Shown piece by piece: positions 1 to 64,000 of a DNA stretch of 64,000 nt; position 1 is the stretch's first letter, and each line of letters opens with the position of its first letter. The position numbers and the translations under genes are program-made. The notes beneath the pieces are model-generated. The model did no database searches, was not told the DNA's origin, and saw only the letters and a list, made by a program, of their open reading frames with translations. This DNA comes from Salipiger pentaromativorans (lineage in GTDB: Bacteria > Pseudomonadota > Alphaproteobacteria > Rhodobacterales > Rhodobacteraceae): assembly GCF_024721115.1 (NCBI RefSeq), contig NZ_JAMDHK010000002.1:434001-498000 (forward strand). The letters run 5' to 3'.

Positions 1-311
1 TCTTCCCGCAGAACCTCTCGATTTATCCCAGCCAAGCCCGAAAGACCTCGACACGCGGCACTGACGTCACCAAATCGCCAGCCCGGGGGGCGGGCCGGCG
101 ATGGCGCGGCGGCCTGCGGCCTTGTTCCGCGCCTAGGCCCGCTCAAGTGTAAGGTGGGCAATCTGCCCACCATCCCGCCCAATTTCGCGCCTCTCTCTGC
201 CCGGTGCGCCAAACTGCCCCTGCGCCACCCGCAAAGAATGTCCCGCCCGCGCTTCCCTCTCTGCCGCCGATGCGGTTACTGTGCCCGAAAACGGCGAGGG
301 AACAGCAGCGC
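1..311. other. Left-edge non-coding stretch
   Basis: I see no convincing gene here. The stretch around 77-101 is a GC-rich imperfect inverted repeat (GCCAGCCCG, GGGG, CGGGCCGGC) that could be the terminator stem of a gene lying left of the window, but no T-tract follows it. The short open frames in this interval lack ribosome-binding sites and recognisable sequence. Confidence 0.4.
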
Positions 312-1094
312 GTGCGGCTCATCGTATTCACGGATCTGGACGGCACCCTGCTGGACCATTCCGACTACAGCTATGATCCGGCCCGCCCCGCGCTGGCGGC
401 GCTGAAGGCGCGCGGCATCCCGCTGATCCTCGCCAGCTCCAAGACCGCCGCCGAAATCCTACCTCTGCATCAAGAGCTTGGTCTGGGCGATGCGCCGATG
501 ATCGTTGAGAACGGTGCCGAACGTGTGAGCCCCGGCGCGGCAGCCACCGACCGCACAGCCTATGACCGGCTGCGCGGCATCCTCGATACGCTGCCCGAGG
601 ATCTGCGCGCGCCCTTTCGCGGCTTTGGCGACATGAGCACTGCCGAGGTGGCCGAAATCACCGGCCTGCCCCCCGCCTCCGCCGCCCTCGCCCGGCAGCG
701 CAACTTCTCGGAGCCGGGTCTCTGGCAGGGCACGGACGCGCAGCGCGACGCCTTCCTCGCGGCGCTGGCCGCGCAGGGTGTCTTGGCCCGCAGCGGTGGC
801 CGCTTCCTGACCCTGTCCTTCGGCGGCACGAAGGCGCAGCAGATGGCGGGCATCATGGCCGATCTCGGCGCCGACACCGCCATCGCCCTGGGCGATGCGC
901 CCAACGATGTGGAAATGCTGGAAAGCGCCGATTACGGCGTCATCCTGCGCAACGATCACGGCAAGGGCATCCCCGCCCTGCCCGGTGAGGACAGCGGGCG
1001 CATCGCGCGCACGACCGAGCCCGGCCCCAAAGGCTGGAATATTGCGGTCCTCGCCCTTCTCGACAGGCTCGGACGGAACGGGAGAGCAGAGTAA
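312..1094 (+). CDS. HAD phosphatase, mannosyl-/glucosyl-3-phosphoglycerate phosphatase family
   Basis: Predicted to remove phosphate from a glycosyl-3-phosphoglycerate, giving a glycosylglycerate compatible solute in the cytoplasm. The protein (260 aa) opens with HAD motif I (FTDLDGTLLD, residues about 6-15), has the motif II-type LASS segment near residue 40, and carries the late HAD motif GDAPNDVEML near residue 195, as in the HAD-IIB/MpgP group. I chose the GTG at 312 because AGGGAA lies about ten bases upstream and because motif I then starts at the usual distance from the N-terminus; an in-frame ATG at 204 would add 36 unconserved residues. Its stop codon abuts the ATG of the following glycosyltransferase, so the two are probably translated together. 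Substrate sugar (mannose or glucose) is inferred only from the neighbour. Confidence 0.8.
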   Translation: MRLIVFTDLDGTLLDHSDYSYDPARPALAALKARGIPLILASSKTAAEILPLHQELGLGDAPMIVENGAERVSPGAAATDRTAYDRLRGILDTLPEDLRAPFRGFGDMSTAEVAEITGLPPASAALARQRNFSEPGLWQGTDAQRDAFLAALAAQGVLARSGGRFLTLSFGGTKAQQMAGIMADLGADTAIALGDAPNDVEMLESADYGVILRNDHGKGIPALPGEDSGRIARTTEPGPKGWNIAVLALLDRLGRNGRAE

Positions 1095-2315
1095 ATGGCC
1101 GATTTTCATCAGAACGGCAATATCGCGCAATTTCACAACCTCCGCTCGCGTCCGATCGAAGAGCTGATCTACGAGCTGGAGACCTTTTCGCAGAGCCGCA
1201 AGATCTCGCTGATCCTGCCCTCGCTCTATTCCGAGCTCGAGGGCGACGCGCTGCCAAACATCCTGGCCGAGCTGAGCAAGGTCACCTATCTGCACCGCAT
1301 CATCATCGGGCTCGACCGTGCCGACGAGGCGCAGTTCCGCCACGCCCGGCAGTTCTTTTCCGTGCTGCCGCAGCAGACCACGGTGATCTGGAACGACAGC
1401 CCCCGGATGCGCGCCATCATGGGGCGGCTCGATGCGCTGGGGCTCGCGCCGCAGGAACCGGGCAAAGGCAAGAATGTCTGGGGCTGCATGGGCTATCTGA
1501 TCTCCTGCGCCGACAGCGCGGTGATGGCGATCCACGATTGCGACATTGTCACCTACAAGCGCGAGATGCTCGACCGGCTGGTCTATCCGGTGGCCAACCC
1601 GACCTTTTCCTACCAGCTTTCCAAGGGCTTTTACCCCCGCGTGGGTCAGGGCCGGCTGAACGGGCGGGTCACGCGGCTGCTGGTCTCGCCGCTGCTGATC
1701 GCGCTGAAACGCACCATCGGCGACCGCGATTACATCGACTATCTGCGCAGCTTCCGCTATCCGCTCTCGGGCGAGATGGCGCTGCGCACCGGGCTTCTGC
1801 CCGATCTGCGCATCCCCTCCGACTGGGGGCTGGAAATCGGCGTGCTGTCGGAAGCCTGGCGCAACCTCGGCCCGCGCCAAGTCTGTCAGGTGGAGATCGC
1901 CGACAGCTACGATCACAAGCATCAGGATCTGTCCGCCGAGGACAGCTCCAAGGGGCTGTCGCGCATGTCCACCGACATCTGCAAGGCGATCTACCGCAAG
2001 CTCGCCGCCGACGGGACGGTGTTCACCCCGCATGTGTTCCGCACGCTGAAGGCGACCTATTACCGCTCGGCGCTGGATCTGCTCGAAGCCTATTGGGCGG
2101 ATGCGAAGATGAACGGGCTCTCCATCGACCGCCATGCCGAGGAGCGCAGCATCGAGATGTTCGGCGAAAACATCACGCTGGCCGGGCAGATGTTCATCGA
2201 GAACCCGCAGGAAACCCCCTTTATCCCGACATGGAACCGGGTGCATTCCGCCGACCCGACGCTGCTGGCCGATTTCCGCGCGGCGGTGGCGGCGGATGAG
2301 GCCGAATTCGGCTGA
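1095..2315 (+). CDS. Glycosyltransferase, glucosyl-3-phosphoglycerate synthase-like (GT81 type)
   Basis: Likely transfers a sugar from an NDP-sugar to 3-phosphoglycerate, the first step of glucosylglycerate (or mannosylglycerate) synthesis. The 406-aa protein has a GT-A-like core with a metal-binding D-x-D (HDCDIVTY, D148 and D150) and a downstream KGFYPRV...LNGRVTRLLVSPL block. From memory that block matches the GpgS enzymes of the Persephonella type, whose partner GpgP is also a HAD phosphatase. The ATG directly follows the TAA of the phosphatase gene, with GGGAGAG upstream. Synthase plus phosphatase in one coupled unit is the standard two-step route. Glucosyl versus mannosyl specificity cannot be settled by reading alone. 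Confidence 0.75.
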   Translation: MADFHQNGNIAQFHNLRSRPIEELIYELETFSQSRKISLILPSLYSELEGDALPNILAELSKVTYLHRIIIGLDRADEAQFRHARQFFSVLPQQTTVIWNDSPRMRAIMGRLDALGLAPQEPGKGKNVWGCMGYLISCADSAVMAIHDCDIVTYKREMLDRLVYPVANPTFSYQLSKGFYPRVGQGRLNGRVTRLLVSPLLIALKRTIGDRDYIDYLRSFRYPLSGEMALRTGLLPDLRIPSDWGLEIGVLSEAWRNLGPRQVCQVEIADSYDHKHQDLSAEDSSKGLSRMSTDICKAIYRKLAADGTVFTPHVFRTLKATYYRSALDLLEAYWADAKMNGLSIDRHAEERSIEMFGENITLAGQMFIENPQETPFIPTWNRVHSADPTLLADFRAAVAADEAEFG

Positions 2316-2334
2316 CCGGGCCGGTTTATGCCGG

Positions 2335-2349
2335 TGTTAGCGCCCTACA
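2335..2349. promoter_or_regulatory. GTTAGCGC half-site upstream of eda
   Basis: TGTTAGCGCCCTACA lies 59 bases before the eda start. Its left half matches the TGTTAGCGCTAACA palindrome that I recall for the LacI-family carbon regulator CceR of Rhodobacterales; the right half is degenerate. Related half-sites occur before eno and gap and beside the FadL gene at 6549. Confidence 0.3.
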
Positions 2350-2407
2350 AGCGGCGGGCAGGTTGTGATAGAGCGGTGCCAGGCACCCCCATTCGAAAGG
2401 CCAAGGA

Positions 2408-3055
2408 ATGATGACTCCCGCTGATGCCAGCCTCGAAGCCGAAAAGCTCTGCCGTCTTGCCCCGGTGATCCCGGTTCTGGTGATCGACGAGGTCGCGCAG
2501 GCGCGTCCGCTGGCCGAAGCGCTGGTGCGCGGCGGTCTGCCGGCGCTGGAGGTCACCCTGCGCACGCCCGCCGCGCTCGAGGCCATCGCCGAGATGGCGG
2601 CCGTGCCCGGCGGCGTGGTCGGCGCGGGCACGCTGATCACCCCCGAGGATGTCGCGGCGGCGGTCGAGGCCGGGGCGAAATTCGGCGTCTCTCCGGGGGC
2701 GACGGACCGGCTGCTCGATGCCTGCGCAGAGGCCGGGCTGCCGCTGCTGCCCGGCGCCGCCACCGCGACCGAGGCGATGGCGCTGCTCGAGCGGGGCTAT
2801 ACCGTCCAGAAGTTCTTTCCCGCCGAAGCCTCGGGCGGGGCGTCGGCGCTCAAGGCCATCGGCGCCCCGCTGCCGCAGATCCGCTTTTGTCCCACCGGCG
2901 GGGTGAGCCTCGGGAACGCGCCCGAGTATCTGGGCCTGTCCAATGTGCTGTGCTGCGGCGGAAGCTGGGTGGCCCCCAAGGACAAGCTGGCCGCCGGGGA
3001 CTGGGCCGGGATCACCGCGCTGGCATCCGAGGCTGCGGCCCTGCCCCGAGGCTGA
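2408..3055 (+). CDS. eda: 2-dehydro-3-deoxy-6-phosphogluconate aldolase
   Basis: Cleaves KDPG to pyruvate and glyceraldehyde-3-phosphate in the Entner-Doudoroff pathway. The 215-aa length is normal for class I KDPG/KHG aldolases. The Schiff-base lysine is K135 in VQKFFPAE, the catalytic glutamate is E48 in LEVTLRTP, and the phosphate-binding CPTGG motif follows. AAAGG lies seven bases before the first of two adjacent ATGs. edd, its usual partner, is not in the window, so this eda stands apart from an edd-eda operon. A GTTAGCGC half-site sits just upstream. The gene is read away from the glycosylglycerate pair and ends five bases before the convergent DUF6456 gene. Confidence 0.95.
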   Translation: MMTPADASLEAEKLCRLAPVIPVLVIDEVAQARPLAEALVRGGLPALEVTLRTPAALEAIAEMAAVPGGVVGAGTLITPEDVAAAVEAGAKFGVSPGATDRLLDACAEAGLPLLPGAATATEAMALLERGYTVQKFFPAEASGGASALKAIGAPLPQIRFCPTGGVSLGNAPEYLGLSNVLCCGGSWVAPKDKLAAGDWAGITALASEAAALPRG

Positions 3056-3059
3056 GGAC

Positions 3060-4178
3060 CTAGCCGATCAGCCCGCCGCCCGGCGCGACGGTATCGTCAT
3101 AATAGCGGCGCAGCCGCTGTAGCGCGATGCGCAGCACGACCTTGCCCGAACGCGCGGCCCAGCCCATGCGCCGTTCGGTGTTTTCCAGCCCTTCCATGTA
3201 GCAGCAGCATTGCAGCGCCACATCGCCCAGCCCCGGCCCCAGATCGCGCAGCGCCGCGATAAAGCGCTCGCGTGCCGCGCCGGGACCCTGCGCAAACCCC
3301 TGCCCGCCCGCGCTGTCGATGCCGCCGGTCAGGAACTGATCCCAGTTCTGCGTTACCCGCGGCCCCATCTGCGCCAGTTCGAAATCCTCGCGCAGCCGTT
3401 CGCCCGCGCGCACCAGATCGTCGGAGAGGAATGGCGCGCCGTTGCGGTCGCGGCGGCGCGCCAGCAGCACCAGCGGGCTTTCGGTCATCAGATGGCGCCG
3501 CCGGGTCTGCGGATCGGCGGCGGCGGCATCCATCGCCGCTTCGGCCTCGGCCGCCGACCCGAAGCCGGTCTGCGCCTCGGCGAAGCCGCGCAGCTTGCTT
3601 TCCTGCTCGGCCAGCAGCTTGCTCAGCGCACCGCGCCCGGCAGCCGTGATGCGGTAGCGCGAAATGCGCCCGGGCGCCTCGCAGGCGATCCAGCCCTTCA
3701 GCGCCATCGCCTGGGCCACCGGCGCATCCACCACCGCGGTGCGGGTCGAGCCGCCGTCGCCGGTGTCGCGCACGACCACCGCCTTGTCCATTTCCGCAGC
3801 CACCGCCAGCACCGCGCCGCTTTCGCACAGGCGCCGCAGCACCCGCCGCGCCTCGCGCGCCAGCATCGCGGCGTCCGGCGTGATCTCATCCCGGAGAGGC
3901 TCTCTCATCCGCTCGAACTCCTTCTTGGTCTCAAGCTCCGCCGCCCGTGCCCGCAGCGCTCCCAGCCGCCGCAGCGCACCGTCCACCAGCGGATCGTCCC
4001 GCAGCGTCTCGATCCGGCGCACCTGGCGCAGAACCGTCGAGGCGTGACAGCCCGCCAGTCGCGCCAGCTTTCGGATCGCCTCCCCGCCTTCGGTATGGGC
4101 CAGATAGTGCTTCGCATCCTCCGGCACCCAGGCCGGCAAACGTTCGGCGACATTGGTGTCATAATGGCAGATCATCAT
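3060..4178 (-). CDS. DUF6456 protein with N-terminal helix-turn-helix
   Basis: Function unknown; probably DNA-binding. The 372-aa protein begins with a region (residues about 25-60) resembling a helix-turn-helix (IRKLARLAGCHASTVLRQVRR). A variable, Arg/Glu/Ala-rich middle follows, then a C-terminal block of about 150 residues (from about SPLVLLARRRD, including RRMGWAARSGKVVLRIALQRL) that I assign to DUF6456, a family seen mostly in Rhodobacterales. An AAGGGGA ribosome-binding site precedes the first of two adjacent ATGs. The gene is divergent from a DUF6477 gene across an AT-rich region with DnaA-box-like repeats, which hints at a link to replication or cell-cycle control, but that is inference. 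The DUF assignment is from memory. Confidence 0.75.
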   Translation of the reverse strand: MMICHYDTNVAERLPAWVPEDAKHYLAHTEGGEAIRKLARLAGCHASTVLRQVRRIETLRDDPLVDGALRRLGALRARAAELETKKEFERMREPLRDEITPDAAMLAREARRVLRRLCESGAVLAVAAEMDKAVVVRDTGDGGSTRTAVVDAPVAQAMALKGWIACEAPGRISRYRITAAGRGALSKLLAEQESKLRGFAEAQTGFGSAAEAEAAMDAAAADPQTRRRHLMTESPLVLLARRRDRNGAPFLSDDLVRAGERLREDFELAQMGPRVTQNWDQFLTGGIDSAGGQGFAQGPGAARERFIAALRDLGPGLGDVALQCCCYMEGLENTERRMGWAARSGKVVLRIALQRLRRYYDDTVAPGGGLIG

Positions 4179-4201
4179 TGCATGTCCCCTTGGTCAGTCA
4201 T

Positions 4202-4296
4202 TTATCCACAGGGTTATCCCCAAGACCGACGCAACCTTGGCGTGTGCCAGTTACCTGTTCGTTAACACTCGATCAGGTTTCTTCAAATTATCCCCA
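4202..4296 (+). promoter_or_regulatory. Cluster of three DnaA-box-like 9-mers
   Basis: TTATCCACA at 4202-4210 is a perfect canonical DnaA box. TTATCCCCA occurs at 4214-4222 and again at 4288-4296, one mismatch each, all in the same orientation. The region is much more AT-rich than its surroundings and lies in the shared promoter region of two divergent genes. It could be a DnaA-controlled promoter or a DnaA-titrating site. No dnaA, parAB or gidA neighbours are present, so a replication origin is unlikely. Confidence 0.5.
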
Positions 4297-4403
4297 ATTT
4301 ATAAACAATTCTGAACGAACCGTTCTCAGCGGGGCGGCTTGCCGCAACACCCCGTTCCGTCGTGCCACCATCGCCCCGCACTCACCAAATGGGGACCGGT
4401 TCG

Positions 4404-4688
4404 ATGCAAGACATTCTCAGCCTTCTGGAAACTCTGCGCCGCCCGCGGCTGCTGATCCGCGCCGCGCGGATCGGGGCCGACGACTATCGCCGCGACACGC
4501 ATCTGAGCCGCGTTCTGGGGCTCACCGCGCCGCAACGCAGCGGCCCAGCGATCCTGAAACTGATGGAGATCGAGGCGACGCTGGAGGCGCGCCGCCGTGC
4601 CGCCGATGGCGGCTATTCCATCGCGCGCCATGTCGAGGTGCTGGCCGCGATGATGGCCGAGGCCCGCCAGTTGCGCGAAAGCGCCTGA
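4404..4688 (+). CDS. DUF6477 family protein
   Basis: Small cytoplasmic protein (94 aa) of unknown function. The run MQDILSLLETLRRPRLL is, as I recall, typical of DUF6477, a family largely confined to Rhodobacterales. It is Arg/Leu/Ala-rich and predicted mostly helical, with no membrane segment. I chose the ATG at 4404 because GGGGA lies eight bases upstream and the family signature starts there; in-frame ATGs at 4362 and 4389 would add unconserved residues. Upstream lies the DnaA-box cluster shared with the divergent DUF6456 gene. Downstream it converges with the MttB-family gene, 15 bases away. Confidence 0.75.
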   Translation: MQDILSLLETLRRPRLLIRAARIGADDYRRDTHLSRVLGLTAPQRSGPAILKLMEIEATLEARRRAADGGYSIARHVEVLAAMMAEARQLRESA

Positions 4689-4703
4689 GCGGCGCGCGCC
4701 CTC

Positions 4704-6248
4704 CTACATGAAGCTGTCGGGCACCGCGGATTTCTTGCGTGCGACATACTCGGCCAGCGCCTCGGCGACCCCCTGGTCCATCGCGGGCTGCTCGTAGCTG
4801 TCGAGCAGCTTGCGCACCCGCGCCGAGGCCAGTTGCATCGTGTCGCGCGCGCCTTCCTCGCTCCAGGTCTCGAAGGGCTTGTAGTCGAGCAGCTCCGAGC
4901 GCCAGAACGCCTCCTTGAAATGCGCCTGGGTATGGGCGCAGCCAAGGTAATGGCCGCCCGGCCCCACCTCGCGCAGCGCGTCCAGCGCCTGGGCGCTTTC
5001 GTCCATCGCAACGCCTTCGGCCATCTTGTGCAGTGCGCCGAGCTGATCCGCGTCCATGACGAATTTCTCGTAAGAGGCCACCAGCCCGCCCTCGAGCCAG
5101 CCGCAGGCATGCAGCATGAAGTTGACCCCCGCCAGCAGACCGTTGTTGAGCGTGTTCGCGGTCTCATAGGCGGCCTGCGCGTCGGGCAGCTTCGACCCGC
5201 AGAACGACCCCGCCGAGCGGTAGGGCAGCCCCAGCCGCCGGGCGAGCTGCCCCGCGCCATAAGTGATCTGCGCCGCCTCGGGCGTGCCGAAGGTGGGCGC
5301 GCCCGAGTTCATGTCGATCGAGGTGACGAAGGCGCCGAAGATCACCGGCGCGCCCTTGCGGACAAGCTGGCTGTAGGCGACGCCCGCCAGCACCTCGGCC
5401 AGCACCTGGGTCAGCGTGCCCGCCACCGAAACCGGCGCCATGGCGCCGCCGACGATGAAGGGCGAGACGATACAGGCCTGGTTGTTGGCCGCATAGATCT
5501 CCAGCGCGCCCATCATCGTGTCGTCGAAGGTCAGCGGCGAGTTGATGTTGATGAGCGAGGTCATCACCGTGTTGGCCTGCACAAAGTCCTCGCCGAAGAG
5601 CAGGCCGCACATATCGACGCTGTCCTGCGCCCGGCTGGGTTCGGTGACCGATCCCATGAAGGGCTTGTCCGACAGCGTCATATGGGCAAGCAGCATGTCG
5701 AGATGGCGCTTGTTCACCGGGATGTCGGTGGGCTCGCAGACCGTGCCGCCGGAATGGTGCAACCAGCGCGACATCTGCCCCAGTTTCACGAAATTGCGGA
5801 AATCCTCCAGCGTGGCATAGCGGCGCCCCTTCTCGGCATCGTGCACGAAGGGCGGGCCGTAGACCGGCGCCAGCACCAGGTTGCGCCCGCCGATCACGAC
5901 GTTTTTCTCGGGGTTGCGCGCAGCTTGGGTGAATTGCGACGGCGCCGAAGCGCAAAGCGCCCGCGCCAGACCGCGCGGAATGCGCACCCGCTCGCCCTCG
6001 ACCTCGGCGCCGGCGGCTTTCCAGCGCGCCAGCGCGCCGGGGTTGTTGACGAAGTTGACGCCGATCTCTTCCAGCACCGTTTCGGCATTGTGCTCGATGA
6101 TCTCCAACGCCTCGTCGTTCAGAAGCGCGAAATCCGGGATCTTGCGTTCGATGAAGCGCGCCGTCTCGACAACCGTCGACCCACGCGCTGCGCGCCGTGC
6201 CGCACCGCCCCCGCTTCTCGTCCGCTTGCGCGTCGTCGCGTCCGCCAT
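4704..6248 (-). CDS. Trimethylamine methyltransferase (MttB) family protein, non-pyrrolysine type
   Basis: Belongs to COG5598, whose characterised members move a methyl group from a quaternary or tertiary amine (glycine betaine, carnitine, proline betaine and others) to a corrinoid protein. The 514-aa protein has the family's TIM-barrel signature segments (EHNAETVLEEIGV, residues about 48-60; LININSPLTFDD; GAFVTSIDMNSGAPTFGTPE). No in-frame amber codon interrupts it, so it is not a pyrrolysine-dependent trimethylamine enzyme. A basic Arg/Gly/Ala-rich tail of about 25 residues precedes the conserved part. The ATG at 6248 has GGAGAGGAC just upstream; the frame stays open further upstream but without a site. 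No corrinoid protein or reductive activator is nearby, so partner and substrate remain unknown. Confidence 0.85.
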   Translation of the reverse strand: MADATTRKRTRSGGGAARRAARGSTVVETARFIERKIPDFALLNDEALEIIEHNAETVLEEIGVNFVNNPGALARWKAAGAEVEGERVRIPRGLARALCASAPSQFTQAARNPEKNVVIGGRNLVLAPVYGPPFVHDAEKGRRYATLEDFRNFVKLGQMSRWLHHSGGTVCEPTDIPVNKRHLDMLLAHMTLSDKPFMGSVTEPSRAQDSVDMCGLLFGEDFVQANTVMTSLININSPLTFDDTMMGALEIYAANNQACIVSPFIVGGAMAPVSVAGTLTQVLAEVLAGVAYSQLVRKGAPVIFGAFVTSIDMNSGAPTFGTPEAAQITYGAGQLARRLGLPYRSAGSFCGSKLPDAQAAYETANTLNNGLLAGVNFMLHACGWLEGGLVASYEKFVMDADQLGALHKMAEGVAMDESAQALDALREVGPGGHYLGCAHTQAHFKEAFWRSELLDYKPFETWSEEGARDTMQLASARVRKLLDSYEQPAMDQGVAEALAEYVARKKSAVPDSFM

Positions 6249-6548
6249 GTCCTCTCCCCGCACGAATCCGGGCGCCCCTTGCGCCGCCGCCTGTGTCCTT
6301 TGTAACGCGCTTGGGCCCCGCCGCTTGGCGCGATTGCGGCGCATGACGGGGAAAAGCGACATTGCCCGCCGCGCGCGCCACGCTGGCGCTAACAAAAAGA
6401 CGTGACACGAGACATTCCAGCCCCTTAATATAATGATTCTGGAATACCTGTATTTTCTGAAAGGCGGCCGGCCCCCGTCACGGGCCGCGAGGAGAGACAA
6501 AGAACCATCCCGCCGAGGGAGACGGCGGAACAGGGAGGGACACCCCAA
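6249..6548. promoter_or_regulatory. Divergent promoter region between the mttB-type and FadL-type genes
   Basis: This 300-base gap contains a perfect TATAAT at 6429-6434 reading toward the FadL gene, in a locally AT-rich patch, though no clear -35 is found at ideal spacing. CGCTGGCGCTAACA at 6381-6394 matches 11 of 14 positions of the GTTAGCGCTAAC-type palindrome found in fragments before eda, eno and gap. GGGAGGGA at 6534-6541 is the FadL ribosome-binding site. Confidence 0.4.
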
Positions 6549-7808
6549 ATGAGTTTTGATTTCGCGCGCAGGCCGCTGGCCTGTGCGATGGTTTTCTGCA
6601 CCCTTGGCGCAGGACCCGCGCTTGCCACCAACGGCTATATCGCCAATGGCTACGGCGGGGCCTCCAAGGGCATGGCCGGGGCCGGTGTGGCCGTGCCCTC
6701 GGGCGTTCTGGGCCTCGCGCAGAACCCGGCCATGGGGCACAAGGTGGGCAATCAGGCCGGCGTCTGCCTGACCAATTTCTGGCCCGACCGCGAGACCGAG
6801 ATCGGCGCCGGCGGCCCGCTGACGCCGGGCACCCACAAAAGCCGCAACGACTATTTCCTCATTCCCTGCGGCGGCGCCAACTGGGTGCTGAACGACCGCT
6901 TCACCTTTGGCGCCTTCATGTTCGGCAATGGCGGCATGAACACCGAATACGGCACGAATTTCTTTGCCGGTCTCGGCGCTGGCTCGGCCCCGGTCGGGGT
7001 GAATCTGGAACAGGCCTTCATCAGCCTGAACCTGTCCTACAAGGCCACCGAGACGCTGACCCTGGGCATTTCGCCGGTCTTCGCCATCCAGCGCTTCAGC
7101 GCCACCGGGCTCGAAGCCTTTGGCGGCATGTCCATCGACCCCGCCCATGTCACCAATCAGGGCGACGACTGGTCGAACGGTCTGGGGGTCAATCTCGGCG
7201 TGCTCTGGGAACCGACGCCCGAACTGTCCTTCGGCGCCGCCTACCGGTCCAAGATCGACATGGGAGAGTTCGACAAATACGCGGGCCTCTTCGCCGAGGG
7301 CGGCGATTTCGACGTGCCCGCCGTCGCCACCATCGGCATGGCCTGGAAGCCGCAATCCATGCCGCAATGGACCTTCACCGGCGAATACCAGCGCATCTTT
7401 TACGGCGATGTCGCCTCGATCTCGAACCCCAACGCGCCGCCCCAGGGCCCGCTTGGCGCCGACAATGGCGTGGGCTTCGGCTGGAAGGACATGGATGTCT
7501 GGCGTCTGGCCGCGATCTACCGGCACAACGATCAATGGACCTTCCGCGGCGGCGTCAGCCATGCCAGCAAGTTCATCGACGACAGCTCGGCGGTGATCAA
7601 TTCGCTGACCCCGGCCACGCCGCAATGGCATGCCTCGCTGGGCGCCTCCTACAAGATCAACGAGCGCTGGGGCATCACCGCCTCCTGGACCCATGCGTTC
7701 GATGCCGAGATCTCCGGCACCAACCCGGCACTGACCGGCGTGCCGCAGCCGGTCAAGATCCGCATGTCGCAGAACGAATTCGCCATCGGTGCCACCTATC
7801 GCTGGTAG
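6549..7808 (+). CDS. OmpP1/FadL-type outer-membrane porin (long-chain fatty acid/hydrophobic substrate)
   Basis: Predicted beta-barrel that lets hydrophobic compounds cross the outer membrane. The 419-aa protein has a signal peptide (about residues 1-26, ending GPALA) and the FadL N-terminal NGYIANGYGGASKGMAGAG, with a Gly/Ala-rich plug followed by Asn-Pro-Ala (QNPA). Many alternating aromatic beta-strands follow, and the C-terminal strand ends in YRW, the aromatic terminus used by the BAM machinery. A strong intrinsic terminator lies 29 bases after the stop, so the gene is probably a single transcription unit. A second, more distant FadL-family gene is at 12525. Confidence 0.9.
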   Translation: MSFDFARRPLACAMVFCTLGAGPALATNGYIANGYGGASKGMAGAGVAVPSGVLGLAQNPAMGHKVGNQAGVCLTNFWPDRETEIGAGGPLTPGTHKSRNDYFLIPCGGANWVLNDRFTFGAFMFGNGGMNTEYGTNFFAGLGAGSAPVGVNLEQAFISLNLSYKATETLTLGISPVFAIQRFSATGLEAFGGMSIDPAHVTNQGDDWSNGLGVNLGVLWEPTPELSFGAAYRSKIDMGEFDKYAGLFAEGGDFDVPAVATIGMAWKPQSMPQWTFTGEYQRIFYGDVASISNPNAPPQGPLGADNGVGFGWKDMDVWRLAAIYRHNDQWTFRGGVSHASKFIDDSSAVINSLTPATPQWHASLGASYKINERWGITASWTHAFDAEISGTNPALTGVPQPVKIRMSQNEFAIGATYRW

Positions 7809-7836
7809 GCCCCGCGCGACACCCGCCGGCACAATG

Positions 7837-7863
7837 CCCCCGCAGTCCCGCTGCGGGGGTTTT
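7837..7863 (+). terminator. Intrinsic terminator after the FadL gene
   Basis: A perfect nine-pair stem CCCCCGCAG / CTGCGGGGG encloses a TCCCG loop and is followed at once by TTTT. It reads rightward from the FadL gene. Confidence 0.9.
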
Positions 7864-7998
7864 CGTCTTGTATCCCGGGGAAACTGAACGGCTTTTGAAC
7901 CATCTCCGCCCCCATTGACCGCCGCTTAACCCCCGCCCCATAGCCTGAGCCCCGGGGCGGAGACCGGCACGGCAGGTCATGATCCGGAGGTGGCAAAG

Positions 7999-8748
7999 GT
8001 GGTATTCCTGGCAGACAGGCCCGCGCGCGATCCTGCGCGCGACTGGCAGGCCGACGCGATGGCGGAAGCGGAGAGCGAGGCAGAGACGCCCTTCGCCCCG
8101 AGTGCGGCCGAGATCGGCGCGGTGGCGCATCTCTACCGGGGCGAGATCTATCGCTGCACGGTCTGGCGCACCCGGCTCGACACCACCACCAACTGGGCGG
8201 TGGTGACGCTGGGCGTGGCGCTGTCGATTTCCTATGCCGCGCCCGATGCCTCGCCGCTGCCGCTGGTGCTGGTCGGCATCCTCAACCTGTTCTTCCTGAC
8301 GCTGGAGGCGCGCCGCTACCGCTATTGCGACGCCTGGGGCACGCGGTTCCGGACGATGGAGCGGAATTTCTACGCCCCCATTCTCGACAACCGCGTCGCC
8401 GCGCCAGATCCCGGCTGGTCGCGGGATCTGGCGCGGGATTATCTGCGCCCCGCCTTCCGCATCGGCTATCTGCACGCGCTGGGGCGGCGCATCCGGCGGG
8501 GCTATCTCTGGATCATGTTCATCCAGAACATGGCCTTTCTGGGCAAGCTGGTGGTTCACCCACGGCCCGCCGCCTCGTGGCAGGATCTCTTCGACCGCGC
8601 CGCGGTCGGGGGTCTGCCCGGCTGGCTGATGTTCCTGGGCGCGGCGCTTTACATGACCAGCTTCTGCGCGCTTGCGGTCTGGAGCGGCCTGCGCGACCGC
8701 CGTCACCGGCGCCGGCACGACGTGCCCGCGCCGGATGCCGCCAACTAA
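7999..8748 (+). CDS. DUF2270 membrane protein (first tandem copy)
   Basis: Unknown function. The 249-aa protein belongs to DUF2270: conserved HLYRGE.YR...WRTRLDTTTNWAVV, then hydrophobic segments around residues 70-105 and further ones near 170-225, suggesting about four membrane spans with a cytoplasmic N-terminus. I prefer the GTG at 7999, eight bases after GGAGG. A GTG at 7990 overlaps that site and would be too close. The gene is followed 0.2 kb later by a paralog; a block of about 165 bp in the two copies is almost identical at the DNA level while the C-terminal halves have drifted. No catalytic motif is visible. Confidence 0.8.
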   Translation: MVFLADRPARDPARDWQADAMAEAESEAETPFAPSAAEIGAVAHLYRGEIYRCTVWRTRLDTTTNWAVVTLGVALSISYAAPDASPLPLVLVGILNLFFLTLEARRYRYCDAWGTRFRTMERNFYAPILDNRVAAPDPGWSRDLARDYLRPAFRIGYLHALGRRIRRGYLWIMFIQNMAFLGKLVVHPRPAASWQDLFDRAAVGGLPGWLMFLGAALYMTSFCALAVWSGLRDRRHRRRHDVPAPDAAN

Positions 8749-8907
8749 GGCATGCAAGCCCGCCACGCCACAGGCCCAAAGCGTCTCCGGCGCTCAAAAG
8801 CCCCCTCCCTGCCGCGCCCCGCGATTTGACGCCGCCCAGGCCGCCATGCACTATGCTCCGGGGAGACGCGGGGCGCCCCGGAGCCCTGCACGGAGGAGGA
8901 TACGGCC

Positions 8908-9600
8908 ATCACCACCGACAGCAGCGGCCCGCCGGTGCCGCGCAAGGATCTCAGCACCGCCGAGATGGGCGCGGTCGCGCATCTTTACCGCGGCGAGGTC
9001 TATCGCAGCACCATCTGGCGCACCCGGCTCGACACCACCACCAACTGGGCGGTGGTGACACTGGGCGTGGCGCTGTCGATCTCCTTTGCCTCGCCCGATG
9101 CCTCGCCGCTGCCGCTGGTGCTGGTGGGCGTCCTGCTGGTCTTCTTCCTCGTGCTCGAAGCCCGCCGTTACCGCTATTTCAACGTCTGGCGCGCGCGTGC
9201 CCGCTGGATGGAAACGCATTTCTACGCGCCCATGCTGGCCGAGGGCGATCTGCATCTCGAAGACGACTGGCAGCGCGTGCTCGCCAACGATTATCTGCGC
9301 CCGCGCTATCATGTGCCCTTCATGGTTGCCGTGGGCCGCCGCATCCGCCGCAACTATTTCTGGATCCTGCTGATCCAGACGCTGGCCTTTGCCGGCAAGA
9401 TCGCCGTGCACCCGACCCCGGTTCAAAGCCTCGACGCGGCCATGCGCCGCGCCGATGTCGGCCCGGTCCCGGGCGAGGCGATGATGGCCCTGGGCTTGCT
9501 CTACGTGGCCGTCAGCGGCGGAATCGCGCTCTGGAGCAAACGCGACGACCTGCGCCGCAGCCGCGCCCGCGGCCGCGAGAAATCCGACTCCATGGGCTGA
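8908..9600 (+). CDS. DUF2270 membrane protein (second tandem copy), start uncertain
   Basis: Paralog of the gene at 7999 with the same DUF2270 layout: conserved YRGEVYRSTIWRTRLDTTTNW, two adjacent hydrophobic spans, then two more near the C-terminus. A conventional start is GTG at 8935, which has no ribosome-binding site. A strong GGAGGAGGA ends at 8900, exactly seven bases before an in-frame ATC at 8908 (an in-frame ACG sits at 8902), and no ATG, GTG or TTG lies near it. I therefore give 8908 as the likely start and 8935 as the conservative one. Function unknown. Confidence 0.7.
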   Translation: MTTDSSGPPVPRKDLSTAEMGAVAHLYRGEVYRSTIWRTRLDTTTNWAVVTLGVALSISFASPDASPLPLVLVGVLLVFFLVLEARRYRYFNVWRARARWMETHFYAPMLAEGDLHLEDDWQRVLANDYLRPRYHVPFMVAVGRRIRRNYFWILLIQTLAFAGKIAVHPTPVQSLDAAMRRADVGPVPGEAMMALGLLYVAVSGGIALWSKRDDLRRSRARGREKSDSMG

Positions 9601-9651
9601 GCGGCGCGCGCGCCTCTTGCGCCCGCCCCAAACCGCCCCTAAAGCGGGGTC

Positions 9652-11217
9652 ATGACCCAGCATGACCGCCTTCTCATCATTGATTTCGGCTCTCAGGTGA
9701 CCCAGCTCATCGCCCGGCGCCTGCGCGAGCTGAACGTCTATTGCGAGATCCATCCCTATCAGAACGTCACTGACGCCTTCCTGAAAGACTTCGCCCCCAA
9801 GGCGATCATCTTTTCCGGCGGGCCCGACAGCGTGACGCGCGAAGGCTCGCCCCGCCCGCCGCAATCGGCCTATGAGCTGGGCGTGCCGATCCTCGGCATC
9901 TGCTACGGCCAGCAGGTGATGATGCAGGATCTGGGCGGCAAGGTGGACGCGGGCCAGAGCCACACCGCCGAATTCGGCCGCGCCTATGTGACCCCCAAGG
10001 ACGACCGCCTCGATCTGCTCTCGGGCTGGTTCCTCGACGGGTCCGGCCGCGAACAGGTCTGGATGAGCCACGGCGATCACGTCTCGGAAATCGCACCGGG
10101 GTTTGAGGTCTATGCCACCTCCCCCGGCGCGCCTTTCGCGATCACTGCCGATCTGGCCCGCCGCTTCTACGCGGTGCAGTTCCACCCCGAGGTGCATCAC
10201 ACGCCCAACGGCGCCACGCTCTACGAGAATTTCGTGCGCGAGGCCGGGTTCAAGGGCGACTGGACCATGGGTGCCTATCGCGAAGAGGCCATCGCGAAGA
10301 TCCGCGAGCAGATCGGCGACAAGAAGGTGATCTGCGCGCTTTCGGGCGGCGTCGACAGCTCGGTCGCGGCAGCGCTGATCCACGAGGCGGTGGGCGATCA
10401 GCTCACCTGCGTCTTCGTCGACCACGGGCTCTTGCGTCTGAACGAGGCCGAAGAGGTTGTGGGCATGTTCCGCGACCACATGAACCTCTCGGTCATCCAC
10501 GCGCAGGAGCAGGAGCTGTTCCTCGGCGAGCTCGAGGGCGTCTCCGACCCCGAGACCAAGCGCAAGATCATCGGCAGGCTCTTCATCGACGTGTTCCAGA
10601 AATACGCCGACCGGATCGAGGGCGCGGAGTTTCTCGCCCAGGGCACGCTTTACCCAGATGTCATTGAATCCGTGAGCTTTTCCGGCGGCCCCTCGGTCAC
10701 CATCAAATCGCACCACAATGTGGGCGGCCTGCCCGAGAAGATGGGGCTCAAGCTGGTCGAGCCGCTGCGCGAGCTCTTCAAGGACGAGGTGCGCGCGCTC
10801 GGTCACGAGCTGGGCCTGCCCGCCAGCTTCATCGGGCGCCACCCCTTCCCCGGTCCGGGTCTGGCGATCCGCTGCCCCGGCGAGATCACCCGCGAAAAGC
10901 TCGACATTCTGCGCAAGGCGGATGCCGTCTATATCGACCAGATCCGCAAGCACGGGCTTTATGACGAGATCTGGCAGGCCTTCGTGGCGATCCTGCCGGT
11001 GCGCACCGTGGGCGTGATGGGCGACGGGCGCACCTATGATTACGCCTGCGCGCTGCGCGCGGTGACCTCGGTCGATGGCATGACGGCGGATTACTATCCC
11101 TTCACCCACGAGTTCCTGGGCGAGACCGCCACGCGGATCATCAACGAGGTCAAGGGCATCAACCGCTGCACCTATGACATCACCTCGAAGCCGCCCGGCA
11201 CGATCGAGTGGGAATGA
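9652..11217 (+). CDS. guaA: GMP synthase (glutamine-hydrolysing)
   Basis: Converts XMP, glutamine and ATP to GMP, the last step of de novo guanine nucleotide synthesis. The 521-aa protein has an N-terminal class I glutamine amidotransferase domain with nucleophile C84 in GICYGQQ and the H178/E180 pair in FHPEVHH. Next is the ATP-pyrophosphatase domain with the PP-loop SGGVDSS (231-237), then the C-terminal dimerisation domain ending KPPGTIEWE, the typical terminus. Length and motifs are entirely normal. The gene follows the DUF2270 pair and is read in the same direction as the ABM-domain gene downstream. Confidence 0.98.
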
Positions 11218-11275
11218 TCCCCGGTACGGCGGCCCCGCGGCCGTCGAGGAGGCCGGCAACGGCCGAGGAGACGCC

Positions 11276-11548
11276 ATGCCCCAGATCCGCCTCACCGGAC
11301 TCATGACCTGCCCGCCCGAACGGGTCGAGGCCGTGCGTGACGCCCTGCCCGAGCATATGCGCCTCACCCGCGCCGAACCCGGCTGCCTGAGCTTCGAGGT
11401 GCGCGAAACCGCGCCCGGCATCTTCGCCGTGGCCGAGGTCTTTGCCGACCGCGCCGCCTTCGACGCGCATCAGATCCGCGCCGCGGCCAGCGCCTGGGCG
11501 CGCGTGACCGCCGGCTGCCCGCGCGATTACGAGATCACCGAGGCATGA
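11276..11548 (+). CDS. ABM-domain protein (putative quinol monooxygenase family)
   Basis: Small 90-aa ferredoxin-like alpha/beta protein of the antibiotic biosynthesis monooxygenase (YgiN-like) family. It has the pattern of an N-terminal strand (IRLTGLMTCPPERVEAV), ...TRAEPGCLSFEV and VAEVFADRAAFDAHQ, whose final HQ/HxxS segment is typical. Members act on quinones or flavonoids or on unknown substrates, and the exact role here is not visible. ATG at 11276 is preceded by GAGGAG at five bases. The stop overlaps the start of the next transporter gene (ATGA), implying coupled translation. Confidence 0.8.
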   Translation: MPQIRLTGLMTCPPERVEAVRDALPEHMRLTRAEPGCLSFEVRETAPGIFAVAEVFADRAAFDAHQIRAAASAWARVTAGCPRDYEITEA

Positions 11549-12423
11549 GCCAGACGCTCAAGGCGGTGCTCTGGATGTCGGGCGCCATTGTCTCCTTCAC
11601 CACGATGGCGGTGGCCGGGCGCGAAGTGAGCCTCGATCTCGATACGTTCGAGATCATGCTCTACCGCTCGCTGATCGGCGTGGTCATCGTCTCCGGCCTG
11701 CTGGCGGCCACCGGAAATCTGCACCAGATCACCCGACGTCATTTCGGGCTGCATATCCTGCGCAACCTGAGCCATTTCGGTGGCCAGAACCTCTGGTTCT
11801 ACGCCATCACCGCGATTCCGCTGGCGCAGGTCTTTGCCCTGGAGTTCACCTCGCCGCTCTGGGTGATTGTGCTGTCGCCACTGGTGCTGGGCGAACGGCT
11901 GACCCCCAGCCGGGCGCTGGCCGCGGGGCTGGGCTTTGTCGGCATTCTCGTGGTCGCGCGCCCCTCGCCCGACACGCTCAACGCTGGGATTCTCAGTGCC
12001 GCGCTGGCCGCGATCGGCTTTGCCGGCTCCGCCGTCTTCACCCGCAAGCTGACCCGCAGCGAGACCGCCGCCTGCATCCTGTTCTGGCTCACCGTCACGC
12101 AATCGGTCTTCGGACTGCTTTGCGCCGGGGCGGATGGCGACATCGCCCTGCCCGCGCCGCAAAGCTGGCCCTGGGTGGCGCTGATCGCCGTGGCGGGGCT
12201 GGTTGCGCATTTCTGCCTGACCACGGCGCTGGGACTCGCGCCCGCACCGGTAGTTATGCCTATCGACTTCACCCGCCTCCCGGTTGTAGCCTTGGTCGGA
12301 ATGCTCCTATACGGAGAGGCGCTCGATCCATATGTGTTTCTCGGTGCTGCCATTATTTTCGGTGCGAATTACTACAATATCCTCCGCGAAACGCGTCCGG
12401 CACCTGTCGTGACGGGGAAATGA
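11545..12423 (+). CDS. DMT-superfamily transporter (EamA)
   Basis: Inner-membrane drug/metabolite-type exporter or permease. The 292-aa protein has ten predicted hydrophobic segments in two EamA repeats (about residues 5-140 and 150-280). The start overlaps the stop of the ABM-domain gene by four bases, so the two form an operon. That pairing suggests export of the ABM enzyme's substrate or product, but the cargo cannot be deduced. The last 60 codons are noticeably less GC-rich than the rest. A second EamA transporter of similar size is at 53117. Confidence 0.88.
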   Translation: MSQTLKAVLWMSGAIVSFTTMAVAGREVSLDLDTFEIMLYRSLIGVVIVSGLLAATGNLHQITRRHFGLHILRNLSHFGGQNLWFYAITAIPLAQVFALEFTSPLWVIVLSPLVLGERLTPSRALAAGLGFVGILVVARPSPDTLNAGILSAALAAIGFAGSAVFTRKLTRSETAACILFWLTVTQSVFGLLCAGADGDIALPAPQSWPWVALIAVAGLVAHFCLTTALGLAPAPVVMPIDFTRLPVVALVGMLLYGEALDPYVFLGAAIIFGANYYNILRETRPAPVVTGK

Positions 12424-12524
12424 CCGCGCATCGCGCGGCGTCCCTCTCCCGGCCCGTTCCGTTCTGACCCGTGGTCTCGCGACCGGTTTCGCCGGAGGGC
12501 AAACCCGTTTGGGAAAGGGACAGT

Positions 12525-13679
12525 ATGAACAGATCCTTGACCGCCGCCGCCGCGCTGTTGCTGAGTGCCGCCACGGCGCAGGCCGGCGGCATCGAATGGA
12601 TGCCGCAATCGGCCATGGTGCTTTACGAAACCGGGACCGTGCTGGAAGTCACCCTGGCCCATGCCGCGCCCAGCCTGACCGGCCAGAACGTCTCGCCGCC
12701 CTTTCCCGCGCAGCAGATCGGCAATGTGGCCGAACCGTTCTACCTGCCCGCCTTCGCGCTGAAGGCCGACATTGGCGCGCGCACCGCCGTCGCCCTGCTT
12801 TACGACCGGCCCTTCGGCGCCGATGTCGCCTATGCCCCCGGCAACCTGCCCTTTGGCGGCACCACCGCCAAGGCCTCGACCCAGGCGCTTACGGCGCTGC
12901 TGAAATACCAGGTCACCGATCGGGTCAGCGCCTTCGGCGGGCTGCGGCTGCAACAGGCCGGCGGCGACATCCACATGCAGGGCGCTGCCTATGGCCCGCT
13001 TGCCGGCTATACCGTTCATCTCGCCCCGGAAACCGGGCTTGGCTATGTGCTGGGCGCCGCCTATGAGATCCCCGAGATCGCGCTGCGCGTGGCGCTGACC
13101 TACAATTCGACCATCCGGCACGACATGGAGACCAGCGAATCCGGCCCGCTGCTCGACCCGGACGGGCCCGGTCCGCTGCCGGCGCTGCCGCTGCTCGACG
13201 GCCAGAGCAACACCGAGGTGAAGACCCCGGAAAGCTGGAACCTCGAATTCCAGACCGGGATCGCCCCCGACACCCTGCTGTTCGGCTCCATCCGCTACGT
13301 CAAGCATTCGCAGTTCCGCGTCGATCCCGAGCAGTTCATCGCCGTCGCGCCCGGCGGGCTGATCGACCTCGAAGACACCACCACCTATACGCTCGGGCTC
13401 GGGCGGCGCTTTTCCGAGCGGGTTTCGGGCGGGGTCAGCGTCACCTACGAGCCCGCCGGCGACCGGCTGCTGTCGCCGCTGGCACCGACCACCGGCTATA
13501 CCCAGCTTCGCCTGCTGGGCTCCTACAAGGTCAACGACCGGCTGACGCTGTCGGGCGGGGTCAGCCATTTCTGGCTCGGCGACGGGATGCCCGCGACCGG
13601 CATGCCCGAGGCCGCGCGTGCCGACTTTACCGACAACAGGGCCTGGGGCGTCGGCGTCAAGCTCGCTTACCGCTTCTGA
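12525..13679 (+). CDS. Outer-membrane OmpP1/FadL-family protein
   Basis: Predicted beta-barrel for hydrophobic solutes. The 384-aa protein starts with a signal peptide (about 1-20, ending AQA) and continues GGIEWMPQSAMVLYETG. Many amphipathic strands follow, and the protein ends ...VGVKLAYRF with a C-terminal Phe as expected for BAM-dependent barrels. ATG at 12525 has AAAGGGA just upstream. An internal Pro/Gly/Asp-rich loop (about residues 205-225) probably faces outside. It diverges strongly from the FadL homolog at 6549 and lacks its canonical Asn-Gly N-terminal motif, so substrate is likely different. Confidence 0.8.
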   Translation: MNRSLTAAAALLLSAATAQAGGIEWMPQSAMVLYETGTVLEVTLAHAAPSLTGQNVSPPFPAQQIGNVAEPFYLPAFALKADIGARTAVALLYDRPFGADVAYAPGNLPFGGTTAKASTQALTALLKYQVTDRVSAFGGLRLQQAGGDIHMQGAAYGPLAGYTVHLAPETGLGYVLGAAYEIPEIALRVALTYNSTIRHDMETSESGPLLDPDGPGPLPALPLLDGQSNTEVKTPESWNLEFQTGIAPDTLLFGSIRYVKHSQFRVDPEQFIAVAPGGLIDLEDTTTYTLGLGRRFSERVSGGVSVTYEPAGDRLLSPLAPTTGYTQLRLLGSYKVNDRLTLSGGVSHFWLGDGMPATGMPEAARADFTDNRAWGVGVKLAYRF

Positions 13680-13753
13680 GCGGTGCGCGCTGTTTGACGC
13701 CGCCCGCCGCCATGGTTACCTGTGGCGCCGGACGAGTCAGAGGAGCCCCGCCA

Positions 13754-14608
13754 ATGCGTTACGACACCGCCGAGGACTGGCGCGCGGCGCCGCGCAAGCG
13801 GGTGGTGCTTTTCGCCATGTCGGGACTGGGCAAGACCCATGTCTCCTCGCTGCTGCGCGACACGGGCGACTGGTTCCACTACTCGATCGACTACCGCATC
13901 GGCACCCGCTACATGGGCGAATATATCGCCGACAACGCCAAGCGCGAGGCGATGACCGTGCCCTTCCTGCGCGAGCTTCTGCTGTCGGATTCGATCTATA
14001 TCGGCTCCAATATCACCTTCCACAACCTCACCCCGGTCTCCACCTATCTCGGCAAGCCCGGCGATCCCGCCCGGGGCGGCCTGCCGATGGAGACCTACCG
14101 GCAGCGGCAGGAGCAGTTCCGCCGCGCCGAAGAGCAGGCGCTGCTCGACACCGGCTATTTCATCGACCGCGCGCAGGATCTGTACGGCTATCCGCATTTC
14201 GTCTGCGACACCGGCGGGTCGATCTGCGAATGGGTCGATGCCGAGGATCCCGCCGACCCGATCCTGACCGAGCTCAGCCGCCACGCGCTGATGGTCTGGG
14301 TGCGCGGCAGCGAGGCGCATACCGAAGAGCTGATCCGCCGCTTCGACAAGGCGCCGAAACCCATGGCCTACCAGCCCGAGTTCCTCGCCGCCTGCTGGGC
14401 GGACTATCTTGCCGAGACCGGGCTGGCGGAGACCGCCGTCGACCCCGACGGGTTCATACGCTGGACCTATGCCCGCGCACTGGCCCACCGCCAGCCGCGC
14501 TATGAGGCCATGGCGCGGAACTGGGGCGTGACGGTCGAGGCCGCCGACATGGCGACCGTGCGTGACGCGGCGGATTTCACCGAGGTGATCGCCGCCGCGC
14601 TGCCCTGA
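13754..14608 (+). CDS. P-loop ATPase/kinase-like protein, function unknown
   Basis: A 284-aa cytoplasmic protein with one clear Walker A motif near the N-terminus (MSGLGKTHVS, about residues 22-31) after a hydrophobic strand VVLFA, as in small-molecule or nucleotide kinases. The following DTGDWFHYSIDYRIGTRYM and the later HFVCDTGGSICEW are distinctive and read like a substrate pocket plus a Walker B-type strand. I recall close relatives annotated only as ATPase in Rhodobacteraceae. GAGGAG lies eight bases before the ATG at 13754. The neighbours offer no functional hint. Confidence 0.65.
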   Translation: MRYDTAEDWRAAPRKRVVLFAMSGLGKTHVSSLLRDTGDWFHYSIDYRIGTRYMGEYIADNAKREAMTVPFLRELLLSDSIYIGSNITFHNLTPVSTYLGKPGDPARGGLPMETYRQRQEQFRRAEEQALLDTGYFIDRAQDLYGYPHFVCDTGGSICEWVDAEDPADPILTELSRHALMVWVRGSEAHTEELIRRFDKAPKPMAYQPEFLAACWADYLAETGLAETAVDPDGFIRWTYARALAHRQPRYEAMARNWGVTVEAADMATVRDAADFTEVIAAALP

Positions 14609-14614
14609 GTCTCG

Positions 14615-14974
14615 CTAGCTCAGTAAGGTGACGAGCCGCGCCAGGATACTTGCCATTTTCCCCGCGCTTTCAAGAACATCCGTCAGGGTCTTGATGGATC
14701 GCACGAGCGCGTTTGCGCGCCGGGTCTGTGCCCTCACGCGCTTTTCGGCCTCCGAAGGATCGAGCTGCGTGGCTTGAAACGCCATCTCGGCCTCCAGAAT
14801 CTTCTGATCGTTTTGCGACAGCTTGGCGCGTTCCGCGCGCAACTCGGCGATGCGTCCGAGATCCGATGCGGCGGCGGCTTTTTTCAGCTCCTGAAGATTG
14901 AACCGGTAGAGATCGTTCTGGCGGTTCCGAAGCTGCTGGAAATAGGCGTCGGATTGGACGGATGGGCTGCTCAT
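14615..14974 (-). CDS. Small coiled-coil protein, unknown function
   Basis: A 119-aa, highly charged, Gln/Glu/Lys/Arg-rich protein. Residues about 10-95 are predicted helical with coiled-coil character (LRNRQNDLYRFNLQELKKAAA...), and a short amphipathic or hydrophobic tail (MASILARLVTLLS) could associate with membrane. I chose ATG 14974 because AAGGAG lies eight bases upstream. A GTG at 14983 overlaps the upstream lipoprotein's stop (GTGA) but would sit on top of that site. It forms a two-gene unit with the lipoprotein gene. I do not recognise the family. Confidence 0.6.
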   Translation of the reverse strand: MSSPSVQSDAYFQQLRNRQNDLYRFNLQELKKAAAASDLGRIAELRAERAKLSQNDQKILEAEMAFQATQLDPSEAEKRVRAQTRRANALVRSIKTLTDVLESAGKMASILARLVTLLS

Positions 14975-14979
14975 GACGG

Positions 14980-15903
14980 TCACTCCTTCAACAGATCGGA
15001 CAGCGCCCGAAGGCTTTCGAGATAGGCCACGACATCCTCGGCCGAGCCATGCGAGCGCAGCGCCGCCGCCAGCTTGCCATGCAGCTCGGCCACCAGCGTC
15101 AGACGATAGGTCAGCGTGCCCCGGTAATAGGTCATGAAGGCGCTGTGCTTGTTCTCCAGCGCGACCATCGCCGCGCGATAGGCGGCGGTATCGCTGCTGT
15201 CGGCAAGCAGCACCGCCTGATCCGCCGCGCGCAGATCCGCAACCGCTCCGGGCAGCTTGGGATCGACCCCGAGATTGAGCGCGTGCAGCACCGATTCCCG
15301 CACGATCTGGCGCACATCCTCATCCGAGGCCAGCACCACCGAGCGCATCCGCTTGTAACGCAGCGCGCTGACCGCCGCGCTGACCACCGCTCCGCTCTTC
15401 TCGGCATTCGCCTGCCGCTCCGCCAGGAACGTCGTCAGATCCTCGAGCTCCGCCGCCTTCGACAGATCGCTGAAAGACGCGACCGCCGTCGCATAGGCGG
15501 CGTTCAGATCCGATTCCAGCGTCGCGTCGCTCAGCGCCTCCAGCGACCCCAGATAGGCCGACAGCACCGTCAGCTTGCGTTTCAGCGCCGTGGCCTCGCC
15601 GATCACCGGCGCGCGGTCGCCCACCCGGATCTTTTCCAGCGTGCAGGTGGCCGAGGGCAGGAACACCCCCGTCGCCAGCTCGTTCGAGCAGTCGTTGCCA
15701 AGCGTCCAGATGTCCCGATTGGCCGCCGCCGCCGAAATTTCGGCCTGGCGGTCGGCTTCGAGCCCCGGCGCCAGTTTCGGCTCGATGGCGCTTTTGGTCT
15801 CGTCGAAGGCGGTCTTCAGATCGCCGAACTCCGTCGCGACCCGGTCGGTTGTGCAGCCTGCGGCCATCAGGCCGCAGAGCGCCATGGCAGATGCCAGTCG
15901 CAT
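14980..15903 (-). CDS. Predicted lipoprotein, unknown function
   Basis: A 307-aa protein with a short signal sequence and a lipobox-like MAAGC (Cys17), so it is probably anchored in a membrane and faces the periplasm. After cleavage the chain is Ala/Leu/Glu-rich and almost entirely predicted helical, with no enzyme motif; three cysteines follow in the mature part. It is transcribed as the first gene of a pair with the coiled-coil protein immediately downstream. The partnership suggests a membrane-attached helical assembly, but that is inference and I do not recognise the family. Confidence 0.65.
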
Positions 15904-16047
15904 GTTCTTCCCCCTGGTGTTCCCGGTTTCCCTTGCGTCAGAATGTTAACCCGCCGTCATCGTTTCGTGAACGCCTCCTGCAATCCGTTGGACTTCGCCC
16001 CACCAAGGGGATATTCGGCACAGACCGTTTTCACAGATATGCCTGCC

Positions 16048-17001
16048 ATGCCGATCAAACTGCCCTCCGACCTGCCCGCCTACGACGTCCTCAATCGCGA
16101 GGGCGTCATGGTCATGTCCGAGGACAGCGCGTCGCGGCAGGACATCCGGCCGCTGCGCATCGCGCTGCTGAACCTGATGCCGAAGAAGATCCAGACCGAG
16201 ACCCAGTTCGCCCGGGTCATCGGCGCGACCCCGTTGCAGATCGAGTTCTCGCTGATCCGCATGACCGAGCATCAGACCAAGAACACCGCCGCCGAACATA
16301 TGGAGGCGTTCTACCGCCCCTTCGCCGATGTCGCGGAGACGGGCGAGAAATTCGACGGGCTGGTGATCACCGGCGCGCCCATCGAGCACCTGCCCTTCGA
16401 GGAGGTGACCTATTGGGACGAGATGACCCGCGTCTTCGACTGGACGCAAAGCCATGTGCATTCGACCTTCGGCGTCTGCTGGGGCGGCATGGCGATGATC
16501 AACTATTTCCACGGCGTGCCCAAGCACATGCTGGATCACAAGGCCTTTGGCTGCATCCGGCATCAGAACCTCGCCCCCGCCTCGCCGTTCCTGCGCGGCT
16601 TCTCCGACGACATGGTCATGCCGGTGTCGCGCTGGACCGAGGTGCGCCGCGACGAGGTCGAGGCGGCGGGGCTGCCGGTGCTGATCCATTCACCCGAGAC
16701 CGGCCCCGCGCTGGTCGAGGACCCGTGCCATCGCGCGCTCTATATCTTCAACCATCTGGAATATGATTCCGGCACGCTGAAGGAAGAGTACGACCGCGAC
16801 GTGGCCGCCGGGAAAGACATCAACGTGCCGGCGAACTACTACCCCGAGAACGACCCGAAGCGCGCGCCGCAGAACCGCTGGCGCAGCCATGCGCATCTGC
16901 TCTACGGCAACTGGATCAACGAGATCTACCAGACCACGCCCTTCGATCTGGCCCGCATCGGCATCGACTCGACCGACTGGCGCAATTCGGCGGGTGGCTA
17001 G
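16048..17001 (+). CDS. metAA: Homoserine O-acyltransferase, predicted acetyl-CoA specific (MetAA)
   Basis: First committed step of methionine synthesis: activation of homoserine. The 317-aa protein begins [11 protein letters not shown] like other MetA enzymes and carries catalytic C144 in [10 protein letters not shown] and the His/Glu pair in FNHLEYD...EYDRD. The position equivalent to E. coli MetA Gly111 is Glu113 here (TGAPIEH). From published work on this family, glutamate at that site selects acetyl-CoA over succinyl-CoA, so O-acetylhomoserine is the expected product. ATG 16048 matches the conserved N-terminus; an ATG three codons upstream is also possible. I found no SAM-II-type riboswitch pattern in the leader. 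Confidence 0.92.
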
Positions 17002-17140
17002 GGCTTGCGCCGCAACGGGCTGATCCGGCCCCCGGCCGGCCCGGTAGCGGGCGCCCGGCTTCCTGCCATGTCTCTGCGAACGACCTTGCGGACGGGCACC
17101 GCCCATGGCGTCCCGGGCAGCCGGCGCCCGCGTTGCGGGT

Positions 17141-17169
17141 TTGCGTTAACGACATTCACATCCCATATT
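17141..17169 (+). promoter_or_regulatory. Putative promoter of ppk2
   Basis: TTGCGT at 17141-17146 and CATATT at 17164-17169 are separated by 17 bases, a good sigma-70-type arrangement, and lie about 30 bases before the ppk2 start. The patch is more AT-rich than its surroundings. Confidence 0.4.
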
Positions 17170-17200
17170 AGCCGCCAAAACAACGAGTAGGACCTGTGCT

Positions 17201-18070
17201 TTGACCCTTCCCTTCGACGGCGCCATCAGCGCCTTTTTCGAGAAAGACGCCCCCGAAGACATCCGCAACGCGCTCAGGCGCGCGGACAAGGACGAGGTGC
17301 TTTCCGCAAGCTACCCCTATTCCGAGGCGATGAAGGGCAAGGCTTATCAGAAGGAAATGGACGCGCTGCAGATCGAGCTGGTGAAAATGCAGAGCTGGGC
17401 CAAGGAGACCGGCCAGCGCATCGCCATGGTTTTCGAGGGTCGCGATGCCGCCGGCAAGGGCGGCACGATCAAGCGCTTCCGCGAGAACCTGAACCCGCGC
17501 GGGGCGCGCGTGGTGGCGCTGTCGAAACCCTCGGACATCGAGGCGACGCAATGGTATTTCCAGCGCTATATCGACCACCTGCCGGCGGGCGGCGAGATCG
17601 TCTTCTACGACCGGAGCTGGTACAATCGGGGCGTGGTCGAAAAGGTCTTCGACTTCTGCACCGAGGCGCAGCGCGAACATTTCTTCGCCCAGGTGGTGGA
17701 TTTCGAAAAGATGCTGGTCGAGGAAGGCATCCTGCTCTTCAAGTTCTGGCTGAACGTGGGCCGCGCCGAACAGCTCCGCCGCTTTCTGGCGCGCGAGCAG
17801 GATCCGCTGAAACAGTGGAAACTGTCGTGGATCGACGTCGAGGGTCTGAAGAAATGGGATGCCTACAGCGCCGCCATCTCCGAAACCCTGTCGCGCGCGC
17901 ATTGCCCCGAGGCGCCCTGGACGGTGATCCGCTCGGATGACAAGAAACGCGCCCGTCTGACGGCGATCCGCCATGTGCTGAGCCATCTCGACTACCCCAA
18001 CAAGAACGAGAAGGCCGTCGGCGCCCCCGATGCCAAGCTCGCGGGGGGCCCCGAGCTCTGGGAAAGCTGA
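17201..18070 (+). CDS. ppk2: Polyphosphate kinase 2
   Basis: Cytoplasmic enzyme that uses polyphosphate to phosphorylate nucleotides (class I PPK2, typically ADP or GDP). The 289-aa protein has Walker [10 protein letters not shown] (80-88), Walker B in [11 protein letters not shown] (D137) and the lid segment near RHVLSHL. It lacks a duplicated domain, so it is the single-domain form. The start is a TTG at 17201; GTAGGA lies about ten bases upstream and no in-frame ATG or GTG is available before the conserved region. The stop shares one base with the ATG of a TetR regulator (TGATG), so the regulator is translationally coupled to the kinase. Confidence 0.93.
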
Positions 18071-18687
18071 TGGGCAAGCGCGGCTATCATCACGGCAATC
18101 TGCGCCAGGCGCTGGTCGATGCGGCGCTTGCGCTCATCGAGGAGAAGGGCCCCACCGGGTTCACGCTGTCGGAGGCCGCGAAACAGGCGGGCGTGACGCC
18201 CGCCGCGGTCTACCGCCATTTCGCCGGGCGCGACGATCTGATCGCCGAGGCCGCGCGCCAGGGCTACGAGATCTTCGCCGATGTGATGCAATTCGCCTAT
18301 GACAAGGGCCAGCCCTCGGCGCTGGCCGCCTTCGAGGCGACGGGCCGCGCCTATCTCGCCTTTGCCCGCAAATATCCCGGCCATTACATCGCGATGTTCG
18401 AAAGCGGCATCTCGGTGAACCATTCTCCGGCGCTGGCGGCGGTCTCGGCCCGCGCGCGCGGCGTTCAGGAACGCGCTGCCGCCGAGCTGTCGCAGCACAT
18501 CCCGCCGGGCAAGCGCCCGCCGCCCAGCATGGTCTCGGCCCATATCTGGGCGCTCTCCCACGGGGTGGTCGAGCTTTTCGCCCGGAACTCCCCGGGCACC
18601 CAATCGCCCTTCCCGCCCGAGGCGCTGCTGGAATCCGGCATCGGCATCTATCTGCGCGGGCTCGGCCTGCTGCCGCCCGACCAGTAA
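18070..18687 (+). CDS. TetR/AcrR-family transcriptional regulator
   Basis: Dimeric ligand-responsive DNA-binding protein. Residues about 10-60 form the TetR helix-turn-helix (VTPAAVYRHFAGRDDLIAEA), with the family's early YHHGNLRQALVDAAL segment. The C-terminal ligand domain contains a WxLSHGxVEL stretch (WALSHGVVELF), typical of the WHG/TetR_C_33 group. At 205 aa the length is normal. It starts within the stop codon of ppk2, which suggests it may regulate that gene or respond to its physiology. No obvious palindromic operator was found in the ppk2 leader. Confidence 0.88.
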   Translation: MGKRGYHHGNLRQALVDAALALIEEKGPTGFTLSEAAKQAGVTPAAVYRHFAGRDDLIAEAARQGYEIFADVMQFAYDKGQPSALAAFEATGRAYLAFARKYPGHYIAMFESGISVNHSPALAAVSARARGVQERAAAELSQHIPPGKRPPPSMVSAHIWALSHGVVELFARNSPGTQSPFPPEALLESGIGIYLRGLGLLPPDQ

Positions 18688-18732
18688 CCCCTTGGCGCCG
18701 GACCCGCCGCGGGATAAGCCTTCCATTGGCCC

Positions 18733-18780
18733 TGAAATATCCCGGGGAGTCACGGCAGCGCCGTGACGGGGCAGCGCCCC
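18733..18780. repeat. REP-like element: twin hairpins with AGC loops
   Basis: GAAATATCCCGGGGA is followed by two abutting hairpins: GTCACGGC-AGC-GCCGTGAC (18749-18767) and GGGGC-AGC-GCCCC (18768-18780). The AAATATCCCGGGG core is, as I recall, a common intergenic repeat in Rhodobacteraceae; a partial copy TATCCCGGGGAAA occurs near 7870. It lies between tetR and the sulfotransferase gene. Confidence 0.55.
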
Positions 18781-18810
18781 GCCCGGCCCGACCGTCAAAG
18801 CCCGCGCGAC

Positions 18811-19662
18811 ATGTCCGACAAGACCTTCCTTCTCTGCCCCGGCGCCTCGAAATCCGGCACCACCTGGATCCGTACCTATCTGGGCGCCGCCGAAGGCGCC
18901 GATATGGGCCCGCTGGGCGAGATGCAGGTCTGGGACGCGGTGAGCGTGCCGGAAAAGGCGCATTTTCTCATGCCCGAGCCGCCCGCGTTTCGCCGTGCGC
19001 AATTCGCCCTTGCGCGGCGATTGGGGCTGAAAGCGCGCGGCAAGGAGCTGCGCTGGTTTCTGCAACAGGATCCCGGCCGCTACATTCCCTATTTCGCCGG
19101 GCTGCTCGCGCGGCCGGGGATCCGGCTCACCGGCGATGTGACGCCGGGCTATGCGGCGCTCTCCACCGAAACGCTGCGCGATCTCGACCGCGGCTTCGCC
19201 GCGCGGGGCATCGAGGTGAAGACGATCTTCACCATGCGCGACCCGATCGAGCGCGCCTGGTCGCTGCTCAAGATGTACCGCCGCAAGAGCAGGCTCTCCG
19301 ACAGCCTGTCGGACGCCGAGGCGTTTCTGGCGATCTTCGCCCCCGGCGGCTGCGGCACCACGGATCCGGATTATCACGTCACACTGGCCCGGCTCGACGC
19401 GGTGTTCCCCGAGAACCGTCGCTTTATCACGCTTTACGAAACCCTCTTCACCGCAGAGACGATCGCGGATCTGTCGCGCTATGTGGGGATCGCGGCCCGC
19501 CCCGAGGCCGGGGGGGCCGCGGTCAATGCCGCGGGCGACCGCAGCGCCTTGCCCGCCGGGCTGGCCGAGCAGGTCTTTCCGAGCTTTGCCAGGGATTACG
19601 ACGCGGTGCTCTCGCGGCTGCCGCGGGCGGCGACGCTCTGGCCCCACGCGCGGCTCCTCTGA
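18811..19662 (+). CDS. Sulfotransferase-family protein
   Basis: Probable PAPS-dependent sulfotransferase. The 283-aa protein opens with the 5'-phosphosulfate-binding loop PGASKSGTTWI (about residues 8-18), and the 3'-phosphate-binding motif MRDPIERAWS follows near residue 144, both at family-typical positions. The acceptor cannot be predicted; Roseobacters use such enzymes on glycans, lipids and small metabolites. I chose ATG 18811 because the PSB loop then starts at the usual distance. The upstream in-frame ATG at 18763 would translate part of the REP-like element. No good ribosome-binding site is visible, so the start is uncertain. Confidence 0.8.
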   Translation: MSDKTFLLCPGASKSGTTWIRTYLGAAEGADMGPLGEMQVWDAVSVPEKAHFLMPEPPAFRRAQFALARRLGLKARGKELRWFLQQDPGRYIPYFAGLLARPGIRLTGDVTPGYAALSTETLRDLDRGFAARGIEVKTIFTMRDPIERAWSLLKMYRRKSRLSDSLSDAEAFLAIFAPGGCGTTDPDYHVTLARLDAVFPENRRFITLYETLFTAETIADLSRYVGIAARPEAGGAAVNAAGDRSALPAGLAEQVFPSFARDYDAVLSRLPRAATLWPHARLL

Positions 19663-19672
19663 CACGGGCGCG

Positions 19673-19702
19673 CCCAGGATTTTTCGGACGAAAAATCCTG
19701 GG
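19673..19702. repeat. Perfect 30-base inverted repeat
   Basis: CCCAGGATTTTTCG and CGAAAAATCCTGGG form a perfect 14-pair palindromic stem with a two-base GA loop, directly after the sulfotransferase gene. It can act as a bidirectional terminator (AT-rich inner stem) or be a mobile REP-type repeat. Confidence 0.7.
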
Positions 19703-19720
19703 CCCTCCGCAAAAGCAGAA

Positions 19721-19742
19721 GGGCCGCCCAACCGGGCGGCCC
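19721..19742 (-). terminator. Terminator of the rplM-rpsI operon
   Basis: Reading leftward, GGGCCGCCC-GGTT-GGGCGGCCC forms a perfect nine-pair stem followed by TTCTGCTTTT, 26 bases after the rpsI stop. Confidence 0.8.
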
Positions 19743-19767
19743 TTTGCAAATCCGTGTCGCGAAACGC

Positions 19768-20256
19768 TTAGCGCTTCGAGAACTGGAAGCTCCGGCGCGC
19801 CTTGCGCTTACCGAATTTCTTCCGTTCCACCACGCGGCTGTCGCGGGTCAGGAAGCCGGCGGCTTTCAGTGCCGACCGCAGCGAGGGATCGTAAAGCTGC
19901 AGCGCTTTCGAGATGCCGTGCTTGACCGCACCGGCCTGACCCGAAAGGCCACCGCCCTTGACGGTCGCCATCACGTCGAACTGGTCCTCGACGCCGGCCA
20001 CGGTGAAGGGCTGACGCAGGATCATCTGCAGCACCGGACGGGCGAAATAGGTGTTCAGCTCCTTGCCGTTCACCACCACCTTGCCCGAGCCCGGCTTGAT
20101 CCAGACGCGGGCGACCGCGTCCTTCCGCTTGCCGGTGGCATAGGAGCGGCCCAGCTCGTCACGAACCGGCTCGCGGGGTGCTTCGACGACTTCCGGGGCG
20201 GCTTCGATGCCGGCCGCGGTGCCGAGGTCTTCCAGGGAATTGATCTGTTCGGCCAT
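19768..20256 (-). CDS. rpsI: 30S ribosomal protein S9
   Basis: Component of the small ribosomal subunit whose C-terminal tail reaches the P-site tRNA. The 162-aa protein has the S9 core ([39 protein letters not shown]) and the conserved basic C-terminus ending SFQFSKR. An acidic N-terminal extension of about 35 residues precedes the core, as is common in alphaproteobacteria. Two bases separate it from the rplM stop, so the two genes are one operon read leftward. Confidence 0.98.
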
Positions 20257-20258
20257 GA

Positions 20259-20717
20259 TTACACCCGGGTGTTCTTTTTGTTCATCGACTTGACGTCCAG
20301 CACATCCGGCGTCTGCGCCTCGTGCGGATGTTCGGCGCCGGCATAGATGCGCAGGTTGGTCAGTTGCTTGCGCGACAGGCGGTTGCCCGGCAGCATGCGC
20401 TTGACGGCCTGGAACACCACACGCTCGGGGTGCGCACCCTCGAGGATCTGGGCCTTGGTGCGGGACTTGATGCCGCCCGGGTGGCCGGTGTGCCAGTAGA
20501 AGTTTTCTTCACGCTTCTTGCCGGTCATCTGCACCTTGTCGGCGTTGATGACGATGACATTGTCGCCCATATCCATATGGGGCGTGAAGGTGGCCTTGTG
20601 CTTGCCACGCAGACGCATGGCGACGATCGAAGCGAGACGGCCGAGAACGACGCCTTCCGCGTCGATCACGATCCATTTCTTCTCGATGTCTGCCGGAGTC
20701 GCAGAGAAGGTTTTCAT
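20259..20717 (-). CDS. rplM: 50S ribosomal protein L13
   Basis: Large-subunit protein needed early in 50S assembly. The 152-aa sequence shows the L13 signature ([50 protein letters not shown]) and ends in a basic tail. The start at ATG 20717 matches [15 protein letters not shown]. The frame is open further upstream into the leader hairpin but that part is not conserved. First gene of the rplM-rpsI operon, with a well-formed promoter 60-90 bases upstream. Confidence 0.98.
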
Positions 20718-20745
20718 CGTGGGTGCCCTTGAGCTGGTATTGAAA

Positions 20746-20764
20746 GGGCCCGCGCAAGGGGCCC
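20746..20764 (-). promoter_or_regulatory. Leader hairpin of the rplM-rpsI mRNA
   Basis: Read leftward, GGGCCC-CTTGCGC-GGGCCC is followed by TTTC and lies between the predicted transcription start (about 20774) and the rplM ATG. It may be an autoregulatory or attenuator structure, since in other bacteria L13 controls this operon through its leader. That function is inferred. Confidence 0.4.
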
Positions 20765-20780
20765 GCATTCCGATTGCGCG

Positions 20781-20808
20781 GTTATACGCATCCCGAAATC
20801 GCAGTCAA
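20781..20808 (-). promoter_or_regulatory. Sigma-70-type promoter of rplM-rpsI
   Basis: On the minus strand TTGACT (20808-20803) and TATAAC (20786-20781) are 16 bases apart, close to consensus, with AT-rich sequence further upstream (20818-20876) that could act as an UP-like element. Confidence 0.65.
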
Positions 20809-20876
20809 GGGACCCATATCCGTATTTATCAAACAAAATCAGTGTATTAAAATTATGGTATTTAGATACCCCAGTC

Positions 20877-22304
20877 CTACACGAGAATCTGCTCCGGCGG
20901 ATTGTCCAGCAGCCGGCGCAGGCGCGCCAGCGCCGCCTCGAAATCCGCCAGCGCCACCTGCGCGTTCATGCCGATGCGGATCGCATGCGGGGCAAAACCG
21001 TTGCGGGGGGCAAAATCCTCGCCCGGACGCACCTGCACGCCCTGTGCCTCGGCGGCGAGGCAAAAGGCGGCGGCGCGCCAGCCCGGCGGCAGGCGCAGCC
21101 AGACGAAGGGCGCCTCCTCGTGCCAGCTCAGATCGTGCCCGCCCAGCAGGTTCAACGTCGCCCGGACATAGACCGCATTGCGCCGGCGCACCGAGCGGAC
21201 GATCTCGCGGGTTTCGCTGCGGGTAAGCAGATCCTCGGTCAGATCCGCCAGCGGCCGCGCCAGCCCGAAGAACCCGTTCTCGGCCACCCGCCGCAGTTCC
21301 GAGCGCCGTGTCTGCGGCGCGATGGCAAAGCCGATGCGCAGCGCCGGGGTCAGGGTCTTGGAGATCGACGAGACGAACCAGCCCTGTTCCGGCAGCAGCG
21401 CGCGATAGGTCTCGTCCCGCGCTTCGCCCAGAAAGGTGCTGTCGTCTTCCAGAATGTCGAAACCGCATTGCCGTGCCACCTCGGCAATCTCGCGGCGGCG
21501 TTCCGGCGGTGTGACCAGCGTGGTGGGATTGTGCAGTTCCGGAGAGGTACAAAGAAGCTGCGCCTCGTGCCGCCGGGCGATCTCGGCCAGAGCCGATGGA
21601 ACAATCCCCTGCGCGTCCATGGGCACCGGTACAACCTCGGCCCGCATCAGCTCGGCGGCGCGGCGGAAACCCGGATAGGCCAGCTCCTCGGTCAGCACCA
21701 CAGGGCGCCGCCCGCGCAGCACCGCCTGCATGACCAGGGAAATCCCGCTTTGCGCGCCATGCGACAGCACCACATCTTCGTGTTGAAGCGCGCCCAGGGG
21801 CACCTCGCCCAGCCAACCGACCACCGCGCGCCGGGCCTGCGCGAAGGCGCGTGCCGAAGGGTAGTCGAGCAGATCCCGCGCTGGCCGGTGGGCCAGACGC
21901 GCGAATCCCTCCTGAATCAGCGCCACCTGCCCCAGATCGGGCAGCCGCGCGGTGAACAGCGTCACCAGTTCGCCGCCATCGGGGCCCTTGCTGTGCGGCA
22001 GGGAATCATAGACCGGCGGCCGGTCGTCGCCACCGCCGCCGTTGACGAAGGTGCCGCGCCCGACCTCGGCCAACAGCAGGCCCTCATCGGTGAGAATGGT
22101 ATAGGCCCGCGCCACCGTGCCGGGGGTCATGTTCAGCCGCCAGGCCAGATCGCGTACCGGCGGCAGCCGCGTGCCCGGGCTCAGCCGCCCATCCGAAACC
22201 CCCTGACGCAACGCCCCGGCAAGCGCGCGGTACTTCGGCCCTTCCGGCTGATCGCTATACAGCGCTGATATTGTATCAGTCACAATGTTTTTCTCGACAC
22301 TCAT
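20877..22304 (-). CDS. MocR-family regulator (GntR helix-turn-helix fused to aminotransferase-like domain)
   Basis: PLP-binding transcription factor. The 475-aa protein has an N-terminal winged helix of the GntR type (about 24-92; RLPPVRDLAWRLNMTPGTVARAYTIL) and a fold-type I aminotransferase domain (about 125-470) with the PLP lysine in SSISKTLTPALRIGF. It is divergent from a small DUF1127 gene. Three ATTGTATCA copies lie in and beside the shared promoter, one inside its first codons, as expected for autoregulation. The ATG at 22304 has no clear ribosome-binding site; GTG at 22283 is an alternative. MocR proteins often control vitamin B6 or amino-acid genes, but the target is not evident here. 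Confidence 0.88.
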   Translation of the reverse strand: MSVEKNIVTDTISALYSDQPEGPKYRALAGALRQGVSDGRLSPGTRLPPVRDLAWRLNMTPGTVARAYTILTDEGLLLAEVGRGTFVNGGGGDDRPPVYDSLPHSKGPDGGELVTLFTARLPDLGQVALIQEGFARLAHRPARDLLDYPSARAFAQARRAVVGWLGEVPLGALQHEDVVLSHGAQSGISLVMQAVLRGRRPVVLTEELAYPGFRRAAELMRAEVVPVPMDAQGIVPSALAEIARRHEAQLLCTSPELHNPTTLVTPPERRREIAEVARQCGFDILEDDSTFLGEARDETYRALLPEQGWFVSSISKTLTPALRIGFAIAPQTRRSELRRVAENGFFGLARPLADLTEDLLTRSETREIVRSVRRRNAVYVRATLNLLGGHDLSWHEEAPFVWLRLPPGWRAAAFCLAAEAQGVQVRPGEDFAPRNGFAPHAIRIGMNAQVALADFEAALARLRRLLDNPPEQILV

Positions 22305-22358
22305 ATTGGCACATTGTATCAGGATTTTGCGAAAATCAAGGAAATTGTATCAATACAA
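22270..22358. promoter_or_regulatory. Three ATTGTATCA repeats, probable MocR operators
   Basis: ATTGTATCA occurs at 22270-22278, 22313-22321 and 22344-22352, spaced 43 and 31 bases, close to four and three helical turns. The first lies within a palindrome CTGATATTGTATCAG (22265-22279) and the third within TTGTATCAATACAA (22345-22358). Direct repeats at the divergent promoter are the usual MocR arrangement. Confidence 0.6.
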
Positions 22359-22373
22359 GAATCGGAGACTCCC

Positions 22374-22601
22374 ATGGCACATATCGCTCACGCCCCGCTT
22401 ATCGCCTATCTCGACGCGCAGCGCCCGCTGCCGCCGCTGTCGGCATTCGCGCTGCGCACCGCGGTGGTGCTGGCGAAGTGGTCCGAGCGCAGCCGCACCC
22501 GCCGCGCGCTGGCACAGCTCGATCCTCATCTTCTGCGGGATATCGGACTGGAACGGCACGTCGCCTTCAAGGAGGCACGCCGCATGTTCTGGCAGGGCTG
22601 A
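22374..22601 (+). CDS. DUF1127 small protein
   Basis: A 75-aa basic protein ending with the DUF1127/YjiS-like motif: WSERSRTRRALAQLDPHLLRDIGL, about residues 42-65. Short DUF1127 proteins in alphaproteobacteria have been linked to RNA turnover and phosphate or stress responses, but this copy's role is not known. GGAG lies a few bases before ATG 22374. It is divergent from the MocR gene with three shared operator-like repeats and is followed by a strong terminator, so it is a regulated single-gene unit. Confidence 0.85.
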   Translation: MAHIAHAPLIAYLDAQRPLPPLSAFALRTAVVLAKWSERSRTRRALAQLDPHLLRDIGLERHVAFKEARRMFWQG

Positions 22602-22631
22602 TCCCCGGACCTGTCAGAACCTCTTCCCCTG

Positions 22632-22660
22632 GGCGCGAGGTATTCCCTCGCGCCTTTTTT
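22632..22660 (+). terminator. Intrinsic terminator after the DUF1127 gene
   Basis: A perfect stem GGCGCGAGG / CCTCGCGCC with a TATTC loop is followed immediately by six Ts. Confidence 0.95.
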
Positions 22661-22697
22661 GTCGGCCCCCTCCGGTCACCCTGCCCCGCCCGCCGGC

Positions 22698-23126
22698 TCA
22701 GCCCGCGGGCACCGGCGGAATCGAATAGGTCAGCGAGGCATGGGCGACGGGCTTGTCCGAGCCTTCGGAAAACAGCAGCACATCGGTCACGCTGAGGCTG
22801 CGCCCGAGCTTGAGCAGCCGGGCCTCGGCCAGCAGGTCGCGCCCCGCCTCGGGCTTGCGCATGAAGTCGATCGAGCAATGGGTGGTCACCGTCAGCGCCT
22901 GCGGCCCGATGCGGGCCAGCGTCGCCACATAGGCCGCCACATCCGCCAGCGAGAACATCGAGGGCCCCGACACCGTGCCGCCGGGGCGCAGATGGTCGTC
23001 CGACACATGCAGCCGCATCACCAGAAGAGCCTCGTCCATGCGGTCGATCCCGAACATCCCCTCCACCTGCGGAAACACTTCCGTCAGATAGTCCTGCATC
23101 TCCGCAATGGTGAATCTGAGCGCCAT
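22698..23126 (-). CDS. PaaI-family hotdog-fold thioesterase
   Basis: Predicted acyl-CoA thioesterase. The 142-aa protein shows the hotdog pattern: HLRPGGTVSGPSMFSLADVAAYVA (about 45-68), where the usual Asp/Glu-containing central helix is SLADVA, then VTTHCSIDFMRKP and the closing strands. GGAGGAAAGC precedes the ATG at 23126. It is divergent from an enoyl-CoA hydratase gene 57 bases away; together they suggest a role in acyl-CoA turnover or fatty-acid/aromatic breakdown. Substrate unknown. Confidence 0.85.
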   Translation of the reverse strand: MALRFTIAEMQDYLTEVFPQVEGMFGIDRMDEALLVMRLHVSDDHLRPGGTVSGPSMFSLADVAAYVATLARIGPQALTVTTHCSIDFMRKPEAGRDLLAEARLLKLGRSLSVTDVLLFSEGSDKPVAHASLTYSIPPVPAG

Positions 23127-23183
23127 GCTTTCCTCCCTGTCGCTGCGGGTCTAAGCTGAACGCAAACAGGTTGGGAGGACAAG

Positions 23184-23969
23184 ATGGACCTGCTGGAACG
23201 TCACGACACCGGCGCCGTCGCGCATCTGCGCATGTGCGCGCCCGAGCGGCTGAATGCGCTTTCGGACGAGATGCTTGCGGCGCTTCAGGCGCAGATCGAC
23301 GCATTGACGGACGACCGGACGATCCGCGCCGTGGTTCTGTCCGGCGCGGGCAAGGTGTTCTGCGCCGGGCACGATCTCAAGCAGATGCAGCGGGGCCGTC
23401 AGGCCGAGGATGGCGGCAGGGCCTATTTCGCCGATCTCTTCGCCCGCTGTTCCCGGGTCATGACGGGGCTGCAAAAGCTGCCCCAGCCGGTGATCGCGCA
23501 GGTACACGGGATCGCCACCGCCGCCGGCTGCCAACTCGTGGCCTCCTGCGACCTTGCGGTGGCCGCAAAAGGCACGCGCTTCGGGGTGAACGGGGTGAAT
23601 ATCGGGCTGTTCTGCTCGACCCCGATGGTCGCGCTGACCCGGAACATCGCCGCCAAACATGCGTTCGAGATGCTGAGTACCGGCCGTTTCGCCGATGCCG
23701 AGGAGGCGCGGCAGATGGGTCTGGTGAACCGCGTCGTGCCGGGCGAACAGCTCGCCGAGGCGGCGCAGGATCTTGCGGAAACCGTCGCCGGCAAGCTCGG
23801 CGCGGCGGTGAAGATCGGCAAGGAGGCCTTTTACGCGCAGGCCGCGCTGCCGGTGGAAGAGGCCTATGCCTATGCCGGTGACGTGATGGTCGAGAATATG
23901 CTCTGGCGCGATACCGAGGAAGGCATCGCGGCCTTTCTCGAGAAACGCGCGCCCGACTGGACACAATAG
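23184..23969 (+). CDS. Enoyl-CoA hydratase/isomerase family protein
   Basis: Crotonase-fold enzyme of 261 aa. The first oxyanion-hole segment is VVLSGAGKVFCAGHDLKQM (about 50-68), and the second is IATAAGCQLVASCDLAVA (about 112-129). In place of the paired catalytic glutamates of classic hydratases, the second region reads GVNIGLFCSTPMVAL, a pattern typical of the ECHDC3-like subgroup with few catalytic acids, so true hydratase activity is uncertain. GGGAGGA precedes the ATG. The divergent thioesterase gene suggests joint action on acyl-CoAs. Confidence 0.85.
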   Translation: MDLLERHDTGAVAHLRMCAPERLNALSDEMLAALQAQIDALTDDRTIRAVVLSGAGKVFCAGHDLKQMQRGRQAEDGGRAYFADLFARCSRVMTGLQKLPQPVIAQVHGIATAAGCQLVASCDLAVAAKGTRFGVNGVNIGLFCSTPMVALTRNIAAKHAFEMLSTGRFADAEEARQMGLVNRVVPGEQLAEAAQDLAETVAGKLGAAVKIGKEAFYAQAALPVEEAYAYAGDVMVENMLWRDTEEGIAAFLEKRAPDWTQ

Positions 23970-24069
23970 TTCCGCCCGCTCTGTGACCAGATCACAGACG
24001 CCGCCATCAGGATGCGGCACTACCATGGGACAGACTTCGCACTCCTCTTTTGCAGAAAGGACAACGACC

Positions 24070-24267
24070 ATGTTTTCCAAGAATGTCGGCGGGATCGACA
24101 AGATCCTGCGTATCGTCGTCGGCGCGCTGCTCATCCTCGCCTATTTCCTCGTCGATGGCGCCTATAGCTGGCTTTACCTGCTGGGCATCATCCCGCTGGT
24201 GACCGGGCTGCTGGGCACCTGCCCGCTCTACTCGATCTTCGGGATCAACACCTGCCCCCGGAAATAA
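24070..24267 (+). CDS. DUF2892 small membrane protein
   Basis: A 65-aa inner-membrane protein with two hydrophobic spans (about 15-32 and 37-54) and the family layout MFSKNVGGIDKILRIVVG...LLGTCPLYSIFGINTC. The paired cysteines in TGLLGTCPLYS and the C-terminal NTC are typical of YgaP-type DUF2892 domains, often found fused to or near rhodaneses. AAAGGA lies before ATG 24070. Upstream in-frame ATGs would add poorly conserved residues. A rhodanese gene lies 3.6 kb away, not in the same unit. Confidence 0.85.
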   Translation: MFSKNVGGIDKILRIVVGALLILAYFLVDGAYSWLYLLGIIPLVTGLLGTCPLYSIFGINTCPRK

Positions 24268-24300
24268 TCCGCCGGCGGCAAAGCCCGATCTGGCAAGCCT

Positions 24301-24340
24301 CCGCCCATGGCGCCCGGTTGCGGAACCGGACCATGGGCGG
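24301..24340 (+). promoter_or_regulatory. Strong 40-base hairpin between DUF2892 and the PPGLAKK gene
   Basis: CCGCCCATGG ... CCATGGGCGG (24301-24310 and 24331-24340) encloses CCGGTT-GCGG-AACCGG, giving 16 paired bases with only a small internal loop. No T-tract follows directly, so it is either a Rho-assisted terminator or a 5' leader structure of the next gene. Confidence 0.5.
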
Positions 24341-24385
24341 GCGGCGTTTCCTCTGCAATGACTTTGCAAAACAAGGAGACCCGCC

Positions 24386-24760
24386 ATGAGGCAGAGACTT
24401 GCCATCGCCCTGATCGCCACCGCCACCGCGCTGAGCCTGCCGCTCGCCGCAAGCGCCGCGCCCAAGGGCTGCCCGCCGGGGCTGGCCAAGAAACACAGCG
24501 GCTGCACGCCGCCGGGGCTGGCGAAGAAGGTCCAGCGCGACCGACCGTCCGACAGCTACGCCTATCGGGAACGCGAGCGTGACCGCTATCGCATCGGCGA
24601 GCGGATCTCCGACGGCTATATCGTCCTGCGCGATCCCCGCGCCTACGGGCTGCTGCCGGACCATACCTATTACCGCAGCAACGATGTGGTGTATCGCGTC
24701 GATCCGCAGACCCGCGAGGTTCTGGACGTGATCGGCGCCGTGGCCGCGCTGCTGGACTGA
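24386..24760 (+). CDS. Small secreted protein with PPGLAKK repeats, unknown function
   Basis: A 124-aa protein with a clear signal peptide (residues 1-25, ending ASA), so it is exported to the periplasm. The mature part starts with two near-identical units, GCPPGLAKKHS and GCTPPGLAKKVQ, each with one Cys. An Arg/Glu/Tyr-rich linker follows, then a C-terminal segment of about 45 residues (ISDGYIVLRDPRAYGLLP...). Similar proteins occur in related genomes, sometimes labelled as excinuclease because they sit beside uvrA; nothing in the sequence supports that label. An AAGGAG site precedes ATG 24386. A strong terminator follows. Confidence 0.7.
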   Translation: MRQRLAIALIATATALSLPLAASAAPKGCPPGLAKKHSGCTPPGLAKKVQRDRPSDSYAYRERERDRYRIGERISDGYIVLRDPRAYGLLPDHTYYRSNDVVYRVDPQTREVLDVIGAVAALLD

Positions 24761-24784
24761 CGCGCGCCAGACCGGCGCCGGCAC

Positions 24785-24815
24785 GGGCCTGCCATGATTG
24801 GCAGGCCCTATTTTG
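24785..24815 (+). terminator. Intrinsic terminator between the PPGLAKK gene and uvrA
   Basis: GGGCCTGCC-ATGATT-GGCAGGCCC forms a perfect nine-pair stem followed by TATTTTG. It reads rightward, and the stem also lies just beyond the uvrA stop on the other strand. Confidence 0.85.
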
Positions 24816-24826
24816 TGCCCGAAGAA

Positions 24827-27709
24827 CTACTCCGCCGCCACCTTGCCCGGCCTCAGCATCGGCTTGAGGTAACGGCCGGTATGGCTGCGCTCGACCTCGG
24901 CCACCTCTTCGGGCGTGCCGGTTGCGACGATCTCGCCGCCGCCATCGCCGCCCTCGGGGCCGATGTCGATGAGGTGGTCTGCGGTCTTGATCACGTCGAG
25001 ATTGTGCTCGATCACCACCACCGTGTTGCCCTGCTCCACCAGCTCGTGCAGCACTTCGAGCAGCTTGCGCACATCCTCGAAATGCAGCCCCGTGGTGGGC
25101 TCGTCGAGGATATAGAGCGTGCGTCCGGTGGAACGTTTCGCCAGCTCTTTCGACAGCTTCACCCGCTGAGCCTCGCCGCCCGAAAGCGTTGTCGCCTGCT
25201 GGCCCACCTTGATATAGCCGAGCCCCACGCGCATCAGCGCGTCCATCTTCTCGCGGATCGAGGGCACCGCCTTGAAGAATTCCTGCGCCTCTTCAACCGT
25301 CATATCAAGAACGTCGGCGATGCTCTTGCCCTTGAAGCGAATTTCCAGGGTCTCTCGGTTGTAGCGCTGGCCCTTGCAGGTTTCGCATTCCACATAGACA
25401 TCGGGCAGGAAGTGCATCTCGATCTTGATGACGCCATCGCCCTGGCAGGCCTCGCAGCGCCCGCCCTTGACGTTGAAGCTGAACCGCCCCGGTTTGTAAC
25501 CGCGCGCCTTGGCCTCGGGCAGCCCGGCGAACCAGTCGCGGATCGGGGTGAAGGCGCCGGTATAGGTGGCCGGGTTCGACCGCGGCGTGCGCCCGATGGG
25601 GCGCTGGTCGATGTCGATCACCTTGTCGAGATGTTCGAACCCCTTGATCGTCTCGCAGGGCGCGGGCGTCTCGCGCGCGCCGTTCAGCTTCATCGCGGCG
25701 TTCTTGTAAAGCGTCTCGATGGTGAGCGTCGACTTGCCGCCGCCCGAGACGCCGGTGACGCAGACGAACTTGCCCAGCGGAAATTCGGCGGTCACCTCCT
25801 TGAGATTGTTGCCGGTCGCCTTGACCACGGTCAGTTTCTTCTTGTTGCCCTTGCGCCGGGTCTCGGGCACGGCGATCTCGCGGGCGCCGGAGAGGTACTG
25901 ACCGGTGAGGCTGGCGGGATCGGCGGCGATGGCCTCGGGGGTGCCGTGGCTGACCACCTGGCCGCCATGCACGCCGGCGCCGGGGCCGATGTCGAAGACG
26001 TAATCCGCCTGGCGGATCATGTCCTCGTCATGCTCGACCACGATCACGGTATTGCCCTGATCGCGCAGGGATTTCAGCGTACCGATGAGCCGGTCGTTGT
26101 CGCGCTGGTGCAGACCGATGGAGGGCTCGTCGAGCACGTAGAGCACACCGGTCAGGCCGGAGCCGATCTGGCTCGCGAGCCGGATGCGCTGGCTTTCGCC
26201 GCCGCTCAGGGTGCCCGCGGCGCGGCTCATGGTGAGATATTCGAGCCCGACATTGTTCAGGAATCCGAGCCGCTCGCGGATCTCCTTGAGGATGGCGCGA
26301 GCGATCTCGTTCTTCTGGCCGGTAAGGCTGGCGGGAACGGTTTCGATCCAGGCGAAGGCCTCTTTGATCGACATCTCGACCACCTGGCCCACATGCAGCC
26401 CGGCAATCTTGACCGCCAGCGCCTCGTCGCGCAGCCGGTAGCCATGGCAGGCGCCGCAGCGGCGGTTGTTCTGGTAGCGCTCGAATTCCTCGCGGATCCA
26501 GTTGCTGTCGGTCTCGCGATAGCGGCGCTCCATATTCGGGATGACCCCCTCGAAGACACGGGAGACCTGGTAGATGCGCCCGCCCTCGTCGTAGCGGAAG
26601 GGGATTTCCTCGTCGCCGGAGCCGTAGAGAAAGACCTGCTGAACATGTTTCGGCAGGTCCTTCCAGCGGTCGTTCTTGTTGAACTCGTAATGCTTGGCGA
26701 TGGCTTCGATGGTTTGCAGAAAATAGGGCGACTTGCCCTTGCGCCACGGCGCGATGGCGCCATCGGCCACCTTGAGCGTGGCATCGGGCACCACCAGCCG
26801 CTCGTCGAAGAACAGCTCGACGCCAAGCCCGTCACATTCCGGGCAGGCGCCGAAGGGGGCGTTGAAGGAGAACAGCCGCGGCTCGATTTCGGGGATGGTG
26901 AAACCGCTGACCGGGCAGGCGAAATTCTCGCTGAAGGTGATGCGGACCGGCTCCTCGGTCTCTTGCGAGCCCTCCTCGCCCGGGCGCGGCGCGGTTTCCA
27001 GGATGGCAATGCCCGAGGCCAGATCCAGCGCCGTGCGGAAACTGTCGGCCAGCCGGGTCTCCAGCCCCTCGCGCACCACGATCCGGTCGACCACCACGTC
27101 GATGTCGTGGCGGAATTTCTTGTCGAGCGTCGGCGGGCTGTCGAGCTCGTAGAACTCGCCATCCACCTTGACCCGCTGGAAGCCCTGCTTGCGCAGCTCC
27201 AGAAATTCTTTCTTATACTCGCCCTTGCGGTCTCGGATGATCGGCGCCAGCAGATAACCGCGCGTCCCCTCTTCCATCGCCATGACCCGGTCGACCATGT
27301 CCTGCACCTGCTGCGCCTCGATGGGCAGGCCGGTGGCGGGCGAATAGGGCGTGCCGACGCGGGCGAAGAGCAGCCGCAGATAATCGTAGATCTCGGTCAC
27401 CGTGCCGACGGTCGAGCGCGGGTTCTTCGACGTGGTTTTCTGCTCGATGGAGATCGCGGGCGAGAGGCCCGAGATGTGATCCACATCGGGTTTCTCCATC
27501 ATGTCGAGGAACTGCCGCGCATAGGCGGACAGCGATTCCACGTAGCGGCGCTGTCCCTCGGCATAGATCGTGTCGAAGGCCAGCGACGACTTGCCCGAGC
27601 CCGACAGCCCGGTGATCACCACCAGCTCGTCGCGGGGAATATCCACGTCGATGGATTTCAGATTGTGTTCGCGCGCGCCGCGCACTTCGATCTGCTTCAG
27701 CTCTGCCAT
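24827..27709 (-). CDS. uvrA: Excinuclease ABC subunit A
   Basis: Damage-recognition ATPase of nucleotide excision repair. The 960-aa protein has two ABC ATPase halves: Walker [10 protein letters not shown] (about 31-39) and GVSGGGKST (about 650), with signature motifs of the LSGGE type in both halves. It also has the UvrA zinc fingers, including CPVSGF...GACPEC in the first half and CEACQGDG...CETC in the second. The start at 27709 matches [17 protein letters not shown] and has GGAGG just upstream; the frame runs on upstream without coding signs. It is divergent from the rhodanese gene. I looked for a LexA-type GTTC-N7-GTTC box in the 153-base gap and did not find one. Confidence 0.98.
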
Positions 27710-27803
27710 GAGACCTCCGGATCCGGATGCCCAACACATAGGCGAAAGCCCGGGCTTCGCCAATCGCAAAGTGAGAACATAGCGGGAACTTTCGCGCATC
27801 GCC

Positions 27804-27831
27804 TTTACATTCGCAATCATGAATGTATATC
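27804..27831 (+). promoter_or_regulatory. Rhodanese promoter with nested ATTC-N8-GAAT operator
   Basis: TTTACA (27804-27809) and TATATC (27826-27831) are 16 bases apart, forming a good promoter. Exactly in the spacer lies TACATTC-N8-GAATGTA (27806-27827). ATTC-N8-GAAT is, as I recall, the recognition pattern of the persulfide-sensing ArsR-family repressors SqrR/BigR. A repressor bound there would block polymerase, and a rhodanese is a fitting target. Confidence 0.6.
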
Positions 27832-27862
27832 CCTTGAGCAACAGAGCCAATGGAGTCGCCGA

Positions 27863-28222
27863 ATGTTCGCTTTTCTGACCGGTAACCGCGCCGCCGACAT
27901 GAGTGCCGCCGAGGCTGTCGAGAAATCCCGCGCGGGCGAGATCGTGGTGATCGACATCCGCGACGGTATGGAGCTGAAGGCAACCGGCAAGGCCAAGGGC
28001 GCACTGCATGTGCCCATGGCCGCCTTCAAGATGCGCTGCGACCCCAGCAGCCCGGAATGCCTGCCCGAACTGAAATCGGGCAAGCCCATCGCGGTCTATT
28101 GCGCCAGCGGCGCGCGTTCGGGCATGGCCAAGGGCATGCTCAAGCGCTTCGGCTACGAAGACGTGCACAATATCGGCGGTCTGGCCCATTGGCAGCGCGC
28201 CGGCGGCGCCATCGAGCGCTGA
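27863..28222 (+). CDS. Rhodanese-like domain protein
   Basis: Single-domain sulfurtransferase of 119 aa, probably cytoplasmic. The catalytic loop is CASGARSG with nucleophile C80, and the CH2A-like and CH2B-like strands ([20 protein letters not shown]) are present. Three cysteines (C60, C66, C80) occur, two of them in a DPSSPEC insertion outside the active loop. TGGAG lies nine bases before the ATG. The promoter holds a persulfide-type operator, so induction by sulfide or persulfide is predicted; the cognate regulator is not in the window. Confidence 0.92.
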
Positions 28223-28264
28223 TCGGGGCCTGCCGGGCCGGAAAGGTCCGGAATTCCTCAATTG

Positions 28265-28316
28265 TTCCTTCCTGTCATTGCGCCGAGGCTGTGCCCCGGC
28301 CCTGACAGGAAAGGAA
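28265..28316 (+). promoter_or_regulatory. Hairpin that would sequester the vWA gene ribosome-binding site
   Basis: TTCCTTCCTGTCA (28265-28277) pairs with TGACAGGAAAGGAA (28303-28316) through 13 pairs with one bulged A. The second arm contains the AGGAAAGGA ribosome-binding site of the gene starting at 28322. The loop can form an inner stem. It could act as a translational switch or, less likely, as the terminator of the rhodanese gene. Confidence 0.5.
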
Positions 28317-28321
28317 TGTCC

Positions 28322-30010
28322 ATGCCCCGACTCCGCCATCTGCTTGCCCCAGCCTTGCTGGCCCCGCTGCCGCTGTTTGCGCAGGAGGGGGGCAACAGCA
28401 TTCTGGTCCTCGACGCTTCGGGCTCGATGTGGGGACAGATCGACGGCAAGGCCAAGATCACCATCGCGCAGGAGGTGATCGGCGGGCTGCTTGAAACGCT
28501 GCCCGAGGATCGGGCGCTGGGGCTGACCGTCTACGGCCACCGCCGCAAGGGCGACTGCCGCGACATCGAAACGCTCGTGGCGCCCGCCGGTCGCAACCGC
28601 GCGGCGATCTCCGAGGCGGTGGCCGCGATCAAGCCCAAGGGCAAGACGCCGATGACCGATGCGGTGATCGCGGCGGCCGAGGCGCTGCACCATAGCGAAG
28701 AGGCGGCGACGGTGATCCTGGTGTCGGACGGGATCGAGACCTGTGCCCCCGATCCCTGCGCCGCCGCGCAGGCGCTGGAAGAGGCCGGCGTCGATTTCAC
28801 CGCCCATGTGATCGGGTTCGATGTGGCCGATCCCGAGGCGCAGGCGCAGCTTGCCTGCATCGCCGGCAACACCGGCGGGCGTTACCTGACGGCCTCCGAC
28901 GCGGCAGAGTTGGCCGAGGCGCTGAGCGAGGTGACAACCGCACAGGCGCCGGATCCGGCATTGTCCGCGCCGGTGCGGCTGACCGCGCGGGAACGGTTCG
29001 GAGAGGCCACGCGCGATGTGGCAGTGATCTGGACCGTGACCGGCCTCGACGGCGAGATCGTGGAAGACGGGCTGGCGGACAGCGACGGTTTGCAGCTCGC
29101 CCCCGGCCGCTACCGGGCGACCGCGATGCGGCTCTCGGACGACAGCGAGCTTGCGCAGACGCTCGAGGTCACCGAGACCGGCGGGGCGCTCACGCTGACC
29201 TTCGAGGCGCCCCTGCCCCGGGCCACGCTCGATGCCCCCGCCACAGGCGCCGCCGGCACGATGATCGAGGTCGCCTGGACGGGACCGGACGGCGAAATGG
29301 ATTATCTCGCCACCGCCCTGCCCGGCGCCGACGCGACCGATTATCTGAGCTATGACTATACCCGGACGGGCAGCCCGATGGCGCTGCGGCTGCCCGCGCA
29401 GCCGGGGGCATACGAGATCCGCTATGTCGACTCTGGCACGCTGCAGGTTCTGGCACGCCGCCCGGTGACGGTCACACCGCAGCAGGACGGGCTGAGCGCG
29501 CCGGATACGGCGCCCATCGGCGCCACGATCGAGGTCGCCTGGCAGGGCGGCGGTTTCGACGCGGATTACATCGATGTCGCCCTGCCCGGCGCCGCGCCGC
29601 TCGACTATCTGACCTACGCCTATGTGCGGGACGGCAATCCGCTGGACCTGGTACTGCCGCTCGCGCCCGGCGCCTATGAGATCCGCTATATCACCGCGCA
29701 GGACAACAGCGTCGCGGCGCGGCAGTCGATCACGGTGACCGACCTAGCCGCGACGCTCGATGCGCCGGAGAGCGCGGCGGCGGGCGCCACGCTGATGGTT
29801 GGCTGGGAGGGCCCGGGCTATGCGGGCGATTACCTGACCATCGCGCAGCCCGGCAGCGACGCGCTGAGCTACGAGAGCTATGCCTATACGCGGAACGGCA
29901 TGCCGGCGGTGCTTGCCACCCCCGACACGCCCGGGCGCTATGTGCTGCGCTATGTGGCGGAGGGACGGCATTCGCGCGTCCTGGCGGAACGGACACTGGA
30001 GCTGCGCTGA
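28322..30010 (+). CDS. Secreted vWA-domain protein with three 88-residue repeats
   Basis: A 562-aa exported protein. The signal peptide is about residues 1-19 (ending FAQ). A von Willebrand factor A domain (about 25-215) follows, with a complete MIDAS metal site: DASGS near residue 30, the Thr in KTPMTDA and the Asp in VSDGIETC. After a linker domain (about 220-300), three tandem modules start at residues 303, 391 and 479, exactly 88 residues apart. Each begins with L-x-A-P, has [IL]-x-V-x-W near position 15, a DY[LI] motif, and ends in GxYxxRY...R.[IL]. They look like beta-sandwich adhesion modules. The ATG at 28322 is seven bases after AAAGGA; an ATG at 28316 is too close. Function unknown, probably cell-envelope binding. 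Confidence 0.85.
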
Positions 30011-30018
30011 TCGCCGGC

Positions 30019-30064
30019 GCAAATTCCTTCAAAGGAATTTGCAAATCTTTTCGAAAAGATTTGC
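30019..30064. repeat. Twin-palindrome element, copy A
   Basis: Two perfect palindromes abut and share a central GC: GCAAATTCCTT-CA-AAGGAATTTGC (30019-30042) and GCAAATCTTTT-CG-AAAAGATTTGC (30041-30064). The total is 46 bases. It lies between the convergent vWA and aglK genes and could end transcription in both directions. Copies B and C have the same architecture. Confidence 0.8.
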
Positions 30065-30070
30065 CCGGCT

Positions 30071-31162
30071 TTACCGATAGCGCAACGAGATGCCCCCGGC
30101 GAAAAGATGCACCTTCGCCGGGTCCGCCGCCAGCTTGACCTCCTGGCCGCGCAGCCCCTTGTGGATGCCCGGCAGCTTGGCGATCACCGGTTCGCGCGCG
30201 CCCTGCGCGGGCTCGAAATGCAGCAGCGTGACCTCGCCCAGCGCCTCGGTCATCGCCACCGGCCCCGCATAAAGCGCCGCCTGCTGGGCGATGGTGAAAT
30301 CCTCCGGCCGGATTCCCACGGTCACCGCGCGCCCCAGATCGCCCTTGCCGGTGGGCACGTCCGAGACCGCCGTGCCGCCGCTCGCCAACCGCACCGTCGT
30401 CCGCATCCCGGTGCCCGTCACCTCGCCCTCGAGCAGGTTCATCGCCGGCGATCCGATGAACTGCGCGACAAATTCCGAATTGGGCGTCTCGTATAGCTCG
30501 AGCGGCGTGCCGACCTGGGCGATCCCCTTGTTGGCGAGTACCACGATCCGGCTTGCCAACGTCATCGCCTCGACCTGATCGTGGGTCACATAGATCATCG
30601 TGCGGTCGGGCATGGATTCCTTGAGCTGCGCGATCTCGATCCGCGTCGCCACCCGCAGCGCGGCGTCGAGATTGGAGAGCGGCTCGTCAAAGAGATAGAC
30701 CTTGGGATCGCGCACGATGGCCCGCCCGATCGCCACCCGCTGCCGCTGCCCGCCCGACAGCGCCTTGGGCAGCCGGTCGAGATAGGGTTCGAGCTGCAGC
30801 ATCTCGGCGGCGCGGGTCACCGCCGCGTCGATCTCGGATTTGGATTTCCTGGCGATCTGCAGCGCAAAGGCCATGTTGTCGCGCACGGTCATATGCGGAT
30901 ACAAAGCATAGCTCTGGAACACCATGGCGATGCCGCGCTGCGCGGGCGGCACGTCGTTGACCAGCTCGCCGTCGATCTCCAGCGTCCCCGCGGTGATCTT
31001 TTCCAGCCCGGCAATCATCCGCAGGAGCGTGGACTTGCCGCAGCCCGAGGGCCCCACAAAGACGATCAGCTCGCCCGCCTTGATGTCGAGGTCGATGTGC
31101 TTCAGCACCTCGACCGCGCCGCCATAGGTCTTGCCCACATCGGTCAGTTTCAGATCGGCCAT
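30071..31162 (-). CDS. aglK: Alpha-glucoside ABC transporter ATP-binding protein
   Basis: Energises glucoside import. The 363-aa protein belongs to the UgpC/MalK subfamily: Walker A GPSGCGKST (about 36-44), signature LSGGQRQR (about 135-142), Walker B VYLFDEP, H-loop THDQ, and a C-terminal OB-fold regulatory domain (about 240-363) with the GIRPEDF motif. GGAGGGG precedes ATG 31162. It is the last gene of the leftward aglEFGAK operon, 20 bases after aglA, and ends beside a twin-palindrome repeat that may terminate the transcript. Confidence 0.93.
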   Translation of the reverse strand: MADLKLTDVGKTYGGAVEVLKHIDLDIKAGELIVFVGPSGCGKSTLLRMIAGLEKITAGTLEIDGELVNDVPPAQRGIAMVFQSYALYPHMTVRDNMAFALQIARKSKSEIDAAVTRAAEMLQLEPYLDRLPKALSGGQRQRVAIGRAIVRDPKVYLFDEPLSNLDAALRVATRIEIAQLKESMPDRTMIYVTHDQVEAMTLASRIVVLANKGIAQVGTPLELYETPNSEFVAQFIGSPAMNLLEGEVTGTGMRTTVRLASGGTAVSDVPTGKGDLGRAVTVGIRPEDFTIAQQAALYAGPVAMTEALGEVTLLHFEPAQGAREPVIAKLPGIHKGLRGQEVKLAADPAKVHLFAGGISLRYR

Positions 31163-31182
31163 CCGCTGCCCCTCCCCCTTTG

Positions 31183-32853
31183 TTATGTCTTCAGCGCCAG
31201 CACGGGCTGCCAGCGCCCGAAATGCAGGCGGCCATCGGGCGCCGGACCCGCCGAGCCCAGCTCCGCCCCGATCTGATGCCAGCGCCCTCCCGGCGCCTCC
31301 ACCGTGACCGGCGCGTCGCCGATGTTGAAGGCGCAAAACAGCTCCTCGTCGCCGCGGCAGCGGCGGAAGCGCAGCACCGTGCCCTCGCAGGCCACCTCGC
31401 TGATGGCGCCCTTCATCAGCGCCGGGTGGCTGTGCCGGAACGAGATCGCGCGCCGGTAGTGATGCAGAATCGCCAGCGGATCGCTTTCCTGATCCGCGAC
31501 CGTGCGGCTCAGATGCGCGTGGCTGACCGGCAGCCAGGGGCGCATATTGGTGGAAAACCCGCCGTTATGCGCATCGTGCTCCCAGACCATCGGCGTGCGC
31601 GCCCCGTCGCGCCCCTTGAAGGCGGGCCAGAACCGTTTGCCGTAAGGGTCCTGAAGATCCTCGAACGCCACCTCGGCCTCGGGCAGCGCCAGTTCCTCGC
31701 CCTGATAGATGCAGGCCGAGCCGCGCAGACACATCATCAGCGTCATATAAAGCCGCGCCGCCGCCTCGGGGATCTTCCAGCGCGAGATATGGCGCATGAC
31801 ATCGTGGTTCGAAAACGCCCAGCAGGCCCAGCCGCCTGCCGCCTTCTCCTCCATGTCGTCCATGACTTTCTTGATATAGGGTGCCGTCGGCGCGTGATCC
31901 GAAAGCAGTTCGAAGGCGTAGGACATGTGAAGATGGTCGTCGCCGCGCGTATATTCGCCCAGCACCTCCAGCCCGCGCTGGTCCTCGCCGATCTCGCCCA
32001 CCGCCGCCGCGTCATACGCGTTCATCAGGCTGCGCAGCCGCGCGAGGAACTCGAGATTCTCCGGCTGGGTCTTGTCGTAAAGATGGTTCTGCCAGGTGTA
32101 AGGGTTCACCGCAGGCGCGGTGATCGGGTTGCGCAGCTCCGGCGGCAAGGGCGGGTTGTCGCGCAACTCCTTGTCATGAGTGTAGAAATTCACCGTATCG
32201 AGCCGGAACCCGTCGACGCCCCGGTCGAGCCAGAACCGCGCGATGTCCAGCAGCGCCTCCTGCAAGGCCGGTTCGTGGAAATTCATGTCCGGCTGCTCGG
32301 TCAGGAAATTGTGCAGGTAATACTGGCAGCGCGTCGGATCCCATTGCCAGGCCGATCCGCCGAAGATCGACAGCCAGTTGTTGGGCGGCGTGCCATCGGG
32401 CTTGGCATCCGCCCAGACATACCAATTGGCGCGCGGGTTGTCCTTTGACGACCGGCTTTCGGTGAACCACGGATGGTCGATGGAGCTGTGCGAGATCACC
32501 AGATCCATCAGCACCTTGAGCCCCAGCATATGGGCGGTCTCGATCATCACGTCGAAATCGGCCAGCGTGCCGAACAGCGGGTCGATGTCGCAATAATCGC
32601 TCACATCGTAACCGAAATCCCGCATCGGAGAACGGAAGAACGGCGAGATCCACACCGCATCGACCCCCAGCGAGGCCACATAGGGCAGCCGCTGGGCGAT
32701 GCCCAGCAGGTCGCCCACACCGTCGCCATTGCTGTCCTGAAAACTGCGCGGGTAGATCTGGTAGATCACCGCGCCGCGCCACCAGTCGGGATCTTTGCTG
32801 AGGTATCGTTTGGCGCTCATGTCGGACATCTCGGTCATCTCTGTTGCCCTCAT
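31183..32853 (-). CDS. aglA: Alpha-glucosidase (GH13)
   Basis: Cytoplasmic hydrolase releasing glucose from imported alpha-glucosides such as maltose, sucrose or trehalose. The 556-aa protein shows the GH13 order: DAVWISPFFRSP, the region I motif VISHSS, nucleophile region GFRLDTVNFY, acid/base region AVGEIGED, and FSNHDV. Domain length fits the oligo-1,6-glucosidase/alpha-glucosidase subfamily. The ATG at 32853 overlaps the aglG stop (ATGA); in-frame ATGs at 32838, 32829 and 32820 are alternatives. The conserved protein begins near YLSKDPDWWRGAVIYQIYP. Confidence 0.93.
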   Translation of the reverse strand: MRATEMTEMSDMSAKRYLSKDPDWWRGAVIYQIYPRSFQDSNGDGVGDLLGIAQRLPYVASLGVDAVWISPFFRSPMRDFGYDVSDYCDIDPLFGTLADFDVMIETAHMLGLKVLMDLVISHSSIDHPWFTESRSSKDNPRANWYVWADAKPDGTPPNNWLSIFGGSAWQWDPTRCQYYLHNFLTEQPDMNFHEPALQEALLDIARFWLDRGVDGFRLDTVNFYTHDKELRDNPPLPPELRNPITAPAVNPYTWQNHLYDKTQPENLEFLARLRSLMNAYDAAAVGEIGEDQRGLEVLGEYTRGDDHLHMSYAFELLSDHAPTAPYIKKVMDDMEEKAAGGWACWAFSNHDVMRHISRWKIPEAAARLYMTLMMCLRGSACIYQGEELALPEAEVAFEDLQDPYGKRFWPAFKGRDGARTPMVWEHDAHNGGFSTNMRPWLPVSHAHLSRTVADQESDPLAILHHYRRAISFRHSHPALMKGAISEVACEGTVLRFRRCRGDEELFCAFNIGDAPVTVEAPGGRWHQIGAELGSAGPAPDGRLHFGRWQPVLALKT

Positions 32854-33989
32854 TTCACCGAGCCGGCCAGCAGGCCGCGCACGAGGTATTTCTGCATTGC
32901 GAAAAAGACCAGCAGCGGCACGGCGATGGAGACGAAGGCCGAGGTTGCCAGAATCTCCCATTGCCCGCCCCGCGAGCCCAGAAGGTTCACCAGCCGCGCC
33001 GTCAGAACCAGCGTGTCGTCGTCGGTGCCAAGAAACACCAGCGCCACCAGCAGATCGTTCCAGGTCCAGAGGAACTGGAAGATGGCAAAGCTCGCCAGCG
33101 CCGGGAAAGACAGCGGCAGCACGATCTTGACGAAGACCTGAAAATCGGTCGCCCCATCCACCCGCGCGCATTCGATGATGTCGCGCGGCAGCCCCACCAT
33201 GTAGTTGCGTAAGAGATAGATGGCGAGCGGCAGGCCGAACCCGGTATGCGCCAGCCAGACGCCCAGATAGCCCTTGCCGATGCCGATGTCGTTGTGAAGC
33301 TGCAAAAGCGGGATCAGCGCCAGTTGCAGCGGCACCACCAGCAGCCCCACCACGGCGGCGACCAGCAGCGCACGGCCGGGAAACTCCATCCAGGCCAGCG
33401 CATAGGCGGCAAAGGCCGCGACAAGGATCGGGATCACCGTCGCCGGGATCGCCACGGTCAGCGTGTTCAGAAACGCCTGCCCCACCCCGGTGCCCGCCGT
33501 GGTGCCGAACAGGACCGAGCGGTAATTGTCGAGCGTGAATTCCGGCGGCGCGGTGGCGGTCGAGAAGATGCGCGGCAGGCGCTCGCCCTCGAAGCTCTGC
33601 GGCGCGGTCAGACGGTAGCGCCCGGCGGCATCGACGCTCAGCGCCCAGCCGTCCTTGAGCTCGGCCACATCGCCGGGGCCATAGGCCTCGGGCGCGCGCG
33701 ACGAGGTGCCCCATGCCGAGACGGCGGCGCCGGTATCGGGATAAAGCTCGCCCTCGATCACGTAGAGCGCCCCCTCCTGCCGTTCCGCGCCCGCCACACG
33801 GATCGCCGGCGCCTGCCGTTCCTGCGCCGAGAACGACGACCACCAGCCGGAGTTGGAGATCTGCTCGCCGGTGCGGAAGGAGGAGACGAGCAGCCCCACG
33901 GTCGGGAACAGCCAGAGCGCCACCAGAAGTGCCACCGAAAGGTGCACGGCCCAGGTCAGCGTCGATTTGGTGCCAGCGATATTGTCCAT
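32850..33989 (-). CDS. aglG: Alpha-glucoside ABC transporter permease
   Basis: Inner-membrane channel subunit, MalG type. The 379-aa protein is longer than usual because a periplasmic segment of about 110 residues (roughly 40-150) separates the first membrane span from the remaining five. AglG proteins are known for this insertion. The EAA-type loop contacting the ATPase reads IIECARVDGATDFQVF. GGAG lies upstream of ATG 33989. Eleven bases separate it from aglF, and its stop overlaps aglA. Confidence 0.93.
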   Translation of the reverse strand: MDNIAGTKSTLTWAVHLSVALLVALWLFPTVGLLVSSFRTGEQISNSGWWSSFSAQERQAPAIRVAGAERQEGALYVIEGELYPDTGAAVSAWGTSSRAPEAYGPGDVAELKDGWALSVDAAGRYRLTAPQSFEGERLPRIFSTATAPPEFTLDNYRSVLFGTTAGTGVGQAFLNTLTVAIPATVIPILVAAFAAYALAWMEFPGRALLVAAVVGLLVVPLQLALIPLLQLHNDIGIGKGYLGVWLAHTGFGLPLAIYLLRNYMVGLPRDIIECARVDGATDFQVFVKIVLPLSFPALASFAIFQFLWTWNDLLVALVFLGTDDDTLVLTARLVNLLGSRGGQWEILATSAFVSIAVPLLVFFAMQKYLVRGLLAGSVK

Positions 33990-34001
33990 GGGTCCGGCTC
34001 C

Positions 34002-35000
34002 TCAGCGCATTTCCTTGCGTGCGTTCAGCACGTTCCAGATCAGGATCGGCAGTACGAGGATCATGATCACCATGGCCGCCGCCGAGCCCACACCCCAGTC
34101 GAAGGCGCGGAACATCTTGTCGTACATGTAATTGGCCAGCACCTGCGTCTCCCACTGGCCGTTGGTCATTGCCAGCACGATGTCGAAGACCTTGAGAACC
34201 ACCAGCGTGATCGTTGTCCAGACCACCACGATCGTGGGCATGATCTGCGGCACCTTGATGCGGAAGAAGATCTGGAACGGGTTGGCGCCGTCGACGATGG
34301 CAGCCTCCACGGTTTCCTCGGGGATGCCGCGCAGGGCGGCGGAAAGAATCACCATGGCAAAGCCGGTCTGGATCCAGATCAGCACCACCATGAGCAGGAA
34401 ATTGTTCCAGGGCGTGATCGTCAGCCAGGTCTGCGGATCGCCGCCCAGCGCCACCCAGATCGCGTTCAGGACGCCGATCTGGTCCTGCCCCTCGGGGCGG
34501 AAATCATAGACCAGCTTCCAGATCACCGAGGCGCCGACGAAAGAGATCGCCATGGGCATGAAGACCAGCGATTTCGCCAGATTGCCCCAGCGGATACGGT
34601 CGGTGAGCTGGGCGGCCAGAAGGCCGAAGCCGGTGGAGGCGGCGGGCACGACGATGAGCCAGAGCATGTTGTTGCGCATGGCTTCCCAGAATTTCGGCTC
34701 GCCCATCATCTGGCGGTAGTTCGCAAGCCCCACAAAGGCGCCGCCCTGATCGCGGTCGGTGAGCGACAGCCAGAGCGTCGCCACGACCGGATAGGCCAGA
34801 TAGAGCCCCAGCGCGAAAAGCGCGGGAAACAGGAACAGCCAGGGCCGGACCATATTGGCGCGGGAGATATTGCGGGCGATATGGGCGCCCCGCGCCGGAA
34901 AGATCAGCTTGTCGAGGATCTGGTTCGCGCCCCAGAAATAGCCCACGCAGCCGCCCACCCCGATCACGATGGTCAAAACCGCCTGAAGTGCCGGATGCAT
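34002..35000 (-). CDS. aglF: Alpha-glucoside ABC transporter permease
   Basis: Inner-membrane channel subunit, MalF type. The 332-aa protein has an N-terminal span (about 6-25) and six further hydrophobic segments, with the EAA loop EAAIVDGANPFQIFFRIKVP near residue 245. GGGAGGGAGA precedes ATG 35000. The twin-palindrome repeat at 35056-35101 lies between this gene and aglE, where it may reduce read-through or stabilise the aglE 3' end, so that the binding protein is made in excess. Confidence 0.93.
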   Translation of the reverse strand: MHPALQAVLTIVIGVGGCVGYFWGANQILDKLIFPARGAHIARNISRANMVRPWLFLFPALFALGLYLAYPVVATLWLSLTDRDQGGAFVGLANYRQMMGEPKFWEAMRNNMLWLIVVPAASTGFGLLAAQLTDRIRWGNLAKSLVFMPMAISFVGASVIWKLVYDFRPEGQDQIGVLNAIWVALGGDPQTWLTITPWNNFLLMVVLIWIQTGFAMVILSAALRGIPEETVEAAIVDGANPFQIFFRIKVPQIMPTIVVVWTTITLVVLKVFDIVLAMTNGQWETQVLANYMYDKMFRAFDWGVGSAAAMVIMILVLPILIWNVLNARKEMR

Positions 35001-35055
35001 GATGTCTCCCTCCCCTGACAAGACGGGCTCTGCGCCGGCCCCTGCCGCCCGCCCC

Positions 35056-35101
35056 GCAAATCTCTTCCAAGAGATTTGCAAGGTCCTTCGAAGGACCTTG
35101 C
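35056..35101. repeat. Twin-palindrome element, copy B
   Basis: GCAAATCTCTT-CC-AAGAGATTTGC (35056-35079) and GCAAGGTCCTT-CG-AAGGACCTTGC (35078-35101) share a central GC, 46 bases in all. It lies in the aglE-aglF gap inside an operon, unlike copies A and C, which lie between convergent genes. Confidence 0.8.
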
Positions 35102-35138
35102 GGAACAAGGGCCGGACGCGGGCGCCCGTTGCGCGCCC

Positions 35139-36491
35139 TTACTTGATGCCGTCCCAGCTGTTCTGGATCTCGGTGGCGACCTCTTCGGCGGATTTGCCGC
35201 CGACGTAATCGACCATGCCGGTCCAGAAACTGCCCGCGCCCACCGCGCCCGGCATCAGGTCGGAGCCGTCGAAGCGGAAGGTGGTGGCGTTCAGCAGGAT
35301 CTCGCCCTGTTTCTTCAGCGGCGGGCTGCCGTAAAGCTCGGCATTGGCGCCCTTGAACGGGGTCAGGAAGCCCGATTGCGCCATCCAGATCTCATGCGCG
35401 ATGGGGGTCTTCAGGAACTCGATGAAGGCGCGCGCGCCGGGGCTGTCCTTGGTGATGAAGGCCAGCGTGCCCGCGCCCAGCACCGGCTTGCCCAGATCCT
35501 TGCCCTCATAGGCGGGCATATAGAAGAAATCCGCGTCCAGCCCCAGCTCGGTGCCTTCCGGGAAGAAGGTCGGGATAAAGCTCGCCTGGTGGTGCAGATA
35601 GCATTGCGACGGCGAGGCGAAGAGCCCCAGCGGGCTTTCGCGGAAATCGGTGGTGGCCACCGCACCGGTGCCGCCCGCCACATAGGCGTCGTTCTTGGCG
35701 AACCAGCCGAATTCGTCGATGGCGCCCACGACCTTGGGGTCGTTGAACGGGATCTCGTTGGTCACCCACTGGTCATAGACCTCGGGCGGCTGGGTGCGCA
35801 GCATCATGTCCTCGACCCAGTCGGTGGCGGGCCAGCCCGTGGCCCCGCCAGACCCCAGACCGATGCACCAGGGCGTTTCGCCCTCCTCGGCGATCTGTTC
35901 GGTCAGCGCCTTGAGATCCTCCAGCGTCTCGGGCACCTCATAGCCCGCATCCTCGAAATTCTCGGGCACGTACCAGACCAGCGATTTCACGTCGATCTTG
36001 TAGGGAAAGGCGTAGAGCGCGCTTTCGCCGTCGGGCCCGGTGTAGGAGCCGAGGCTCACCCAGCTTTCGCCCGCCGCGTAATTCTCCTTGAGCCAGGCTT
36101 CGGTCTCTGCGCCCAGCGGTTCGACAAAGCCCTTGGAGACCAGATCGGCGATCAGCCCCGGCTGCGGCAGGATCGCGATATTGGGCGGGCTGCCGGCCTC
36201 GGTGTCGATGACGATCTGCTGTTCATAGGTCTCGGAGGAGGCATAGCTCACCTCGGCCCCGGTCGCCTCGGCGAAATAGACCAGCACCGATTCCACCAGT
36301 TGCTGGTCGTCGCCGCGCCAGGGCCCGAAGATGTTCACCGTCTCGCCGCTGAGATCGTGGGCCGCGGCAAAGGCGTTGTAGCTGTCCCAGTTGAAACCGC
36401 CCTCCCCGGGCGCAAACACCATATCTGCGGCCTGCGCCGTGCCGGCCGTCAGCGCCAGCATCGCGGCACCACTCAGAAAACTGCGTTTCAT
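35139..36491 (-). CDS. aglE: Alpha-glucoside ABC transporter substrate-binding protein
   Basis: Periplasmic binding protein that delivers alpha-glucosides to AglFG. The 450-aa protein has a signal peptide (residues 1-21, ending AQAA) and the family 1 extracellular solute-binding fold. Aromatic residues around VNIFGPWRGDD and the C-terminal DYVGGKSAEEVATEIQNSWD are typical of AglE. GGAGGAT lies before ATG 36491. It is the first gene of the leftward operon. A palindromic LacI-type operator (36557-36568) is in its promoter region, so AglR should repress it without inducer. Confidence 0.93.
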   Translation of the reverse strand: MKRSFLSGAAMLALTAGTAQAADMVFAPGEGGFNWDSYNAFAAAHDLSGETVNIFGPWRGDDQQLVESVLVYFAEATGAEVSYASSETYEQQIVIDTEAGSPPNIAILPQPGLIADLVSKGFVEPLGAETEAWLKENYAAGESWVSLGSYTGPDGESALYAFPYKIDVKSLVWYVPENFEDAGYEVPETLEDLKALTEQIAEEGETPWCIGLGSGGATGWPATDWVEDMMLRTQPPEVYDQWVTNEIPFNDPKVVGAIDEFGWFAKNDAYVAGGTGAVATTDFRESPLGLFASPSQCYLHHQASFIPTFFPEGTELGLDADFFYMPAYEGKDLGKPVLGAGTLAFITKDSPGARAFIEFLKTPIAHEIWMAQSGFLTPFKGANAELYGSPPLKKQGEILLNATTFRFDGSDLMPGAVGAGSFWTGMVDYVGGKSAEEVATEIQNSWDGIK

Positions 36492-36556
36492 AAAGGCTGA
36501 TCCTCCCGTTTCACGCGGATTGCCCCGCATTGAATTCCGCTTTTAGGCGAGTCGCC

Positions 36557-36568
36557 CAAAGCGCTTTG
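36557..36568. promoter_or_regulatory. AglR-type operator, aglE-proximal
   Basis: CAAAGCGCTTTG is a perfect 12-base palindrome of the LacI-family kind with a central CG, 66 bases before the aglE start. Confidence 0.7.
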
Positions 36569-36716
36569 AAGATGCCCGAGCGTCCCGCGTTTGCCCCAAC
36601 ATGTCAATCTGCAGATGCCGGTATTTTCCTCATATTTCATGCTGCACTGCAGCTTTTTCAGGCAGGCGGAAAAAGTCTTTCCGGCGGTCATGTTTTGCGG
36701 TTACGGTCCCGATCAT

Positions 36717-36730
36717 CCGAAGCGCTTTGG
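36717..36730. promoter_or_regulatory. AglR-type operator, aglR-proximal
   Basis: CCGAAGCGCTTTGG is a 14-base palindrome with one mismatched pair, 13 bases before aglR and 161 bases from the aglE-proximal site, suggesting autoregulation and possible looping. Confidence 0.65.
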
Positions 36731-36742
36731 ACTTGCGATCCG

Positions 36743-37774
36743 ATGAATCTCAAGATGCTCGCCGCCCATCTGGGCCTGTCCCAGACCACCGTCAGCCGGG
36801 CCCTGAACGGCTATCCCGAGGTCAGCGAGGAAACGCGCAAGCGCGTGACCGAAGCGGCCCTCCGGCTGAACTATGCGCCGAACGCGCGCGCCAAGGGGCT
36901 GGCGACCGGTCGGGCCATGGCGATCGGCCACGTCATCCCGATCTCGACCCAGCACGAGATCGTCAATCCGGTCTTCGGCGATTTTGTCGCCGGCGCCTCG
37001 GAGGCCTATCTCAAGGCGGGCTACGACATGACCCTGTCGCTCACCGGCGATGAGGACGAGGCCGAGAATTACCGGCGGCTGAAGGCCAAGGGCAATGTCG
37101 ACGGCATCATCCTGCACGGGCCCAAGATGGCCGACGGGCGCATTCCCTTCCTGACCGGACTGGGACTGCCCTTCGTGGTGCATGGGCGGGCCTCGGATCT
37201 CGACCAGCCCTATTGCTGGGTGGACATGAACAACACCAGTGCCTTCCACCGCGCCACCGCCTTTCTGCTCGATCTCGGCCACCGGCGGATCGCGCTGGTC
37301 AACGGGCTGGAATTCATGGATTTCGCCCATCGCCGCCGGATCGGCTACGAATCCGCGCTGCGCGAGCGTGGCATTGCCCCCGATCCGGTGCTGATGCGCA
37401 GCGAGGAGATGACCGAGCCCTATGGCTATCGCGCCGCGACCGAGCTGCTGGCCCATCCCGAACCGCCCACGGCCTTTCTCACCTCGTCGCTGATCACCGC
37501 GCTGGGCGTGCGGCGGGCAATCCACGAGGCCGGAAAGCAGATGGGGCGCGACATCTCGATCGTGACCCATGACGACGATCTCAGCTATCTCTCCAACGGG
37601 CGCGATCTGCCGATCTTCACCGCCACCCGCTCCTCGGTTCGCGAGGCCGGGCGCATCGCCGCCGAGATGCTGCTGCGCCACATCGCCGACCCCGGGCGCG
37701 CCCCGGAAACGCAGCTCCTCGAGGCCCAGCTCATCATCGGCGGCTCGACCGGGCCAGCTCCGACGCAACATTAG
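36743..37774 (+). CDS. aglR: LacI-family regulator of alpha-glucoside uptake
   Basis: Represses the agl genes until a sugar binds. The 343-aa protein has the LacI helix-turn-helix at residues about 2-30 (LKMLAAHLGLSQTTVSRALNGYP), the hinge near residue 50 (LATGRAMAIGHV), and a periplasmic-binding-protein-like sensor domain. ATG 36743 gives the usual N-terminus right at the helix-turn-helix. Two CAAAGCGCTTTG-type operators lie in the intergenic region toward aglE. It is the first of three rightward genes with a beta-glucosidase and a glucokinase, so it may control these as well. Confidence 0.93.
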   Translation: MNLKMLAAHLGLSQTTVSRALNGYPEVSEETRKRVTEAALRLNYAPNARAKGLATGRAMAIGHVIPISTQHEIVNPVFGDFVAGASEAYLKAGYDMTLSLTGDEDEAENYRRLKAKGNVDGIILHGPKMADGRIPFLTGLGLPFVVHGRASDLDQPYCWVDMNNTSAFHRATAFLLDLGHRRIALVNGLEFMDFAHRRRIGYESALRERGIAPDPVLMRSEEMTEPYGYRAATELLAHPEPPTAFLTSSLITALGVRRAIHEAGKQMGRDISIVTHDDDLSYLSNGRDLPIFTATRSSVREAGRIAAEMLLRHIADPGRAPETQLLEAQLIIGGSTGPAPTQH

Positions 37775-37785
37775 GATCGACCGAT

Positions 37786-39117
37786 ATGCAACTGAGCAGG
37801 AAAGATTTCCCCAAAGACTTCCTCTTCGGCGCCGCGACCTCGAGCTATCAGATCGAAGGCCATGGCTTCGGCGGCGCGGGCCGCACCCATTGGGACGATT
37901 TCGCCGCGACGCCGGGCAATGTCGTGCGCGGCGAAAACGGCGCCATCGCCTGCGATCACTATCACCGCTATCCCGAGGACCTCGATCTCGTGGCGGGCGC
38001 CGGGTTCGACGCCTATCGCTTTTCGGTCTCCTGGGCGCGGGTGCTGCCCGAGGGGCGCGGCGCGGTGAATGCCGAGGGGCTGGATTTCTACGACCGGCTG
38101 ACCGACGCCATGCTGGAGCGCGGCCTGAAACCCTTCGCCACGCTCTATCACTGGGAACTGCCCTCGCCTCTGGCCGACCTCGGCGGCTGGCGCAACCGCG
38201 ACATCGCCCAATGGTTCGGCGATTTCACCGAGATCGTCATGCGCCGCATCGGCGACCGGATGGACACCGTGGCGCCGATCAACGAGCCCTGGTGCGTCGC
38301 CTGGCTGAGCCATTTCCTCGGCGCGCACGCTCCGGGCCTGCGCGACATCCGCGCCGCCGCCCGTGCCATGCATCACGTTCTGCTGGCCCATGGCCGTGCC
38401 ATCGAGGTGATGCGCGGGCTGGGCATGGGCAACCTGGGCGGCGTCTTCAATCTCGAATGGGCCCATCCCGCCGAGGATACCGAAGCCCATCACCACGCCG
38501 CCGCCGTCTATGACGGGATCTACAACCGCTGGTTCATGGGCGGCGTGTTCAAGGGGCAATATCCGCAGATCGTGCTCGACGGGCTGGAGCCGCATCTGCC
38601 GGCGGGCTGGCAGGACGACATGGCGCTGATCTCGCAGCCGCTCGACTGGTGCGGGATCAACTATTACACCCGCAAGCTGCTCGCCCCGGCCCCGGGGCCC
38701 TGGCCGGCGCTTCAGGAGGTGCCGGGGTCGCTGCCCAAGACCTTCATGGATTGGGAAATCTACCCCGAGGGGCTCTTGCAGTTCCTCAGCCGCACCGCCG
38801 AGGACTATACCGGAGACCTGCCGATCTATGTCACCGAAAACGGCATGGCCGGGCATGACGACCTGTTCGGCGGCACCGTCCCGGACGACCACCGCATCGC
38901 CTATCTCGAAGCGCATCTGGCCGATGTCAGACGCGCCCTGGCGCGGGGCGTGCCGGTCAAGGGCTATTTCGTCTGGTCGCTGCTCGACAATTACGAATGG
39001 AGCTTTGGCTACGACAAGCGTTTCGGCATCGTGCATGTGGATTTCGACACGCTTGTACGCACGCCCAAAGCGTCTTACGACGCGTTGAAGCTGGCGCTAA
39101 CGAGAGGTCAGGCATGA
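37786..39117 (+). CDS. Beta-glucosidase (GH1)
   Basis: Hydrolyses beta-glucosides to glucose in the cytoplasm. The 443-aa protein has the GH1 start FLFGAATSSYQIEG, acid/base E167 in PINEPW and nucleophile E351 in YVTENGM, with the usual SWARVLPEG and SLLDNYEWSFGYDKRFG segments. No signal peptide is present. AGGA precedes ATG 37786, 11 bases after aglR; the stop overlaps the glk start (ATGA). Its presence next to an alpha-glucoside transporter suggests that the locus also handles beta-linked sugars. Confidence 0.95.
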   Translation: MQLSRKDFPKDFLFGAATSSYQIEGHGFGGAGRTHWDDFAATPGNVVRGENGAIACDHYHRYPEDLDLVAGAGFDAYRFSVSWARVLPEGRGAVNAEGLDFYDRLTDAMLERGLKPFATLYHWELPSPLADLGGWRNRDIAQWFGDFTEIVMRRIGDRMDTVAPINEPWCVAWLSHFLGAHAPGLRDIRAAARAMHHVLLAHGRAIEVMRGLGMGNLGGVFNLEWAHPAEDTEAHHHAAAVYDGIYNRWFMGGVFKGQYPQIVLDGLEPHLPAGWQDDMALISQPLDWCGINYYTRKLLAPAPGPWPALQEVPGSLPKTFMDWEIYPEGLLQFLSRTAEDYTGDLPIYVTENGMAGHDDLFGGTVPDDHRIAYLEAHLADVRRALARGVPVKGYFVWSLLDNYEWSFGYDKRFGIVHVDFDTLVRTPKASYDALKLALTRGQA

Positions 39118-40085
39118 GCAGCGGCATCACGGCGGTTCTGGCCGACATCGGCGGCACCAACACCCGTGTCGCGCTGGCCCGCGGGGCCGAGGTCGATGCC
39201 GGCAGCATCCGCCGCTACCGCAACGCCGATCACCCGGGCATCGGCGCGGTGCTGCACGATTACCTGTCCACGGCGCAGGTCGCCCCGCAGGCCGCCTGCG
39301 TCGCCATGGCGGGCCCGGTGCGCGACAGCGCCGGGCGGCTTACCAATCTCGATTGGGAGGTCAATCGCGAGATTCTGGCCGAGGCCACCGGCGCCGAAAC
39401 GCTGGCGGTGCTCAACGACCTTCAGGCGCAGGGCCATGCGCTGGGCCATATCGCCCCCGAGAACCTTACCCTGCTGCGGCGGGGCCAGCCCGCCAGCCCG
39501 CAGGCGGCGCGGCTGGTGATCGGCGTCGGCACGGGCATGAACGCGGCGCCGGTCTATCGGCTGGACGACCGCACGCTGGTGCCGCCCTCCGAGGCCGGCC
39601 ATGCCACGCTGGCGCTGCGTTCGGACGACGAGCTGCGGCTTTTCCAATATGTCTCGCGCAAGCATGACGGCGCCGGCATCGAGCATTTCCTGTCGGGGCG
39701 CGGCTTCGAGCGGATCTGGAACTGGGTCTGCGAGGAAGAGGGCTCGGACGAGCGCGACCGCAGCGCCGCCGAGATCATGGCAGCGATGGCGGCGGGCGAT
39801 GCGCGCGCCCATCGCGCGGTCGAGATGTTCTCGCGGCTGATGGGCCGGATCTGCGGCGACCTGGCGCTGATCACCCTGCCCTTCGGCGGAATCTATCTGA
39901 TCGGCGGCGTCGCGCGGCATTTCGGCCCCCACCTGCTGAGCTGCGGCTTTGTCGACGGTTTCCGCGACAAGGGCCGGTTCAGCACCTTCATGGATCAGTT
40001 CCCGGTGCATCTTGTGACAGACGACTATGCGGCGCTGACCGGATGTGCCTGCCACTTAACCGAACAGTTGCAAATACACGCCTAA
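39114..40085 (+). CDS. glk: Glucokinase
   Basis: Phosphorylates glucose released by AglA and the GH1 enzyme. The 323-aa protein opens with the phosphate-binding LADIGGTNTRVAL (about 9-21). It has the ND(L/F) catalytic segment in VLNDLQAQGHAL and later GVGTGMNAA and the GGV adenosine-binding motif near the C-terminus, as in the group A bacterial glucokinases. It overlaps the beta-glucosidase gene by four bases. The glycogen cluster follows 95 bases later, so glucose-6-phosphate can pass to storage or to the Entner-Doudoroff route. Confidence 0.95.
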   Translation: MSSGITAVLADIGGTNTRVALARGAEVDAGSIRRYRNADHPGIGAVLHDYLSTAQVAPQAACVAMAGPVRDSAGRLTNLDWEVNREILAEATGAETLAVLNDLQAQGHALGHIAPENLTLLRRGQPASPQAARLVIGVGTGMNAAPVYRLDDRTLVPPSEAGHATLALRSDDELRLFQYVSRKHDGAGIEHFLSGRGFERIWNWVCEEEGSDERDRSAAEIMAAMAAGDARAHRAVEMFSRLMGRICGDLALITLPFGGIYLIGGVARHFGPHLLSCGFVDGFRDKGRFSTFMDQFPVHLVTDDYAALTGCACHLTEQLQIHA

Positions 40086-40180
40086 AACCGCGTCAATCTT
40101 GCCTTTCAGGGGCAGAACGCTGTTGATACACACAACACTCTGCCTATGAGTGACCGGTTCCAATCGAGCGAGTCCCGACA

Positions 40181-42571
40181 ATGCTTCAGATGAAGACACC
40201 GCCCCTGCGCGACGCCATCCTGCGCCACCTGACCTATTCTTTCGGCAAGGATCCCGAACACGCCATCCTCGAGGATTGGCGCATGGCGCTGAGCTATGCG
40301 GTGCGCGACCGGATCGTCGACGCCTGGTTCAAGGCCACGCATGAAACCTACGAGACCGGCGCCAAGCGGGTCTATTACCTGTCGATGGAATTCCTGATCG
40401 GGCGGCTTCTCGAAGACGGGATCGTCAATCTGGAGCTGGTCGATGAGGCCAAGGCGGCGCTGGCGGAATACAGCAAGGATTACAACGAGGTCCTGACCGA
40501 CGAGCCCGATGCGGCACTCGGCAACGGCGGGCTCGGCCGTCTCGCGGCCTGCTTCCTCGAAAGCCTCTCGACCATCGGCTGCCCGGCGCATGGCTACGGC
40601 ATCCGCTACGAGCACGGGCTGTTCCGGCAGAGCTTTGTCGACGGCCGCCAGATCGAGCAGCCGGAACTGTGGCTCGGCCAGCGCCACGCCTGGGAGTTCG
40701 AACGCCCCGAGGTGCGCTATCGCATCGGCTTTGGCGGCCATGTGGACGTGCGCGGCGAAACCGTGCGCTGGTATCCTGCCGAAGAGGTCGAAGCCGAGGC
40801 GTTCGACACGCCCGTCGTCGGCTGGAAAGGCCGCTGGGCCAACACGCTGCGGCTCTGGTCGGGCCGCGCGATCCATCCGTTCGACCTCGACGCCTTCAAC
40901 CACGGCGACTATGCCCGCGCCGCCGCGCCCGAGGCGCTGGCGCGCACCATCAGCCGCGTGCTCTACCCCGACGACACCACCGAACAGGGCAAGGAGCTGC
41001 GGCTGAAGCAGGAATATTTCCTGACCGGCGCCGCGCTGCGCGACATCCTGCGCCGCTTCAACAACCAGTTCGGCGATCTGCGCCGCCTGCCCGAAAAGGT
41101 GGCGATCCAGCTCAACGACACCCACCCGGCGATTGCCGGGCCCGAGCTGGTGCGCATCCTGCATGACGAACGCGGCATCGAATTCGACGAGGCGATGGAG
41201 ATCGCCAAGGGTACGCTCTCCTACACCAACCACACGCTGCTGCCCGAGGCGCTGGAAAGCTGGGACGAGCATCTCTTCGGCCGCCTGCTGCCGCGCCACA
41301 TCCAGATCATCGACCGGATCGACGCCACCCATGCGGCGCAGAACCCCTCGCGCACGCAGTCGATGCGGGCCGACCATCAGGTGAAGATGGGCCAGCTCTC
41401 TTTCGTTATGGCGCATAACGTCAACGGCGTCTCGGCGCTGCATACCGAGCTGATGAAGACCACGGTCTTCGAAGAGCTGCACCGCTTGCACCCTGACCGG
41501 ATCGTGAACGAGACCAACGGCGTGACCCCGCGCCGCTGGTTGCTGGGCTGCAACCCGGGCCTGGCCGGGCTGATCTCCGAGGCGATCGGCGAGGGCTGGG
41601 TCGACGATCTGGAGCAGCTCGAAAAACTGGAACCCTATATCGAGGACGCGGCCTGGATCGACCGCTATGCCAAGGTGAAGCGCGCCAACAAGGTCGAGCT
41701 GTCGAACTGGATGGGCCAGACCTATGGGTTGCATGTGGACCCGGACATGCTGTTCGACGTGCAGATCAAGCGCATGCACGAATACAAGCGCCAGCATCTG
41801 AACATCCTCGAGACCATCGCCCACTGGCAGGAGATCCGCGAAAACCCCGATGCGGGCTGGGTGCCGCGGCTCAAGCTCTTCGCCGGCAAGGCGGCGCCGG
41901 GCTATTTCTTTGCCAAGGACATCATCCGCCTGATCAACGACGCGGCGGCGGTGATCAACGCCGACCCGGTGACCAACAAATATCTCAAGGTCGCCTTCCT
42001 GCCGAACTACAACGTCTCGCTCGCCGAGCGGCTGGTGCCGCCGGCGGACCTGTCGGAACAGATCTCGACCGCGGGCAAGGAAGCCTCGGGCACCGGCAAT
42101 ATGAAATTCGCGCTGAACGGCGCGCCGACGGTGGGCACGCTGGACGGCGCCAATGTGGAAATCCGCGACCATGTGGGCACCGAGAATTTCTTCCTCTTCG
42201 GCATGACCGCCGAAGAGGTCATGGAACGCCGCACCGTCGAGGGCCACGCGCAAAAGGCCATCGCCGCCGACCCGCGTCTCAAGGGGGCGCTGGACCTGAT
42301 CCGCGAAGGGCGCTTCTCTCCCTCCGAACCCGAGCGTTATCACGGCGTGGTGGGCAATCTGGAAGGGCCGGATTATTTCCTCGTCTGTTCGGATTTCACC
42401 GATTACTGGCGCGCGCAGCGCGAGGTCGATACGGCCTTTGCCGACGCTCAGGGCTGGGCGCGCATGGCGGCCTATAACACCGCGCGCTCGGGCTGGTTCT
42501 CGTCCGACCGGACCATTCGCGGATATATGGCCGACATCTGGAAGGCACAAAGCCTGCTGCAAAAAAGCTGA
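40181..42571 (+). CDS. glgP: Glycogen/starch/alpha-glucan phosphorylase
   Basis: Releases glucose-1-phosphate from glycogen ends. The 796-aa protein has the GT35 fold signatures: LGNGGLGRLAACFLES, the active-site region EASGTGNMKFALNGA with the PLP lysine K642, and conserved RMHEYKRQ. Phosphorylation and AMP sites of animal enzymes are not expected. ATG 40181 has only a weak GAG site; a second ATG at 40190 is possible. The 95-base leader contains GGCAGA...TCTGCC arms (40111, 40139) that could form a weak hairpin. First gene of the rightward glycogen cluster. Confidence 0.96.
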   Translation: MLQMKTPPLRDAILRHLTYSFGKDPEHAILEDWRMALSYAVRDRIVDAWFKATHETYETGAKRVYYLSMEFLIGRLLEDGIVNLELVDEAKAALAEYSKDYNEVLTDEPDAALGNGGLGRLAACFLESLSTIGCPAHGYGIRYEHGLFRQSFVDGRQIEQPELWLGQRHAWEFERPEVRYRIGFGGHVDVRGETVRWYPAEEVEAEAFDTPVVGWKGRWANTLRLWSGRAIHPFDLDAFNHGDYARAAAPEALARTISRVLYPDDTTEQGKELRLKQEYFLTGAALRDILRRFNNQFGDLRRLPEKVAIQLNDTHPAIAGPELVRILHDERGIEFDEAMEIAKGTLSYTNHTLLPEALESWDEHLFGRLLPRHIQIIDRIDATHAAQNPSRTQSMRADHQVKMGQLSFVMAHNVNGVSALHTELMKTTVFEELHRLHPDRIVNETNGVTPRRWLLGCNPGLAGLISEAIGEGWVDDLEQLEKLEPYIEDAAWIDRYAKVKRANKVELSNWMGQTYGLHVDPDMLFDVQIKRMHEYKRQHLNILETIAHWQEIRENPDAGWVPRLKLFAGKAAPGYFFAKDIIRLINDAAAVINADPVTNKYLKVAFLPNYNVSLAERLVPPADLSEQISTAGKEASGTGNMKFALNGAPTVGTLDGANVEIRDHVGTENFFLFGMTAEEVMERRTVEGHAQKAIAADPRLKGALDLIREGRFSPSEPERYHGVVGNLEGPDYFLVCSDFTDYWRAQREVDTAFADAQGWARMAAYNTARSGWFSSDRTIRGYMADIWKAQSLLQKS

Positions 42572-42630
42572 GCCGCTAACATTGCACGCCAGCCATTGCA
42601 GCCCACGAGCAACGCACTAAAGTCCGGGGC

Positions 42631-44814
42631 ATGACCGATGCACATCACGCCTCCGCCCCGGACTTTCAACGCCTGATTCAAGGCCAACACGACGACCCCT
42701 TCGCCCTGCTCGGGCCGCACTGGCAGGGCGGTGACCGCTTTGTCACCGCCTTCGATCCCGGCGCCGAAGAGATGTGGGCGGTGATCGCAGACACGCCCCA
42801 TCCGCTTGCGCCGGTGTCCGGTGCACCGGGGATCTTCTACGGCAAGGTGCCCGGCGATGCGCCCTATCTGCTGCGCGGTGCCGCGCGCGGCGGCCAGTGG
42901 GAGATGGAAGACGCCTATCGCTTCGGCCCGGTGCTGGGCGAGATCGACGAATATCTGCTCGGCGAAGGCAGCCATCTGCGGCTCTGGGAAGCGCTTGGCG
43001 CCCATGTGAAAGAGCATGAGGGCACCTGGGGCACGCAATTCGCCGTCTGGGCCCCCAACGCGCGCCGCGTCTCGGTTGTGGGCGATTTCAACTGGTGGGA
43101 CGGGCTGCGCCACACCATGCGCCGCCGTGGCGCGACCGGCGTCTGGGAGATCTTTGTCCCCGGTGTCGGCGACGGCGCTTTCTACCGCTACGAGATCGTC
43201 GGCCCCGATGGCCAGATCCAGCCGCGCAAGGCCGACCCGGTGGGCTTCGGCTCGGAACACCCGCCCGCCAATGCCTCGATCGTGCGCGACATTTCGGGCT
43301 ATGGCTGGTCCGATGGCGACTGGATGACCAGCCGTCAGGCGATGCAGAACCGCGAGGCGCCGATCTCGGTCTACGAGGTGCACCTGCCCTCCTGGCGCCG
43401 CAAGGACTGGGGCCGCCCGATCTCTTATGTCGAGGCGGCGACCGAGCTGGTCGCCTATGTCAAGGAGATGGGCTTTACCCATATCGAGCTGCTGCCGATC
43501 AGCGAATACCCGTTCGACGGCTCCTGGGGCTATCAGCCCATCGGGCTCTTCGCGCCCACCATCCGCTGCGGGCTGCCGCATGAGTTCCGCGATCTGGTGA
43601 ACGCCGCCCACCGCGCCGGGCTGGGCGTGATCCTCGACTGGGTGCCAGGGCATTTCCCCACCGACGCACACGGGCTGGGCAAGTTCGACGGCACCGCGCT
43701 TTACGAACATGCCGACCCCAAGGAAGGGTTCCACAGGGACTGGAACACGCTCATCTACAATTACGGCCGCGCCGAAGTGTCGAATTTCCTGACCGCCAAC
43801 GCGCTTTACTGGCTGGAGGAGTTCCATGCCGACGGGCTGCGGGTGGATGCGGTGGCCTCGATGCTTTACCGCGACTATTCCCGCGATCCGGGCGAATGGA
43901 TCCCCAACAAGGACGGCGGGCGCGAGAATTACGAGGCCATCGCCATGTTGCAGCGGATGAACATCGCCACCTATGGCGACCATCCCGGCATCATGACCGT
44001 GGCCGAGGAAAGCACCGCCTATCCCGGTGTGTCGCAGCCGGTGGATCAGGGCGGGCTGGGCTTTGGCTTCAAGTGGAACATGGGGTGGATGAACGACACC
44101 CTCGAATACATGCAGAAAGACCCGGTCTACCGCAGCTATCATCACCACCAGATGACCTTCGGGCTGGTCTATGCCTTTTCCGAGAATTTCATCCTGCCGA
44201 TCAGCCATGACGAGGTCGTGCACGGCAAGGGTTCGATGCTGGGCAAGATGCCCGGCAGCGACTGGGAGAAATTCGCCAACCTGCGCAGCTATTACGGCTT
44301 CATGTGGGGCCATCCGGGCAAGAAGCTGCTCTTCATGGGGCAGGAATTCGCGCAAGGGTCGGAATGGAACCACGATGCCCAGATCGACTGGGAGTGCTTG
44401 GCCAACCCGCAACACGCGGGCATGCAGAGCCTGGTGCGCGATCTGAACCATCTGTACCGCGAGACACCCGCCCTGCACGCAAAGGATTGCTTCGCCGAGG
44501 GGTTTCAGTGGATCGTCGGGGGGGATTCCCAGAATTCCGTCTTTTCCTGGGTGCGACGGGGTGCGCCCGGGGATCCCGAGGTTGTGGTCATCTGCAACTT
44601 CACACCACAAGAGCACGGGTCGTATCGCATGGGGATGCCTGCGACCGGGCGCTGGCGCGAGGCACTGAACAGCGATGCCGAAATCTATGGGGGGGGCAAT
44701 CGCGGAAACTACGGGGCGGTCGAGGCGCATCCGGGAGAGTATCACGGCCAGCCGGCGCATGCCGATGTGATGATCCCGCCGCTATCGACGATCTATCTGG
44801 TGCGCGAGACCTGA
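42631..44814 (+). CDS. glgB: 1,4-alpha-glucan branching enzyme
   Basis: Introduces alpha-1,6 branches into glycogen. The 727-aa, long-form enzyme has an N-terminal N1 domain, the CBM48 domain (about 130-215), and the GH13 barrel with nucleophile D406 in GLRVDAVASML and acid/base E459 in VAEEST, followed by ISHDEVVHGKGS. The C-terminal beta domain ends STIYLVRET. It follows glgP by 59 bases and precedes glgC by 66. Length and motifs are standard. Confidence 0.97.
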   Translation: MTDAHHASAPDFQRLIQGQHDDPFALLGPHWQGGDRFVTAFDPGAEEMWAVIADTPHPLAPVSGAPGIFYGKVPGDAPYLLRGAARGGQWEMEDAYRFGPVLGEIDEYLLGEGSHLRLWEALGAHVKEHEGTWGTQFAVWAPNARRVSVVGDFNWWDGLRHTMRRRGATGVWEIFVPGVGDGAFYRYEIVGPDGQIQPRKADPVGFGSEHPPANASIVRDISGYGWSDGDWMTSRQAMQNREAPISVYEVHLPSWRRKDWGRPISYVEAATELVAYVKEMGFTHIELLPISEYPFDGSWGYQPIGLFAPTIRCGLPHEFRDLVNAAHRAGLGVILDWVPGHFPTDAHGLGKFDGTALYEHADPKEGFHRDWNTLIYNYGRAEVSNFLTANALYWLEEFHADGLRVDAVASMLYRDYSRDPGEWIPNKDGGRENYEAIAMLQRMNIATYGDHPGIMTVAEESTAYPGVSQPVDQGGLGFGFKWNMGWMNDTLEYMQKDPVYRSYHHHQMTFGLVYAFSENFILPISHDEVVHGKGSMLGKMPGSDWEKFANLRSYYGFMWGHPGKKLLFMGQEFAQGSEWNHDAQIDWECLANPQHAGMQSLVRDLNHLYRETPALHAKDCFAEGFQWIVGGDSQNSVFSWVRRGAPGDPEVVVICNFTPQEHGSYRMGMPATGRWREALNSDAEIYGGGNRGNYGAVEAHPGEYHGQPAHADVMIPPLSTIYLVRET

Positions 44815-44880
44815 CGCATCTCAACACTCGGTTGTCAGAGCAAGGGGCAAGACAACCTCTCACGGCGAAGAGGATCTGAC

Positions 44881-46146
44881 ATGCCATGGAGAAACCAGAG
44901 GCTGGCGGGGCGAAGCATGGCCTTCGTCCTCGCCGGAGGCCGCGGCTCGCGGCTGCATGAACTGACAAACGACCGGGTGAAACCGGCGGTCTATTTCGGC
45001 GGAAAGACCCGGATCATCGACTTCGCGCTGTCGAATGCGATGAATTCCGGCATCCGCAAGATCGCGCTGGCGACGCAATACAAGGCACACAGCCTGATCC
45101 GCCACGTCCAGCGCGGCTGGAACTTCTTCCGGGCCGAGCGCAACGAGTTCCTCGACATCCTGCCCGCCTCGCAGCGGGTCTCGGAGGGCATGTGGTATCG
45201 CGGCACGGTGGATGCGGTGGCGCAGAATATCGACATCATCGACAGCTACGACATCGACTATATCGTGATCCTGGCGGGCGACCACATCTACAAGATGGAT
45301 TACGAGTTGATGATCCGTCAGCATGTGGAAACCAAGGCCGATGTCACCGTGGGCTGCCTCACCGTCGACCGGCCCGAGGCCAGCGCCTTCGGCTGCATGG
45401 CCGTGGACGGCAACGACCGCATCACCTCGTTCCTGGAAAAGCCCAAGAATCCGCCCGGCCTGCCCGACGATCCCGACAAGACTCTGGTTTCCATGGGGAT
45501 TTATGTCTTCGACTGGAACTTCCTGCGCGAGCGGCTGGTCGAGGATATGGACGATGACAGCTCCAGCCACGATTTCGGCAATGACATGATCCCCGAGATC
45601 GTCGCCAAGGGCACGGCCCAGGCGCATCGGTTCGAACATAGCTGCGTGCGCTCGCGCGCGGGCGCACCCGCCTATTGGCGCGACGTGGGCACCGTCGATG
45701 CGTTCTGGAAGGCCAATATCGACCTCACCGATTTCACCCCCGAGCTCGATCTCTGGGACCGGAACTGGCCGATCTGGACCTATTCCGAGCTGCTGCCGCC
45801 GGCGAAATTCATCCATGACGAAGAGGACCGGCGCGGCTCGGCCGTCAGTTCGCTGGTCTCGGGCGGCTGCATCGTCTCGGGCACCGAAATCCGCGAGTCC
45901 CTGCTCTCGACCATGTGCCACACCAATTCCTATGCCTCGCTGCACCGCGCGGTGGCGCTGCCCTATGTTTATGTCTCGCGGCACGCGCGCCTTAAAAATG
46001 TGGTCATCAATCGTGGGGTACATATTCCCGAGGGGCTCGTCGTCGGCGAGGACCCCGAGGAAGACGCCAAATGGTTCCGCGTCAGCCCGGGCGGCGTGAC
46101 GCTTATCACCCAGCGGATGCTGGACCGGAGAGAAGAAAAGAAATGA
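44881..46146 (+). CDS. glgC: Glucose-1-phosphate adenylyltransferase
   Basis: Makes ADP-glucose, the rate-limiting donor for glycogen synthesis. The 421-aa protein has the nucleotidyltransferase loop [12 protein letters not shown] (about 18-29), followed by the [15 protein letters not shown] allosteric/substrate segment, the catalytic Asp in [13 protein letters not shown], and a C-terminal beta-helix. AGAGGAT precedes the ATG. Its stop overlaps the glgA ATG. Alphaproteobacterial enzymes are commonly activated by fructose-6-P or pyruvate; not visible here. Confidence 0.97.
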
Positions 46147-47555
46147 CCAAAGTGCTGTCCGTCGCCTCGGAATGCGTGCCACTGATCAAGACCGGGGGGC
46201 TGGCGGATGTGGCGGGCTCCCTACCCGCTGCGCTGGCGCCGCACGGGGTCGAGATGCGCACGCTGGTGCCGGGCTATCGCCCGGTGCTCAAGGCGGTGGG
46301 TCGCCGCAAGCAGGTGGCGCAATGGGACGATCTCTTTGGCGGGTTCGCCCGGGTGTTCCGCGGCAAGCTGGGCGAACAGGTGCTTTATGTGCTCGACGCC
46401 CCGCATCTCTACGACCGCGACGGCGGGCCCTATTCCGACGCGCTGGGCCGCGATTGGCCGGACAACCCCGAACGGTTCGCGGCGCTGTCCAGCGCCGCAG
46501 CGATGATTGCCGCCGACGGGATCGAGGATTGGTTTCCGCAGGTACTGCATTGCCACGACTGGCAGGCGGGCTTTGCCCCGCTCTATCTGCGCGAGCTGGG
46601 CGCGGGCGACCGGGTGGCCACACTGATGACCATTCACAACATCGCCTTTCAGGGCATCGCCCGGCCGGCGATGATTTCCCCCCTGGGCCTTCCGCGCGCC
46701 GGCTTCAATGAAAAAGGCTATGAGTTCTGGAACAATATCAGCGCCTTGAAGGCCGGTCTTGTCTATGCGGATAAACTGTCCACGGTCTCGCCCACCTATG
46801 CGTCCGAGCTGATGACCGAGGAATTCGGCAAAGGGCTCGACGGGGTGCTGCGCGAGCGGCAGGAGGATCTGGTCGGCATCCTCAACGGCATCGACGAGGA
46901 GCTGTGGTGCCCGCCCTACAAGAGCCCCGCGGGCAAGGCCAAGCACCGCAAGGCGCTGCGCGAGGAAATGGGCCTGCCCGACTGGCCCGGCCCGGTCTGC
47001 GTGCTGGTCTCGCGGCTGACCGAGCAGAAGGGGCTCGACATTCTGCTTCAGGCCCTGCCCGCGCTGCTGGACCGGGGCGGACAGCTTGCGCTGCTGGGCT
47101 CGGGCGACCGCGATCTGGAAAAGGCGTTCCTGGGCTATGCCGACGCGCATCCCGGCGTCGCCACCGTCATCGGTTATGACGAGGCGCTGGCGCGGCGGCT
47201 GATCGCCGGCGGCGACGCCATCCTCGTGCCGTCGCGATTCGAACCTTGCGGGCTGACCCAGCTTTACGGCCTGCGCTACGGTACCCTGCCTCTGGTTGCG
47301 CTGACCGGCGGTCTGGCGGACACGGTGATCAACGCATCGCCTGCCGGATTGGCAGCCGAGGCCGCAACCGGGGTGCAGTTCCATCCGGTGACGGCGCAGG
47401 CTCTTGCGCAGGCGCTGATGAAACTGGTCAAACTCTACCAGGATCGAGCAACCTGGACGCGGATGATGAAAAACGCCATGGCAGCCCCGGTCGGCTGGGA
47501 CCAATCCGCCGCCGCCTATGCGGCGCTTTACACCGAGATGGTCAAACCCGCATGA
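46143..47555 (+). CDS. glgA: Glycogen synthase (ADP-glucose)
   Basis: Elongates alpha-1,4-glucan from ADP-glucose. The 470-aa GT5 enzyme has the N-terminal [11 protein letters not shown]-glucose-binding motif and the C-terminal [17 protein letters not shown] signature with its catalytic Glu. ATG 46143 overlaps the glgC stop (ATGA) and fits the family start (TKVLSVASE). It overlaps glgX at the other end. Synthesis (C, A) and debranching (X) proteins are therefore coupled translationally. Confidence 0.97.
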
Positions 47556-49605
47556 GCGGACCCGAGATCCTGGCAGGCTCGCCCGCGCCGCTCGGGGCCA
47601 CCTTCGACGGCGACGGGGTGAATTTCGCCGTCTTCTCGCAACATGCCGAGGCGGTGCTGCTCTGCCTTTTCGACGAACATGGCGCCGAGACCGCGCGCCT
47701 GCCGCTGCCCGAGCGCGATGGCGACATCTGGTACGGGCGGGTGCCGGGGCTGACCCCGGGCCAGCATTACGGGCTGCGCGCCGAGGGACCGTTTTCGCCG
47801 CGCGACGGGCACCGGTTCAACCCCTCCAAGCTGCTGATCGACCCCTACGCCCGACGGCTCACCGGCCACCCGATCTGGCACGACGCGCTGTTCGGCGGCG
47901 TCGAGGCGCCGGACCGCCGCGACAGCGCGCGGTTCATGCCGAAATGCGTGGTCGAGGATCCCAGCTATGACTGGGGCAGTCACAAGGCGCCGAACCGCCC
48001 GATCGCGGAAAGCGTGATCTACGAGGCGCATGTGAAAGGGCTGACCAAGCGCTTTCCCGACGCCGACCACCCGGGCCATTTCCTGGCGCTCGCCTCGGAC
48101 CCGGTGCTGGAACATCTCATCAAGCTCGGCGTCACCGCGGTGGAGCTGCTGCCGGTGCAGGCGTTCCTCAACGACCGGTTCCTGGTCAAGAAGGGGCTGG
48201 TGAATTACTGGGGCTACCAGACCCTGGGCTTTTTCGCCCCCGAGCCGCGCTATCTGACCCAGGGCCGGCTCTGGGAATTCCAGTACATGGTGGCGCGGCT
48301 GCATTCCGCCGGGATCGAGGTGATCCTGGATGTGGTCTACAACCATAGCTGCGAAGGCGACGAGAACGGCCCGACGCTGGCCTTTCGCGGGCTCGACAAC
48401 CGCTCCTATTACCGGCTGCACGACGACAAGCGCTTTTACATCAACGACACCGGCACCGGGAACACGCTGAACATCGAACACCCGATGGTGCTGCGCATGG
48501 TGCTGGACAGCCTGCGCTACTGGGCCACCACCATGGGCGTCGACGGGTTCCGCTTCGATCTCTGCGCGACGCTGGGGCGCACGCCGAACGGGTTCGACCC
48601 GAATTCCGCGTTCTTCAAGGCGATCCGCCAGGATCCGGTGCTGGCCACGAAGAAGCTCATCGCCGAACCCTGGGACATCGGCCCGGGCGGCTATCAGCTT
48701 GGCGGCTATCCCGCGCCTTTCTCGGAATGGAACGACAAGTATCGCGACGGGGTGCGGCGCTTCTGGCGCGGCGATCTCGGCCATGTGCCGGTGATGGCCG
48801 ACCGGATCACCGGATCGGCGGGGCTCTTCGATCATTCCGGCCGGCCCGCCACCGCCTCGGTCAACCTGATCACCGCCCATGACGGGTTCACGCTGACGGA
48901 TGTGGTCAGCTATGTCGCGCGCCACAACGAGGCCAATGGCGAAGACAACCGCGACGGCCATGGCGAGAACTACTCCGACAATTTCGGTGTCGAGGGCCCG
49001 ACGGAGGATGCCGGGATCGTTGCCGCGCGTACCCGGCGGCGGCGCAACATGATGGCCACGCTGCTGCTGAGCCAGGGCACGCCGATGATCCTTGCCGGCG
49101 ACGAGCTGGGCAATTCCCAGATGGGCAACAACAACGCCTATGCCCAGGATACCGAGATCGGCTGGGTGGACTGGGACAAGGCTGATCACGAGTTCATGGC
49201 CTTCACCCGCTGGCTCATCGCCTTCCGCAAGGCGCATCCGATCCTGCGGCAGAATCGGTTCCTGCATTCGCAGCCGCGCAAGGTGGACGGGGTGCCCGAT
49301 CTCTTCTGGTGGCGCCCGGACGGCACCGAGATGACCCGCTCCGACTGGACCAACGGCCACCTGCATGTGCTTTGCGCCGAATTCCGCATGGCCAGCGGCA
49401 CGCCGCGCTATGCGCAGGCGGAAGAGGCGATCTATCTCGCCTTCAACGCCGGCGAGGCGGTCGATCTGGTGCTGCCCGCGCTGCCCGCGGGCTTTCAATG
49501 GGTGCGCCATATCGACACCGCGCAGCCGCTGCGCCCGGCGGAGCCGGTGGGAACGAAACTGAGATTGGCGGAGAATTCGGTGGTGGCATTGGTGGAGGAG
49601 CCCGC

Positions 49606-49609
<4 letters not shown>
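47552..49609 (+). CDS. glgX: Glycogen debranching enzyme
   Basis: Cleaves alpha-1,6 branches of phosphorylase-limit dextrin. The 685-aa isoamylase-type GH13 protein has a CBM48 N-terminus (LGATFDGDGVNFAVFS), nucleophile region VDGFRFDLCATLGR, acid/base region LIAEPWDIGPGGY and the TAHDGFTL histidine-aspartate motif. ATG 47552 overlaps the glgA stop, and its stop overlaps malQ. The start has good family agreement and no obvious alternative. Confidence 0.96.
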
Positions 49610-53110
<3,501 letters not shown>

Positions 53111-53116
53111 TCCCGG

Positions 53117-55388
<2,272 letters not shown>

Positions 55389-55397
55389 GGCCGGGAG

Positions 55398-55443
55398 ACA
55401 AATCTCTTCGAAGAGATTTGCAAATTCCTGATCAGGAATTTGC
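55398..55443. repeat. Twin-palindrome element, copy C
   Basis: CAAATCTCTT-CG-AAGAGATTTG (55399-55420) abuts GCAAATTCCTG-AT-CAGGAATTTGC (55420-55443). It has the same 46-base layout with shared GC as copies A and B. It separates the convergent eno and zapA genes and could terminate both. Confidence 0.8.
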
Positions 55444-55478
55444 GCGGGGCGGCGACCGAAAGGCGCCGCCCCGATGCG

Positions 55479-55880
55479 TTACGAGGCCGCCTTCTCCTCG
55501 ATGGCCTCCGCCAGCGCCTCGGCCCGCGCGGCCATCTCGGCCAGCGTGTCGGTCACGCTCTCGGGGATCACCGGCACCTCGATCTTTTCGGGCTCCGGCG
55601 CCGGACGGTCCCGCAGCTCGCGCAGCTCTTCGCCCATTTCGCCCAGCTTGTCCTCGGCTGCGCGCAGCCGGTCTTCGAGCCCCGCGGTCTTGTCCGCCAG
55701 CATCAGCCCGGCCATGAGCAGCATCCGCGCCTCGGGCATGCGTCCGATCTGCTGCACCAGCACCTGCGCCTCGGTGTCGAGCATGCGCGCGGCGGTCAGC
55801 AGATACTGCTCCTCGCCCTGCTGGCAGGCGACGTCGAAGCTGCGCCCGCCGATGGTGATCTGCACTTCGATCTGGCTCAT
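55479..55880 (-). CDS. zapA: Cell division protein ZapA
   Basis: Binds and bundles FtsZ at midcell. The 133-aa protein has the ZapA N-terminal fold (EVQITIGGRSFDVACQQGEEQYL) and the helix with the conserved RMLLMAGLMLADK. The following coiled-coil (about 65-130) is unusually rich in Glu/Arg/Ala and contains a Pro-rich break (RPAPEPEKIEVPVIPES). It overlaps the upstream coiled-coil gene by four bases (ATGA). No 6S RNA-like structure was recognised in the short gap after it. Confidence 0.9.
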   Translation of the reverse strand: MSQIEVQITIGGRSFDVACQQGEEQYLLTAARMLDTEAQVLVQQIGRMPEARMLLMAGLMLADKTAGLEDRLRAAEDKLGEMGEELRELRDRPAPEPEKIEVPVIPESVTDTLAEMAARAEALAEAIEEKAAS

Positions 55881-56470
55881 TGCACCGCCTCCTCGCTCAT
55901 ACCCGCCGCATCCGCCAGCACCGGCTCGAGCGCGCCGAGCACGGCACGCATCTCGGCCTCTTCCGCCGCGCGGGCCGCGCGCAGCGATTCCAGTTCGGCC
56001 AGCATCGCCTTGTTGACCAGATGCGGCTCGCCGATATTGGCCTCGAGCGCGGCGCGCATATCCTCGTTGGTGCGGCGCAACATCTCGTTCGAGAGCCGCA
56101 TCCGCTGCAATTCCGTATCGAGCTCGGCCATGCTTTCGCGCTGCGCGGCGATCTGCTCCCGCAACGCCGCATCGGGCTCGGGTGCCGGTTCGGCGCCGCC
56201 CTGCCCCTCGAGCCGCGCATGCAGGAGCTTCACCCGCTCCTCGAGCTGCGCATTGGCCATCTTCTCCTCGTCGAGCGCCATCCGGAGCCGTGCGATCTCT
56301 TCGGCGGCCTCGGCATCCGGGACCGCCGCAACCTCCACGGCCTCGACCGGCTCCGTCTCCGGCGCCGCCTCGGGGGCTGGCGGCGGCAGGGTGGACAAGT
56401 GTTCCACGCCCTGCGCAATCCGGTCCAGCGCCCGCGTGATGCGCGACTGCAACTCGTCGATCTGGGTCAT
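55877..56470 (-). CDS. Coiled-coil protein coupled to ZapA
   Basis: A 197-aa cytoplasmic protein made mainly of coiled coil (about residues 60-185), with a Pro/Ala/Glu-rich linker (about 28-55) and a short N-terminal amphipathic helix MTQIDELQSRITRALDRIAQG. GAGGG precedes the ATG. Its stop overlaps zapA, so both proteins are probably made in equal amounts and may interact in the division ring. I do not recognise a named family; ZapB-like or scaffold roles are speculative. Confidence 0.7.
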   Translation of the reverse strand: MTQIDELQSRITRALDRIAQGVEHLSTLPPPAPEAAPETEPVEAVEVAAVPDAEAAEEIARLRMALDEEKMANAQLEERVKLLHARLEGQGGAEPAPEPDAALREQIAAQRESMAELDTELQRMRLSNEMLRRTNEDMRAALEANIGEPHLVNKAMLAELESLRAARAAEEAEMRAVLGALEPVLADAAGMSEEAVQ

Positions 56471-56706
56471 CTTGCCCTCTCTAATATCTGCCCTCGGGGC
56501 CTGTCTCGCCGGTTCTGACGAATCGGCACCACCCCGTTGCGCATGAGTTTAACAAGCGCAATGGAAAATTGCGCCCCTTATGTTTTCCAAGGCGTTACCG
56601 GGCGCAGTTCATCCTGAGCCTGCGGAATGATGGCGCCAATGCTTGAACTTCGGAGGAACGCTGCTATTCAGCGACGGCAACGGCTCTGGGAAAGAGAGGA
56701 CGCCCC

Positions 56707-58725
56707 GTGGATATCACCGCCCTTCGCGACGCACATCCCGAACACTGGATGCGCGCAACCGCCATCCGCGCGCTGACGCTCGACGCGGTGGCAGCGGCCA
56801 ATTCCGGCCATTCCGGCATGCCCATCGGCATGGCCGACGTCGCCACGGTTCTGTGGTCCAAGCATCTGAAATTCGATGCGAAAAACCCCGGATGGGCGGA
56901 TCGCGACCGGTTTATCCTGTCCGCCGGCCACGGCTCGATGCTGATCTATGCGCTGCTCTATCTCAGCGGCGATGCGCAGATCACGCTCGACGAGATCAAG
57001 GCCTTCCGCCAATGGGGCTCGCGCACTGCGGGGCATCCGGAAAACACCCATGCGGCCGGAGTCGAGATGACCACCGGCCCGCTCGGCCAGGGCATCGCCA
57101 CCTCGGTGGGCTTCGCCATGGCCGAAGAGATCCTGCGCGGCCGCTTCGGCAAGGCCACGATGGATCACTTCACCTATGTGATCGCCGGCGACGGCTGCCT
57201 GATGGAAGGCGTCAGCCATGAGGCCATCGGCCTTGCGGGCCGCTACGGGCTCGGCCGTCTCGTGGTCTTCTGGGACAACAACGACATCACCATCGACGGC
57301 AGGGTCTCGCTTTCGGACCGCACCGATCAGGTGGCCCGCTTCCTCGCCGCCGGCTGGCATGTGCAGGAAATCGACGGCCACGATCCCGAGGCCATCGACG
57401 CGGCCATCGCCGCCGCCAAGTCGGTGACCGACAAGCCCTCGATGATCGCCTGCAAGACCCATATCGCCCTGGGCCACGCGGCGCAGGACACCTCCAAGGG
57501 CCATGGCGCGCTGACCAATGCCGATCAGAACGCCGCGGCCAAGGCGCTCTGGGGCTGGAGCGGCGGCGCCTTCAACGTGCCCGCCGAGATCAAGAGCTGG
57601 TGGGAAGGCATCGGCACGCGCGGCGCCGCCGATCGCGAGGCCTGGGAAGCCCGGCTCGCATCGCTCTCCGAGCGCAAGCAGGCGGAATTCGCCCGCATGA
57701 TGGCCGGCGAAGCGCCGAAAAAGCTCTCCTCCGTGATCCGCGCGCTGAAGAAGCAGAACTCCGAGGCGGCGCCCAAGGTGGCGACCCGCAAGAGCTCGGA
57801 AATGGTGCTGGAAGTGGTGAACCCGGTGATGCCCGAGACGGTGGGCGGCTCTGCCGACCTTACCGGCTCGAACAACACCAAGACCGGCGATATGGGCGTC
57901 TTCGACACCGATAACCGCAAGGGCCGCTACGTCTACTGGGGCATCCGTGAACACGGCATGGCCGCCGCGATGAACGGCATGGGGCTGCATGGCGGTATCC
58001 GCCCCTATGGCGGCACCTTCATGGCCTTCACCGATTACGCCCGCCCGGCGATGCGTCTGGCGGCGCTGATGAAGACGCCGACGGTGTTTGTCATGACCCA
58101 TGACAGCATCGGCCTTGGCGAAGACGGCCCGACCCACCAGCCGGTGGAGCATCTGGCCATTTCGCGCGCCACGCCGAACACGCTGGTGTTCCGCCCCGCC
58201 GACACGATCGAGACCGCCGAGGCCTGGGAGATTGCCCTGAGCCAGACCGAGACCCCCTCGGTGCTGTCGCTGACGCGCCAGAACGTGCCCACCGTGCGGA
58301 CCGAGCACAAGACCAACAACCTGGTCGAGAAAGGCGCCTATGTTCTGGCCGAGGCGACGGGCAAGCGTCAGGTCATCCTGATGGCCACCGGCTCCGAGGT
58401 CTCGATTGCGATGGCCGCGCGCGATCTGCTGCAGGCGGACGGGATCGGCACCCGCGTGGTTTCGATGCCCTGCTGGGAGCTGTTCTCGGCGCAGGACGAG
58501 GCCTATCGCAAGCGCGTGCTGCCGGCGGGCCCCGTGCGGGTCGCCGTCGAGGCCGCGACGCGCTTCGGCTGGGACAAATGGCTGCTGGGCGAGCGTGGCC
58601 GCGAGGCCAAATCGGCCTTTGTCGGCATGGACGGCTTCGGCGCCTCGGCGCCGGCGGAGGTGCTCTACGAGAAGTTCGGCATCACCGCAGAGGCGGTGGC
58701 CGAGAAGGCCAAGGCGCTGCTCTAA
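56707..58725 (+). CDS. tkt: Transketolase
   Basis: Transfers two-carbon units in the non-oxidative pentose-phosphate pathway using thiamine diphosphate. The 672-aa protein has an N-terminal pyrophosphate domain with [11 protein letters not shown] and the thiamine motif [13 protein letters not shown]...NND. The pyrimidine domain contains [13 protein letters not shown] and [14 protein letters not shown], and a C-terminal transketolase domain follows. The start is GTG at 56707, preceded by AGAGGACG. A gap gene and the DUF808 gene follow; no Calvin-cycle genes are present. Confidence 0.97.
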
Positions 58726-59103
58726 ATCAAACTGGCCGCGGCCTTCGGGTGAAATGACCCGGGGGCCGCGATCATATCGAAAAGACCACGGTCGATCTCC
58801 GCGCCCTCAGGCCCGGAAACAAGGCCGAAGGCCGCCGGGCCCAGCGGCTGCCCGTCCCGCCGGGCTGCCGCTTTGGAGACGCAAGCGCCTCGTTGAGAGG
58901 TCCTTCGGATCTGGCCAGGATAAATCAAGGAATTCGGACCGTCAGTGCGGCACCCCACGGGCAGCCGCTTGGCCCGCCTTGGGTTGTACTTATTGTCTCC
59001 GAACGCGACTTCCACCAGCGCCGCCGCATCCATACCGGCTGAGAATTTCGGCAAAGATCAAAAGGCGGCCCCTGGGGCCGCCCGTTTCATGAAGCAGGCG
59101 CCG
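58726..59103. other. Non-coding gap after tkt with possible ORF remnant
   Basis: GCGGCCTTCGGGT and ACCCGGGGGCCGC (58738-58750 and 58757-58769) form a 13-pair hairpin (two G-U pairs in RNA) that may terminate tkt. The minus strand is open from 59054 to 58722 for 110 codons beginning with TTG and without a ribosome-binding site. Its composition (GAEIDRGLFDMIAAPGSFHP) resembles no family I know. It could be a decayed gene or an intergenic repeat rather than a real gene. Confidence 0.35.
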
Positions 59104-59104
59104 C

Positions 59105-60073
59105 TCAATGCGCCGCTGTCTTCCCCCCGAAGAGCGGCATCACCAGCTTGGTCACCACCGGCACCAGCACGATCCCCCAGATCAGCCCCAGCACCCCGTC
59201 GATCCCCGCCGTCGCGATCCAGAGCGCGGCGGCCTGAAGCTCTGTCCCCACCGGCTGCGCCACAACCACGGCGGCGTGATGGATCGTCTCCTCGGGCAGA
59301 TGCCAGCCCATCTGCGCCAGCGAATGCACGATGATCGAGCCGCCGACCCAAAGCATCGCCACGGTGCCTACGGTCGACAGGATCTTCATCACCCAGGGCA
59401 TGCCCTTGACGATCCCCCGCCCCAGCGCGCGGGTCATGCTCAGCCGGCCCACACGCGTCAGCCAGAGCCCGATGTCGTCCATCTTCACGATCACCGCCAC
59501 CGCGCCATAGACCAGTGCCGTGATGCCAAGGCCGACAATGGCCAGCACCACCGCCTGAATCCAGACCTCGCCGCTTTCGATGGTCGACAGCGCCAGCGTC
59601 ATGATCTCGGCGGAGAGGATGAAATCGGTCTTGATCGCGCCCTTGACCTTCTGCTCCTCCAGATGCGCCGGATCGCCCACATCGTGGCTGCCGTCGGGCC
59701 CGCCGGAATGGGCGTCATGCGGCAGCAGCACATGCAGGATCTTCTCGGCCCCCTCGAAACACAGGTAGGATCCGCCCAGCACCAGAAGCGGCGGCACCAG
59801 CCAGGGCGCAAAGGCGGCCATCAGCAGCGCCGCGGGCAGCAGGATCACCAGCTTGTTGAAGACCGACCCGCGCGCGATGCGCCAGATGATCGGCAGCTCG
59901 CGCGCCGCCTCGAACCCGTGCACGTATTTCGGTGTCACCGCCGCATCGTCGATCACCACCCCCGCGGCCTTGGAGCCCGCCTTGGCCGCATGCGCCGAAA
60001 TGTCATCGACCGAGGCCGCCGCAATCTTGGCGATGCCCGCCACGTCGTCGAGAAGCGCCAGAAGCCCGCTCAT
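59105..60073 (-). CDS. DUF808 family inner-membrane protein
   Basis: A 322-aa membrane protein of the YedI/DUF808 family: MSGLLALLDDVAGIAKIAAASVDD at the N-terminus, the conserved KYVHGFEAARELPIIWRIARGSV, then about six to eight hydrophobic spans. A charged loop (about 108-140) contains several His and Asp residues. Family function is unknown; some members are annotated as ABC-related or as membrane stress proteins. GGAGACAG precedes the ATG. It converges with tkt across a gap of nearly 380 bases. Confidence 0.88.
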   Translation of the reverse strand: MSGLLALLDDVAGIAKIAAASVDDISAHAAKAGSKAAGVVIDDAAVTPKYVHGFEAARELPIIWRIARGSVFNKLVILLPAALLMAAFAPWLVPPLLVLGGSYLCFEGAEKILHVLLPHDAHSGGPDGSHDVGDPAHLEEQKVKGAIKTDFILSAEIMTLALSTIESGEVWIQAVVLAIVGLGITALVYGAVAVIVKMDDIGLWLTRVGRLSMTRALGRGIVKGMPWVMKILSTVGTVAMLWVGGSIIVHSLAQMGWHLPEETIHHAAVVVAQPVGTELQAAALWIATAGIDGVLGLIWGIVLVPVVTKLVMPLFGGKTAAH

Positions 60074-60203
60074 GCCTGTCTCCTATCCAGCCTGCCGGGG
60101 CAGCCTAGCGGCCACACCAAAAGGTGCAAGCCGCCGGCCCCGCAGGGGCGCAGATATCGCCCTTCTGCGATGTTATCGCAACCCGTGACGCAAGACCGGG
60201 CTG

Positions 60204-60238
60204 GCGTTAGCGCCACCCGGAAATTTATCGCTAACAAA
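60204..60238. promoter_or_regulatory. Two GTTAGCGC/CGCTAAC half-palindromes upstream of gap
   Basis: GGCGTTAGCGCCAC (60204-60216 region) and ATTTATCGCTAACA (60223-60236, 11 of 14 positions of TGTTAGCGCTAACA) lie 25-60 bases upstream of the gap -35 box. Similar half-sites precede eno and eda. Confidence 0.4.
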
Positions 60239-60262
60239 TTGGTCAAAAACACCTTTTGCGGA

Positions 60263-60290
60263 TTGGCTTTCCGGCATACGTCTGTATACC
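60263..60290 (+). promoter_or_regulatory. Sigma-70-type promoter of gap
   Basis: TTGGCT (60263-60268) and TATACC (60285-60290) are 16 bases apart, ending 34 bases before the ATG. Confidence 0.55.
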
Positions 60291-60324
60291 AAGCGCATAT
60301 TCTGAGGATTTAGGAGACCCGCCC

Positions 60325-61332
60325 ATGACCGTCACTGTCGGGATCAACGGATTTGGCCGCATCGGCCGCTGCACGCTGGCGCATATCGCCGAGAGCGCGC
60401 GCAACGACGTGCAGGTGGTCAAGATCAATGCCACCGGCCCGATCGAGACCGCAGCGCATCTGATGCGCTACGACAGCGTGCACGGGCGGTTCGCCGGCGA
60501 GGTCAAGGTGGTGAACGGCAATGCGCTCGATCTGGGCCGCGGCCCCATCGACGTGATGTCGACCTATGACATGGAGGCGCTGGACTGGTCGGGCTGCGAT
60601 GTGGTGCTGGAATGCACCGGCCAGTTCAACGATGGCGACAAGGCGGTGCAGCACATTCACCAGGGCGCCAAATCCGTGCTGATCTCGGCCCCAGCCAAGA
60701 ACGTGCAGAAGACCATCGTCTACGGCGTCAACCACCGCGATCTGGTGCAGGGCGACGTGATGATCTCGAACGGCTCCTGCACCACCAACGGGCTCGCGCC
60801 GCTGGCCAAGGTGCTCGACGAGGCCATCGGCATCGAAAGCGGTGTGATGACCACCATCCACAGCTACACCGGCGACCAGCCGACGCTGGACCGCCGCCAC
60901 AACGATCTCTACCGCGCCCGTTCGGCGGCCATGGCGATGATCCCCACCTCCACCGGCGCCGCCAAGGCGCTTGGCGAGGTGCTGCCCAACCTCAAGGGCA
61001 AGCTCGACGGCTCGGCGATCCGCGTGCCCACCCCGAATGTGAGCGCCGTGGACCTGACCTTCCAGGCCAGCAAGGACGTGACCGTCGAGGATGTGAATGA
61101 GGTCGTGCGCGAGGCCGCCGCCGGCCGCATGGGCATGGTCCTCAGCTACGATCCCGAGCCCAAGGTCTCGGTCGATTTCAACCACACCACCGCCAGCTCG
61201 ATCTTTGCGCCCGACCAGACCAAGGTGGTCGGCAAGCGCACCGTGCGGGTGCTGGCCTGGTATGACAACGAATGGGGATTCTCGGCGCGCATGGCCGATG
61301 TGGCGGCGGCCATGGGCCGGCTGCATCACTAA
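60325..61332 (+). CDS. gap: Glyceraldehyde-3-phosphate dehydrogenase
   Basis: Interconverts glyceraldehyde-3-P and 1,3-bisphosphoglycerate. The 335-aa protein has the Rossmann GINGFGRIGR, catalytic C152 in SNGSCTTNG and H179 in TIHSYTGDQ. The strand-2 acidic residue that normally binds NAD+ ribose (the D of the IND motif) is Ala36 here (KINATG). The LDLPH-type segment of NAD enzymes reads LDRRH with Arg190-Arg191. Both changes could favour NADP+, so the enzyme may serve gluconeogenesis as a GapB-type protein; untested. TAGGAGA precedes ATG 60325. Confidence 0.95.
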   Translation: MTVTVGINGFGRIGRCTLAHIAESARNDVQVVKINATGPIETAAHLMRYDSVHGRFAGEVKVVNGNALDLGRGPIDVMSTYDMEALDWSGCDVVLECTGQFNDGDKAVQHIHQGAKSVLISAPAKNVQKTIVYGVNHRDLVQGDVMISNGSCTTNGLAPLAKVLDEAIGIESGVMTTIHSYTGDQPTLDRRHNDLYRARSAAMAMIPTSTGAAKALGEVLPNLKGKLDGSAIRVPTPNVSAVDLTFQASKDVTVEDVNEVVREAAAGRMGMVLSYDPEPKVSVDFNHTTASSIFAPDQTKVVGKRTVRVLAWYDNEWGFSARMADVAAAMGRLHH

Positions 61333-61354
61333 ACGCCGCGCGACGCAGCGAGAC

Positions 61355-61386
61355 GGGGGGCGGTGCCGAGGAGAAGGCCGCCCCCC
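61355..61386. terminator. Hairpin between convergent gap and cytochrome b561 genes
   Basis: GGGGGGCGG (61355-61363) and CCGCCCCCC (61378-61386) form a nine-pair stem with a 14-base loop. It lies in the 63-base gap between stop codons and probably ends gap transcription, although only a weak T-rich run follows. Confidence 0.6.
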
Positions 61387-61395
61387 GAACTGTGT

Positions 61396-61881
61396 TTACA
61401 TCATGCGCCGGGCCAGCCCGGTCTTCCACCAGAACTGATGCACCAGCACGGCGGCCACATGCAGCAGCACCGTCAGCATCAGCACCGAGGTGCCGGCCTC
61501 ATGCAGCTCTGCCAGACTGCGGGAGGCCAGAAACCACGATCCCATGCCCGACACTGGCAGCGCCAGCAGCAGCAGATAGATCACCCCGTGGGTCAGCTTC
61601 GCGGCGATCCCCGCCCAGCCCGGCTCTTCCTCGGGCAGCGCCGGCGCGCCATGGGTCACACGCAGCGCCAGACGCCAGAGCGTCAGCGCCAGAACGAGCA
61701 GCCCCACGACGATATGCGCGATGGGGATCAGCGAATAGCTGGGGGTGCCGGTCTCGATCAGCGTACGAAAGGCCCGGCCGATCGAGTCGAAGGCGAAATA
61801 TTGCAGCGCCAGCAGGACGACGACCGCCCAGTGCAAGAGCTTCTGAAGGGTGGAATAGCTGGCGGGGGCTGTGCGGGCCAT
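61396..61881 (-). CDS. Cytochrome b561-family membrane protein
   Basis: Predicted di-haem b-type cytochrome of the inner membrane. The 161-aa protein has four hydrophobic spans (about 18-36, 50-68, 90-110, 130-150) and histidines spaced as in the YodB/CybB family (LHW near residue 17, IAHI, LTHGV, LLHVAAVLVHQFWW). GAGGAG precedes ATG 61881. It is likely a quinol-linked electron carrier for superoxide or another small redox partner. It is convergent with gap and, on the same strand, follows the FMN reductase gene by 171 bases. Confidence 0.88.
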   Translation of the reverse strand: MARTAPASYSTLQKLLHWAVVVLLALQYFAFDSIGRAFRTLIETGTPSYSLIPIAHIVVGLLVLALTLWRLALRVTHGAPALPEEEPGWAGIAAKLTHGVIYLLLLALPVSGMGSWFLASRSLAELHEAGTSVLMLTVLLHVAAVLVHQFWWKTGLARRMM

Positions 61882-62052
61882 GGCGGGCTCCTCGATGGCT
61901 TGAAACGGGATCGCTCGGCGGTTTGAACGCAGGACGGGGCGGGGTCCGTCGAAAACCACGCCCCTGCCCCGCGCATTTTTTGCAAAGCGCCCGGCCCGCG
62001 ACAATCGGCGCCGGCCCACAGGCGGCGGATCGCCCGCCGCCTGTGGCAGAAT

Positions 62053-62604
62053 TCACGACAGTTTGTCGATCCAGGCGGCGAAGGCGCTCATGAAACCGCC
62101 AAGGAATGCCTTGGTGTCCTCATTGGTCAGCCGGCCCTCGTCGTCGAGGATCTCGTGGATATGGCCCACATAGGCCTCGGGCTGCTGCATGGGCGGGGCG
62201 TTCAGGAACACCAGCGACTGGCGCAGGTGGTGGTTCGCGCCGAACCCCGCGATGCCGCCCGGCGAGCCGGTGACGATGGCCGAGGGCTTGCCATCCCAGA
62301 CGCTTGCGCCATAGGGGCGCGAGCCCACGTCCAGCGCGTTTTTCACGCTGGCGGGCAGCGAGCGGTTGTATTCCGGCGTCACGAACAGCACCGCATCGGC
62401 GGCATTCACGAATTTCCGGAACCGCGTCCAGGCCTCGGGCACGTCGCCCTCGTCGAGATCGGGGTTGTAGAGCGGCAGGTCACCCGTTCCCACAAAGGAG
62501 AAATCGAGCCCCTCGGGCGCCAGCCCGACCAGCGCCTGCGCCAGTTTCCGGTTGTAAGATCCCTCACGCAGAGATCCCACGATGACAGCGATATGTTTGG
62601 ACAT
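62053..62604 (-). CDS. NADPH-dependent FMN reductase (flavodoxin-like fold)
   Basis: Cytoplasmic flavin reductase of 183 aa. The FMN-binding phosphate loop is GSLREGSYNRKLA (about 9-21), followed by FVTPEYNRSLPASVKNALD, the characteristic family segment. The chromate/quinone reductase (ChrR/YieF-like) subgroup has a similar length. GGAGG lies seven bases before ATG 62604. It probably provides reduced flavin or detoxifies quinones. The downstream cytochrome b561 gene may share electron flow, but distance makes an operon uncertain. Confidence 0.88.
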   Translation of the reverse strand: MSKHIAVIVGSLREGSYNRKLAQALVGLAPEGLDFSFVGTGDLPLYNPDLDEGDVPEAWTRFRKFVNAADAVLFVTPEYNRSLPASVKNALDVGSRPYGASVWDGKPSAIVTGSPGGIAGFGANHHLRQSLVFLNAPPMQQPEAYVGHIHEILDDEGRLTNEDTKAFLGGFMSAFAAWIDKLS

Positions 62605-62801
62605 TTTTGCCTCCAAAATCTGATGGCAAAGACATAGCGCTGCGCGAAATAGCAGAGTAGACCGAATATCGAACCCAAAGCGTGCAGATTCGCACGGAAC
62701 CGCCCCCGCGCTTCCGCGTTCCCCGCAAAAGCCGCCTGTCTTTCATCTTTCCGGAAAATACGCCCGCCGGAGGCGTCCCTCCCGCGCCACGGGCGCCGCG
62801 C
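62605..62801. other. Gap between FMN reductase and ketoacyl synthase genes
   Basis: This 197-base gap should hold the leftward promoter of the FMN reductase gene. No clear promoter, hairpin or conserved site could be assigned. Confidence 0.3.
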
Positions 62802-64000
62802 TCAGACCTTGCGCAGCGCCAGCACCGCGTTGAGCCCGCCGAAGGCGAAAGCGTTCGACAGCACCACCGAGACCTCCGCCTCGCGCGCCTCGTTCGGCAC
62901 CACATCGAGCGCGCATTCCGGATCGGGCTCCTCATAGCCGATGGTCGGCGCGATCACGCCGTCGCGCAGCGCCATGATGCAGGCCAGAAGCTCCACCGCC
63001 CCGGTGCCGCCGATGCAATGCCCGTGCATCGCCTTGGTGGACGAGATCATCAGCCGGTCCGCCTGCGGCCCCATGGCATCGGCCACCGCCGCGCATTCGG
63101 TCTTGTCATTGGCCGCCGTGCCGGTGCCGTGGGCATTCACATAGCCCACCTCCTCGCGGTCGATCCGGCCGTCGCGCAGCGCGCCGGTGATCGCCCGCGC
63201 GGCGCCCTGTTTCGAGGGCATCACGATGTCCGAGGCATCCGAGGTCATCGCAAAGCCTATCACCTCGGCGAGAATCTCGGCGCCCCGGGCGCGCGCGTGC
63301 TCGTATTCCTCGAACACATAGACCCCGGCGCCCTCGCCTTGCACCATGCCGTTGCGGTTGGCCGAGAACGGCCGGCAGGCGTCTTTCGACATCACCCGCA
63401 GCCCTTCCCAGGCCTTCACACCGCCGAAACACAGCATGGATTCCGACCCGCCGGTGATCATCACCGAACAGCTTCCCGAGCGCACCATCTGGAAGGCCAG
63501 ACCCATCGCATGGTTCGAGGAGGCACAGGCGGTGGCCACGGTGAAGGTCGGGCCGCACAGGTTGAACTCCATGCTCACATGGGACGCGGCGGCGTTGTTC
63601 ATCAGCTTCGGCACGACGAAGGGGTGAACCCGGTTCTTCCCCTCCTCATAGACCGAACGGTAATTCTCGTCCTGCGTGGTCAGCCCGCCGCCCGAGGTGC
63701 CCAGAACCACGCCCGAACAATCCGCCAGCTCGCCCTGAAGGCTCAGCCCCGACTGCGCGATGGCCTCGCGCGCGGCGATCAGCGCGAATTGCGTGAAGCG
63801 ATCGTACAGCGCAAGTTGCTGACGGTTGAAGGCCGCCGCCGGATCGTAGCCCTTGACCTGTCCGCCGATGCGGATCGCCAGCCGCTCAACATCGCGAAAC
63901 GCGAGATCCGAGATGCCGCAGCGGCCTTCGCGCATCGCCTCGAGCGTGGCAGGCACGTCGCGCCCCAGCGCGTTGATCGTTCCCGCGCCGGTTATGACGA
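62802..64000 (-). CDS. Beta-ketoacyl-ACP synthase II family protein (partial, N-terminus beyond window)
   Basis: Condensing enzyme of fatty-acid or related acyl-chain synthesis. The frame runs off the right edge, and the visible part starts near VITGAGTINALGRDVPA, so only a few N-terminal residues are missing. Active-site Cys is in TACASSNHAMG, and the His pair is in HGTGTAANDKTE and MHGHCIGGTG. The family (FabF/NodE-like) includes housekeeping and specialised enzymes; the LSNAFAFGGLNAVLALRK end is typical. Which acyl carrier protein it uses cannot be seen. Upstream gene unknown. Confidence 0.9.
   Translation of the reverse strand, partial: VITGAGTINALGRDVPATLEAMREGRCGISDLAFRDVERLAIRIGGQVKGYDPAAAFNRQQLALYDRFTQFALIAAREAIAQSGLSLQGELADCSGVVLGTSGGGLTTQDENYRSVYEEGKNRVHPFVVPKLMNNAAASHVSMEFNLCGPTFTVATACASSNHAMGLAFQMVRSGSCSVMITGGSESMLCFGGVKAWEGLRVMSKDACRPFSANRNGMVQGEGAGVYVFEEYEHARARGAEILAEVIGFAMTSDASDIVMPSKQGAARAITGALRDGRIDREEVGYVNAHGTGTAANDKTECAAVADAMGPQADRLMISSTKAMHGHCIGGTGAVELLACIMALRDGVIAPTIGYEEPDPECALDVVPNEAREAEVSVVLSNAFAFGGLNAVLALRKV

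Follow-up and report, generated by a model that had tools for sequence, protein, structure and literature searches.

The inverted repeat TACATTC-N8-GAATGTA at positions 27806-27827 of the window (the 64,000-nucleotide stretch of Salipiger pentaromativorans DNA analysed here) is very probably the operator of a SqrR/SoxR-type ArsR repressor, set across the spacer of a rhodanese promoter. We favor this reading because the perfect core ATTC-N8-GAAT recurs at orthologous promoters with a gap of fixed length and is missing from their flanks, because the genome encodes regulators carrying both sensor cysteines, and because sister sites lie near sulfur genes. Positions 27804-27831 read TTTACATTCGCAATCATGAATGTATATC. 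Two seven-base arms, TACATTC (27806-27812) and GAATGTA (27821-27827), stand either side of an eight-base gap (27813-27820), with the perfect core at 27809-27824; the repeat itself is assigned to neither strand. The arms overlap a probable -35 hexamer, TTTACA (27804-27809, plus strand), and a probable -10 hexamer, TATATC (27826-27831, plus strand; a weak match to TATAAT), which are 16 bases apart. A Shine-Dalgarno-like GGAG (27852-27855, plus strand) follows, 7 bases before the ATG. The repeat, its coordinates and its placement between TTTACA and TATATC had been described in a sequence-only reading of this DNA, and all were exact when read again from the letters. A generic sigma-70 scan flagged no promoter here; TATATC is without the position-6 T that the scan demands.

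The orthologous promoters were assembled from three sources. A genus search gave 6 loci from 20 genomes at 72-100% identity, with 29 of 35 rows dropped as paralogs (<72% identity). A family search of 149 genomes, 126 of them with some match, supplied the 29 best new loci among the best 30. Named genomes, the nearest being Salipiger abyssi and S. bermudensis, contributed 27 of 28 loci, a Chryseobacterium locus (L110, 34%) being dropped. The resulting 62 upstream regions reduced to 56 distinct ones, the other 6 being duplicates of a genome present in two collections. Within 250 bp of the gene, the perfect core was found in 43 of the 56 distinct Rhodobacteraceae rhodanese loci (own locus included; 42 of the 55 others), against a shuffle mean of 0.125 of 56. 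Gaps of 0-19 bases other than 8 matched in just 0-3 of the 56, and the 226,459 bases of flanks from the same loci held no match to the perfect core. Thus, it is conservation at orthologous promoters that lifts the site above chance. Indeed, the bare eight-letter core is only mildly unusual in the window and not rare enough to count (3 matches against 0.89 expected, with 5 of 100 shuffles reaching 3), and the other two matches belong to a different hairpin repeat. That small excess might be taken to leave room for an AT-rich palindrome that arose by chance in the spacer of a promoter, an explanation already refuted by the footprint of conservation, confined as it is to the gap of 8 and absent from the flanks; we regard it as exceedingly improbable. 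A strand-symmetric matrix made from 50 relatives' rhodanese sites, with the window's own site left out and those of congeners kept, scores the repeat at 37.7 and no other place in the window above 10.7. Beyond the best 30 family loci, 7 of 10 further, more distant promoters also carry the perfect core.

The 13 loci without the perfect core comprise five genomes with another paralog of the regulator, discussed below, one further genome (G038) and seven named loci. The seven are one MAG and six Rhodobacter loci, mostly with ATTC-N8-GCAT, the form present in R. capsulatus. In G038, whose genome is 91% complete, the site matches 7 of 8 letters and no regulator was found. Among the 43 promoters with the perfect core, the site lies at most 80 bp from the start in 24; TTTACATTC is present in 10, all of them among these 24, and in 35 a TAT is found where GAAT ends or immediately behind it. 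The placement of TTTACATTC and TAT in relatives therefore makes promoter hexamers and operator seem interleaved.

The gene downstream (27863-28222, plus strand) had been called a rhodanese, and profile searches agree: PF00581 scores 50.4 bits (cut-off 22.2) and the best PDB match is 2hhg (E 3.4e-15). The product is a stand-alone rhodanese of 119 residues with a CASGARSG loop, and this is the gene that we propose to be regulated. Its divergent neighbor, uvrA (24827-27709, minus strand, translated from 27709), is not proposed as a target. Since uvrA is divergent from the rhodanese in 54 of the 56 orthologous loci, the palindrome might instead have been kept for uvrA, or might serve another regulator, its likeness to SqrR sites being incidental. 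We consider this unlikely, with only a slim chance of being correct. In the window, uvrA has a box of its own, GAACATAGCGGGAAC (27775-27789), which reads GTTC-N7-GTTC on the minus strand and which we take to be the alphaproteobacterial LexA-type box. Read as GAAC-N7-GAAC, it is present in 51 of the 56 orthologous upstream regions, and uvrA and LexA were rejected as owners of the palindrome on the grounds of this separate box. Moreover, the two loci that have no uvrA nearby (L066 and L067) still have the perfect site. Two further results given below also speak against another owner: the form of the operator varies with the recognition helix of a SqrR-like paralog, and other high-scoring matches to the matrix lie beside sulfur genes.

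The sequence-only reading had taken the core for a SqrR/BigR-type pattern, and ATTC-N8-GAAT is indeed in print as the deduced RcSqrR recognition site in PMC9774250, the one paper in which our search found this string. Other R. capsulatus papers report that the rhodanese domain protein rcc01557 increases over 10-fold in sulfide or in the absence of sqrR and that its deletion prolongs sqr expression (PMC9995734), that SqrR binds the sqr promoter (PMC9143464), and that trxC is induced more than 20-fold, with a printed primer reading across ATTC-N8-GAAT just before it (PMC10044876). SqrR control of a rhodanese is already published for R. capsulatus and our proposal is therefore not new in kind. 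The trxC site was not among the core matches listed in the R. capsulatus strain that we searched. Five sites in R. capsulatus fit WNATTC-N8-GAATNW; judged by sequence, the genes that they precede include an AhpD-like gene, one resembling sqr and one for an RND adaptor that lies 5 kb from sqrR. Five places with a rhodanese domain were found in R. capsulatus and scanned as four loci, one of them covering two places; a site of at least 10 bits stands at just one place, the ortholog of the window gene (16.4), and this ortholog is probably the SqrR-regulated rcc01557. The Salipiger arrangement resembles the R. capsulatus SqrR regulon of sqr, rcc01557 and trxC in its ATTC-N8-GAAT operator, its stand-alone rhodanese target and its two-cysteine ArsR repressor. 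It differs in that the Salipiger site is perfect and apparently interleaved with the promoter, whereas the probable R. capsulatus ortholog has its ATTC-N8-GCAT some 105 bp upstream, and in that the Salipiger genome has two candidate regulators.

PF01022 has eight matches in the genome, none of them on the window's contig (C22). Two encode SqrR-like ArsR regulators: an orphan (C34:110257-110544; helix RQAAVSQM) and one within the sox cluster (C7:48595-48861; helix RQAAVSQQ). The sequence-only reading had seen no regulator nearby, had hung its case on a SqrR/BigR homolog being encoded elsewhere in the genome, and had cast the rhodanese as a distal regulon member; two homologs are present, and their location on other contigs fits that picture. 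For both proteins the first PDB match is chain 13ct_A/6o8l (E 8.5e-34 for the orphan and 1.7e-33 for the sox-cluster protein), presumably SqrR itself, whose printed letters agree with R. capsulatus protein L180. Alignment to 13ct/6o8l indicates that both proteins keep the two sensor cysteines, the first in ILC and the second in FC near the C-terminus. Filing them as BigR was rejected, the NCBIfam model NF040642 scoring 107.1 bits (C34) and 93 bits (C7) against a cut-off of 155; they belong to the same subfamily but score below the line for BigR equivalogs. BigR of Xylella and Agrobacterium and YgaV of E. coli share the ArsR subfamily and the published sensor chemistry with the Salipiger proteins, but their target gene differs. 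YgaV reportedly binds over its own promoter. The C7 regulator is closer in setting to SoxR, the sox-cluster ArsR repressor of Hyphomicrobium denitrificans and Paracoccus, since it too lies in a sox cluster and has both cysteines. A DsbD-like gene runs divergently from it (63.6 bits with the DsbD profile, under the cut-off) and, as in SoxR systems, a good site stands just before Salipiger soxX; in contrast to those systems, the rhodanese gene stands apart from the sox cluster. Literature searches on the BigR box, on sulfide in Salipiger and on regulon compilations found nothing relevant.

A genome scan for ATTC-N8-GAAT, as had been suggested, returned 53 matches, of which 41 were scored with the matrix, 9 were hairpins left unscored and 3 fell outside the listing. 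Taking all 53 as a regulon was rejected: among the 50 listed, 15 are the hairpin ATTCCTTNNAAGGAAT, along with 3 near variants. In the window, hairpin repeats AAATTCCTNNNNAGGAATTT lie just behind gene ends at 30021-30040 and 55422-55441 (0 expected in shuffles), and similar hairpins are present in two other genomes (G001 and G072). These repeats look like bidirectional terminators, and they contaminate any scan for SqrR sites.

The rhodanese site ranks first of the 41 scored (37.7). As the matrix was built from rhodanese promoters, the remaining sites are a fair test of it, and four of the eight next best adjoin genes with sulfur profiles over cut-off: C15:52352, between a TIGR01244-SQR fusion and SulP (rank 3; 30.9); C7:50769, before soxX and near SoxY (rank 4; 28.8); C22:204342, before a Sulf_transp pair (rank 6; 22.5); and C22:352840, before the gene of a TIGR04315 octaheme cytochrome, in the tetrathionate reductase family (rank 9; 18.6). 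A weaker candidate is C11:439517, before a SoxH-related MBL gene below cut-offs (rank 8; 19.0). No sulfur gene was seen at the other three: C23:1137, some 240 bp upstream of a resolvase gene (rank 2; 34.1); C15:28308, before the gene of a transporter-like protein that matches no Pfam family (rank 5; 23.2); and C37:204016, between MBL and PfkB-like genes (rank 7; 19.9). The resolvase site (L134:1137, G000:C23) is on a 19-kb contig, of which the 3.5 kb read holds no sulfur gene. Imperfect sites were also found before the SQR fusion (19.2) and between two sox-cluster genes (L117:9134; 18.6). In the same genome, tandem SqrR-type sites exactly 25 bp apart stand before a Sulf_transp pair and before a transporter-like gene (L131:1818/1843 and L127:1784/1809), and a pair with the same spacing occurs in another genome (G115:C17:385812/385837); such spacing suggests that binding may be cooperative.

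A comparison of regulators revealed that 5 of the 35 genomes examined for them encode a SqrR-like paralog with the helix SQSYVSGQ in place of RQAAVSQ (here T-type). These paralogs share 75-100% identity with the query, L183, and no other match exceeds 51%. The rhodanese lacks the perfect core in exactly these five genomes and in G038, and the other 29 have it (Fisher p 1.8e-5 for paralog against missing core, with kinship ignored). On a UvrA tree of 38 rows, of which only 7 of 35 inner branches are firmly supported and from which L066, L067 and L080 were left out (no or short UvrA), explaining the trait takes 4 changes, no fewer than 2 of them forced; shuffled labels need 4.8 on average, and the trait is therefore not clustered on the tree. 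A sixth genome with the paralog, G099, also has no perfect core at its rhodanese, and it matches the T-type template at only 9 of 12 letters. Of the nine other genomes added, seven have the perfect core and two, without the paralog, lack it; these nine are not among the 30 paralog matches, a listing that does not name every genome searched.

In most of the six paralog genomes the rhodanese motif resembles ATTNC-N6-GNAAT. A wider search found relatives of the paralog in 30 of 394 genomes, 22 with the helix SQSYVS and 8 with PQAYVS, GQAYVS or SQAYVS. Before the 30 paralog-type genes, ACATTNC-N6-GNAATGT is matched at 9 or more of 12 letters in 22 cases (shuffle mean 2.4), of which 10 reach at least 11 letters (shuffle 0). 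None of the same 30 genes is preceded by a complete ACATTC-N8-GAATGT; 11 of its 12 letters are matched before one gene and at least 10 before 10 (shuffle mean 0.27), the last because the two motifs share most letters. When promoters are ranked by the difference between a T matrix, made from 22 regulator promoters, and the SqrR matrix, the five paralog-genome rhodanese promoters come first of 56 (+15.2, +10.6, +4.1, -1.7 and -3.2), with a thin margin at the bottom, where the next promoter stands at -4.1; the promoter at -1.7 (L082) is itself among the SqrR-matrix sites. The T matrix is not wholly independent of the rhodanese promoters, since the template used to pick its sites was read off them. 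Five genomes with the T-type paralog have 8 sites of the bare pattern ACATNNCNNNNNNGNNATGT and five without it have 11, so that the paralog brings no excess of sites; the case for the T-type motif therefore lies in where the sites stand and not in their number. In G068 the motif stands before the gene of the paralog itself, as it does in G147 with a single mismatch, and it also precedes genes named from sequence as ETHE1-like (G147) and thioredoxin-like (G135). Five copies of the SQSYVSGQ paralog (L182, L183, L185, L202 and L203) have both cysteines. Their neighbors include, by sequence, DUF442/TIGR01244-like sulfurtransferase genes beside three of the copies and a YeeE-like gene beside one, and sites like ACATTNC-N6-GNAATGT precede some of these genes.

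Regulator and operator thus seem to have changed together. We think it fairly probable that in Rhodobacteraceae the recognition helix of a sulfane-sulfur repressor sets its operator code, that there are at least two such codes (RQAAVSQ with ATTC-N8-GAAT and SQSYVSG with ATTNC-N6-GNAAT), and that in scattered lineages the second repressor took over the rhodanese promoter, where the operator was rewritten without leaving its -35/-10 frame; the site in the window would represent the first code. Our literature search found no paper on such a pairing of helix and operator.

Of the two Salipiger regulators, the operator could quite plausibly answer mainly to the sox-cluster one, SoxR-like and responding to thiosulfate oxidation, and not to the SqrR-like orphan and sulfide, though we stop a little short of calling this probable. 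All 29 of the perfect-site genomes examined have a regulator with the helix RQA(A/S)VSQQ (Q-type), whereas the M-type helix of the orphan occurs in 17; this search covered the G genomes, R. capsulatus (L100 = G167) and the named loci coinciding with a G genome, and the helix pattern recovered 60 of 62 fetched regulator loci (L243 and L246 were missed). Furthermore, the orphan gene is matched at 83% or more in all 20 Salipiger genomes (in one of them an in-frame stop is reported), of which 6 have a close rhodanese ortholog, and the 14 kb around it hold no matrix match of at least 9 bits. Nevertheless, both regulators are present in each of the 6 Salipiger genomes that have the rhodanese, so that co-occurrence within the genus does not decide between them, and nor do the recognition helices RQAAVSQM and RQAAVSQQ tell the two apart. 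In three of the five paralog genomes, a Q-type regulator is present beside the T-type paralog and yet the rhodanese is without the Q-type core, and a paper on H. denitrificans describes a pair of such repressors with common targets (PMC12423496).

For operation of the proposed SqrR/SoxR-type operator, we carry over binding, repression, induction and the feedback role from published work on SqrR of R. capsulatus and SoxR of H. denitrificans. When sulfane sulfur is lacking, the dimer would be reduced and would sit between the -35 and -10 hexamers and block RNA polymerase. Oxidation of sulfide or thiosulfate would raise persulfides, and sulfur would then bridge the two cysteines. The bridged repressor would leave the operator and the rhodanese would be made; the enzyme may in turn move or drain sulfane sulfur, helping to end the response.

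Of these results, the two-code pattern is the one that specialists may not expect. The rhodanese promoter offers a natural experiment, in which the same gene and promoter frame carry two operator versions that track two helices. A single palindrome leads to a testable regulon in a non-model marine bacterium, in which genes for sulfide and thiosulfate oxidation and a distal rhodanese may be joined under one operator code.
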